A stretch of DNA of 34,864 nt from Atribacteraceae bacterium. Its GTDB lineage: Bacteria > Atribacterota > Atribacteria > Atribacterales > Atribacteraceae. Location: positions 1 to 34,864 of the forward strand of contig DATIKP010000075.1 of the NCBI GenBank assembly GCA_035477455.1, written 5' to 3'. Numbering within the stretch: position 1 is the stretch's first letter; the number at the start of each line of letters is the position of its first letter. Position numbers and translations under genes: made by a program. Below are positions 1 through 34,864 of the stretch, piece by piece. The notes beneath the pieces are model-generated. The model saw only the letters and a program-made list of their open reading frames with translations, had not been told where the DNA came from and ran no database searches.

Positions 1-1
1 G

Positions 2-193
2 CAGGCTCTTGAAAAACGGTTGCGTTACCGGAGTACCGACCAGGAAAACGACATTCTTTTGAGAATGACCAACGCCCGTTTTGAACTGCATTCCATTCGG
101 GATTACCATTATCTGGTCGTGAATGAAGAATTGCAGGTCGCCGTCAATAAATTTCATGCCATCATCGTTGCGGAACGTTGTCGGATCCGCTGA
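2..193 (+). CDS. gmk: Guanylate kinase, C-terminal end (partial)
   Basis: The window opens inside a reading frame of 63 residues ending in TGA at 191-193. The translation starts QALEKRLRYRSTD and later has YHYLVVNEELQVAVNKF, which matches the C-terminal part of guanylate kinase: the LExRLxxRxTD lid segment, then the (Y)DYxVVNxxLxxAV segment and a final helix. Guanylate kinase converts GMP and ATP to GDP and ADP in the cytoplasm. The catalytic P-loop lies upstream of the window. A gmk-rpoZ-coaBC-priA order is common in Bacillota and relatives, which supports the call. The frame is intact to its stop. Confidence 0.82.
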   Translation, partial: QALEKRLRYRSTDQENDILLRMTNARFELHSIRDYHYLVVNEELQVAVNKFHAIIVAERCRIR

Positions 194-242
194 GATGGTT
201 TTTTAGTACCGGAAACATACCCAAGAAAGGATGAGCGGATCA

Positions 243-440
243 GTGTTACCGATAGATGAACTGGTCAGGAAAACCGGAAATCGTTATATCCTTACCTCGG
301 TTGTAGCCAAGCGGGCCAAACAACTTAATGAAGGAGCCAACCCGATAGTTATGGTCGAAGGATACCATAAGCCCCTCATTATTGCCCTGTTGGAAATCGA
401 AAAAAAAACTGGTGAAATCGAGCTGACAACCAAGGAATGA
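243..440 (+). CDS. rpoZ: RNA polymerase omega subunit
   Basis: Small protein of 65 residues matching RpoZ, the subunit that helps assemble beta-prime into RNA polymerase. The sequence LPIDELVRKTGNRYILTSV followed by AKRAKQL is the family's conserved N-terminal helix pair, and KPLIIALLEIEKGEI-like sequence near the C terminus is also typical. Start choice: an in-frame ATG at 231 sits directly on the Shine-Dalgarno run AAGAAAGG (223-230), so it is too close to it. The GTG at 243 lies at proper spacing from that run and gives the usual N-terminus, so I chose GTG. The stop overlaps the coaBC start (ATGA at 437-440), suggesting translational coupling. Confidence 0.9.
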   Translation: MLPIDELVRKTGNRYILTSVVAKRAKQLNEGANPIVMVEGYHKPLIIALLEIEKKTGEIELTTKE

Positions 441-1669
441 TCTATCATCCCAGGGACTTCTGGAAGCGTAAAACAATCCTGTACGGTGTGAGCGGAGGAA
501 TCGCTGCGTACAAAGCCTGTGGAATCGTCAGCCATCTGGTGCAAAGCGGTGCTCAAGTCCAGGTGGTCATGACCCGAAATGCCCGGCAACTTGTCGGAAA
601 GGCGACTTTCGAAGCGCTGACCGGTAAACCGGTAATCACGGAGACTTTTTCAGGAACGGGAAACATTCACCATATCAATCTCGTCCGAGAAAGCGATTGG
701 ATCGTTGTTGCGCCGGCCACGGCCAATATTCTGGGAAAAATGGCTTCCGGAATCGGTGATGATCTGCTCTCGACATTGTTATTGGTCTATCCCCAAAAAG
801 TCATTCTTGCGCCGGCGATGAATTCCGGTATGTGGAATAACCCGATGGTTCAAAAGAACGTGGTGTTACTTGAGCGTTCCGGGGTGGGAATCATTCAGCC
901 TGTTTCCGGATGGTTGGCCTGCCGGGAGGAGGGACCTGGCCGATTGCCGGACCTCGAACCGTTTATCGAAGAACTGTATTACCGGATAAAGACACCAAAA
1001 CGCTTAACCGGTAAAAAAGTGCTGGTCACCGCCGGTCCGACCCGGGAATGGTGGGATCCGGTTCGGTACATCTCCAATCCTTCGAGTGGGAAAATGGGTG
1101 GAGCTTTATCCTCCGCGGCCAGAGCGGAAGGAGCGCAAGTCAGGATGATCTGCGGAGCGGTTTCGGAGAGAATGCCTTCCGGTATTCCAGTCTATACTGT
1201 GGAAACGGCCCGGGATATGGAGCGGGAAGCGGCCATTCATTTCAAATGGTGTGATATCTGTTTCATGACTGCAGCGGTGTCTGACTTCCGTCCGATTGAG
1301 TATGTCTCCCACAAGCTGAAAAAGAATGCCGGACAGGGGGCTTTCCTGGAATTTGTACTGAATCCGGACATTCTCGGTGGATTGGGAGAAAACAAAGAAA
1401 ATCGGATCTTGGTCGGTTTCTGTGCGGAATCCGACGATCTCCTCAGCGAGGCGCGATGTAAGTTACACAGGAAAAAAGCGGACCTCGTTGTCGCCAATCT
1501 CATCGGCCGGGACGGGAGCGGCTTTGGCGTGCCTACCGTTAAGGGGTGGATCGTTGACCGGGAGGGCCGGGAAACCCCTTTTCCCCTGATCGATAAAACT
1601 GACCTGGCTACTCTGATCATCGATCATATTTCCAGCCATTTTTCTGAAACATTGACCCCTCCTCAGTAA
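437..1669 (+). CDS. coaBC: Bifunctional phosphopantothenoylcysteine decarboxylase / phosphopantothenate-cysteine ligase
   Basis: This 410-residue protein carries both central steps of coenzyme A synthesis. CoaB joins cysteine to 4'-phosphopantothenate and CoaC decarboxylates the product. The CoaC flavoprotein half (about residues 10-180) shows GVSGGIAAYK, the His of GNIHHIN near residue 78, the PAMNSGMW substrate clamp (126-133) and the ACREEGPGRL lid with Cys162. The CoaB half (about 190-400) shows VLVTAGPTRE, SNPSSGKMG, TAAVSDFRP and the nucleotide-site KLKK motif. Length is normal. The start overlaps the rpoZ stop. The AAGGA run is only a base or two before the ATG, so initiation is probably coupled to rpoZ translation. 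The stop overlaps a possible priA start. Confidence 0.95.
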   Translation: MIYHPRDFWKRKTILYGVSGGIAAYKACGIVSHLVQSGAQVQVVMTRNARQLVGKATFEALTGKPVITETFSGTGNIHHINLVRESDWIVVAPATANILGKMASGIGDDLLSTLLLVYPQKVILAPAMNSGMWNNPMVQKNVVLLERSGVGIIQPVSGWLACREEGPGRLPDLEPFIEELYYRIKTPKRLTGKKVLVTAGPTREWWDPVRYISNPSSGKMGGALSSAARAEGAQVRMICGAVSERMPSGIPVYTVETARDMEREAAIHFKWCDICFMTAAVSDFRPIEYVSHKLKKNAGQGAFLEFVLNPDILGGLGENKENRILVGFCAESDDLLSEARCKLHRKKADLVVANLIGRDGSGFGVPTVKGWIVDREGRETPFPLIDKTDLATLIIDHISSHFSETLTPPQ

Positions 1670-1689
1670 TGCCGGCACAGGAAATTACC

Positions 1690-3711
1690 ATGAAGGGATA
1701 CCGGGTCCAGGTTGCGTTACCGGTACCGGTGTATAGAACCTTTACCTACGGTATCGACAGCCGTCTCGCTGGAAAAATCACCTTGGGGAGCCTGGTCGAA
1801 GTGGAGTTGGGCCAGAGGCGGCTTCATGGGGTCGTTACTGCGCTTACTGGTGAAGAGGATGAGCGGGATCTCAAGACGGTGATCGACCGGCTTCCGGTGA
1901 GCCCTTTACGAGCCTGGCAACTCCGCTTGGCGGATATACTGGCCAAACGGTACTTTGCGGCTCTCGGGGAAGTTTTGGGTCTATTTATTCCTCCCTACCG
2001 GCCGGCGTGGGGGGTCTTGTCCGAGTGGCGCGTCTATCCGGGAACAGTGGAAGAATCAGCCGTTCCGGTCCCCCGGGAAGGGCAAAACCTTTTTCTTTGG
2101 AAAGAAGAACATCACCTTCGGAAACAGGATATCGAGCGGCTCGTCAAACGAGGAGCCATTGTTCTTGACCGGAAACCAACCGGTTTTCCATCTGTGCAGT
2201 ATGAGGCGACGAAGAAACCGGAGTTTCGGTGGTCTTCGATACCGTTTCGGGAAGACCGGGAGGCTTTTTCGGCCCATGTCGTCGATCAGTGTCTCAAGAC
2301 CGGGGAAAAAGCCTTTTTTGTTTTTCCGGATATCGAATCGCTCGATCGATCGATAGGGTTTTTACATAAGAGGTTTCCCTCCCTGCGGCTCATCCGTTAT
2401 GATCGCCGGCTCTCCGGACGCGATCGTTTCCTCTGTTTTCTTGAGATCGAAGGGGGTAATTACGATATTCTATGCGGAACTCACATCGCCTGTTTTCTTC
2501 CGGTGGATCATGTTTCATTCCATATAATTTTTGATCCGGAAGAACGCGGCCATGTTTCTGACCGGTTTCCCCGCTATGAAACCCTCCAGGTTCTCCGGGA
2601 GAAGATCGCACTCACGGGGGGCTTACTGCAGGTTGTCGGGGTGAACCCCGGATTGCACCTCACTTATGAGCTCCGGGAACGGCGATTTACCGAACACCGG
2701 TTTACCTCATCGGTTCCTCTCCGGACCGACCGGGTCATTTATTCGGTCGTTGTGGAAAAAAAAAGAACCATTCTATCCATGACTGCCCGTCTGGCTATCG
2801 GGAAAGTGCTTGAGCAGGGCGGGTGTGCGGTTATATGGACCCAGAAAAGCGGCTATGCCGCAGCGTTGGGATGCCGTGACTGCGGCTTTTATTATTCCTG
2901 CCCGAAATGCGAGACAGCGTATCGTTATTCCCGGGAAAAAGTCGTCTTGAATTGTCCCCTCTGCGGTTTACGCGATGAGCCCAAGAGGATCTGTCCTAAA
3001 TGTGGGGGGGGTTGGTTCGACCCCTGGGGCGTTGCGGTGGAAAGTGTTTTTGAAGAAATCAGGAAAGGATTTCTGGGAGTGGAGGTACGCTTAATCGAAG
3101 GCAAAATGGAAGGCCGGGCCGGAGACGCGGAAATTCTGAAGCCGGGCATTCTGGTCGGAACGTCGGCGATTCTTGCCGAGCCTCTCCTCCGGAAAAGTGA
3201 ACTGATGGCCCTGATTTCACTGGATGACTGGTTGAGAATTCCTGATTTTCAGGCAAGGGAGAGATTTTTTCTCGCACTGAAAAAAATCCTAACCTATCTC
3301 GGTACCGAAGTTGCCTCACGACCAAGCTTGATTGTTCAAACCTCTCCCATGTTCGAGCAACGGGTGTCTTATCTCTTCGAATCAGTAGGCACTTTCTTCG
3401 CCCATGAATTGGCCAAGCGCAGAAAAATTGCTTACCCGCCGTTCGCGGGATTGGTCAGGATCATCGTTCAAGGAGGGAATACGGATAGGCGGAATCGGGT
3501 TTGTAATGAATTGACCTTGCGGATTCGAGAGGCTGGTTTTTCCGCCTTCGGACCTTATCCGATTGCCGGTATCCGGAAGAGGGGAGCGGTTTCCGATGAA
3601 GTCACGGTTCACTTCCCCTTGGAAAGAAACGGGCAGTTGTATTCACTTGTAGGCCGTATTCTTTCCACTAGGAGAACCGGCGGTGTCCGTATCGATTTTG
3701 AAGTATTCTGA
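1690..3711 (+). CDS. priA: PriA-like primosomal protein, degenerate helicase domain
   Basis: PriA restarts collapsed replication forks. The protein (673 residues from ATG 1690, which has CAGGAAA at good spacing; an upstream ATG at 1669 overlaps the coaBC stop and lacks a ribosome site) keeps the N-terminal 3'-DNA-end-binding region (VALPVPVYRTFTYGID), the paired zinc-binding cysteines (CxxC clusters around 2870-3010) and the C-terminal region (RRKIAYPPFAGLVRI). The ATPase motifs are gone. Where GxTGSGKT belongs (about 2227-2275) there is RWSSIPFREDREAFSAH. Where the DEEH box belongs (2533) there is DPEERG. The QVAGRAGR motif VI is replaced by a KKILTYLGTEV-like stretch. The frame is open throughout, so this looks like a maintained non-helicase PriA, as known in Deinococcus and mycobacteria, and not a recent pseudogene. 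Confidence 0.88.
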   Translation: MKGYRVQVALPVPVYRTFTYGIDSRLAGKITLGSLVEVELGQRRLHGVVTALTGEEDERDLKTVIDRLPVSPLRAWQLRLADILAKRYFAALGEVLGLFIPPYRPAWGVLSEWRVYPGTVEESAVPVPREGQNLFLWKEEHHLRKQDIERLVKRGAIVLDRKPTGFPSVQYEATKKPEFRWSSIPFREDREAFSAHVVDQCLKTGEKAFFVFPDIESLDRSIGFLHKRFPSLRLIRYDRRLSGRDRFLCFLEIEGGNYDILCGTHIACFLPVDHVSFHIIFDPEERGHVSDRFPRYETLQVLREKIALTGGLLQVVGVNPGLHLTYELRERRFTEHRFTSSVPLRTDRVIYSVVVEKKRTILSMTARLAIGKVLEQGGCAVIWTQKSGYAAALGCRDCGFYYSCPKCETAYRYSREKVVLNCPLCGLRDEPKRICPKCGGGWFDPWGVAVESVFEEIRKGFLGVEVRLIEGKMEGRAGDAEILKPGILVGTSAILAEPLLRKSELMALISLDDWLRIPDFQARERFFLALKKILTYLGTEVASRPSLIVQTSPMFEQRVSYLFESVGTFFAHELAKRRKIAYPPFAGLVRIIVQGGNTDRRNRVCNELTLRIREAGFSAFGPYPIAGIRKRGAVSDEVTVHFPLERNGQLYSLVGRILSTRRTGGVRIDFEVF

Positions 3712-3767
3712 TAATCGAAACCATACGAATAACCGCTGGCGGTGGCCGGCCATCGAGGGAGTTGATG

Positions 3768-4280
3768 ATGAACAGACGAAAGATTCTCACGTACGGTCAT
3801 AAGCTCTTGCGCGAGAAAGCTCTTCCGGTGTCAGTCGCCAATGGATCGGTGATTGATATGCTCGATGACATGAAAACAACCATGCATTCCAGTGCGGGGA
3901 TCGGCCTGGCCGGCAATCAAGTCGGGATCATGCTGCGCCTGATCACTTTGATTCATCCGGACACCCGGGAGACTCTATCTCTGATCAATCCCGAAGTGGT
4001 CGATTGCGGGGAAGAAACTGAACAGGCCGAAGAAGGTTGTCTCAGTGTGCCGGACATATTCTGTAAGGTCGAGCGTCCCCGGAAGGTAACTGTACGAGCC
4101 CTCACGCCTTCCGGTAATGTGCTGGAATTGACCGGAGAGAATCTGTTGGCCCGGATATTGCTTCATGAAATAGACCACCTTAACGGGGTTCTCTTCGTGG
4201 ATCGGCTCAATCCCATCCGGCGTCTTCTCGTGTCCAATAAATTGAAAAAATTTTCAGTCGCTGGAGAGTATTACCAATGA
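3768..4280 (+). CDS. def: Peptide deformylase
   Basis: A metalloenzyme that removes the formyl group from the N-terminal methionine of new proteins. All three signature motifs are present: GIGLAGNQVG (motif 1, usually GxGLAAPQ; here GN replaces AP but the catalytic Gln is kept), EEGCLSVP (motif 2, metal-binding Cys) and LLHEIDHLNG (motif 3, HExxH with both metal His and the catalytic Glu). Length, 170 residues, is normal. Three starts (TTG 3762, ATG 3765, ATG 3768) are stacked. The Shine-Dalgarno run GAGGGA at 3755-3760 best fits ATG 3768. The stop overlaps the fmt start (ATGA), so the formylation and deformylation functions are translated together. Confidence 0.96.
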   Translation: MNRRKILTYGHKLLREKALPVSVANGSVIDMLDDMKTTMHSSAGIGLAGNQVGIMLRLITLIHPDTRETLSLINPEVVDCGEETEQAEEGCLSVPDIFCKVERPRKVTVRALTPSGNVLELTGENLLARILLHEIDHLNGVLFVDRLNPIRRLLVSNKLKKFSVAGEYYQ

Positions 4281-5218
4281 AAACAGTATTTCTCGGTACT
4301 TCGGTTTTTGCTCTGCCGGTTCTTGAGGCCCTGTTCCTGAACGGTCATGAGCTTGCCGCGGTGATCACCCAACCGGATCGACCCTGTGGGCGGGGTCTTA
4401 GGATAAGTCCTTCCGCCGTGAAAAGCAAAGCGGAGGAACTCGGCATACCCGTTTGGCAACCAGTTAGGGTCAATGCTCCGGACTTTTTGACTATGATCCA
4501 GGATGTAGTGGAACCTGAGGTGCTGATTGTGGCGGCTTATGGGCAGATCTTGAGAAAAAAACTCCTGTCGATACCGCGGAGGGGTTGTATCAATGTCCAT
4601 GCTTCTCTTCTGCCGGCATACCGGGGAGCGGATCCGATACGCTGGACATTGCTGCGTGGTGAGCAGAAAACCGGGGTCACTATTATGTTGATGGATGAAG
4701 GTGTGGATACCGGACCAATTTTATCTGCCCGGGAGCTGTTGGTCAACGAAATGGATAATGCAGAGACACTGACGTCTCGTCTGGGGCAGCTCGGCTCCGG
4801 GCTCTTGATCGAGACCCTTGCTGGCATGGAACAAGGAGAGATAACGCCCCGTACTCAGGACAACGAAAAGGCCTCCTATGCTCCGCCAATGACCCGGCAA
4901 ATGGTTCAGATCGACTGGAGGCTTTCGGCCCGGGAGATTGTAAATCAGATTCGAGCCTTTTCCCCCTGTCCAGGGGCGTATGGAATCCTGAATGGGAAGC
5001 GGATTCATATTCTGCGAGCATCCGTTGGAATTAGTAAGTCAACATGGGAACCGGGGACGGTTATCGGGATAGAAAAAGAACAGGGGATCTTGGTTGCAAC
5101 CGGGGAAGGGATGGTGACAGTCACCCAGCTCAAACCGGAAAACAGAAAAGCGCTCCATTTTCGCGACTTTTGCTGTGGGTATCGCCTTGCGCCCGGGGCC
5201 GGGTTTTCAGTTGAGTAA
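4277..5218 (+). CDS. fmt: Methionyl-tRNA formyltransferase
   Basis: Formylates Met-tRNA(fMet) with 10-formyltetrahydrofolate so that translation can initiate. The 313-residue protein begins MKTVFLGTSVFALPVLEAL and carries INVHASLLPAYRGADPI with the catalytic Asn and His, and MDEGVDTGPIL with the catalytic Asp. The C-terminal OB-like tRNA-binding domain starts near residue 205 and is present in full. The start overlaps the def stop, and a GGAGAG run sits about nine bases upstream. The def-fmt pairing is nearly universal in bacteria and supports the assignment. Confidence 0.96.
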   Translation: MKTVFLGTSVFALPVLEALFLNGHELAAVITQPDRPCGRGLRISPSAVKSKAEELGIPVWQPVRVNAPDFLTMIQDVVEPEVLIVAAYGQILRKKLLSIPRRGCINVHASLLPAYRGADPIRWTLLRGEQKTGVTIMLMDEGVDTGPILSARELLVNEMDNAETLTSRLGQLGSGLLIETLAGMEQGEITPRTQDNEKASYAPPMTRQMVQIDWRLSAREIVNQIRAFSPCPGAYGILNGKRIHILRASVGISKSTWEPGTVIGIEKEQGILVATGEGMVTVTQLKPENRKALHFRDFCCGYRLAPGAGFSVE

Positions 5219-5266
5219 AAATGAGAAAAGCATTGGAGAAATTCATGTACACAGGAGGTGACCGGT

Positions 5267-5950
5267 ATGGTTTTTTTACCGTTTGATTTTTCAGTCATTT
5301 TGATCATTCCTGCCCTGATCCTGGCTTTTTACGCCCAATTGCGGGTGAAAAACACCTACCATACCCTCTCCCGGATCAGGGCTAAGGCCGGCCTGTCAGG
5401 TTCGGAGGTGGCTGCCCGCCTGATGCAGCAACTCGGGCTCCGGGTGGGGCTCGAAGAAGTACCCGGAGTACTCAACGACCACTACGATCCGTCGAAGGAA
5501 ATATTGCGGCTATCCAGCCCGGTTTATCGGGGAGGATCGGTTGCCGATTACAGTATTGCGGCTCACGAGGTCGGTCACGCTCTGCAGAAACGGGAACGCT
5601 ATGGATCTTTCGCTCTTCGTTCTTTCCTGGTTCCGGTGGCCGGATTTGGGTCCCGGATGGCCATTCCCCTCTTTTTTTTCGGCTTGATTTTTGCCTTTCG
5701 GCCGCTTATGGATATCGGTATTCTCTTCTTCAGCTTGGCGGTTCTATTTCAGCTTGTGACACTACCGGTTGAATACGATGCCAGTCGCCGGGCTTATCAG
5801 GTCCTTGACGCTTCCGGGATGCTCAGTGTCGAGGAAAGGCCGCTTGTAAAGAAGATGCTGAATGCCGCCGCGCTCACCTACGTCGCGGCAACCGCGGTTG
5901 CCGCTCTGCAGCTGATTCGTCTGCTGGTGTTGCGAGGCTCTCGGGATTGA
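5267..5950 (+). CDS. Membrane-bound zinc metallopeptidase (Zn_peptidase_2 / YugP-like)
   Basis: A 227-residue membrane protein of the neutral zinc metallopeptidase family typified by B. subtilis YugP. It has an N-terminal membrane helix (VILIIPALILAFYAQL), a HEVGHAL zinc-binding HExxH motif in the cytosol-facing loop, and two or three more hydrophobic helices after it (IPLFFFGLIFAF, DIGILFFSLAVLFQLV, and near the C terminus). Asp and Glu in LPVEYDASRRA are the family's usual third-ligand region. Substrates are unknown. Start: AGGAGG at 5253-5258 overlaps an in-frame GTG (5258) but is 8 bases from ATG 5267, so ATG is preferred. In many anaerobes this gene sits between fmt and rsmB, as here. 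Confidence 0.88.
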   Translation: MVFLPFDFSVILIIPALILAFYAQLRVKNTYHTLSRIRAKAGLSGSEVAARLMQQLGLRVGLEEVPGVLNDHYDPSKEILRLSSPVYRGGSVADYSIAAHEVGHALQKRERYGSFALRSFLVPVAGFGSRMAIPLFFFGLIFAFRPLMDIGILFFSLAVLFQLVTLPVEYDASRRAYQVLDASGMLSVEERPLVKKMLNAAALTYVAATAVAALQLIRLLVLRGSRD

Positions 5951-5964
5951 AAACGCTCAAAGGG

Positions 5965-7255
5965 GTCCGGAATCTGGACCATCTCCCTGTACCGGTCTGA
6001 AATCTTCTCTTTCTGGGAGCGCGTCAGCTTGCCCGAATGAGTCGGACTCCGGTTTACGCAGTGCTGAATGGAAAGGTTCGGCCGGCTGGACAGTCCGATT
6101 TTCATGGTTTTATTCCCCTGCTCAATGCGGTCTTGCGGAAACTTTCCAGATAGCGGGGTTCATTGATCGAGGTTTATGAGCGATGGGAAATGGATCTCCC
6201 CGGCTGGCTAGAGCAGAAGGGCAAGAACGGATCGGTCCGGCCGCTTTGTGACGCTTAAAATATGTCTTAGCCCGGCCGCCCGTTTTAACCCTGCACCTAA
6301 GTTGGTGGGGAGAAAACCGTCAAGATCTGTGGATTGCCCGGACCCTGCGGAATCTTCCGGAGCATGCGGAAGGCCGTTTTTATATTCAGGACAGTGGTTC
6401 TATCGTTGCGATCGATGTTTTGGATCCCCGCGCGGAGGAAACGATTGTGGAAATTGGGCGCGGGACTGGAGGCAAGACCTTCGGATAGCTCGATCGACGG
6501 AAAACAAAGGAGTCATTACTGCCGTAGATTGTCATCGGAAGAATCTTGATTCCACTGCAATAAGTAATTTTGTTGCAAAAGAACGAAGGAAGCCGGGGCC
6601 TAAATTGCCTAAATCAGCCGCCGAAATCGCCGCATTTTCGAAGTAAATATGCCAGGGATGGCCTTTTCAGCAGCACTGCAACCGGACGTGGTCATTGAGG
6701 CGTGCCAGAAAATGCCAGATGAGGCGGGGCTGATGGCAACGGGGCCTTGCTGAAATGAGTTTTTGCAGCAAAATCAATATTGAAATTTTGCTGAATCGGG
6801 TAAGGCGGACAGGCATCGACATCATCGTTCCACGTTGCACCGGAGCGCAGGAAATGGAGTTGAATCTGTCCGGGAAAGCGGACCGGGTTATGGTTGATGC
6901 TCCCTGTTCCGGCCGGGGAGCCTTGCGGAGAAACCCGGAAATCGCAATTACGATCACCCAGCGTGACGTTGCCATGCTGGCCGAATTGCATAACGTATGT
7001 TGATTGAAGAGCCCCCGGTCTGGTGAAATTTGGCGGGTTTTTGGTATACTGTGTTTGTACTTTGACACATCAAGAAACAACTGAATTAGTCGATGTTTTT
7101 TGAGTTAGAGACTGGCCAGATCTTCCGGAAACTTTCGGTTCATGAAGTCATCCGGAAGGGATTTTCGGGAGACACGGCCGTTGATGGAACCTGGCTGGAA
7201 TTGTGGCCGCACGAAAATGATTCCGACGGATTTTTAATGCGGCCGGGAGGAAACA
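5965..7255 (+). pseudogene. rsmB: rsmB (16S rRNA m5C967 methyltransferase) pseudogene, split by a repeat
   Basis: Pieces of RsmB can be read in order in shifting frames: LDHLPVPV then a TGA (5998-6000), NLLFLGARQLARMSRTPVY, LLNAVLRKLSR then a TAG, LPGWLEQ, FYIQDSGSIVAIDVLDP with a degraded SAM-binding GTGGKT, VITAVDCHRKNL up to 6547, then after the repeat NIEILLNRVRRTGID, VDAPCSGRGALRRNPE (motif IV), VKFGGFLVYCVCTLTH (motif VI, nucleophile region) and a C-terminal LELWPHENDSDGF. About 90 residues of the N-terminal NusB-like domain are missing. At least three stops and several frame changes make it non-functional. Removing exactly 6548-6775 joins CTT to AAT in frame (RKNLNIEILLNR), so the repeat inserted into a gene that was then still readable there. 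Confidence 0.88.
6548..6775 (-). repeat. MITE-like repeat, copy A (228 bp, inside rsmB)
   Basis: The longest of three related copies in the window, lying in reverse orientation to copies B (14880) and C (31741). The outer ends are imperfect inverted repeats: GATTCCACTGCAA on the left against GATTTTGCTGCAA read inward from the right (10 of 13). Just inside the left end, ATTTTGTTGCAAAA (6567-6580) pairs with TTTTGCAGCAAAAT (6761-6774) as inverted repeats matching at 13 of 14 bases, which suggests a 208-bp inner element. The core differs from copy B at about five of 110 positions. No transposase frame is present. Copy A carries about 98 bp that copy B lacks. Confidence 0.85.
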
Positions 7256-8260
7256 GTGGTCGTAAAGAAAGCAAGTGTTGTTTTTTTTGCCTTCCGGTTT
7301 TTCCTGAATGTTCTTTTATTTGGGTTGGGCCTGATCTTGAGCGCTTACCTGGGCCTGGTCATCTTTCAGTACTACCTGACGAGCAATGCCCTCGTTCTTC
7401 CAGATTTTCGGAATCTTGACCTGGTTGGTGCGGTGAATCAGGCCTCCCAGCTTGGTATCCGGATTGAAGTCCAGCGCGTGGAAAACGATCCGGCGATGCC
7501 CTCGAATATCATCTTGTCCCAAAATCCGATGCCTGGTGTGGAAGTAAAAAGAGGCCGTAAGGTTCGGGTCATCCTCAACGGACAGGTCGCCGGCATACCT
7601 CAGGCAGCAGCAGATGTCCATACGGTTCCTGATGTAGTGGAGATGGATCTTGATGAAGGACGTTATCGATTGGAAAACGAGGGATTCCAGGTCGGAAGGG
7701 TGGTCGAGGTAACTCATGAAACAGTTCCGATGGGGCTGATCATCTCTCAGAATCCCCCCGCCGCGAGCAGCGTTCCCGCCGAGAGCACGATCCAACTTTT
7801 AGTCAGCACCGGTAGCAGGGCGGATGAAGTCGCCCTCCCCGTTCCAATCAACGTTCCTGACGTGGTGGGCTTGAAACTGGAAGAGGCCAGGAGCCTACTT
7901 ACTCAACGAGGTCTGATGACGGGGGCTGTCGAGGAAGTCCCCCTGCCGGACCGAGACCCGGGAATCGTTGTCCGACAAACTCCCGAAGCGGGAGCTTCCT
8001 TGCTATCCGGAGAATCGGTCGGTTTGGCCGTCAGCCAAGTGATCGAAGGCTTGCAGGAGATGCGGCTCCGTTTCCCGCTTCCCGATGTGGCCGTCGACAT
8101 CACCGTGCAGGTGGTGGTCCATGACGATTTTGGAGAGCGGGTGGTTTATGAACGGGTTCACCAGGGGGGAGAAATGATGGAACTGATCGTGGAAACCAAG
8201 GGACGAGGAAGAGTTGTCATTTACTTAAACGGCTTTTATTATTGGGAAAGAGAAATCTGA
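7256..8260 (+). CDS. Membrane-anchored PASTA-domain protein without a kinase domain
   Basis: A 334-residue protein with a short cytoplasmic start (MVVKKAS), one membrane helix (FFLNVLLFGLGLILSAYLGLV, shown in part), then an extracytoplasmic portion. Three PASTA-like repeats follow. Each opens with a P(D/N)-hydrophobic strand and closes with an ILSQNP, IISQNP or VVRQTP turn: about residues 45-105, 118-178 and 196-260. PASTA modules bind peptidoglycan fragments and beta-lactams. They normally form the outer part of PrkC/Stk1-type Ser/Thr kinases or of penicillin-binding proteins, but no kinase or transpeptidase is present here. A C-terminal 70-residue beta-rich tail is unassigned. GTG start with GGGAGG five bases upstream, inside the rsmB remnant. 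The rsmB-PASTA-rpe order echoes rsmB-prpC-prkC-rsgA-rpe of Bacillota with the middle genes missing. Confidence 0.85.
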   Translation: MVVKKASVVFFAFRFFLNVLLFGLGLILSAYLGLVIFQYYLTSNALVLPDFRNLDLVGAVNQASQLGIRIEVQRVENDPAMPSNIILSQNPMPGVEVKRGRKVRVILNGQVAGIPQAAADVHTVPDVVEMDLDEGRYRLENEGFQVGRVVEVTHETVPMGLIISQNPPAASSVPAESTIQLLVSTGSRADEVALPVPINVPDVVGLKLEEARSLLTQRGLMTGAVEEVPLPDRDPGIVVRQTPEAGASLLSGESVGLAVSQVIEGLQEMRLRFPLPDVAVDITVQVVVHDDFGERVVYERVHQGGEMMELIVETKGRGRVVIYLNGFYYWEREI

Positions 8261-8350
8261 AATTTCGGCCCCTGAGTTACTGAGGGATCGCCTACAGAGT
8301 TTCCCCCCGGTGTTGGACGGAACAGGAATTTTCCAGAAAGGAACCCAGTC

Positions 8351-9016
8351 GTGGCCAGGCTCGCACCGTCAATTCTCTCCTGTGATTTTTCCCGTCTGAA
8401 AGAGCAGTTGCAGGCTGCCCAGCGGGGGGGAGCGGAAATCATTCACCTTGATGTGATGGATGGACACTTTGTTCCGAACATGACTTTTGGTCCACTGATC
8501 GTCGAAGCGGTGCGCAAGATACTCCCCGACGGTCTGCTCGATGTTCACCTCATGGTCGAGGAGCCGGCGAAATATATCAATGACTTCACGGCAGCCGGCG
8601 CAGACTTTTTGAGCTTTCATGCCGAAACAGTCCCCGATTTTGACCGGGTGATCAACCTGCTCCGTTCTTCCGGTCTCCGGCCGGCCGTAGCCTTGTGTCC
8701 CGGCACTCCTGTCTCGGCCATAGAAAATGTGCTTCATAAGCTAGACATGGTATTGTTGATGACCGTAAACCCAGGGTTCGGCGGTCAGCGATTTATCCCC
8801 GGTATGGAACGCAAGATCAGTGAACTGAAAAAATCAATACAGCAGCGCGGCCTGTCGGTCGAAATCGAGATTGACGGGGGGATCCAGCAGAATAATATCG
8901 AGTTTTTGGCCTCCCGGGGAGCAACGATTATTGTCGCCGGGTCGTTAGTCTTTTCTGATCACGATCGCATCGAAGCGACGGTACGGTCGCTCACGGAAAG
9001 AATTCGCCCCTTCTGA
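8351..9016 (+). CDS. rpe: Ribulose-phosphate 3-epimerase
   Basis: Interconverts ribulose 5-phosphate and xylulose 5-phosphate in the pentose phosphate pathway. The 221-residue TIM barrel carries the family motifs in order: LAPSILSCDF at the start, IIHLDVMDGHFVPNMTFG (metal-binding His and the first catalytic Asp), LDVHLMVEEP (second metal His), MTVNPGFGGQ (phosphate loop) and IEIDGGI (second catalytic Asp). Length is normal. GTG start, with AGAAAGGA about eight bases upstream. It is followed by a strong hairpin shared with the convergent rpmB gene. Confidence 0.96.
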   Translation: MARLAPSILSCDFSRLKEQLQAAQRGGAEIIHLDVMDGHFVPNMTFGPLIVEAVRKILPDGLLDVHLMVEEPAKYINDFTAAGADFLSFHAETVPDFDRVINLLRSSGLRPAVALCPGTPVSAIENVLHKLDMVLLMTVNPGFGGQRFIPGMERKISELKKSIQQRGLSVEIEIDGGIQQNNIEFLASRGATIIVAGSLVFSDHDRIEATVRSLTERIRPF

Positions 9017-9039
9017 AAAGAAGGGTCGAACAATAGAAA

Positions 9040-9070
9040 AAGCCCCTGAACCAACCATAGTCAGGGGCTT
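9040..9070 (-). terminator. Intrinsic terminator between rpe and rpmB
   Basis: A perfect 10-bp stem, AAGCCCCTGA at 9040-9049 and TCAGGGGCTT at 9061-9070, with an 11-base loop. On the minus strand the stem is followed by a TTTTTC run (complement of GAAAAA at 9036-9040), so it is a good Rho-independent terminator for rpmB. On the plus strand no T-run follows, so it would end rpe transcripts less well. Confidence 0.85.
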
Positions 9071-9133
9071 GGACCTCTCCACCGATCTGTCAATAATAAC
9101 CGCGGACACAAGCTGATACCTATGCCGAAGCTC

Positions 9134-9319
9134 TCACCCTTTTTTGATTTTTCCGGCTTTCAGGCAGGAGGTGCAAACACTGACCCGCTTCATCTGTCCT
9201 TCCTGGAAAGCTTTAACCTGTTGGATATTCGGTCGCCAGATTCGCCGGGTCACTCGGTGTGAGTGACTGATACTGTTTCCAAAAATTGCCTTTTTCCCGC
9301 ACACTGAACACTGCGCCAT
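9134..9319 (-). CDS. rpmB: 50S ribosomal protein L28, zinc-ribbon type
   Basis: A 61-residue ribosomal protein beginning MAQCSVCGKKAIFGNSISH. It has the C+ (zinc-binding) form of L28, with paired cysteines CSVC near the start and CTSC near the end, plus the HRVTRRIWRPNIQ rRNA-binding core. Start choice: on the minus strand GGTGAGG stands six bases before ATG 9319. An in-frame GTG at 9331 lies inside that ribosome site and is unlikely. It is the only gene transcribed leftward among the core genes and has its own promoter and terminator, an arrangement common for rpmB. Confidence 0.96.
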   Translation of the reverse strand: MAQCSVCGKKAIFGNSISHSHRVTRRIWRPNIQQVKAFQEGQMKRVSVCTSCLKAGKIKKG

Positions 9320-9351
9320 AATGATCCTCACCTTTCCGCATTTTCCACTTC

Positions 9352-9381
9352 ACTATACCACAGCCCCCTTTGACTTTTCAA
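9352..9381 (-). promoter_or_regulatory. Sigma-70-type promoter for rpmB
   Basis: On the minus strand, TTGAAA (complement of 9376-9381) and TATAGT (complement of 9352-9357) are separated by 18 bases, about 30 bases upstream of the rpmB start. Each box matches the consensus at five of six positions. Confidence 0.7.
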
Positions 9382-9524
9382 CCGCGACAGGGAATTTCAA
9401 TCCGCACAAACCCGCTCCTTTTCGGTATAATGAAAGAGATAAAAGTTAAAGGACCTGTCTTGTTGGCCGGCTGATTCATGCAGTCCGGATGAACGGGAAA
9501 GCAAGAACAGGATGACCAGATGAC

Positions 9525-10331
9525 ATGAATTACGAGGATATCCCCCGGCAGTTTGGTATAACGATTCTTTTTTGTAAGGAACCCCTGTTGGATGGAGGGG
9601 ATTGGAATATAATAGGCAAGCACCTTCTTTTTCAGGGCCGACCTGCTGAAGCTCTGAAAAGTTTCGATCGATCGTCGATCCCTTTCCCGGGTCATGGCGA
9701 AGCTCAGAAGAACCGGAGCTGTTGTCTCATTATCCTGGGACGGATTTCCGAGGCGGGGGAGTCTTACCGAACAGTGCTTGAGAGCGATCCGTATGACGCA
9801 ATCAGACGGCACAAGCTGGGGCACTGTTTTCTTTCACTCCGGGAAAAAGAACGTGCGGTTGAGTGCTGGAAAAAAGCGCTTGCCTGCGATTTGCGTGATG
9901 CCCTTTCCCTCAATTGCCCTGAGGCCGTATTGCTGGAAAATCGCGAATGGGAGAAGGCCCTGCCTTGCTTTGATCAGGTGATCGCTGTCTCCCCTCCCTT
10001 TTCCGAAGTCTGGATCAATCGGGCAGAATTTCTTGAAGAACTTCAGGACGCTCTGAGATTGTTTGAACAAGCCTTGGCCATTGAGCTCCGGAACTCCCGG
10101 ACTTGGTTTCTTGAGCAGCTGGAACGATTGCCGGAAACGCTAGTCTGCTATGAGGCCCTCCAGTTGGATCCGGAATTCGCCGAAGCCTGGCAGGGAAAAG
10201 CCCAGACCGAGGAACGATTGGGAAGACAGCGGCAGGCCGGATATTCCTGCCGGAATTTTTTGAAATACTCCGGTTTTCGCTTTCCGGAACAGGAACTTTG
10301 GGCCGCCGAGCGTCTTTGGGGGTGGTCTTGA
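9525..10331 (+). CDS. TPR-like repeat protein
   Basis: A 268-residue protein with degenerate tetratricopeptide repeats. Helix pairs carry the A-x-x-x-F/Y and small-residue spacing: AEALKSFDRS, AGESYRTVLESDPYDA, AVECWKKALACDLRDA, WEKALPCFDQVIAVSPPFSE, ALRLFEQALAIELRNS and ETLVCYEALQLDPEFAEAWQ. TPRs are protein-docking scaffolds. No partner or enzyme domain can be seen, and there is no signal peptide. The ATG start has only a weak ribosome site. Spacing between repeats is irregular, suggesting in-frame deletions, so partial decay is possible. The stop overlaps the recG start (TGATG at 10329). A TATAAT at 9426-9431 lies upstream but has no good -35 box. Confidence 0.6.
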   Translation: MNYEDIPRQFGITILFCKEPLLDGGDWNIIGKHLLFQGRPAEALKSFDRSSIPFPGHGEAQKNRSCCLIILGRISEAGESYRTVLESDPYDAIRRHKLGHCFLSLREKERAVECWKKALACDLRDALSLNCPEAVLLENREWEKALPCFDQVIAVSPPFSEVWINRAEFLEELQDALRLFEQALAIELRNSRTWFLEQLERLPETLVCYEALQLDPEFAEAWQGKAQTEERLGRQRQAGYSCRNFLKYSGFRFPEQELWAAERLWGWS

Positions 10332-12727
10332 TGACAAACTCCTCCGGATCGCCCCCGCTGTCCACCCTGATGAACAGGCAGCGGTTACTCGCGGTCGTGG
10401 CTCTGGAAAAACAGCGCCTCGACAACCGTTCGGTTGTGGGCGGGTTTGACCGGTTTATGCGACTCTGGGGGCGCACGATGGGTGTCCCCGGCTGGAGCGA
10501 CGCCGAAACGTACCTGGAAAGTTATCTCACTCTATCGATGACGGGGAGGAGACGCCTCATCAACACGTTGGAAAAGATGCTCACACAATTGCCCGAAACC
10601 GGGAGAGAGAATTGTGAAAAACGGGAAAAGCCGGAGCGGCCGACCCATGTTACACGGCTTCGCGAGCCGGTGCGCAGCCTCCAGGGGGTGGGTCCGGTAC
10701 TTGACCGGAAGCTTGCGCAACTGGGTGTCCGTACCCTAGGAGACTTTTTATACGCCTTTCCTCGTACCTATCGGGACCGGGGTGAGATTCTGAGCCTCTC
10801 GGACCTACAGGAAGGACGCTTGCTTACTGTTGAAGCCGTGGTTTTTGCACAACATCGTATACCAACCCGGCGGAAGCGGCTCCTGAAAATTGTCTTGGCG
10901 GAGGGAGACCGGAAGGCCAATCTGGTGTGCTTCAACCAGGAATATCTGGCCCGCATTCTTCTTCCCGGAAAAAGAGTCAAGGTTACTGGCACTTTCTCTT
11001 TCCGTTACGGAGCCTGGGAGACGTCTGATTTTGATTTCGAAGTCGTAAATGAAACCGGGCACGACGACTCCGGGTTTTTACGGATTCAACCGGTTTATTC
11101 CCTGACCGAGGGATTATCCCAAAAACGCTTTTATACTTTGGTTTCCGAGGTCCTGGATGAATTTTTGGAGGACGTGGAGGAAGTCCTTCCGGAATCGGTA
11201 CGCACCCGGTATAAGCTCGTGAAAAAACAGGAAGCGATTCGGGAACTGCACCGGCCCAGACGGTCTAACTTTACTGAACTGATCGCCAGAAACAGCGTGG
11301 CTCACCGTTCGATCATTTTCGAAGAATGCCTGGTTTTTGCCCTGGGATTGAGATTGAAACGTCAGGCGATCAAAAAAGTCCGGAGTCGGAGCTATTCTCC
11401 ACAATCAACCCTGGTCAGGCATTTTCTCGATTCCTTGCCGTATCGACTGACCAAGGCCCAGGAACAGGTGTTTCGGGAAATCGTCGCCGACCTGACCCGA
11501 CCCATTCCTATGAGCCGTCTGGTGCAAGGAGATGTCGGTTCCGGGAAAACAGTGATCGCTCTTCTGGGGGCTCTGCAGGTTATTGGACAGGGAAGTCAGG
11601 TGGCCATGATGGTGCCCACCGAGATCCTGGCCGAGCAACACCATCAGAGATGGAAAGACCCTCTGGAAAAACTGGGGGTGACAGTCGGCTTGCTGCGAGG
11701 GGGGACGGGCAGAGAAAAAAATACCTTAATCAAAGCCATCAAGCAAAAGACGATTGACCTGGTGATCGGTACCCATGCCTTGATTCAGGATCAGGTGATC
11801 TTTGCGGATTTGGGGCTGGTGATTGTCGATGAACAGCATCGTTTCGGTGTGACCCAGCGTTCCAGGCTCCAGGAAAAAGCGGAGTATCCTCATGTTCTGG
11901 TCATGAGCGCCACACCCATCCCTCGTACCCTGGCTCTTACTCTTTACGGCGATCTGGATATTTCGGTGGTGGATCAAAAGCCGGCCGGCCGGAAAAAAAT
12001 AGTGACTTGCTACTTTCGTGAAGACGAGAGACATAAGGCTTATAACCGGGTGGCCGGCTTCCTGGATCGCGGCCACCAGGCGTATGTGGTCTGCCCGGCT
12101 ATCGAAGAAAATGATGATGAAATGGTTTCGGTGAGGAGGATCTTCGAAGAGCTGCAAAATAAATGGCTGAAGGATGCCCGGATCGCGATGCTTCATGGTC
12201 GACTTTCCCTTCAGGAAAAAGAAGCGGTTATGCGCCGGTTTGTCCAGCGGGAGATCGACGTTGTGGTGGCGACATCTGTAATCGAAGTGGGTGTGGACGT
12301 CCCGACGGCCAATGTGATGGTTGTCGAGAATGCCGAACGATTCGGTTTGGCGCAACTCCATCAACTGCGGGGGAGGATCGGCCGGGGAGAGAGTGAGGCG
12401 CTGTGTATCCTGTTGACTCGCTCTGCCGAGGGACCGGCGCTGGAGCGGGTCAGGATCATGACCACAATTGACGATGGCTTTGTTATAGCCGAGGAAGACT
12501 TGAAGATGAGGGGACCTGGCGAATTTTTTGGAACCAGACAGCATGGGCTCTCGGAATTTCGTTTAACTGATCCCCTTACCGACTGGCCCGTGCTTGAACA
12601 GGCTGTTCACGAAGCCGGGCTTCTTCTGGAGGAAGACCCTGATTTGTCCTTATCCGGGAATAAGGCGATCTGTCGAGAGGTCGAAGAACGTTTTGCTTAT
12701 CGTTTTAAGGCGGGGGAACTGGGTTGA
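10331..12727 (+). CDS. recG: ATP-dependent DNA helicase RecG
   Basis: RecG reverses stalled forks and migrates branched DNA junctions. The 798-residue protein has an extended N-terminal region, the helix-hairpin-like GVGPVLDRKLAQLGVRT and LYAFPRTYRDR segment, the wedge OB-fold (about residues 150-280), then two helicase domains: QGDVGSGKTVIALLG (Walker A), IVDEQHRFGV (DEQH box), MSATPIPRTLAL, TSVIEVGVDVPTANVM and HQLRGRIGRG (motif VI), and the C-terminal GEFFGTRQHGL. All motifs are intact, unlike in PriA nearby. ATG at 10331 overlaps the TPR gene's stop and has a G-rich ribosome site. A longer in-frame start at 10298 would lie inside the TPR gene and is less likely. Confidence 0.96.
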   Translation: MTNSSGSPPLSTLMNRQRLLAVVALEKQRLDNRSVVGGFDRFMRLWGRTMGVPGWSDAETYLESYLTLSMTGRRRLINTLEKMLTQLPETGRENCEKREKPERPTHVTRLREPVRSLQGVGPVLDRKLAQLGVRTLGDFLYAFPRTYRDRGEILSLSDLQEGRLLTVEAVVFAQHRIPTRRKRLLKIVLAEGDRKANLVCFNQEYLARILLPGKRVKVTGTFSFRYGAWETSDFDFEVVNETGHDDSGFLRIQPVYSLTEGLSQKRFYTLVSEVLDEFLEDVEEVLPESVRTRYKLVKKQEAIRELHRPRRSNFTELIARNSVAHRSIIFEECLVFALGLRLKRQAIKKVRSRSYSPQSTLVRHFLDSLPYRLTKAQEQVFREIVADLTRPIPMSRLVQGDVGSGKTVIALLGALQVIGQGSQVAMMVPTEILAEQHHQRWKDPLEKLGVTVGLLRGGTGREKNTLIKAIKQKTIDLVIGTHALIQDQVIFADLGLVIVDEQHRFGVTQRSRLQEKAEYPHVLVMSATPIPRTLALTLYGDLDISVVDQKPAGRKKIVTCYFREDERHKAYNRVAGFLDRGHQAYVVCPAIEENDDEMVSVRRIFEELQNKWLKDARIAMLHGRLSLQEKEAVMRRFVQREIDVVVATSVIEVGVDVPTANVMVVENAERFGLAQLHQLRGRIGRGESEALCILLTRSAEGPALERVRIMTTIDDGFVIAEEDLKMRGPGEFFGTRQHGLSEFRLTDPLTDWPVLEQAVHEAGLLLEEDPDLSLSGNKAICREVEERFAYRFKAGELG

Positions 12728-13324
12728 ATGGGCTATCTGCGGATAACCGGGGGGCGGATGAGGGGAAGGAAAATTGTCGTACCGGCTGGACTTACCGTCC
12801 GTCCGATGCAGGACTTCCTGCGCGAGGCGCTATTTTCGATACTGGGTGACCGGGTGGCCGGGGCCGTGGTGGCGGATTGTTTCGCAGGAACGGGTTCAAT
12901 CGGATTGGAGGCTTTGAGCCGAGGAGCGGCGAAATGTTTTTTTCTGGAACAGGACCGGCGGACTACTTCCATTCTTCGCGGAAATATCGCCCGGTGCGGG
13001 GTTGAATCGTTGGCTGTAATACTCAGAGGAGATTGGTTTCACGGTAGAGTGCAACGCCAGTTGAAAGAAAAAATCCATATTGCCTTTATCGATCCACCCT
13101 TTGCCGTTGACCACCAGCGAGTGGTACAGGATTTGGTTTTCTATGAGGGAGTTTTCCGGGAAGCCATTCTCGTGTACCGGTACCCATGGAAAATCGATCC
13201 GTTCAGCCAGGCTTCCTTTCTTGATGTTTTCGACCGGCGCCGGTATGGAGAGAATGGGCTGGCTTTCTTTAGTTTTCAAAAAACGGTCATTGACCAGGAC
13301 CGAGACTTGGAGAACATCCTGTGA
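12728..13324 (+). CDS. rsmD: 16S rRNA (guanine(966)-N(2))-methyltransferase
   Basis: A SAM-dependent methyltransferase that modifies G966 of 16S rRNA during 30S assembly. The 198-residue protein shows LRITGGRMRGRKI and RPMQDFLREALFSIL at the N terminus (family form RPTxDRVREALFNIL), motif I DCFAGTGSIGLEALSRG, the acidic FLEQD after it, and catalytic motif IV IDPPF. The start follows the recG stop directly and the stop overlaps the coaD start. The rsmD-coaD pair is very widespread. Confidence 0.93.
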   Translation: MGYLRITGGRMRGRKIVVPAGLTVRPMQDFLREALFSILGDRVAGAVVADCFAGTGSIGLEALSRGAAKCFFLEQDRRTTSILRGNIARCGVESLAVILRGDWFHGRVQRQLKEKIHIAFIDPPFAVDHQRVVQDLVFYEGVFREAILVYRYPWKIDPFSQASFLDVFDRRRYGENGLAFFSFQKTVIDQDRDLENIL

Positions 13325-13827
13325 TTGTTATTTACCCGGGTAGTTTTGATCCGGTGACCAATGGTCATTTGGACATCATCGCGCGAGCGAACGGCCTTTT
13401 TCAGAAAGTGATTGTGGCGATCCTCCATAACCCGGCCAAAGATTCTCTGTTTACCGCGAGCGAACGGGCAACCATGCTTAAGGAAGCGGTCCGGGAACAC
13501 AGGAGGGTCGAGGTGGAGGTTTTCGATGGATTACTGGTAAATTTTGCCCGGGCCAGGAAATGCCGCCTGGTTTTGCGAGGACTGAGGGCCATATCCGATT
13601 ACGAATACGAGACCCAATTGGCATTGACGAACCGTAGACTGGCTCCGGAAATCGAAACCTTCTTTCTGCCGACCAGCATGGAATTCTCTTACCTCAACTC
13701 TTCCGCGGTGAAAGAAATAGCTCGGTTTGGAGGTTGTGTGAACGAGTTTGTTCCCCCGGTGGTTGCGGAGGCCCTGCGAAGAAAATTTGAGACTTATGAT
13801 TGCGGAAAAGGAGGCCTATTGTTGTGA
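13321..13827 (+). CDS. coaD: Pantetheine-phosphate adenylyltransferase
   Basis: Adds AMP to 4'-phosphopantetheine, the penultimate step of coenzyme A synthesis and a partner to coaBC at the left of the window. The 168-residue protein has YPGSFDPVTNGHLDII with the nucleotide-binding GH motif, LVLRGLRAISDYEYE with the substrate-binding Arg, and YLNSSAVKEIARFGG near the C terminus (the SSxxVKE ATP-binding segment). GTG start overlapping the rsmD stop; the stop in turn overlaps the pta start (GTGA). Confidence 0.96.
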   Translation: MIVIYPGSFDPVTNGHLDIIARANGLFQKVIVAILHNPAKDSLFTASERATMLKEAVREHRRVEVEVFDGLLVNFARARKCRLVLRGLRAISDYEYETQLALTNRRLAPEIETFFLPTSMEFSYLNSSAVKEIARFGGCVNEFVPPVVAEALRRKFETYDCGKGGLLL

Positions 13828-14819
13828 ATCAACTGGAAACCATTCGAAACAGGGCGAAAGCCATACATAAAACGGTGGTATTACCGGAAAGTACTGATGA
13901 GCGGGTTTTACAAGCGGCAGAGAGCGTTACCCGCCAGGGCATCGCTTCGGTGAAGCTCCTGGGAGACCGGGAAGAGGTCCGGGAAAAAGCTGCTGAACAC
14001 GGAATCGACTTGACGGGAATTGATATCGTGGAGTACCGGAAAGAGGCAAAACGATCGCAGTATACAGAGGATTTGCTCCAATTGCGGAAGAGTAAAGCAA
14101 TGACCCCCGAACAAGCTGAACAATGGCTCCTCAATCCCATGTACTATGCCTGCATGATGCTTCGAGAGAGCCGGGTGGATGGAGTGGTTGCCGGAGCGGT
14201 TTTGCCCAGTCCGAACGTCATTAAACCCGCCCTGCAAATTATCAAGACGGCACCCGGGGTGAAAATTGCTTCGAGCTGTTTTCTGATGTCAGTTCCGAAT
14301 TGTCCATACGGTGAAGACGGCGTCTTTTTCTATGCCGACTGTGGCTTCGTTCCGGAACCGAACGCGGAAGAACTGGCCCATATAGCCTTGACCACCGCTC
14401 GAACGGCCGAGTTATTGCTTGGTATCGAGCCGCGCTTGGCCATGCTCTCCTTCTCTACTAAGGGTAGCACTTCGCACCCGCTGGTCGATAAGGTGGTAGA
14501 GGCGACCAGAATTGCCCGCTCGTTGAATCCCCGACTGTCCATCGACGGTGAACTGCAGGCTGACGCCGCCATTGTACCGGATGTAGCGGCGAAAAAATCT
14601 CCGGACAGCACGGTGGCTGGACGAGCCAACGTGCTGATCTTTCCCGATTTGAATGCCGGTAACATCTGCTGTAAGTTAACCGAGCGCCTGGCCAAGGCGA
14701 CGGCGATTGGGCCGATCCTGCAGGGTTTGGCCAAACCGGTGAACGACCTCTCCCGGGGTTGCAAGGCTGAAGATATTGTCGATCAGGTAGCGGTGACCGT
14801 TTTGCAAACCCGGTTTTAA
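13824..14819 (+). CDS. pta: Phosphate acetyltransferase
   Basis: Interconverts acetyl-CoA and acetyl phosphate; with AckA it makes ATP and acetate in fermentation. The 331-residue single-domain (short) Pta form shows VVLPESTDERVLQAA, DGVVAGAVLPSPNVIKPALQ, MLSFSTKGS, VAGRANVLIFPDLNAGNI and LQGLAKPVNDLSRG. Start: AAAGGAGG (13807-13814) is nine bases before GTG 13824, which overlaps the coaD stop. A TTG at 13800 is upstream of that site and is rejected. The partner ackA follows after a gap of about 240 bases that holds repeat copy B. Confidence 0.95.
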   Translation: MNQLETIRNRAKAIHKTVVLPESTDERVLQAAESVTRQGIASVKLLGDREEVREKAAEHGIDLTGIDIVEYRKEAKRSQYTEDLLQLRKSKAMTPEQAEQWLLNPMYYACMMLRESRVDGVVAGAVLPSPNVIKPALQIIKTAPGVKIASSCFLMSVPNCPYGEDGVFFYADCGFVPEPNAEELAHIALTTARTAELLLGIEPRLAMLSFSTKGSTSHPLVDKVVEATRIARSLNPRLSIDGELQADAAIVPDVAAKKSPDSTVAGRANVLIFPDLNAGNICCKLTERLAKATAIGPILQGLAKPVNDLSRGCKAEDIVDQVAVTVLQTRF

Positions 14820-14879
14820 CCGGTTGGCGATATTGCGGGGGATAAACGAGGAAATGGAAAATAGAAGGAACAAAAGAAT

Positions 14880-15009
14880 GATTTTGCTGCAAAAACTCAT
14901 TTCAGCAAGGCCCCGCTGCCATCAGCCCCGCCTCATCTGGCATTTTCTCGCACGCATCAATGACCACGTCTGGTTGCAGTGATGCTGAATTACTTATTGC
15001 AGTGGAATC
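14880..15009 (+). repeat. MITE-like repeat, copy B (130 bp, between pta and ackA)
   Basis: Runs from GATTTTGCTGCAAAA to TTGCAGTGGAATC. It matches copy A in reverse complement over both ends but lacks an internal block of about 98 bp, including the hairpin and the inner inverted end. Its outer ends pair imperfectly (GATTTTGCTGCAA against GATTCCACTGCAA). It fills most of the 238-base gap between two genes that would normally be cotranscribed. Confidence 0.85.
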
Positions 15010-15057
15010 AAGAAATAAAACCAGAACGATCGGTTTCCAGAAAAGGAGATGGAGAGC

Positions 15058-16263
15058 ATGTATGTCCTGGTGGTAAATTGTGGAAGTTCGACGGTAAAAT
15101 ACCAACTGTTCCAGATGGAGGAGGAAAATGGAGACGATGTCCTAGCCCGGGGCCTCGTGGAACGGATCGGGATTGCCGGCTCGAATATCGAGTACAAGAC
15201 GGCCAGAGGAGAAATCATCAGAGAAAGATCGATCGCCAACCATCGGGTTGCCCTGGAATGGATAATGGAGACCTTGACCGATCCGGAAATCGGAGTTATT
15301 CACAATGCCTTACAAATTAATGCCATCGGGCATCGCGTGGTGCATGGCGGGGAAAAATTTACCGACTCGGTGTTAATCGACAAAGGAGTGTTACAGGTGA
15401 TCAGGAGTTGTTCCGAGCTGGCTCCTCTGCATAATCCTCCAAATATCCTGGGGATTGAGGCCTCTCAGGAACTGATCCCCGGTATCCCCCAGGTGGCGGT
15501 CTTCGATACGGCTTTCCACGGCGGCATTCCGGAATATGCCTATATCTATCCAATTCCATACCATTTTTACGAAAAACACCGAATACGCCGGTATGGCTTT
15601 CACGGAACCTCACATAAATACGTTGCCGAAAGAGCAGCGAAAATGATAGGGCGCCCTCTCAACGAGTTGCGGCTCATCACCTGCCACATGGGTGGCGGTG
15701 TAAGTTTCGCCGCCATTAAAAACGGCCAGTCCATAGACACATCCATGGGCTTCACTCCTCTTGAGGGATTGGTGATGGGGACGCGCTGCGGCGATATCGA
15801 TCCGGCGATCGTTTTATACCTCATGGAGAAGGAGAGATTGAGTCCGAAGGAAATGGATGGAATTTTGAACAAGCAAAGCGGTGTGTTGGGGGTTTCCGGC
15901 GTCAGCAGTGATACCCGGGATATTGAGGATGCAGCTCCAAGCAATCACCGGGCCAAATTGACTCTCGAGCTTATCGCCTACCGGGCGAAAAAGTATATTG
16001 GAGCCTACACGGCAATTTTGGGGGGGATTGACGGGGTCGTTTTGACCGCTGGAATCGGAGAGAATTCCTCCTATATTCGTAAATCGCTGTTTATGGGCCT
16101 CGAACATTTCGGTGTGGAGATCGATGACGAAAAGAACACGATTCGGAGACGGGAAGGTTTCATCCAGACCGATTCGTCCCGGGTTAAAGTCATGGTGATT
16201 CCTACCAACGAAGAATTAATGATCGCTTTTGATACATTCCGATTGGTGAAACAAAGGGAGTGA
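15058..16263 (+). CDS. ackA: Acetate kinase
   Basis: Makes ATP and acetate from acetyl phosphate and ADP. The 401-residue protein carries VNCGSSTVKYQLF (phosphate loop), GHRVVHGGEKF, AVFDTAFHGG (catalytic Asp), YGFHGTSHKYV, TCHMGGGVSFAAIKNGQSI with the transition-state His, GTRCGDIDPAI with the catalytic Arg, TAGIGENSSYIR and VIPTNEELMIA with the metal-binding Glu. Start: AAAAGGAG (15041-15048) touches an in-frame ATG at 15049 but is nine bases before ATG 15058, which I prefer. Copy B of the repeat lies immediately upstream and could carry or block its transcription. Confidence 0.96.
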   Translation: MYVLVVNCGSSTVKYQLFQMEEENGDDVLARGLVERIGIAGSNIEYKTARGEIIRERSIANHRVALEWIMETLTDPEIGVIHNALQINAIGHRVVHGGEKFTDSVLIDKGVLQVIRSCSELAPLHNPPNILGIEASQELIPGIPQVAVFDTAFHGGIPEYAYIYPIPYHFYEKHRIRRYGFHGTSHKYVAERAAKMIGRPLNELRLITCHMGGGVSFAAIKNGQSIDTSMGFTPLEGLVMGTRCGDIDPAIVLYLMEKERLSPKEMDGILNKQSGVLGVSGVSSDTRDIEDAAPSNHRAKLTLELIAYRAKKYIGAYTAILGGIDGVVLTAGIGENSSYIRKSLFMGLEHFGVEIDDEKNTIRRREGFIQTDSSRVKVMVIPTNEELMIAFDTFRLVKQRE

Positions 16264-16268
16264 GCTGC

Positions 16269-16811
16269 TTGATACTCTTTATCGGTGAGGTCAAGAAGGA
16301 GACCGGCAAGAGGAGCCATGACAATTTACACGATGTGATCGAACCGTTCGTGCAGGTCGACGAGCGCATCGTTTTTCCCCGACCGGCAAACCTCTCGGTG
16401 ACCCTGACCAATTGTGGATCGGAAATTCTGGTGGAAGGAACCCTGCGGGTTGAAGCGATCATCTCCTGTTCCCGATGCCTGGAACCTTTTGTCTATGAGA
16501 TCGAGGGAGAGATCTGCCTTGAGCTCCGTAATGCCGACCGACTGGTCAGGACTTCACAGATCGAGGCGGAAGCTCAGGAGGACAGCGATATCAGGTACTA
16601 CCACGAAGACGACAATTATGTAGATATCAACCGCGAAGTCAGGGAGACGGCCATCCTCAACCTACCCATGAAGCCGATATGTCGGCCCAGTTGCCGCGGA
16701 CTCTGTACTCTGTGTGGAGAAGACTTGAACCGGTCGAAATGCGGTTGTAGAAAAACCGTGATAGACTCGCGTCTCTCGAAATTACAGAATTGGCGACAGA
16801 ATGAAAAATAA
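16269..16811 (+). CDS. YceD/DUF177 family protein
   Basis: Family members affect 23S rRNA accumulation and sit beside rpmF in most bacteria, as here. The protein (180 residues from TTG 16269) has IISCSRCLEPF, the family's central CxRC motif, and a C-terminal cysteine-rich segment (CRPSCRGLCTLCGEDLN, then CGC) that probably binds zinc. Start: GGGAG at 16256-16260 overlaps the alternative GTG at 16260 and fits TTG 16269 better; either gives nearly the same protein. It follows ackA with at most a few bases between, as in Bacillota. Confidence 0.85.
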   Translation: MILFIGEVKKETGKRSHDNLHDVIEPFVQVDERIVFPRPANLSVTLTNCGSEILVEGTLRVEAIISCSRCLEPFVYEIEGEICLELRNADRLVRTSQIEAEAQEDSDIRYYHEDDNYVDINREVRETAILNLPMKPICRPSCRGLCTLCGEDLNRSKCGCRKTVIDSRLSKLQNWRQNEK

Positions 16812-17086
16812 GCTGGAAGGTTTTCAAATCGGATAAAATGTGGTATTCTTGCCCGAGTTTGTAAGGGGAGGACAAGTGATCTACGCTATGTGACTGTTTT
16901 GCGACCTGCCCCTTGAGTTCCGGCCGCCGATAAACCATGAAGGGGGATCGACGGAATAGGAGGAATGAAGAGGGGCCAAGACTTTTCTGTTTCCGGAACG
17001 AACTCTTGGATAAGGATATCCGATATCAGGATAGTCGTGGACCGGGATATAGGATCGTATGAAGATGATAAGGGAGGAAATCCAAG
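16812..17086 (+). other. Intergenic region before rpmF
   Basis: About 275 bases with no gene I can support. A weak promoter candidate (TTTTCA, 17 bases, TATTCT) lies near 16830-16860 on the plus strand. An AGGGAGGAAA ribosome site stands just before rpmF. Short self-complementary runs such as GGATATCC near 17018 are present but form no convincing riboswitch or terminator. Antisense frames here lack recognisable domains. Confidence 0.4.
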
Positions 17087-17266
17087 ATGGCGAATTTGAC
17101 CAATAAAACATCGCGGTGCCGAAGAGATAAACGCAGAACGCACTGGGTTCTCACAACGCCGAACCTGTCGGAATGTCCCCAGTGTCACAAACCAAAACTT
17201 TCCCACCGTGTATGCACCGAATGCGGGTATTATAAGGGGAAATCGGTCATCAAGACCAAGAATTAA
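17087..17266 (+). CDS. rpmF: 50S ribosomal protein L32, zinc-ribbon type
   Basis: A 59-residue protein with an N-terminal basic region (NKTSRCRRDKRRTHW) and two cysteine pairs (CPQC and CTEC) that make the zinc ribbon of C+ L32, ending GYYKGKSVIKTKN. ATG 17087 has GGGAGGAAA at good spacing. It lies between yceD and plsX, the near-universal location of rpmF. Confidence 0.95.
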   Translation: MANLTNKTSRCRRDKRRTHWVLTTPNLSECPQCHKPKLSHRVCTECGYYKGKSVIKTKN

Positions 17267-17280
17267 GTGCGGAGACAGGC

Positions 17281-18261
17281 ATGAGAATCGCCGTTGATGC
17301 ATGGGGTGGTGACTTTGCTCCCCGGGAGATACTCCTGGGACTTAAGGAGGCTCGTTCATCCCATGATGATCTGTTGGTTCTCGGACCGCGGGATAAACTC
17401 GGCTCCCTCTACAGCGAGATGAGTATGGATGAAGCCGATTTTCCTATTGTCGATGCCCCGCAGATAATCGAGATGGACGAGGATCCCACCAGGGCCATCC
17501 GACGCAAGCCGAACGCGGGGATTACCCTGGGAGTTCGCTTGATGTCCGAGGGCAAGACCGAGGCCTTTATATCCGCCGGAAACAGCGGTGCGGTCATGAC
17601 GGCTGCCTGGATTGGTTTGCGTCGTATTGGGGAAATCGAGCGGCCGGCGATCGCAGTCCTCATTCCCAGCCACAATTCCTATACCGTGGTGCTGGATGTC
17701 GGCGCGAATATGGATTGCAAGCCCAAACACCTCTTGCATTTTGGGATCATGGGGGCCGAGTATGCCCGAATCGTCCTGGGTATTGACCGTCCGCGGGTTG
17801 GTTTACTCAGTATCGGAGAAGAAGAAGGCAAAGGAAACGAAGTGGTCAAAGCCGCTTATCAGCTTTATAAAGACCGCCGTGAACATTTCCGTTTCGACTT
17901 TACCGGCAATGCGGAGGGTCAAGATATTGTGAACGGTAAAATCGACGTCGCGGTTTGTGACGGTTTTACCGGGAATGTGTTGCTGAAATTCGGGGAGGGG
18001 TTGATTGAGCTCATTTTTCAAAGGGTTTCAAGGGAATTGGCCGGTACGCTCCAGGAAGAACGGATCCGCCATGTTTGGAAAAAACTGGATCGAAGTGAGT
18101 ATGGAGGGGCCCTCCTCCTTGGTGTCGAGGGGATATGTATGATCTGTCATGGTAAATCGAAGGCGCGCGATATTCACAGTGCGATCCGAAAAGCGAAAGA
18201 CCTGGCTGACCAAGGTATCGTTAAGAAAATCAGGACCAGCTTGACCAGTTTGGAAGCCTGA
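17281..18261 (+). CDS. plsX: Phosphate acyltransferase PlsX
   Basis: Converts acyl-ACP to acyl-phosphate for phospholipid synthesis (used by PlsY). The 326-residue protein has MRIAVDAWGGDFAPREIL, the variant of the usual MDAMGGD start, EDPTRAIRRKPNAGI, FISAGNSGAVM, VVLDVGANMDCKPKHL, LLSIGEEEGKGNE and CDGFTGNVLLKFGEG, all family hallmarks. Start has GGAGA upstream. It is followed by a 222-base gap where fabH would usually begin. Confidence 0.96.
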   Translation: MRIAVDAWGGDFAPREILLGLKEARSSHDDLLVLGPRDKLGSLYSEMSMDEADFPIVDAPQIIEMDEDPTRAIRRKPNAGITLGVRLMSEGKTEAFISAGNSGAVMTAAWIGLRRIGEIERPAIAVLIPSHNSYTVVLDVGANMDCKPKHLLHFGIMGAEYARIVLGIDRPRVGLLSIGEEEGKGNEVVKAAYQLYKDRREHFRFDFTGNAEGQDIVNGKIDVAVCDGFTGNVLLKFGEGLIELIFQRVSRELAGTLQEERIRHVWKKLDRSEYGGALLLGVEGICMICHGKSKARDIHSAIRKAKDLADQGIVKKIRTSLTSLEA

Positions 18262-18413
18262 TGAACCCGGTTCGGTTTGTCCTGGTTCGCCGTAGCATTT
18301 CCTGCCGGTCTTTTCCGGTATCTCAACCAGTCGGTGCCCGGCGGCAATGAACAGAAAAATACAGTTGAGGGGTTAGAGTTGAGCTTTGGGAATAGAGAGA
18401 ACAATCCTGCGAC

Positions 18414-18444
18414 TTGAAATGCTACGTGGGAAAAAATTGATAAT
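18414..18444 (+). promoter_or_regulatory. Candidate promoter before fabK
   Basis: TTGAAA at 18414-18419 stands 17 bases before TTGATA (18437-18442) and 19 bases before GATAAT (18439-18444), about 45 bases upstream of fabK. The -35 box overlaps one arm of a 10-bp inverted repeat, CGTAGCATTT (18291-18300) with AAATGCTACG (18417-18426), so a regulator or loop could act here. No FapR-type operator is visible. Confidence 0.35.
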
Positions 18445-18483
18445 TTGCACCCTTCTACTACGTAATTACAGGGGAGAAACAGC

Positions 18484-19428
18484 ATGAGAACCAGAGTGAC
18501 CGATATTCTCGGAATCCGTTATCCGATTCTCCAGGGAGGAATGGCCTGGGTGTCCACCGCGCAGCTTGCTGCAGCGGTTTCGCGAGGTGGTGGTTTGGGA
18601 ATTATCGGAGCCGGAGGAATGTCCGCGAATGAACTGCGCGAAGAAATACGCCGGGCGAAAACACTGACTACAGAGCCTTTTGGCGTCAACTTGATGCTTC
18701 TTTCGCCGGTCATTGCCGAGCAAATCTACGTCGTCAAGGAAGAGCGTGTTCCGGTTGTGACCACCGGGGCCGGTAATCCATCTTCTCTTCTTAAGGAATT
18801 CAATCAGTTGGGGATCTTGACTGTTCCCGTTGTTGCCTCAGTCAGTCTGGCCAAGCGGTTGGAACGCAGTGGAGCGGATCTGGTGATTGCTGAGGGCATG
18901 GAATCGGGTGGGCATATCGGGGAAATAACGACCATGTGCCTGATCCCGCAAATGGTCGACGCTCTGGACATACCTGTTGTCGCCGCCGGGGGAATCGGTG
19001 ACGGCCGGGGAATGGCCGCCTCATTTGCCCTTGGTGCGGAAGGTGTGCAAATGGGAACCCGGTTCATATGCACGATGGAGTGTATGGTCCACGAACGCTA
19101 TAAACAGGCTATCATCAAGGCTTCCGATCGTTCGACGACGATCACTGGATTGTCTACGGGCCACCCGGTGCGCAGCCTTCGAAACCGGCTGAGCCGTCGC
19201 TTCACCGAACTGGAAGAGCGGCGGGCGTGCCGGGAAGAAATGGAGGCCTTGGGCGAGGGGTGCCTTCGTCGGGCAGCCTGTGAAGGCGAGATCGAAGACG
19301 GTTCAGTCATGGCCGGACAGATTGCCGGTCTGATCCATGATTGCATGCCGGTCGGGCAGATCATCGAACGCTTGATTGAGGAAACGAAAAAAGCTCTGTT
19401 TCACCTCGAAAGGATCGTTAGCGAATGA
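18484..19428 (+). CDS. fabK: Enoyl-ACP reductase II (FMN-dependent)
   Basis: Reduces enoyl-ACP in the last step of each fatty-acid elongation round, the FMN-containing alternative to FabI. The 314-residue 2-nitropropane-dioxygenase-like barrel shows YPILQGGMAWVSTAQLAAAVS, GGGLGIIGAG, PFGVNLML, EGMESGGHIGE (with the catalytic His), VVAAGGIGDGRGMAA and ALGAEGVQMGTRF (phosphate-binding). AGGGGAGA ribosome site. The stop overlaps fabD (ATGA). FabK is typical of anaerobic Bacillota-like lineages. Confidence 0.95.
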   Translation: MRTRVTDILGIRYPILQGGMAWVSTAQLAAAVSRGGGLGIIGAGGMSANELREEIRRAKTLTTEPFGVNLMLLSPVIAEQIYVVKEERVPVVTTGAGNPSSLLKEFNQLGILTVPVVASVSLAKRLERSGADLVIAEGMESGGHIGEITTMCLIPQMVDALDIPVVAAGGIGDGRGMAASFALGAEGVQMGTRFICTMECMVHERYKQAIIKASDRSTTITGLSTGHPVRSLRNRLSRRFTELEERRACREEMEALGEGCLRRAACEGEIEDGSVMAGQIAGLIHDCMPVGQIIERLIEETKKALFHLERIVSE

Positions 19429-20372
19429 CTCTCGCTCCGGTTTTTGTCTTTCCTGGACAGGGTTCACAAAAAGTCGGGATGGCCGGGGATTTCCTGAATT
19501 CCCGTTCGAATCTTGTCGAGCGATTTTTCGCCCGGGCCAGCCGGTTGTGTGGGATCGATCTGTTTGCGCTTTGTCAGGAGGGTCCCGAGGAAGTACTCGC
19601 GCTCACGGCCAATGCGCAACCGGCGATACTCACGCTTAGTGTCGTTGCCTATCACCTGTTTACCGAACAAAGTGGTATATTACCCTCGGTGGTCGCCGGA
19701 CATAGTCTTGGCGAGTATTCCGCCCTGGTGGCCTCTGGATGTCTTGATTTCGACGATGCGGTTCGGGTGGTCAGGCATAGGGGTGAATTGATGCAAAAGG
19801 CTGTACCGCTGGGAACCGGGACGATGATTGCTCTGGTGGGGATACCGCCTGATCAGGTTTTGGACATGACCAAAGAGCTATCAACTATTGGTCCGGTTGA
19901 AATTGCCAACCTGAATTCGAGTGACCAGACAGTTCTCTCTCTCGCCTGTTCCATGAAGGAAATGGTTCTGGAAGAGTCCCGGCGCCGGGGTGCAAAGCGA
20001 AGCGTCGAACTCAAGGTGAGCGCGCCCTTTCATTCTTCGTTTATGAGGGAGGCATCCCGAGCCTTCGCTGACTTTATCCAATCAGTGCCGTTTAAAAAGC
20101 CGGTTTTTCGGTTTATCTGTAACGTTGACGGAAACGAGGCCACCGATCCCGGGTTGATCAGGGAGCTCCTGGTCCGCCAGATGTATTCACCGGTTCAGTG
20201 GAAAACGATCATGGATCGCCTCTTCCGCGAAGGATATCGGGATTATTATGAAATAGGACCGGGGAAGGTTCTCACCCGCCTGATCAAAAGGGAATACCCG
20301 GAGACAGTCGTTTGTTCCATCGACTCGATGCAGGCGATTGAACGGTCTGTGTCCGGGGAGGAGGGTGGATAA
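19425..20372 (+). CDS. fabD: Malonyl-CoA:ACP transacylase
   Basis: Loads malonyl units onto acyl carrier protein. The 315-residue protein has FVFPGQGSQKVGMAGDF, the nucleophile elbow VAGHSLGEYSAL with the active-site Ser, and SAPFHSSFMREA with the catalytic His. Length is normal. ATG overlaps the fabK stop, so the two are coupled. Confidence 0.96.
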   Translation: MTLAPVFVFPGQGSQKVGMAGDFLNSRSNLVERFFARASRLCGIDLFALCQEGPEEVLALTANAQPAILTLSVVAYHLFTEQSGILPSVVAGHSLGEYSALVASGCLDFDDAVRVVRHRGELMQKAVPLGTGTMIALVGIPPDQVLDMTKELSTIGPVEIANLNSSDQTVLSLACSMKEMVLEESRRRGAKRSVELKVSAPFHSSFMREASRAFADFIQSVPFKKPVFRFICNVDGNEATDPGLIRELLVRQMYSPVQWKTIMDRLFREGYRDYYEIGPGKVLTRLIKREYPETVVCSIDSMQAIERSVSGEEGG

Positions 20373-20374
20373 CC

Positions 20375-21124
20375 ATGGAAGCACCTCATGAGCAGGTCGC
20401 TTTGATTACCGGGGCCAGCCGGGGGATCGGCCTGGCGATAGCTCGTGCTCTGGGACAACGTGGATACCGGATTGCCTTCAACGATGTCAGTGAGCGGGAA
20501 ACAATAGATTGTGCAGTGCACGACCTCGTCTCCCAAGGGATCGAGGCTGTGGGATATACAGCGAGCGTCACGGATCTACCCGTTCTTTCAAAGATGGTGG
20601 ACGAACTCACGGATCGTTGGGGGGGCATAGATGTTTTAGTAAACAATGCCGGGATTACCCGGGACGGGTTGTTCGTCAGGCTCCCGGAGATACGTTGGAA
20701 CGAAGTGCTCACCGTCTGTCTTCTGGGGACCGTGCACTGTTCCCGGGCCGTTCTCAAGGGAATGTTGAAACGGAGATATGGCCGCATTGTCAACATTTCT
20801 TCAGTTGTCGGATTTACTGGCAATGCGGGTCAGACAAGCTATGCAACGGCAAAGGCGGCGATCATCGGATTCACCCGTTCTCTGGCTCGTGAGGTAGCCG
20901 GCCGGAATGTCACCGTCAACGCCGTGGCCCCCGGTTTCATTGATACGGATATGACTAAAGCACTTCCCGAGGAGGTGAAAGAAAGCTGGCTTTCTCAGGT
21001 TCCATTGAAAAGATGGGGAACACCGGAGGACGTTGCAGAGGTCGTGGCCTTTCTCGTATCGCCTTCGGCAGGCTACATTACCGGTCAAACCATTCATGTG
21101 AACGGCGGCCTGTATATGGGGTAG
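20375..21124 (+). CDS. fabG: 3-oxoacyl-ACP reductase
   Basis: NADPH-dependent reduction of 3-oxoacyl-ACP. The 249-residue short-chain dehydrogenase has ITGASRGIGLAIA (cofactor loop), VLVNNAGITRDGLF, GRIVNISSVVG with the catalytic Ser, SYATAKAAIIGFTRSLA with the YxxxK pair, VNAVAPGFIDTDM and the C-terminal GYITGQTIHVNGGLYMG. It starts two bases after the fabD stop. A 115-base gap separates it from acpP. Confidence 0.95.
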   Translation: MEAPHEQVALITGASRGIGLAIARALGQRGYRIAFNDVSERETIDCAVHDLVSQGIEAVGYTASVTDLPVLSKMVDELTDRWGGIDVLVNNAGITRDGLFVRLPEIRWNEVLTVCLLGTVHCSRAVLKGMLKRRYGRIVNISSVVGFTGNAGQTSYATAKAAIIGFTRSLAREVAGRNVTVNAVAPGFIDTDMTKALPEEVKESWLSQVPLKRWGTPEDVAEVVAFLVSPSAGYITGQTIHVNGGLYMG

Positions 21125-21239
21125 TTGAAGTATTTATTTCTATCTTTCAGGCCGGCAAATCCGCGATGGTGGTGTTCCGGCTTCCAGTATTTACGGTTGG
21201 CAGAGTGCAAGGAAAACACACTTGGGAGGTGTTATTGAA

Positions 21240-21473
21240 ATGGACGTTTTTTCCAAAGTAAAAGAAATCATTGTCGATCAGCTGGGCATTGACGACGAAG
21301 ACGTGCTTCCGGATGCTTCTTTTATAGACGATCTGGGAGCCGATTCACTGGATGTCGTGGAATTAATAATGGCCTTTGAGGAAGAATTTGATATTGAAAT
21401 TCCCGACGAAGATGCGGAAAAAATAACCAACGTTTCTGAAGCGGTGGAGTATATCGACTCGAAGCTCTCCTAA
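21240..21473 (+). CDS. acpP: Acyl carrier protein
   Basis: A 77-residue acidic protein that carries growing fatty acids on 4'-phosphopantetheine. It has the attachment motif [18 protein letters not shown], with the Ser in DSL, and [12 protein letters not shown] 21240 follows GGGAGG by about ten bases. It is followed directly by rnc; the fabF that most bacteria place here is absent. Confidence 0.97.
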
Positions 21474-21487
21474 CCGGGATCGGTTTA

Positions 21488-22210
21488 ATGCTTTCCAGGG
21501 AACAGGAGCTTTTCGAACTCGAAAACACGATTGGCTATGCGTTCCGGAACCGGGAGTTGCTTCGAACCTCCCTGCGACACAAATCAGCCCTGGAAGGGAA
21601 AAACGGGATATGCAATGACAAGCTGGAATGGTTTGGTGACAGGGTAGTCGGCCTGTTTATTGCCGACTACCTCTTTCAGCATTACGAGAAGCCGCGCAGC
21701 TGGCTTTCTGCAACGATAGAAAGGTGGGCCAGCGCGGAATGCCTGGCTCAGATCGCCCGCCGAATCAATCTGGGGCGCTACGTGGAGTTGGGGCGGGGAG
21801 AGAAAAAAAACGGTGGCCCGACAAAAGATTCCATTCTCACCGGCACACTGGAAGCTTTGATCGGTGCGGTTTTTCTTGACTCTCACTCTTATTCGGCAAC
21901 CCGGGCGGTTCTCCTGGATATGATCGCCAGAGGGGGCGGCCTGGAGGGAACCTTCTTATCGGTAAATTTTAAAGAACTCCTGCAAAAATGGTGCCTGAAG
22001 AGCGCCAAATGCCTTCCGGAATACATCGTCGTGGAAACTGTCGGGGATGGCGAAATACCGTATTATCAGGTCGCAGTGAAGGTAAGTGGTCGAGTCGTTG
22101 CCGCAGGAGAGGGAAAAAACAAAAAAAAAGCTGAGCAAAACGCTGCTGAAAACGCCTTGGAAAAGCTGATTTATGCTCCATCGGACCCGGACAATCATCA
22201 ATGCGATTGA
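21488..22210 (+). CDS. rnc: Ribonuclease III with a missing catalytic aspartate
   Basis: RNase III cleaves double-stranded RNA in rRNA processing. The 240-residue protein has the RNase III domain (about 1-155) and a dsRNA-binding domain (about 162-232, ending KNKKKAEQNAAENALEKL). The signature NDKLEWFGDRVVGL keeps the Glu and Asp equivalent to E. coli E41 and D45. The second acidic cluster reads SILTGTLEALIGAVFLD where the family has SILADTVEALIGAxFLD, so Gly (codon 21842-21844) replaces the metal-binding Asp (E. coli D114). E117 is kept. The frame is intact. It may be inactive as a nuclease, or use altered metal binding. The stop overlaps the smc start by ten bases. Confidence 0.92.
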   Translation: MLSREQELFELENTIGYAFRNRELLRTSLRHKSALEGKNGICNDKLEWFGDRVVGLFIADYLFQHYEKPRSWLSATIERWASAECLAQIARRINLGRYVELGRGEKKNGGPTKDSILTGTLEALIGAVFLDSHSYSATRAVLLDMIARGGGLEGTFLSVNFKELLQKWCLKSAKCLPEYIVVETVGDGEIPYYQVAVKVSGRVVAAGEGKNKKKAEQNAAENALEKLIYAPSDPDNHQCD

Positions 22211-25200
22211 AAAATCTTGTCGTGCAAGGTTTTAAATCCTTTGCTTATTCGATTGCCGTAGAGTTTGCCCCGGGACTGAACGTTGTAGTGGGACCGAACG
22301 GGTCGGGGAAAAGCAATATTATCGATGCACTTCGCTGGGTATTGGGGGATCACTATCGGGAAATGCGGGTTTCCCAAAACCGTGAGGTGATTTTTCACGG
22401 CTCACCTGCGGCAAAGCCTTTGGGAATGGCCTTTATCGAAACGGAATGGATCGATGAAGCCGGCGATGCATTTCATATATCCAGAAAGCTGTTCGGTTCC
22501 GGTGAATCGGAATATGCTTTCAACCGCAATCGGATCCGCCTGAAGGAGTTGCGGGAGCAGGTCTATAAAAAGGGGTTTCCCGGTGAAACAATCGGGGTCA
22601 ATGTTGTCGATACCGGTAAACTCCAGATTCTTTTTGACTATCGTCCGGCCGAGCGGTACCGCCTCTTTGAGATGTCCAGCGGTTTGTATGGAATGAAGCA
22701 AAGGCTTCTGCGTATCGGTTCACAAGTCACCCGCGTTTCCGAGAAGCTCGAACGTCTTCGTGATAGAATTTCAGAAATCTCGCTCCAGGAAAATCGGGTG
22801 GCCAGGCTCGCTCAGGATGAAAAAGGATTTCTGGAATTGATGACCGAGATCAGAGAGCTCAAGAGAATATTCCTGGATCGGTCGATTGCTGAGCGGAAAA
22901 AGAAACTGAACGACCTGATAAAGGAAATCTCGGAAATCGACCGGGCTGTTGATATGACGGACTACTGGTTGGACCAGCATTCCGGGATTTTGGAAAGCCT
23001 GAAAGAGAAATACGAAAAGTGTCAAAGCGATCAGGAAACACTCAACGCTTCGATCTCCCGTCTCAATGAAGAACGCCAGACCGCTGAACGAGAGCTGTAC
23101 GGCTTCCTGACCCGGGCCCGTCAACGATCCTGGAGTGTTTATGAAGCGCAGGTGGCTCTTCATCAGATCGAAAAAGAGAGCCTCCGCCTGGAGAAGAAGC
23201 TGGTCGACGTGCGGAGTGTCCTTGAGGAGTCTTTGTCTCTTGAGGAAGAAATTGCAGAGTTGATCAGAGAGAGGGGCCAAGCCAGGGAAGGTGAGCGCAA
23301 GGCCTTTGAGGAACTCTTTCGCATACAGGAAGCCTGTTCACTTTCCACCGGCTTTTACCGGCAGAACGAGAACGAGAAAAATGATCTGGAAGAAGAAATG
23401 AGCGATCTCGCGGGGGAACTGGTCCGTACCCGCCAGAAGTTTGTCCAGGAGTCTGAAAAACTTGAAACGCTCAAACTCCAGGAGGCTGATTGTACCCGCC
23501 AGAAGGCAGCCGTTCAGGAGCATCTAAACCGAGTTTCCCATCTGGTCCGGCGCGTGGAGAAAAAAGCGGGAAGTTATTTGCAGGCCGGGAAGATCGGGGA
23601 AGACTGGCGTGCCCGGATTGAAGGAATGGGTGAATCCGGATGGTCCGGGACGCTCCTTTATGCCCTGGGATGGTTAATGAGGGATAAGGAAATCTTTTCG
23701 GACGACACATCCTGGGAGAAGGAGACTTTGATTGGCTCCGGCCGGGTCATGATCCATCGGAATCTTATACCCTCTTCCTCCGGATGGTCTGTCGTGGCTT
23801 TATCCACGATTGTCGATTTGTTTCTCCAGGGAAAGCGGCCGGATGATAACCTCGTTTCTCGGGGGGGAGAGCTTCTCTACCTCAGGAGCGGATTTCTCTA
23901 TTACCCAAAGAAGGTTCTTTTTGAAGAGCGCGGCGGGCGTTTTTTCCGCAGTTTCAATCGACGGCGGGAAGCTTGGCGGGCTAAGGAAAAAAACCTTGAA
24001 CAAGCCCTCTCGGCAAACGACCGCCGGTACTCGGAGACCAAACACCAGCGCTTGAAACAGGAAAACGAAATTGGACGCCGGCAGGAACGGATGGATCTTC
24101 TGGAAGCGGAACTGGCGAAAAAACAGGACCGGCTGAAAAAGATTTCTGAACGACTGCAGGAGCTGGCTGTGGCCCTTAGGGATAGACAGCGGGAAATCGC
24201 ACAAGGAGAAACGAACCTTTCGTTCTGGCGGGAAAAGGGACAGCAACTCGAAACAGTACTCGCCGAAAAAGAAAAGCGACTTCTGCACTGGGAAAGGATG
24301 CGGGCCGGCAGGGAAAGACTGCAAGCGGAAACAGCACATCTCAGGCAGGATTATAATCGTTCTGTTGCCACAATACATTCCATACAGGTTGGAATGTTTT
24401 CGTCGGAGAAGGAATTGTCGGAACTGGCCAACCGACTTTCCGAAACCCGTTCGTCACTTGAACAGTGTCAGGCAACCCTTCGGTGTGTCCAGGATGAATA
24501 CCGGAAGCTTGGTTTGGAACGAAACAGTTTGCGACGGCAGTGTGAGGAAGAAAAGAGCAAGAAGGAAAGCAACTTAAAAAGAAGAGATAAGTTTTATTTT
24601 TTAAAAGAAAAAATGCACTATGAAACACAGGAGTTTGAAAGAAGACAAGAGGAACTTGGTCACTTTTCCAGTCCTCCGCAAATAGAGCCTTCTTACCGGG
24701 ACCAAGCGGTTCTGGAAAAGTTGATCCGCGAGAAGGAGGCCCGGCTCCAGACCTTAAATGTGCGCCGCGGAGCCATTGAAGAATATGCCGAGCTTAAAGA
24801 GAGAGGGGATGCCCTGCGGGCTAAACTTACCGGGTTCGAGGAGGGTTTGAGCCGTTTTCAGCGGGAGTTCTTCCAGTGTGACCGGGAACTTCGGGAACGA
24901 TTTTTCCAATATGTCGCTAAAGTCAATGCCCTGTTTATCGAATATTTCACTCGGGTCTTTGGGGGCGGTGAGGCGGGAGTGGTCTTAGCCGGTGATGGTT
25001 TGGAGATTACGATTAGGATCCCCGGTAAGCGAAGGCAGAGCCTGTCTCTCCTCTCCAGCGGGGAGAAAGCGTTGTGCGGACTCTGTCTTTTTCTGAGCCT
25101 TTTTCGTGCCGGTTCTTTTGTATTCTGTTTTTTTGACGAAGTCGATGCGAATCTCGATCATTTCAACAGCTCCAGGCTGGCGGAAGTTCTCCGGGAATAC

Positions 25201-25359
25201 GCGGAGCAATGCCAGATTGTCATCGTCACCCATCAGGAGGAAATCATGGAGATTGCCGATCGAATCATCGGAGTTACGATGGCTGAACCGGGGGTATCCA
25301 GGGTGATACCGCTTGATAATCTCCGCCAGGTTGATCAACTGGAGACCAGTAAGCGATAG
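22201..25359 (+). CDS. smc: Chromosome-segregation SMC protein, divergent
   Basis: SMC dimers organise and segregate chromosomes. The 1052-residue protein has the N-terminal Walker A (VVGPNGSGKSNIIDALRWVLG, residues about 30-50), long coiled coils (about 165-490 and 595-880), a central hinge-like segment (about 490-590) that is short and poorly conserved, and a C-terminal head with SLLSSGEKALCGL and FCFFDEVDANLDHFN (Walker B). It is about 130 residues shorter than usual. The signature motif is LSSGE where SMCs have LSGGE, and FEMSSGL stands where most SMCs have the FEEAAGI segment. No scpA or scpB is in the window. The position after rnc and before ftsY matches smc in many genomes. Confidence 0.93.
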   Translation: MRLKNLVVQGFKSFAYSIAVEFAPGLNVVVGPNGSGKSNIIDALRWVLGDHYREMRVSQNREVIFHGSPAAKPLGMAFIETEWIDEAGDAFHISRKLFGSGESEYAFNRNRIRLKELREQVYKKGFPGETIGVNVVDTGKLQILFDYRPAERYRLFEMSSGLYGMKQRLLRIGSQVTRVSEKLERLRDRISEISLQENRVARLAQDEKGFLELMTEIRELKRIFLDRSIAERKKKLNDLIKEISEIDRAVDMTDYWLDQHSGILESLKEKYEKCQSDQETLNASISRLNEERQTAERELYGFLTRARQRSWSVYEAQVALHQIEKESLRLEKKLVDVRSVLEESLSLEEEIAELIRERGQAREGERKAFEELFRIQEACSLSTGFYRQNENEKNDLEEEMSDLAGELVRTRQKFVQESEKLETLKLQEADCTRQKAAVQEHLNRVSHLVRRVEKKAGSYLQAGKIGEDWRARIEGMGESGWSGTLLYALGWLMRDKEIFSDDTSWEKETLIGSGRVMIHRNLIPSSSGWSVVALSTIVDLFLQGKRPDDNLVSRGGELLYLRSGFLYYPKKVLFEERGGRFFRSFNRRREAWRAKEKNLEQALSANDRRYSETKHQRLKQENEIGRRQERMDLLEAELAKKQDRLKKISERLQELAVALRDRQREIAQGETNLSFWREKGQQLETVLAEKEKRLLHWERMRAGRERLQAETAHLRQDYNRSVATIHSIQVGMFSSEKELSELANRLSETRSSLEQCQATLRCVQDEYRKLGLERNSLRRQCEEEKSKKESNLKRRDKFYFLKEKMHYETQEFERRQEELGHFSSPPQIEPSYRDQAVLEKLIREKEARLQTLNVRRGAIEEYAELKERGDALRAKLTGFEEGLSRFQREFFQCDRELRERFFQYVAKVNALFIEYFTRVFGGGEAGVVLAGDGLEITIRIPGKRRQSLSLLSSGEKALCGLCLFLSLFRAGSFVFCFFDEVDANLDHFNSSRLAEVLREYAEQCQIVIVTHQEEIMEIADRIIGVTMAEPGVSRVIPLDNLRQVDQLETSKR

Positions 25360-25393
25360 ATGATGAAAACCAATAAAGGAGTCTATAGTCAGG

Positions 25394-26329
25394 ATGAGTG
25401 AGAAAAAAAGTTTATTCAGCCGATGGCTCCGGGGCGTGGGGCAATTTAAGGAGAACATAAAAAGCCAGTTTGCCCGCGTTTGGTCACAGGAAAAAACCGG
25501 AGAAAAGGACTGGGAAGCGCTGGAGGAAATGCTCATACAGGCCGATATCGGTCCGGGTTTTTCCATGGAAATTGTCGAGGGGTTCCGGAAACTCAAAGAA
25601 ACAGCAGGCCAGCAGGAGGATTGGCGGGACTGGCTATATAAGGTTCTTTTAGCCGAACTCAGAGACAATGTCAACACGCTCTTCCCTGTTGCTCAAAACA
25701 ATGCTTTGAAAGCAATTCTCCTGGTTGGAATCAATGGAGTGGGAAAAACGACTGTAGCCGGAAAACTTGCGTACCGGGCTCGCGAAGAGGGAGAAACGGT
25801 GAGCCTGGTCGCGGGTGACACCTTTCGGGCGGCGGCCGTTGAGCAGTTGGAAGTGTGGGCCCAACGTTCCGGAAGTCATTTTTTCAGGGGTTCGCATGGT
25901 GCTGATCCGGGGGCGGTCATCTTCGACGGGATTGACGGCTCGCTGAAAAAAGGAGATACGTTGGTGATTATCGACACAGCCGGCCGGTCACATGTCAATA
26001 AAAATCTCCTCGGGGAACTTGAAAAAATAGGGAAGATCGTATGTCGGCAGATTCCCCGGCAAAACGTGAACACCCTCTTAGTCATCGATGCGATGGCTGG
26101 GCAAAACGCCTTTCTCCAGGCGGAAGCGATCGGTCGCGTGGTTCCCCTCGACGGAGTGGTGCTCACCAAATGGGACAGCCAGGCCCGGGGAGGGATTGTT
26201 TTTCGAATCCGCAAGGAACTGGGATTGGCCATCAAGTATGTTGGAGTGGGAGAAAATATTGATGACCTGATTTCATTTGACTCCGATCAATTCGTCAGGG
26301 CCCTGGTTTTCGAGGAAACGGTTTCTTGA
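25394..26329 (+). CDS. ftsY: Signal recognition particle receptor FtsY
   Basis: GTPase that docks ribosome-nascent chain-SRP complexes at the membrane. The 311-residue protein lacks the long acidic A domain of enterobacterial FtsY. It has the helical N domain (about 1-95) and the G domain with GINGVGKTTVAGKLA (G1), AGDTFRAAAVEQLEVW, IIDTAGRSHVNKNLLGELEKI, LTKWDSQARGG (a variant of TKLDGTAKGG) and YVGVGENIDDL. Its stop codon lies within the -35 box of the ffh promoter. Confidence 0.96.
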   Translation: MSEKKSLFSRWLRGVGQFKENIKSQFARVWSQEKTGEKDWEALEEMLIQADIGPGFSMEIVEGFRKLKETAGQQEDWRDWLYKVLLAELRDNVNTLFPVAQNNALKAILLVGINGVGKTTVAGKLAYRAREEGETVSLVAGDTFRAAAVEQLEVWAQRSGSHFFRGSHGADPGAVIFDGIDGSLKKGDTLVIIDTAGRSHVNKNLLGELEKIGKIVCRQIPRQNVNTLLVIDAMAGQNAFLQAEAIGRVVPLDGVVLTKWDSQARGGIVFRIRKELGLAIKYVGVGENIDDLISFDSDQFVRALVFEETVS

Positions 26330-26354
26330 CAGAGTCAGTATTGAATATTATTAT
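26326..26354 (+). promoter_or_regulatory. Strong sigma-70-type promoter for ffh-rpsP operon
   Basis: A perfect TTGACA at 26326-26331 is followed after exactly 17 bases by TATTAT (26349-26354). The -35 box overlaps the ftsY stop codon (26327-26329). It lies about 175 bases before ffh, so the transcript has an untranslated leader of about 165 bases with no recognised riboswitch and no ylxM gene. Confidence 0.75.
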
Positions 26355-26527
26355 CTTTGATGTTCTCCATGTGTTTATGATCTGTCTGCGGCGGGTTGTT
26401 CCGGACAAGAGATGCGGGTTGATATCCCCGGTGTTCACCTTCTCCCTTGCCTCATTTTCCTGTTCCCTATTTACGGCATTCCGGAGAGACGGGGATCATC
26501 GGTGCAAGGAATCGAGGGATTGTTCCA

Positions 26528-27868
26528 ATGTTTGACGCGTTAGTGGGAAAATTGGGCGGCCTTTTCAAAAAGCTTCGCAGTAAAGGCAAGCTCAGCGAAC
26601 AGGACGTCGATGCTGTTCTGAAAGAACTCCGGATGGTCCTCTTGGAGTCCGATGTTCATTTTCGGGTGGTTAAAGATCTGGTCGCCCGGGTGAGAGAGCG
26701 GGCGGTGGGGAAAGAGGTTCTGGAAAGCGTCACCCCCGGGGAAATGGTAATCAAGGTACTCTGGGAAGAGATCCGAATTGTTTTGGGAGGAAGCTCCCGC
26801 AATCTGGATACGTCCGGGGCCTTTCCGGCGCTTTTTCTATTGGTCGGCCTGCAGGGTTCGGGAAAAACGACAACCTGTGGTAAGCTCGCTACACTTTTGA
26901 AAAAGAGGGGGATGGCGCCTCTCCTCACTTCCACCGATACCCGGCGTCCCGCGGCCAAAAACCAGCTTGGCGTGTTGGCTGGTGCGGTGGGGGTGGATTT
27001 CTTCGACGATGTTTCCGTGCGAACACCTCTTGCGATGGCCAATAAAGCACTGGTATACGCTCGAAGCAAGAGTCTTGATTGCGTGGTGGTCGATACGGCC
27101 GGCCGTCTGCATGTCGAAGAGGAACTCCTCGCGGAATTGAAGGAACTGGTTCAGGGAATTCATTTCCAGGAAACATTTCTGGTTCTCGATGCCACCACCG
27201 GTCAGGAAGCGGTGAAAGTTGCCCAGGCTTTTCAGCGTTGGGTGAACCCTACCGGACTGATCCTGACCAAGATCGATACCGACGCGCGAGGTGGAGCGGT
27301 CTTATCCATCGTTGCCCAGACCGGGTGGCCGGTGAAGCTGGTAGGTATGGGTGAAAAGATGGACCAGTTGGAAATATTTCACCCTGAACGTATGGCCAGC
27401 CGGATTATGGGGATGGGTGACACCCTGACGCTGATTGAAAAAATTGAACGGGCCATCGACGATGAGGAAAAGAAGAAAATCCGGTCAAAATTCGAAAAAA
27501 AGGAGTTGGACTTATCGGATTTTCTCGAAGAGTTGAAGAGAGTCAAGAACCTCGGTTCCATGGAAGAAATAATGGGCATGCTGCCCGGACACTTCAAGGT
27601 CAACATAGCCCGGGAAGATAGTGAAAAAAGTCTTAAAAGAGTCGAGGCGATTGTTCAATCGATGACTTTCAAAGAACGATCGGTTCCCGGAATCATAAAC
27701 GCCAGCCGTAAAAAACGGATTGCCCTGGGAAGTGGAACCACGATACAGGACGTGAATAAGCTCTTGAAGCAATTCGACGATTTCAGGAAACTTTGGAAAC
27801 AGATGCATAAAGGAGGTAAAGTACCGCGAACTTTCCAGAAACGAGGACTGTTCGGCTGGGGAATGTAA
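26528..27868 (+). CDS. ffh: Signal recognition particle protein Ffh
   Basis: Binds signal sequences and SRP RNA, then pairs with FtsY. The 446-residue protein has the N domain (1-95), the G domain with VGLQGSGKTTTCGKLA, TSTDTRRPAAKNQL, VVDTAGRLHVEEELLAEL, LTKIDTDARGG and VGMGEKMDQLE, and the RNA-binding M domain with GIINASRKKRIALGSGTTIQ. The last methionine-rich stretch is poor in methionine (LLKQFDDFRKLWKQMHKGG). Start: ATG 26528 (MFDALVGKLGG) is the family start, with GAGGG nine bases upstream. The longer frame from 26447 is not supported. Confidence 0.95.
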   Translation: MFDALVGKLGGLFKKLRSKGKLSEQDVDAVLKELRMVLLESDVHFRVVKDLVARVRERAVGKEVLESVTPGEMVIKVLWEEIRIVLGGSSRNLDTSGAFPALFLLVGLQGSGKTTTCGKLATLLKKRGMAPLLTSTDTRRPAAKNQLGVLAGAVGVDFFDDVSVRTPLAMANKALVYARSKSLDCVVVDTAGRLHVEEELLAELKELVQGIHFQETFLVLDATTGQEAVKVAQAFQRWVNPTGLILTKIDTDARGGAVLSIVAQTGWPVKLVGMGEKMDQLEIFHPERMASRIMGMGDTLTLIEKIERAIDDEEKKKIRSKFEKKELDLSDFLEELKRVKNLGSMEEIMGMLPGHFKVNIAREDSEKSLKRVEAIVQSMTFKERSVPGIINASRKKRIALGSGTTIQDVNKLLKQFDDFRKLWKQMHKGGKVPRTFQKRGLFGWGM

Positions 27869-27927
27869 CCGGTGGAAAAGTTCAAGAAACGAATTGAGAA
27901 TGAAACTCAGGAAAGGAGAAGTCTTCG

Positions 27928-28173
27928 ATGGCAGTCAAGTTGAGATTGACGAGAATTGGGAGGAAGCGCCTTCCCCACTATCGAATCGTAGCTGTTGATT
28001 CGCGCAATGCCCGGGATGGGAAGTCTCTCGAGATTCTGGGTACTTATTCACCGATATCTGAACAACCGGTGAAATCTCTGAAGCCGGAACGTATCCGTTA
28101 CTGGCTGGATAACGGGGCCCAGGCTTCGGATAAAGTGCGTTCCATATTGAAACGGGCATTAGAGGGAGTATGA
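27928..28173 (+). CDS. rpsP: 30S ribosomal protein S16
   Basis: An 81-residue ribosomal protein beginning [20 protein letters not shown], with [10 protein letters not shown] and ILGTYSP typical of S16. AGGAAAGGAG ribosome site. First of the rpsP-khpA-rimM-trmD-rplS group. Confidence 0.97.
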
Positions 28174-28174
28174 C

Positions 28175-28405
28175 GTGAAAGATCTCGTGGAGTATATGGT
28201 CAAAGCCCTGGTGGATAACCCGGACAAGGTCAATGTTTCCGAGGTGGAAGAGGAACGGTCGGTTATCTATGAAGTCAGGGTTCTCCCGGAAGATATGGGA
28301 AAAGTGATCGGGAAACAGGGAAGGATCGCTCGCTCGATCAGGACAATTGTCAAAGCCGCCTGTATAAAAAGCAAAAAGAAAGCGGTTGTGGAAATTTTGG
28401 AATGA
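28175..28405 (+). CDS. khpA: KH-domain RNA-binding protein KhpA
   Basis: A 76-residue single KH domain with the [16 protein letters not shown] loop (GxxG) that grips single-stranded RNA. KhpA proteins pair with KhpB and affect translation and cell division. GTG start (28175) one base after the rpsP stop, with AGGGAG upstream. The position between rpsP and rimM is standard. Confidence 0.94.
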
Positions 28406-28491
28406 ATTAGAATGGTTTTTTCCCGGAGAAATAAGCCTGATGGCAGGCCGTGGCCGGGAATCTTTCCGGTCCGGTATGAGGTACCGAAGCA

Positions 28492-28992
28492 TTGAGAATC
28501 TTTGTAGGTCAGGTCCTCAGGTTTCATGGAACCCAAGGGTCAATCAAGGTCAGGCCGCTCACTGACCGACCGGATCGTTTTCAGATCGATGCCCATCTTC
28601 TTCTGGGCATACCGGGGTCTTCTTTTACACCGGTATGCGTGGAAAGCCTTGCGCCTTTAGGAAAGGATCTGATCGTTGCGTTTCACGGCCGTCCAATTCC
28701 CTTATGTGAGCCGCGCATATCGCGCTACTGGCTTGCCGTTGATGAGGAAGGCTCATCAACTGGAGAAGGGGATACCTTTTATCACTATCAACTCGTGAAT
28801 CTGCGGGTACTTGACCGGGGCAAATATGTTGGGGTGGTCCGTGATATCGTGTTTCATGACCCGTATGATTTTCTGGTGATCGAGGGCGACGGTAAGGAGT
28901 ATCTTATGCCTTTCATTGCCGTATATTGCCGGAAGGTCGATATCGAAAAGGGATCGCTTCTTGTCCATTGCCCGGACGGATTTTGGGAATGA
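28492..28992 (+). CDS. rimM: Ribosome maturation factor RimM
   Basis: Assists assembly of the 30S head through S19. The 166-residue protein has an N-terminal RimM barrel (FVGQVLRFHGTQGSIKVRPL) and a C-terminal PRC-like barrel (YHYQLVNLRVLDR, DFLVIEGDGKEYLMPFI). TTG start at 28492, with GAGG about ten bases before; no better in-frame start is seen. An ATGA overlap joins it to trmD. Confidence 0.93.
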   Translation: MRIFVGQVLRFHGTQGSIKVRPLTDRPDRFQIDAHLLLGIPGSSFTPVCVESLAPLGKDLIVAFHGRPIPLCEPRISRYWLAVDEEGSSTGEGDTFYHYQLVNLRVLDRGKYVGVVRDIVFHDPYDFLVIEGDGKEYLMPFIAVYCRKVDIEKGSLLVHCPDGFWE

Positions 28993-29699
28993 TCCTGCGT
29001 ATTGACATAGTGACCCTGTTTCCCGAATATGTCGAAGGGTATCTGAACACCGCTCTTCTCAAGCGGGCACGCAAACAGGGCCTATTGAAGTATAAGGTAC
29101 ACAACCTCCGGGCTTTTACAACTGATCGATATCGTACGGTAGACGATTACCCTTTTGGCGGAGGGCCGGGAATGGTTCTCAAGCCGGAACCAATATACCG
29201 GGCGGTTCGTTACATTCACCATTGTACCGGGAATGCAGGCCGGGTTTTGATCATGAGCCCCCAGGGGCGGATCTTTACCCAGGAAATTGCACAGTGCCTG
29301 GCCGAAGCCAGCCATATGATCATGGTCTGTGGCCGGTATCAGGGGATCGATGAGCGGGTGATCGACCTGTGCCGGGCTGAAGAAATTTCAATCGGAAATT
29401 ATGTACTCTCCGGAGGAGAACTCCCCGCGCTGGTGATTGCCGAAGCGGTGATCAGACTGGTTCCCGGAGTTTTAGGTGACGAGGATTCAAGGAAGATCGA
29501 TTCCTTTCAGGCGGGAATTCTGGGCTTTCCACAGTATACCCGACCCAGAGACTATCAGGGTAAACTGGTTCCGGAGGTTCTGGTCTCCGGGCATCAGGCT
29601 AGGATTGACCAGTGGCGGAACGAGCAGGCCCTGATCAAAACACGAGTCTACCGCCCGGACCTGATTCAGGATACGATTGTCAAACACCCACTCGAATGA
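28989..29699 (+). CDS. trmD: tRNA (guanine(37)-N(1))-methyltransferase
   Basis: Methylates G37 next to the anticodon to prevent frameshifting. The 236-residue knotted SPOUT enzyme has IDIVTLFPEYVEGYL, YPFGGGPGMVLKPEPI, VCGRYQGIDERV (SAM-binding knot), ISIGNYVLSGGELPALV (Asn replaces the usual Asp of SIGDYVLSGGE) and IDSFQAGILGFPQYTRP with the catalytic Asp kept. ATG 28989 overlaps the rimM stop. The longer frame from 28926 lies inside rimM and is rejected. Confidence 0.95.
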   Translation: MILRIDIVTLFPEYVEGYLNTALLKRARKQGLLKYKVHNLRAFTTDRYRTVDDYPFGGGPGMVLKPEPIYRAVRYIHHCTGNAGRVLIMSPQGRIFTQEIAQCLAEASHMIMVCGRYQGIDERVIDLCRAEEISIGNYVLSGGELPALVIAEAVIRLVPGVLGDEDSRKIDSFQAGILGFPQYTRPRDYQGKLVPEVLVSGHQARIDQWRNEQALIKTRVYRPDLIQDTIVKHPLE

Positions 29700-29705
29700 T
29701 ATAGT
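29677..29705 (+). promoter_or_regulatory. Promoter for rplS-lepB
   Basis: TTGTCA at 29677-29682 and TATAGT at 29700-29705 are separated by 17 bases. The -35 box is in the last codons of trmD and the -10 box overlaps just past its stop. Each box matches consensus at five of six positions. It lies about 70 bases before the rplS start. Confidence 0.65.
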
Positions 29706-29776
29706 ATAACACGGTTTTTTCCGGACCAGAACAAGAAAGCCGTCGCTTGGCGAGAGGATACCGGGAGGAGAGAATC

Positions 29777-30130
29777 ATGGATAGGGACAGATTATTGAAA
29801 GTCGTGGAATCACCCCACTTGAAAGAGGTATCATTAGTTGAGCCCGGAGATACGGTCCGGGTTCATTTCAAGGTCGTCGAAGGAGAAAAGGAGCGTATAC
29901 AGGTCTTCGAAGGAATAGTCATCGCGATCCAGGGCGCGGGAATCAACCGTTCTTTTGTGGTCCGTAAAATATCTTTCGGTATCGGAGTGGAGCGGATTTT
30001 TCCGCTTCATTCACCGCGCATCGACCGCATTGAAATTTCCAGAAGGGGGAAAGTGAGACGGGCGAAGCTTTATTACTTGAGAAATAAGAGTGTTCGGGAC
30101 TCACGCATTGAAGAAAGACGCGAAAACTAA
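29777..30130 (+). CDS. rplS: 50S ribosomal protein L19
   Basis: A 117-residue protein at the 30S-50S interface. It has [51 protein letters not shown] and [21 protein letters not shown], all L19 hallmarks. ATG 29777 has GGGAGGAG upstream. The TTG at 29747 before that site is rejected. Confidence 0.97.
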
Positions 30131-30653
30131 AAAAAAGAGCGCCTTGCGGGAATTGATTGAAACTATTGTTTGGGCATTGGCCATCGCCCTTCTGGTGAGG
30201 CATTTCCTTATCGAGGGTTTTTATATTCCCTCGGGGTCCATGCAGCCGACCTTACTCCCCGGAGAACGGGTTTTGGTGGCTAAACTCCCCTATCGTTTTT
30301 TAGAGCCACAACGGGGGGAAATCGTCGTTTTTCGCTATCCAATCGACTCACGGAAAAACCTGATCAAGCGTATTGCCGGTATGCCGAATGAACGAATCAG
30401 GATCGGGGGCGGCAGGGTGTATGCCGACGATGTACCGCTGGAAGGCGGGTTTTTTAACGAAACGTATTATTTCGATATCGGTTTTTACGGTCAGGGTGAA
30501 CAACTTATTCCGGACCGATCATATTTCACATTGGGAGACAACAGCCAGAATAGCGACGACAGCCGGTTCTGGGGTTTTGTGCCCCGCGGGAAAATTATCG
30601 GCCGGGCGTTTCTAGTCTACTGGCCACCTCACCGAATAAGGATTTTACGTTAA
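30108..30653 (+). CDS. lepB: Signal peptidase I
   Basis: Cleaves signal peptides from exported proteins. About 181 residues: one N-terminal membrane helix ([17 protein letters not shown]), then [15 protein letters not shown] with the nucleophile Ser, [12 protein letters not shown] with the general-base Lys, and [18 protein letters not shown] (box E). It is the short Gram-positive-like form with a single membrane helix. Neither start (TTG 30108 or GTG 30090) has a clear ribosome site; both overlap the rplS 3' end, so translation may be coupled. Confidence 0.92.
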
Positions 30654-30657
30654 TCAG

Positions 30658-31335
30658 ATGCTTGAAGATGAATTGTGGGCCAGAGGTATCCAACGGATTG
30701 CCGGAATCGACGAAGCCGGACGCGGAAGCTTGGCCGGCCCCCTTGTCGCTGCCTGTGTCGTGTTTGCCGGGAGAAGCGACTTAACCTTATACCGGGATTC
30801 GAAAAAACTTCAACCCAACAGCCGGGAAAGACTCTTTGACCGGATCATTCAAAAGGCTGAATCCGTGGGGATTGGCATGGCCGATGAGCGGTTGATCGAT
30901 TTAGTCGGTATCCAGAGGGCGAATCGCCATGCTTTTCGGGAAGCGCTCGATCGGGCGTTTTCCCGTCCGGCCCCTGATTATTTACTGCTGGACTGGCTGG
31001 CATTACCGGGAATCCCGATTCCATCGATGGTTCTCAGCAAGGCGGAAAGTCGAAGCTTTACCGTTGCCGCCGCTTCGATCGTCGCCAAGGTGTGGCGGGA
31101 TCGGATTATGAAAGAATGGTATCATGCATCTTTCCCTCAATATGGTTTTTCCGCGCACAAGGGATATGGAACACGACTTCACCGGGAAAGGATTTCCTGT
31201 TTCGGTCTGTCGGACGCTCATCGGAGGTCGTTTTGTGGGAAATACGAAAAGGACTCCTCATACGGGACGGAGCGGAGAAGCGGCGGCCCGGCGCTTTATC
31301 GAGAAACACTTGGGGATGAGAGTATTCGAAACTAA
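30658..31335 (+). CDS. rnhB: Ribonuclease HII with a Glu in place of an active-site Asp
   Basis: Removes ribonucleotides and RNA primers from DNA. The 225-residue protein has GIDEAGRGSLAGPLV (first Asp-Glu pair), LLLDWLALP (third acid), AAASIVAKVWRDRIM and HKGYGT with SDAHRRSF. The usual KGDxxS before AAASI reads KAESRS here (31039-31053), so the fourth catalytic Asp is Glu. The protein runs about 30 residues past the normal HRRSF end and overlaps yraN by 101 bases, so the natural stop may have been lost. Confidence 0.9.
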   Translation: MLEDELWARGIQRIAGIDEAGRGSLAGPLVAACVVFAGRSDLTLYRDSKKLQPNSRERLFDRIIQKAESVGIGMADERLIDLVGIQRANRHAFREALDRAFSRPAPDYLLLDWLALPGIPIPSMVLSKAESRSFTVAAASIVAKVWRDRIMKEWYHASFPQYGFSAHKGYGTRLHRERISCFGLSDAHRRSFCGKYEKDSSYGTERRSGGPALYRETLGDESIRN

Positions 31336-31606
31336 CTTTCGTTCCCCCACTGGTGAGATCGATATTATCGCCTGGGAAGGAAAGACCGTCGTTTTTTTCG
31401 AAGTGAAATCCCGGGAACGACTTTCCGCCGGATTGCCGGAAGAATCGGTGACGCCACGGAAACAACAGAAAATTCGCAAAACCGCCTTGGCTTTTTTACT
31501 AAAAGAAGGCTTGAACCCTCATCATACTACCTGTCGTTTTGACGTCATCTCCATCATCTACCGCTCGGGCGATCCTCAGATTAACCATATCCCCAATGCG
31601 TTTTGA
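31235..31606 (+). CDS. yraN: UPF0102 / YraN family nuclease-fold protein
   Basis: A 123-residue protein of the PD-(D/E)XK-fold YraN family, which sits beside rnhB in many bacteria. It has GRSGEAAARRFIEKHLG, NFRSPTGEIDIIAWEGKTV (acidic core E-x-D), VFFEVKSRE (the ExK motif) and TPRKQQKIRKTALAFLL. Function in the cell is unsettled. GTG 31235 has GGAGGT at 31223-31228 at good spacing. The start lies inside the 3' end of rnhB in another frame. Confidence 0.88.
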   Translation: MGNTKRTPHTGRSGEAAARRFIEKHLGMRVFETNFRSPTGEIDIIAWEGKTVVFFEVKSRERLSAGLPEESVTPRKQQKIRKTALAFLLKEGLNPHHTTCRFDVISIIYRSGDPQINHIPNAF

Positions 31607-31740
31607 GTTTCCAGAGTGGATCATGGCTTCTGTTCATCAGTCTGTTGATCCCGACCGGCCAACCGTCGTGAAAGTACAGGACTGTTTCTCTTCATGAAAA
31701 TCCCCACTGGATATTTCCTCAATATTGGGGAATAAAATAA
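31607..31740 (+). other. Gap between yraN and the repeat
   Basis: A short frame at 31623 (MASVHQSVDPDRP, then a stop) could be a scrap of a lost downstream gene but cannot be identified. A weak CCCCA/TTGGGG inverted pair lies at about 31707-31732, just before the repeat. Housekeeping order stops here. Confidence 0.35.
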
Positions 31741-31871
31741 GATTTTGCTGCAAAAACTCATTTCAGCAAGGCCCCGTTGCCATCAGCCCCGCCTCATCTT
31801 ACATTTTCTCGCACGCATCAATGACCACCTCCTGTTGCAGTGATGCTGAAAAGGCCATCCCTGGCCTTTTT
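31741..31871 (+). repeat. MITE-like repeat, copy C (truncated)
   Basis: The left end GATTTTGCTGCAAAA and the core of about 110 bases match copies A and B at roughly 95%. The other end with GATTCCACTGCAA is missing; the copy stops at the hairpin 31851-31871. That hairpin is also in copy A (6651-6667) in weakened form. Confidence 0.82.
31851..31871 (+). terminator. Intrinsic terminator inside repeat copy C
   Basis: Perfect 7-bp stem AAGGCCA / TGGCCTT with loop TCCC, followed by TTT (five T in all at the 3' side). It would end plus-strand transcripts from the rplS-yraN operon, although it arrived with the repeat. Confidence 0.72.
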
Positions 31872-31874
31872 GCG

Positions 31875-31910
31875 GTGCGCCCGGCATGGGCGCACGAGGA
31901 GCTAATGTCA
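31875..31910 (+). mobile_element. Possible 5' scrap of a group II (class C-like) intron
   Basis: Four bases after the terminator's T-run comes GTGCGCCC-GGCAT-GGGCGCAC, a perfect 8-bp hairpin (31875-31895). It starts with GTGCG, the conserved 5' end of bacterial group II introns, and group IIC introns insert just after terminator hairpins. Only about 35 bases remain before the IS256 remnant, so this is an inference from position and motif. Confidence 0.35.
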
Positions 31911-31928
31911 AATGTTGGGTATGACCCA

Positions 31929-32521
31929 TCAGGCGGCGTCCACATTCCGGCGAACTCCCTCGACGAATATAACTCCTTCCACCACTTCTGCTAACCGGGG
32001 TACTCCATCCAGCTTCCTCCATCTCTTCCCGGCACTGAGGAAGAGTTGGTGGACCATGCTGAGCACGGTAACCCGGGACCCGCAGTTCTTGGTCTTGTTG
32101 GTTCTTGGTCTGACTGTAGCCAGGGTGGATTCCACGGGGTTGGTGGTTCTCAGGTGCTTCCAGTGTTCCGCCGGGAAGTCATAGAAGGTAAGGAGCACCT
32201 CCCGGTCTTTTTCCAGGCAGTCGGTGGCCTTGGGGTATTTGGCCGGGTACTTGTGGAGGAAGTGATCGAAGGTTTTCTCGGCATCTTCCCTGGTTTCGGC
32301 CATCCCGATCTGGGGGAGGTCAGCCTGGGCTTTCCCCTGCACACTCTTGGGGAGATAATTGAGCACATTGGCGGTCTTGTGCATCCAGCAGCGCCGGGGA
32401 TGGGTTTCGCCCGAGGGCTTCCGGAAAATCGTTGGTGGAGATCCCCCTTCTGGTAGAGCCAGGGGATGGGCTCCTCCCCTCCCTTTCTTTGGTCCCGTAC
32501 CCGGCACTTAAAAGGCAACAT
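31929..32521 (-). pseudogene. IS256-family (mutator-type) transposase, internally deleted
   Basis: The minus strand encodes a C-terminal block of about 150 residues: PRRCWMHKTANVLNYLPKSV, MAETREDAEKTFDHF, EVLLTFYDFPAEHWKHLRTT and NPVEST with the catalytic Glu, ending at a stop at 31929. These are IS256-family hallmarks. Before it only a scrap of the N-terminal region survives: WLYQKG and, one frame over, ISTNDFPEAL (family LYLKGISTGDFQEAL). Roughly 190 residues holding the two catalytic Asp residues are gone, and there is a frameshift in a G-run. No intact copy or clear terminal repeats are in the window. Confidence 0.85.
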
Positions 32522-32579
32522 TGACTTAGACGAAGAGGCAGTTGAAAAAAATCGCGAAGCGGAGTTGGGCGAAGATTAA
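32517..32579 (+). pseudogene. 3' remnant of a possible antitoxin gene
   Basis: A 20-codon frame, NIDLDEEAVEKNREAELGED then TAA, has no start and is cut off by the IS256 remnant. The NIDLDEE opening resembles the RTNIDLDEE stretch of some VapB antitoxins, and the frame sits just ahead of a VapC-like gene. The rest does not match well. Assigned mainly by position. Confidence 0.28.
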
Positions 32580-32840
32580 GATCATTGTTGATACCTCGAT
32601 CTGGATTGAATATTTCAAAAACCAGCCTGAAACTGTAGCTATAATTGAAAAGGGACTTTTAGCCGGAACAGTATATATGGTTGGACCGGTTGTGGCGGGG
32701 CTTTTGCATAGGGTTAAGACCGAAAAAGAATTAAAGAAGTTAACCGATTGTCTAGATGCGGTTCCATTTATTGAAAACAACTTACAGGACTGGCGATTAG
32801 CCGGTATAATATCTTTTGTCCGATTTTACACAAACGGGCT
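32542..32840 (+). pseudogene. VapC-like PIN-domain toxin, 3' truncated
   Basis: The first 95 or so codons read as a PIN-domain ribonuclease: KIIVDTSIWIEYFKNQPE with the first metal Asp, a GTVYMVGPVVAGLLHRV stretch where the conserved Glu of the AELL motif is Gly, KTEKELKKLTDCLDAVPFIE and a W-x-x-A helix. Similarity stops near 32840, before the last acidic residues of the PIN site; the frame then reads into the 5' part of the next gene as unrelated sequence. The only in-frame start is TTG 32542. The loss of the Glu and of the C terminus makes it inactive. Confidence 0.7.
32781..32810 (+). promoter_or_regulatory. Candidate promoter inside vapC remnant
   Basis: CTTACA (32781-32786), 18 bases, then a perfect TATAAT (32805-32810), ending 48 bases before the helicase ATG. 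A plausible promoter for the helicase gene, formed in or kept from the toxin remnant. Confidence 0.45.
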
Positions 32841-32857
32841 AGCAGGGTGGAGAGTCG

Positions 32858-34864
32858 ATGGCAAGCGAGGTTGCTGTGCGCCAGGGTCAAGTAGTAAGGG
32901 GTCCTCTCTTCAACGAGCCGATGCGCGTAGAGACAGTGTGCGCCGGCGACGATGGAGTTTGGACCCTTGGTCTCGTAGGCACCCGGACTGAGCGCTTTCG
33001 CCGGGTCACACTGACTGCCCGCGACCTTGCCGGGCTCACCATCCTTAATGCTGGTTTTAAGTTTGATGGAGATGCCCGGCTCCTCGGCCTGGGCTTGCAG
33101 GCTCATGCCCTCGGCATCGCTTATGAGTTCGATCCCTATTTTGGCCTCTCCATTTCCCGAGTCGATCCCTTGCCCCACCAGCTGGAAGCGGTCTACAACT
33201 ACCTTTTGAAGCTGGCCCGCGTCCGCTTCCTGCTCGCGGACGACGCCGGCGCCGGCAAGACCATTATGGCCGGGCTGCTCATCCGTGAGTTGCAGCTGCG
33301 GGGTATGGCCGAAAGGATTTTAGTCGTCTGTCCGTCCAACCTTTCCTTCCAGTGGCAGCGTGAACTCAAAGAAAAGTTCGATGAGAAGTTCATGGTCCTC
33401 AAGGGAGGAGAAATCCGTGACCAGTTTGGGGTAAATCAGTGGCTGGAGCAGAAAAAGGTCATCACCTCCCTGGACCTGGCCAAACGCCACGACATCCTTC
33501 CCGGACTCAGGCAGGTCCACTGGGACCTGGTCATCGTGGATGAGGCCCACCGCATGTCCTGGACGCCCCCGGCGCGCAAGACTGCGCGGTACGCTCTTGG
33601 CGAACTCCTCCGGGACACCTCGGATCACCTCCTGTTGCTCACCGCCACCCCGCACAAGGGCGACCCGGCCAACTTTACGCTGTTTTTACAGTTACTGGAC
33701 GCAGACACCTACGCGGATGTCCGCTCCATCCGGGAGGCCATGAATCAGCGCCGGGCACCGTTTTACCTGCGCCGTACCAAGGAGGCCATGGTCTATTTCC
33801 CGCAGCGCCGTCCCGATGGTACGTGGGTGGCCGAGAAGATTTTCACGAAGCGCATCCCGAACACCGTTGACTTCCAGATCGATGGATCGGAATTCGATCT
33901 CTACGGGGAGATCACCAGATTCGTGAAGCGCCAGAGCGCCAAGGCCGCCGCAGGGGGCGATGATCCCCGCGCCCGCGCGGTCGGCTTCCTGATGTCCCTC
34001 TACCAACGCAGGCTGGCCTCCAGCACCTACGCCATGCGTCACAGCCTGGATAACCGCGCCCGGAGGCTCGAGGAAGGCCTGAAGCGTGTCCAGGAACTCG
34101 CGCGGCTGGCCCCGCCCGACTTGCCGGACCCGGATGAGATCGAGGAGATGGAGGAGCACGAGCGCGAGCGCCTGGAAGAGATGCTCGAGGCCATCACGCT
34201 CGCCGGAAACGCTGCGCAGATTCGCGAGGAGATTGCCGAATTACGTCAACTCGCCGGGCAGGCGCAAGCCGTGGAAGGCACCGGCTCAGAAGCCAAGCTG
34301 TCGAAGCTTAAAGACCTGCTCCACCAGGAGGGCTTCTTCGACCACCCGGACAGGCGCCTTCTCCTGTTTACCGAGTTCAGGGATACGCTCGACTACCTTA
34401 TGGGCAAGCTCAAAGGCTGGGGGTTCCGCGTCGGTTGCATCCACGGCGGCATGAAGCCCGGCTCGCGCGACGAGCCCGGCTCACGGCTCTACTCCGAACA
34501 ACAGTTCCGCGAAGGCGCCATCCAGGTGCTCGTAGCCACGGAGGCGGCGGGCGAGGGCATCAACCTTCAGGTCTGCAACATCCTCTTCAACTACGACATT
34601 CCCTGGAACCCGAATCGCCTTGAACAGCGCATGGGACGTATTCACCGTTACGGCCAGAAGAAGGACTGCCTGATCTTCAACTTTGTGGCCACGAACACCA
34701 TCGAGGGCCGCGTGCTCCAGCGGCTACTGGAGAAGCTTCAGGAAATCCGGGACGCGCTCGACGACGACGCGGTGTTCAACGTCGTCGGCGAAATCCTGCC
34801 GGCGGCGCATGTGGAACGCATCCTGCGGGACTACTATGCCGGGAAACTGGGCGGCGCCGACCTT
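32858..34864 (+). CDS. SNF2-family helicase, DrmD-like (partial, runs off window)
   Basis: An open frame of 669 codons from ATG 32858 (GGTGGAGAG just upstream) to the window edge without a stop. A small N-terminal domain (GQVVRGPLFNEPMRVETV, about 1-60) precedes two helicase lobes: LPHQLEAV (Q-motif-like, 105-112), LADDAGAGKTIMAGLLIRE (motif I, 127-145), LVIVDEAHRM (DEAH, 228-231), LLTATPHKG (motif III), a coiled insertion (about 400-470), LLLFTEF (motif IV), ATEAAGEGINLQ (motif V, 560-571) and EQRMGRIHRYGQ (motif VI). This is the pattern of large SNF2-type proteins such as DISARM DrmD, which act with methyltransferases in phage-defence loci. No partner is visible. Codons are much richer in G and C in third position than the core genes, which points to horizontal acquisition. 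Confidence 0.85.
   Translation, partial: MASEVAVRQGQVVRGPLFNEPMRVETVCAGDDGVWTLGLVGTRTERFRRVTLTARDLAGLTILNAGFKFDGDARLLGLGLQAHALGIAYEFDPYFGLSISRVDPLPHQLEAVYNYLLKLARVRFLLADDAGAGKTIMAGLLIRELQLRGMAERILVVCPSNLSFQWQRELKEKFDEKFMVLKGGEIRDQFGVNQWLEQKKVITSLDLAKRHDILPGLRQVHWDLVIVDEAHRMSWTPPARKTARYALGELLRDTSDHLLLLTATPHKGDPANFTLFLQLLDADTYADVRSIREAMNQRRAPFYLRRTKEAMVYFPQRRPDGTWVAEKIFTKRIPNTVDFQIDGSEFDLYGEITRFVKRQSAKAAAGGDDPRARAVGFLMSLYQRRLASSTYAMRHSLDNRARRLEEGLKRVQELARLAPPDLPDPDEIEEMEEHERERLEEMLEAITLAGNAAQIREEIAELRQLAGQAQAVEGTGSEAKLSKLKDLLHQEGFFDHPDRRLLLFTEFRDTLDYLMGKLKGWGFRVGCIHGGMKPGSRDEPGSRLYSEQQFREGAIQVLVATEAAGEGINLQVCNILFNYDIPWNPNRLEQRMGRIHRYGQKKDCLIFNFVATNTIEGRVLQRLLEKLQEIRDALDDDAVFNVVGEILPAAHVERILRDYYAGKLGGADL

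Follow-up and report, generated by a model that had tools for sequence, protein, structure and literature searches.

PriA is described as the main initiator of replication restart, usually as a helicase. A priA gene whose product has kept its DNA-binding parts and lost its nucleotide-binding motifs raises the question of whether the gene is decaying, has been put to another use or still serves restart without a motor. Such a gene (the query below) was found in the window, i.e. the whole stretch of 34,864 nucleotides that was analysed, which is contig C75 of an Atribacteraceae genome of 2.16 Mb and 96% completeness. All genes and features of the window described here lie on the forward strand.

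The priA gene and its surroundings

The priA reading frame (1669..3711) encodes 680 amino acids when read from the ATG at 1669, which overlaps the stop codon of the upstream neighbour coaBC (437..1669). A second ATG at 1690, in the same frame and preceded by AGGA, gives a product of 673 residues and bears out the open frame of that length reported in the first-pass annotation. Downstream are the conserved neighbours def (peptide deformylase, 3762..4280) and fmt (4277..5218), and the same cluster contains recG (10298..12727; above its NCBIfam cut-off), which encodes a fork-remodelling helicase and is a candidate provider of unwinding. Between fmt and recG, rsmB (16S rRNA methyltransferase, about 5965-7240) is apparently broken, with matches to the protein of a relative in several frames and internal stops; in the four relatives checked the corresponding place holds an open frame of 437-453 codons.

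A second intact PriA in the genome had been named as a sign that the copy at this locus is simply degenerating. The 96%-complete genome was searched with the PF17764 and TIGR00595 profiles and no second PriA was found: PF17764 gave a single match, i.e. one PriA copy, and the other matches to TIGR00595 were weaker and corresponded to other helicases, including the RecG in the window.

The nucleotide-contacting motifs are replaced

When aligned with E. coli PriA (NP_418370.1), the query lacks helicase motifs I, II, III and VI, all of which are required of a PriA helicase. In place of the Walker A sequence GVTGSGKT (motif I, E. coli 224-231) it has IPFREDRE (residues 191-198; 2239..2262), where R197 occupies the position of E. 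coli K230. The DEEH box (motif II, E. coli 320) has become FDPE (288; 2530..2541), motif III has changed from GSATP (E. coli 355) to VGVNP (323; 2635..2649) and motif VI from QVAGRAGR (E. coli 580) to KILTYLGT (539; 3283..3306). The earlier observation that Walker A, the DEEH box and motif VI are all replaced was thus correct. The broader statement that all helicase motifs are lost holds for those that contact the nucleotide but not for the remainder, since motif V still has its GT (ILVGTSAILAE, 3148..3180), the motif Ia proline and the final tyrosine of the ARL survive, and the motif Ib stretch (ILCGTHIACFLPV, 2467..2505) is recognisable in outline (GTHIACFLP versus GTRSALFTP). Within the query's own order, residues 288-300 in the former DEEH region form a new conserved stretch, FDPEE.GH.SD.

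The arginine at the Walker lysine position, together with D289 and other acidic residues near the former DEEH box, could be taken to mean that ATP is still bound or hydrolysed at an unusual site and that an altered helicase activity survives. Given that the K230R substitution abolishes both the ATPase and the helicase activity of E. coli PriA, according to the available text of PMC4504706, and that the glycines of the P-loop have been lost too, as have both arginines of motif VI, we regard this as highly improbable; the protein is presumably without ATPase activity.

Retained domains and predicted fold

The 3'-DNA-binding domain (1708..1992) scores 61.9 bits with PriA_3primeBD (Pfam PF17764; cut-off 22.7), which places the protein in the PriA family, and PDB PriA chains match the query at E 1.6e-28 in a sequence search. 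Its score against TIGR00595, the PriA helicase equivalog, is 145.8 bits and lies below the cut-off of 230.35. The cysteine-rich region (CRR, 2872..3003) has kept all eight zinc cysteines, C402, 405, 411, 414, 429, 432, 442 and 445, which correspond to C436, 439, 445, 448, 463, 466, 476 and 479 of E. coli PriA and are invariant in 40/40 Atribacterota and 44/44 active sequences in the alignment. The C-terminal part (3418..3708) has the fold of the C-terminal domain (CTD) and its conserved R..(Y)PP motif. The conservation of the DNA-binding start, the cysteine clusters and the CTD that had been claimed from the sequence was thus confirmed by the profile match, the eight cysteines and the CTD core. 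Asp17 of the E. coli 3'-DNA-binding domain is Thr in the query, and Thr is also the commonest residue here among the active sequences. Retention of the columns that are fixed in active PriAs was 5-6% for motif I, 63-74% for motif Ib, 99-100% for the R..YPP motif of the CTD and 100% for the zinc cysteines; the motif VI arginines, likewise fixed in active PriAs, were almost gone.

An AlphaFold2 model of the query, built from an alignment of 18 sequences, had a mean pLDDT of 85.8 and a pTM of 0.87. In a Foldseek search with this model the top nine rows were all PriA, with E-values from 7.1e-41 (6dgd_B) to 2.4e-28, and Mfd was far weaker (3.2e-11). VIA-align superimposed the model on 6dcr_B with Z 30.4 over 552 residues at 3.7 A. 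As modelled, the protein has the six-domain PriA fold over its full length, with motor lobes that are folded in the prediction although the sequence of the nucleotide site is gone. The query thus shares domain order, full-length fold and zinc cysteines with the PriAs of E. coli and Klebsiella (6dcr, 6dgd, 8fak and 4nl4), from which it differs in the missing nucleotide-binding motifs and in being only about 19-22% identical in the structural alignments.

Comparison with known helicase-dead PriAs

The first-pass annotation had cited ATPase-dead PriAs in Deinococcus and actinobacteria as precedents. The Deinococcus precedent is real: as described in the available text of PMC4504706, the PriA of D. 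radiodurans, a proven pseudohelicase, shows no measurable ATPase and hardly unwinds DNA, yet binds ssDNA, forks and DnaB. It resembles the query in having no working Walker motifs and an arginine in place of the Walker lysine. According to the same text, motifs I and II are poorly matched in the Deinococcus-Thermus PriAs (PMC4504706), whereas motifs I, II, III and VI of the query are wholly replaced. A control from this group, Deinobacterium chartae, gave a TIGR00595 match at E<=1e-60 and the query one of only 1.6e-42. Given that its Walker A and B residues are replaced and that it is the sole PriA found in its genome, the query probably belongs with the Deinococcus-type pseudohelicases, of which the Atribacterota PriA would be a very degenerate new case. 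Within the open-access literature, to which the search was confined (subscription papers lay outside it), the Deinococcus-Thermus paper was the only one found to describe a natural PriA pseudohelicase, and no biochemistry of any Atribacterota PriA was found.

For the actinobacterial precedent the support is indirect. Two genomes (G271 and G384) have PriAs that score above a cut-off of NCBIfam PRK14873, which we take to be the actinobacterial-type PriA, yet lack motifs I, II and VI, and Corynebacterium was lost from the TIGR00595 controls at E<=1e-60. The query itself is not of this type; its best score against PRK14873 was 92.7 bits against a cut-off of 812, its best-scoring models were PRK05580.1-3 and it did not group with the PRK14873 sequences in trees.

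Loss of helicase motifs throughout Atribacterota

The first-pass annotation had proposed to look for the loss in all members of the clade. Among 50 Atribacterota genomes, 45 had a TIGR00595 match; in the remaining five (G001, G021, G036, G045 and G048) the helicase region was not seen. Motif I (GK[TS]) was absent in 43/43 genomes in which the region could be read, and motifs II (DE[EA][HNQ]) and VI (GR.GR) were each absent in 45/45. Relatives that keep an intact Walker A in the same locus had been expected if a single copy were decaying; there were none among the 43 readable genomes. The TIGR00595 scores fell into two grades, about 144-187 bits in the query's own order and 254-481 bits in families f5, f6 and f7, and motif V was largely retained in f5 and f7.

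A search with an order-level alignment returned 18 named loci, of which 15 were from Candidatus Atribacteria or Caldatribacterium, two from an uncultured bacterium and one from Granulosicoccaceae; the motifs of the last one were intact. The gene order rpoZ-coaBC-priA-def-fmt was kept at the named loci as far as the contigs extend, and the order CoaBC-PriA-Def was found at all 13 loci tested from other Atribacterota families. Within genera, dN/dS was 0.10-0.21 in 41 of 42 unsaturated pairs (10 of the 52 possible pairs were discarded as saturated) and 0.39 in the remaining, very close pair. Given these values, priA is maintained in the phylum and, as measured in the relatives of the query, is under purifying selection and not decaying. 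Constraint on the query's own copy would follow from that on its relatives, because the query is the sole member of its genus among the genomes sampled.

That priA is a decaying pseudogene on its way out of this particular genome might still be argued from the apparently broken rsmB nearby and from the TIGR00595 score below the cut-off. This idea is already refuted for the phylum as a whole, and for the query it is scarcely credible given the open frame of 680 codons, the eight cysteines, the whole predicted fold, the absence of the motif in all 43 readable genomes and dN/dS values well below 1 in the relatives. It is also unlikely, if less extremely so, that PriA has left replication restart for a new function, such as that of a structural zinc protein or of a regulator of some other process. 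The new and conserved FDPEE.GH.SD stretch and the low identity of only about 32-39% between the query and the sequences of its own order would be compatible with such a change, but the protein is the sole PriA found in the genome, the gene stays at its locus and the parts that are kept are the DNA-facing surfaces, the CRR and the CTD.

A probable single early loss within the phylum

The alignments favour, without proving it, that the helicase was probably lost once, early in the phylum, with the change from Lys to Arg at the Walker lysine as a shared event. At the position of E. coli K230, which lies at a spacing of 23 residues ahead of the proline of motif Ia, an arginine was present in 69% of Atribacterota (family-weighted, 40 rows), and none of the other positions among the 17 examined exceeded 19% arginine. 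This arginine was found in both deep branches, in 14/21 rows from the query's own order and in 18/19 of the other rows, and because an arginine at this fixed spacing is common to both, a single early loss is favoured. In a free quick tree the two Atribacterota groups were not joined; constraining the 21 phylum rows as one PriA clade gave a lnL higher by 11.6 and was not rejected (p-AU 0.588). These trees omit 19 of the 40 Atribacterota rows and six near-duplicates (L096, L099, L108, L111, L127 and L139).

The same arginine was considered as a mark of dead PriAs in general. In the MAFFT alignment it was present in 20 of 33 rows from outside the phylum, which include the GSGKM row G059, and an alignment-free check gave only 27% (family-weighted, 29 of 32 rows); the mark was therefore restricted to Atribacterota.

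Helicase-dead PriAs outside Atribacterota

The TIGR00595 profile was also run against 389 genomes with a completeness of 90% or more (26 Atribacterota and 363 others); in this survey 377 gave a match, of which 340 were above the cut-off. Motifs were read in the low and middle scorers and in about 40 other genomes. Walker A was clearly absent in at least 38 of the 363 genomes outside Atribacterota, belonging to 25 families, and this is a lower bound because genomes above about 500 bits were sequence-checked in part. Four ambiguous genomes were left out of the 38: G334 (GSGKC), G085 (GPPRSGKTE) and the pair G059 and G194 (both GSGKM). In G085 the PriA (L188) retains GPPRSGKTE and has lost motifs II and VI, suggesting a different order of decay, and in G059 and G194, which are from one family, the PriAs (L061 and L167) are otherwise canonical with a Thr to Met change in Walker A and DEEQ. 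A nucleotide pattern representing the intact Walker A of PriA matched 278 of the 389 genomes. The Atribacterota matches listed for it all read G-P-T and are presumably MiaA, and because MiaA-type genes confound the pattern no counts were taken from it. Fragments (L021, L022, L028, L063, L065, L067, L068, L091, L093, L094 and L125) were dropped from the alignment, from which rows L059, L066 and L109 are also absent.

In a whole-protein tree with the motif columns masked, all dead rows fell on one side of the active ones, with the exception of the GSGKM row. Taken at face value, this would derive dead PriAs of every kind, those of Atribacterota and of the actinobacterial type included, from one ancient helicase-dead lineage instead of many losses. 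Such a grouping is unsafe given long branches and the shared loss of helicase constraint, and it was rejected because a tree without the helicase lobes broke it up: dead and active rows were mixed with at least six changes, although this tree was weakly supported and its starred branches force only one. Furthermore, the dead PriA (L155) of the 1.0 Mb genome G110 shares 41% identity with the active PriA (L128) of G237 across 661 columns, and may represent a recent loss. One ancient lineage is thus rather unlikely. We consider it likely that helicase-dead PriA is a common and stable form and no peculiarity of Deinococcus-Thermus: a single early loss with K to R would have fixed it throughout Atribacterota, and it would have arisen anew in at least 25 further GTDB families among the 363 genomes sampled. 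If so, the fork-reading, DnaB-recruiting scaffold would be the conserved core of PriA and the ATP motor would be optional. The annotation "helicase" misleads for the motorless PriAs. Atribacterota and the scattered families with such proteins provide natural tests of what is essential in PriA, and test cases for the source of fork unwinding (RecG, UvrD/PcrA or none).

A proposed scaffold role and its candidate partners

Taken together with what is known of E. coli and Deinococcus, the retained parts make it probable to us that the query is a PriA orthologue turned pseudohelicase, an ATP-independent scaffold that recognises forks and recruits DnaB, with the helicase lost probably once and early. 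This role is suggested by analogy, because the retained parts are those needed for fork and DnaB binding in the two systems studied biochemically. For E. coli PriA bound to a fork, the available text of PMC10175261 describes a lobe-1 loop wedged into the fork junction and a CRR that bears the PriB docking site required for DnaB loading. The DnaB-loading assay with E. coli proteins in the same source uses the ATPase-inactive K230A PriA (PMC10175261), and E. coli priA300 (K230R) is reported to still support SDR (available text of PMC7326373). These engineered variants are laboratory counterparts of the query, whose state is natural and old.

By this model abandoned forks and D-loops would be bound by the 3'-DNA-binding domain, the CTD and the surface of the lobes that faces the fork, and the CRR would recruit or help load DnaB without ATP hydrolysis, probably together with DciA. 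Remodelling of the lagging-strand arm might be provided by RecG or a UvrD/PcrA-type helicase, or might be dispensable; a UvrD-type helicase was found in 44/50 Atribacterota genomes. DciA was present in 42/50, including the genome of the window, and may act together with PriA according to the available text of PMC9825169. In the survey outside the phylum DciA was found in 31/38 genomes with a dead PriA and in 263/325 of the remaining ones, i.e. there was no enrichment. A housekeeping loader of the DnaC type was looked for with PF01695, and matches were patchy (19/50 genomes, 8/22 of the best). Given this patchiness, and that the matches include repeated near-identical copies which we take to be IstB of IS21, no DnaC-type loader with a housekeeping role was apparent, and DciA is for this reason the probable loading partner. 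One Atribacterota genome that consists of a single contig (G005:C1) has a large number of nearly identical ORFs of the IstB type, each 318 codons long, at several places.

Follow-up and report, generated by a model that had tools for sequence, protein, structure and literature searches.

The repeat that occurs in three places of the window (34,864 nucleotides of contig DATIKP010000075.1 from an Atribacteraceae bacterium) is very probably a MITE moved in trans by an IS1182-family transposase, with a 6-bp AANNTT duplication made at each insertion and with some copies decaying in place later. The observed part of this reading consists of the copy number, the end points, the duplications, the near-absence from genes, the absence from the relatives searched and the end similarity.

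The MITE unit is 228 bp long, carries no gene and has the ends GATTTTGCTGCAAAA and GATTCTACTGCAATA; it is too short for a transposase gene, and it is present in many copies in the 2.16 Mb host genome. At least 41 distinct full-length copies (225-229 bp) were found, and a whole-genome search returned at least 40 near-full-length matches (~228 bp) with 90-100% identity. The 41 full-length copies have a mean divergence of 4.7% from the 228-bp consensus and a mean pairwise divergence of 7.3%, and the terminal inverted repeats sit at constant end points across the copies. At least 59 left and at least 70 right ends were recovered when the host genome was searched with the end pattern, the reversed pattern gave 0 matches, and chance is excluded as the source of the end matches. 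The assembly consists of 174 contigs, some of which break off within MITE copies; the family has about 70 copies according to the end matches, a number which has to be taken as an estimate because some contig-end pieces may be two halves of one copy. The other copies are cut by contig ends, internally deleted (130, 148 and 166 bp), carry an intron fragment (534 bp) or are only 35 bp long. The preliminary description had recognised copies A, B and C in the window as they are, and its count of three was a large underestimate.

Copy A (6548-6775, minus strand) is a full-length 228-bp MITE, as judged by the consensus of the 41 copies, and lies in a decayed rsmB. Its left terminal inverted repeat, GATTTTGCTGCAAAA, occupies 6761-6775 on the minus strand and its right one, GATTCCACTGCAATA, 6548-6562 on the plus strand; the outer ends GATTCCACTGCAA / GATTTTGCTGCAA and the inner site ATTTTGTTGCAAAA given in the preliminary description are all present in this copy. 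The target duplication reads AATCTT at 6542-6547 and AATATT at 6776-6781 on the plus strand (AATATT/AAGATT in the orientation of the element), with agreement at 5 of 6 positions. Copy B (14880-15009, plus strand) is a 130-bp internal-deletion derivative between pta and ackA, flanked by AAGAAT (14874-14879) and AAGAAA (15010-15015), which also agree at 5 of 6 positions. Copy C (31741-31872, plus strand) comprises the left 132 bp of the MITE and breaks right after the hairpin AAAAGGCCATCCCTGGCCTTTTT. The loss of 98 bp from copy B (130 versus 228 bp) and of one end from copy C had been noted correctly, and the shared core, earlier put at roughly 95% identity over about 110 bases, corresponds to 131 nt at 93% between A and C and to 116 nt at 94% between A and B. 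Beside copy C lies a truncated IS256/Mutator-type transposase (31929-32507, minus strand; Pfam Transposase_mut, 5.7e-19), and the window also contains an open frame which by eye resembles a PIN-domain (VapC-type) protein (32542-32991, plus strand).

Alignment of the copies, proposed earlier as a check for end points and target duplications, yielded constant ends and 6-bp duplications. Among the 39 copies with readable flanks, 32 match at five or more of the six positions (16 perfectly and 16 with one mismatch), whereas 5 or 6 matches were reached in 15% only when the flanks were swapped between copies; the mean 6-bp flank match is 5.08 for the true pairs versus 3.47 for the swapped partners. 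Duplication lengths from 2 to 12 bp were scanned and a peak appeared at 6 bp only. The target is AT-rich and of the AANNTT type, with A prevailing in its left part and T in its right part.

MITE insertions avoid genes: long ORFs were hit at 1 of the 25 joined sites, whereas 83 of 100 control positions, taken at a distance of 600-900 bp, fall in such ORFs, and the sole genic insertion among the joined sites scored is copy A in rsmB. Removal of copy A together with one 6-bp repeat rejoins a single reading frame across the rsmB site, and the rejoined piece matches Pfam RsmB/F (2e-11); it was from this insertion that the preliminary description had inferred the mobile nature of the repeat. The gene itself (16S rRNA m5C methyltransferase, window 5950-7010) is, in view of its further frame breaks, a multi-frameshift pseudogene amid an otherwise intact housekeeping cluster. 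For another copy, L012, which reads AATGTCAAATGGT, MITE, AATGTTGGG, an unoccupied homologue of the insertion site was found in the window at 31904-31919 (AATGTCAAATGTTGGG); this homologous site matches mainly on one side, the right flank at 74% over ~170 bp and the left over a short stretch only. The target duplications, the empty sites and the IS1182-family ends described below support the proposal of the preliminary description that the element is a non-autonomous MITE moved in trans.

No MITE copies were found in 60 other genomes searched, 9 of them from the same family, and elsewhere in the phylum the end motif is all but missing. Neither the end motif nor the transposase was found in viral contigs. 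A scan of public genomes with the right end of the MITE (20 bases) produced two informative matches, in a Peptococcaceae MAG (CROMO_A_245, G062) and in an NPL-UPA2 MAG (GPS119, G061); matches to the 20-base pattern in a Planctomycete, Prochlorococcus and Maribacter lie inside other sequence and look like chance. The end motif is also present in G070, G071 and G075, within the class of G062. The Peptococcaceae genome holds a 243-bp MITE family of its own, which resembles the host MITE in its near-identical ends, its 6-8-bp duplications, an end-like site 20 bp in and the occurrence of copies with a group II intron, and differs from it in its unrelated interior and in its host; no 35-bp solo copies were established in G062.

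A further copy of the end sequence stands inside the right end of the MITE, starting ~19 bp in (in copy A ATTTTGTTGCAAAA, 6567-6580, plus strand). It had been taken earlier as the border of a 208-bp element nested in the 228-bp one, an interpretation which did not hold: all 39 scored duplications are outside the outer end, and no copies were seen that end, or have a duplication, at the inner site. Since the Peptococcaceae MITE also has such a site (weaker and similarly spaced, 20 bp inside one of its ends) and no copy ends there, a third, subterminal repeat of the end is a better reading of the inner site than a separate nested element. The autonomous elements examined have no end copy at that subterminal position. 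In IS1272 of Staphylococcus, a 1,945-bp member of the IS1182 family with a 548-aa transposase and 16-bp ends, a variant is described where the 25-bp end is duplicated in tandem (PMC5678879), an arrangement comparable to the subterminal site of the MITE.

The subterminal site would also explain six 35-bp solo copies, for which it is the putative recombination partner. Two 13-bp repeats, TTTTGCWGCAAAA, are found in the MITE, one near the left end and the other 20 bp inside the right end; a deletion from TTTTGCTGCAAAA (near the left end) to TTTTGCAGCAAAA (inside the right end) predicts the 35-bp GATTTTGCAGCAAAATTACTTATTGCAGTAGAATC, and the six solos correspond to this product with 0-2 mismatches. 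Their 6-bp flank matches are 6, 6, 5, 5, 3 and 3, and deletion in place is their most likely origin. It is unlikely that the solos, the only copies concerned by this alternative, are self-transposing minimal elements or footprints, or stem-loop targets which the MITE can replace in the manner of IS1272. Such an origin would fit with the retention of both outer ends, with the perfect 6-bp duplications of two of the six solos and with the reported replacement of stem-loop targets by IS1272 without duplications (PMC5678879); however, the solos agree with the deletion product within 0-2 bases and have A or T as the middle base, as either repeat predicts, a transposase that has to pair both ends would hardly find room on 35 bp, and the IS and MITE copies examined make ordinary duplications. 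That the solos would be transposase products, e.g. failed or replacing insertions into palindromes as proposed for IS1272, is in our view very unlikely; if it were true, one IS1182-type system would both duplicate its targets and swap full-length and solo forms in place. For the MITE itself an IS1272-like stem-loop replacement was discarded, since 6-bp duplications are present, as they are in its IS relatives.

Besides the deletions favoured here for the solos, some copies have probably been altered by group II introns. Copies C and L031 have one breakpoint in common, which comes after a GGCC hairpin with T's behind it. The 534-bp copy L031 (2081-2614 of this locus, on host contig C10) contains a fragment of a group II intron reverse transcriptase (Pfam RVT_1, 9e-17), and in G062 a group II intron was recognised by Rfam inside a 243-bp MITE copy, the loci L090 (contig C107) and L088 (contig C26) of that genome having the same right flank. 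At the truncation point of copy C, GTGCGCCCGGCATGGGCG (31876-31893, plus strand) forms the same junction as in L031 and is probably the 5' remnant of a group II intron, an assignment based on its similarity to the intron starts of L031 and G062, as these 18 bases are too short to prove an intron alone. A terminator scan returned no site in copies A and L026 under the rules of the scan, for which reason the hairpin is described as terminator-like only.

The end motif led to candidate autonomous partners in other genomes. In G070, G062, G061 and G075 it marks the 5' boundary of an insertion sequence, and where the contig continues a transposase gene starts ~150 bp downstream of the motif; all these IS copies are truncated or stop at contig ends, and the G070-type IS, whose ends are the closest to those of the MITE, is readable at its 5' end only. 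The transposase of these elements has a match to NCBIfam IS5_1 and a weak one to Pfam DUF772. Its homologues on haloarchaeal plasmids (~588 aa) match NCBIfam IS1182 (NF033551) with E~1e-35, below the curated cut-off (121.8 versus 270 bits), and exceed the cut-offs of Pfam DDE_Tnp_1_6 and DUF772; 7-bp duplications were seen in three of the haloarchaeal plasmid relatives. It is through these homologues, which score below the curated IS1182 cut-off of NCBI, that the partner transposase can be placed in the IS1182 family.

A wider search detected relatives in 37 of 399 genomes, with complete IS relatives of 1.9-2.0 kb in G162, G189, G090 and G341. The IS ends are GATTCCCCTGCAAAAA (G162/G189), GATGTCACTGCAAAAA (G090) and GATTCTGGTGTAAAAA (G341/G224), and the duplications of the IS1182-type elements are 6-7 bp long (e.g. 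AATATT, AAGATT, AACAAC, ATTCTT, AAACAAG, ATAACAT); no clear duplication was visible at some other IS copies, namely three of the four in G162 and those of G224 and G344. MITE and IS ends agree at 10-15 of 16 end-anchored positions, a level reached by at most 61 of 20,000 shuffles and usually by 0-5, and the MITE has its ends in common with IS1182-type elements of other genomes. These insertion sequences are like the MITE in their terminal 16 bases and in their 6-7-bp AT-rich duplications; in contrast, they are 1.9-2.0 kb long and encode a transposase of ~540-560 aa, whereas the MITE encodes none. No similarity was found between the MITE interior and the IS elements, so that the interior would give no support to a direct descent of the MITE from the IS by internal deletion.

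The preliminary description had recommended looking for a transposase gene that the end sequence borders; this was successful in other genomes and negative in the host genome. In the 174-contig host assembly no cognate transposase was detected with the bacterial N-terminus, the haloarchaeal homologue or the IS1182 model, an absence that is provisional because of the number of contigs; the family search of the host yielded no more than a C-terminal scrap of IS1182 and a DDE ORF that looks unrelated. An intact IS1182-type partner would have GATTYTRCTGCAA ends. An autonomous partner in the same genome is common for MITEs, although it is not required. As no cognate is found in the host assembly, we infer that an IS1182-type transposase did the work in trans; its source would have been lost, would have escaped the assembly or would have been there for a short time only.

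At locus L177 (host contig C24, around 5680-6036) there is an intact DDE transposase ORF of 540 aa which by eye resembles IS1634 and has two MITE copies nearby. It is highly improbable that a transposase of another family, such as IS1634, mobilised the MITE and that the likeness of the ends to IS1182 is convergent. The C24 ORF lies ~1.8 kb from a MITE copy, IS1634 duplications are 5-6 bp long, and the lack of a cognate IS1182 transposase in the 174-contig assembly would agree with such a mobiliser; but the ORF was dismissed as it has no matching ends on its borders, and IS1182-type elements are indicated by the end matches (10-15 of 16), by the GAT at the start and by the AT-rich duplications of 6-7 bp. 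Extremely improbable is a structured RNA element, regulatory or a terminator, under selection, for although the fold of the MITE is somewhat better than that of shuffled sequences (z about -2.5), a hairpin with T's behind it is present and the MITE is intergenic, it duplicates its target, interrupts a gene, is absent from relatives and has no Rfam match (window; loci L001, L012, L031 and L059), and a functional RNA was rejected since covariation is lacking (double change in only 2 of 62 consensus pairs, a negligible covariation term).

According to the preferred reading, an IS1182-family transposase acting in trans would cut and join the two outer MITE ends, and each insertion would duplicate a 6-bp AT-rich target (AANNTT). 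Some copies would then decay in place: deletion between the 13-bp repeats would leave a 35-bp solo with the target duplication kept, other internal deletions would give rise to forms such as copy B, and group II intron sequence would land beside the internal terminator-like hairpin in copies such as C.

The family is well supported, but its kind of element is an ordinary one, with a few unusual details. Like MITEAba12 of Acinetobacter (PMC6382973) and bacterial MITEs compared in outline, it is short, non-autonomous and multi-copy, has inverted ends and relies on a transposase supplied in trans; specific to it are the third site, in subterminal position, and the solo forms. We found no description of an IS1182 MITE in a limited search of the literature. 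The present family would be an IS1182-type MITE whose ends, target and copy number are precisely defined, and unrelated bacteria have these ends around other MITE interiors. As two MITE families have the subterminal site in common, it offers a testable prediction on transposase binding at one end. The solos are reminiscent of solo LTRs and illustrate a way in which MITEs may shrink to a short scar.

Follow-up and report, generated by a model that had tools for sequence, protein, structure and literature searches.

The open reading frame at the right-hand end of the window (the whole 34,864-nucleotide stretch analysed, which is the complete contig C75 of a 2.16-Mb Atribacteraceae genome, G000, in 174 contigs) is hmaA, the first gene of an Hma (helicase, DNA methylase, ATPase) defence operon. 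We hold with high confidence the joint reading that the locus is Hma, i.e., Type-1 BREX-related, that the helicase is its first gene, and that the operon was gained horizontally and is probably impaired. The first-pass annotation had allowed for either a known or a new system; the system type is already known, and what is new is this copy, probably a failing member. A near-complete Hma operon is hereby placed in Atribacterota, and the identity of the helicase at the contig end, ambiguous until now, is settled.

The frame opens with an ATG and runs for 669 codons up to the contig end without a stop. The following features were identified in it:

32858 to 34864, plus strand: N-terminal part of hmaA with the SNF2 helicase core; 669 residues out of about 1146, the frame being truncated where the contig stops
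33239 to 33262, plus strand: helicase motif I (Walker A), DDAGAGKT, by motif reading
33539 to 33550, plus strand: helicase motif II, DEAH, by motif reading
34625 to 34657, plus strand: helicase motif VI, QRMGRIHRYGQ, by motif reading

Together with motifs Ia (VVCPSNLSFQW, at 33323), III (LTATPH, at 33638), IV (LLFTEFRDT, at 34361), and V (ATEAAGEGINLQ, at 34535) these make up the complete SNF2/SF2 set, and Pfam models for Helicase_C (1e-24) and SNF2-rel_dom (8e-18) matched the protein. The earlier description of a GC-rich 669-codon frame with a full SNF2 motif set was thereby confirmed, the GC content being 61.6% as compared with 52.1% in positions 1 to 31600. Since 320 of 323 near-invariant columns in an alignment with more than 60 homologues are kept, the frame is a genuine gene rather than a chance occurrence. 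Among the PADLOC profiles HmaA gave the best match to the part of the protein in the window (475 bits, 9.5e-143), followed by DrmD (390 bits) and BrxH (352 bits).

The window itself ends before any partner gene, as had been noted. Homologues of the C-terminal half of HmaA, of HmaB, and of HmaC, however, all matched the start of a second contig of the same genome, C17, and the DUF1156 and DUF499 partner genes that had been suggested were both found there:

C17, 3 to 1082: C-terminal part of hmaA with the NOV_C nuclease-like domain (by homology; NOV_C 1.3e-22)
C17, 1808 to 5399: hmaB (DUF1156 methylase), split frame (DUF1156 2.5e-23; PADLOC HmaB on both parts)
C17, 5863 to 8683: hmaC (DUF499 ATPase), split frame (HmaC 2.7e-51 and 1.6e-26 on two frames)

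The gene order on C17 is the end of hmaA (NOV_C), MNT, HEPN, hmaB, a four-helix ORF of the 23S_IVP type, and hmaC. Pfam matches comprise DUF1156, DUF499, NOV_C, HEPN, and NTP_transf_2. Start and stop codons overlap at hmaA/MNT, MNT/HEPN, and HEPN/hmaB. The MNT motif GSx10DxD and the Rx4H motif of the HEPN protein (RFRYTH) are both intact. The NOV_C part holds the motif GYDITS..LIEVKG, by which it is PD-(D/E)XK-like and a predicted nuclease.

In 61 of 62 homologues the distance between the window end and the C17 start corresponds to 138 residues (about 414 bp absent from the assembly), and the two sequenced parts of HmaA together keep 388 of 391 near-invariant columns. A homology search of the genome found no third contig with the missing 138 codons. 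The first host gene past hmaC on C17 is degT, encoding a DegT-type aminotransferase. In a family-mate within Atribacterota (G004), whose HmaA is identical to that of an "Atribacteria" record, which supports the host phylum, a single gene separates yraN from degT1, and the latter shares 76% identity with degT of C17. The gene in between (L129; G004 contig C82, 6668-7933) presumably encodes a glutamate dehydrogenase, so that the site lacks the Hma operon yet is occupied by another gene and is not a clean empty site. Because yraN and degT lie one gene apart in G004, C75 and C17 very probably join, as suggested by complementarity and synteny; given this join, the acquired segment, bounded by yraN and degT, is about 11 kb long.

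On C75 the order trmD-rplS-lepB-rnhB-yraN is followed by mobile-element remnants and then by hmaA:

31929 to 32507, minus strand: truncated IS256/Mutator-family transposase remnant (Pfam Transposase_mut 5.7e-19, profile positions 248-377 of 379)
32542 to 32991, plus strand: partial VapC-like PIN toxin frame (NCBIfam VapC 3.7e-08, below the cut-off, profile positions 1-68 of 125)

The transposase remnant, which covers the C-terminal third of the profile and also matched NCBIfam IS256 (6e-31, below the cut-off), forms the left boundary of the acquired DNA. The VapC/PIN frame matches the N-terminal part of its profile only and overlaps the helicase start. These two features bear out the decayed mobile elements that had been seen ahead of the helicase. 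The GC content of the acquired segment is 60-62%, with about 52-53% on both sides, and host genes and host GC return past approximately C17:9100. What had been proposed as the entry to a defence island is thus a defence locus, but one consisting of a single operon with one toxin-antitoxin-like pair and not a larger island.

Lesions in hmaB and hmaC were mapped by tblastn using HmaB and HmaC relatives against C17. Homology to hmaB is unbroken to C17:2593, where a 507-bp stretch (2594-3100) stands in place of 27 bp and leaves the reading frame of hmaB undisturbed. Within this insert lies a gene for a Y1/REP-type transposase (Pfam Y1_Tnp 8e-05), and a REP-like inverted pair marks the ends of the insert. 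Homology then goes on to C17:3277, followed by a 64-bp insertion with the palindromic repeat CCCTCTCCCTCTGGGAGAGGG, past which the reading frame is shifted. The hmaC frame is shifted at about C17:6195 by one extra base, shortly past the Walker A motif. Judged from these lesions the operon copy is probably impaired. It could alternatively still function, provided that HmaB is active in the form of two chains or is produced through frameshifting, and that the shift in hmaC reflects a sequencing error. The split HmaB may work as two chains, as motif I lies in the first part and DPPY in the second, and the conserved HmaA columns (388 of 391), the transposase insert that leaves hmaB in frame, and the intact MNT and HEPN motifs are in favor of function, as is the hmaC lesion, which amounts to a single G within a short run and may have arisen in assembly. 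The hmaB shift, however, is due to a 64-bp insertion and not to a homopolymer, and most relatives with hmaB inside the locus have it as a single frame of about 1000 amino acids. In the operons of the close relatives L007 and L018 all three core genes are single frames. We therefore regard a functional operon as unlikely and retain probable impairment as the preferred reading.

Over the part in the window, HmaA shares 85-87% identity with homologues from Deltaproteobacteria and other phyla, whereas TrmD is only 45-49% identical to that of the same non-Atribacterota genomes (61-70% inside the family); in the HmaA tree the window sequence sits among rows of several phyla. This difference in sequence identity shows that the operon segment was horizontally acquired from distant bacteria, its place being between yraN and degT. 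Misassembly or misbinning of a piece foreign to this genome was considered, as hmaA is highly conserved from phylum to phylum, a situation in which assemblers can mis-join, and both contigs break inside it. This explanation was rejected as very improbable because both host junctions lie within contigs (the left one on C75, the right one on C17) and the outer flanks are syntenic in G004. More generally, the helicase stays 78-88% identical as the operon moves between phyla, and the genes between hmaA and hmaB are exchanged.

The same three core genes, hmaA, hmaB, and hmaC, on the same strand define the Hma system of PADLOC, which has a patchy distribution across many phyla (Payne et al., 2021; PMC8565338). 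The present locus differs from that description in having MNT-HEPN between hmaA and hmaB and the 23S_IVP ORF between hmaB and hmaC, in the splitting of hmaB and hmaC, and in its repeat and transposase insertions. According to a later paper, Hma was renamed Type-1 BREX-related (BR) and comprises a helicase with an active C-terminal PD-(D/E)XK-like domain, a DUF1156 N6-methylase, and a DUF499 ATPase, all of which have counterparts here, with auxiliary HEPN/MNT, OLD-TOPRIM, and Schlafen effectors; anti-phage activity of HmaA is also stated there, for copies other than this one (Rakesh and Krishnan, 2026; PMC12839542). In that classification the C-terminal PD-(D/E)XK domain marks Type-1, an N-terminal HKD nuclease or DUF3780 marks Type-2, and PglZ marks Type-3 BREX-related systems. 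By its motif the C-terminal NOV_C domain of HmaA would carry the Type-1 mark, and no Pfam match to HKD nuclease, DUF3780, or PglZ was found in the window helicase or the scanned C17 operon genes. With regard to the BREX genes pglZ and brxC as neighbors of the helicase, the C17 operon genes contain no PglZ, and the ATPase is DUF499/HmaC.

Type 1 DISARM has a related SNF2 helicase core in common with this locus, and the helicase had been called DrmD-like at first. Its matches to DrmD are strong (390 bits for PADLOC, 347 bits for NCBIfam), and a SNF2 helicase with a methylase partner would fit DrmD. In the profile search that had been proposed, however, HmaA outscored DrmD, as it also did for a full-length relative (562 vs. 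386 bits, PADLOC), and the NCBIfam DrmD score lies far under its cut-off of 610 bits, the query protein being truncated. The neighbors are DUF1156 and DUF499 genes, i.e., a methylase and an ATPase other than those of DISARM, and the MZB/DUF1998 domain of DrmB, which had also been suggested as a check, had no match in the genome with PF09369, although the same search matched in 8 of 14 genomes. Because of the profile scores and the absence of MZB/DUF1998, and given the neighbors, DISARM membership was rejected and an identity as DrmD is hardly credible. Least credible of all is a housekeeping RapA-like SNF2 protein, which was rejected since, although RapA is the best solved-structure match of the helicase (7e-38), the NCBIfam RapA score is 177 bits against a cut-off of 576 and the operon partners and NOV_C fit Hma.

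For the Hma operon a mechanism can be proposed from the literature (PMC8565338, PMC12839542) and the domains. HmaB would label the host's own DNA by adenine methylation. HmaC, a DUF499 ATPase that is Cdc6/ORC-like, would help to scan and recognize invading DNA, and HmaA would translocate on DNA, with its PD-(D/E)XK-like NOV_C domain cutting unmarked DNA. The HEPN protein, a putative RNase held back by MNT, would serve as a last-resort suicide arm. HmaB was called an m5C enzyme by Payne et al. (PMC8565338), but its DPPY motif, the PADLOC description, and PMC12839542 point to adenine.

In 49 relative loci hmaA is followed by hmaB on one contig, and in many of these by hmaC; 39 of the 49 carry at least one frame of at least 100 amino acids between hmaA and hmaB. 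Pfam matches among this cargo include OLD-like ATPases (AAA_21/AAA_15), Schlafen AlbA_2, Fic, UvrD helicases, OLD-TOPRIM, DUF1016/YhcG, PRTase-CE, DUF3644, NYN, and also DUF3800. A gene with a Fic domain overlaps the hmaA end in several loci (L005, 4974-6023; L009, 7670-8719; and others) and is thus recurrent cargo; the L005 copy matches PADLOC SoFic. NADAR is fused to the HmaB N-terminus in L002 (8732-12391) and L006 (17760-21470), each preceded by a PRTase-CE gene, and a DprA-like domain (DNA_processg_A) is fused there in L049 (12052-16053). Nuclease accessories are already described in PMC12839542, whereas its main text contains neither "Fic domain" nor PRTase nor DUF3644, and DUF3800, NADAR, and DprA, found here beside or fused to hma genes, are not named in what is available of its section on auxiliary effectors. 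Relative to these parts of that paper some cargo types may be new for the system.

A conserved 324-amino-acid protein is encoded between hmaB and hmaC in L018 (8920-9894), L011 (11411-12376), and seven other loci. It had no confident Pfam match, its C-terminal part resembling HsdR_N with an E-value of 0.0055 at best, and its N-terminal part looks EVE-like by eye; it is possibly a modification-dependent nuclease. A structure prediction was of low confidence (pLDDT 61), and a profile search against solved structures found nothing.

A search of 80 relative loci was made with two palindromes chosen for their presence in the C17 operon. Copies numbered 22 inside hma frames (465 kb) and 1 outside (683 kb), an enrichment with a Fisher p of 3e-08 per copy and of 7e-04 at the locus level, the latter being the fairer figure because the copies cluster in 8 loci. 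Every copy of both palindromes in the G000 genome sits in the hma locus, and by coordinates the second repeat is confined to it in the genomes of L004, L025, and L063 and the first in the genome of L072. The genome of L081, however, contains the first repeat as a normal element in high copy number (53 copies), so these are ordinary repeats of some genomes that are carried along. Insertions from different repeat families fall in the same loops (HmaA core ~857-874; HmaB core 257 and ~319-338), and palindromic repeats are in frame there in several phyla. We tentatively propose, as a reading somewhat short of even probability, that these fixed loops are recurrent landing sites for at least three palindrome families, some with a whole enzyme, which are kept in frame and travel between phyla. 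Since in-frame repeats travel with it, the operon would record its earlier hosts, and it may gain domains in its DNA-recognition region. Host-foreign repeats inside hma genes could be used to trace the genomes that a defence system has passed through. Protein-coding palindromes are known from the Rickettsia palindromic elements, which are likewise short repeats that lie in frame within coding genes (PMC3733652). Here, in contrast, the same loops of one mobile operon are used in different phyla, and the repeats are rare or absent elsewhere in several host genomes. The available portions of PMC12839542 do not mention in-frame repeat insertions.

HmaB core position 257 was also observed as a shared in-frame insertion point: it holds the Y1 transposase with its REP palindrome in G000 (L090, on C17), a nuclease-like 175-amino-acid segment in L025, and, in L014, L063, and L072, palindromes belonging to other repeat families. 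Elsewhere in G000 (L091; contig C102, 1-3026) a Sacsin/HATPase-like gene accompanies a frame that is similar to the C-terminal part of HmaA (29% identical) and cut by the contig end, and this gene pair is a possible second defence locus.
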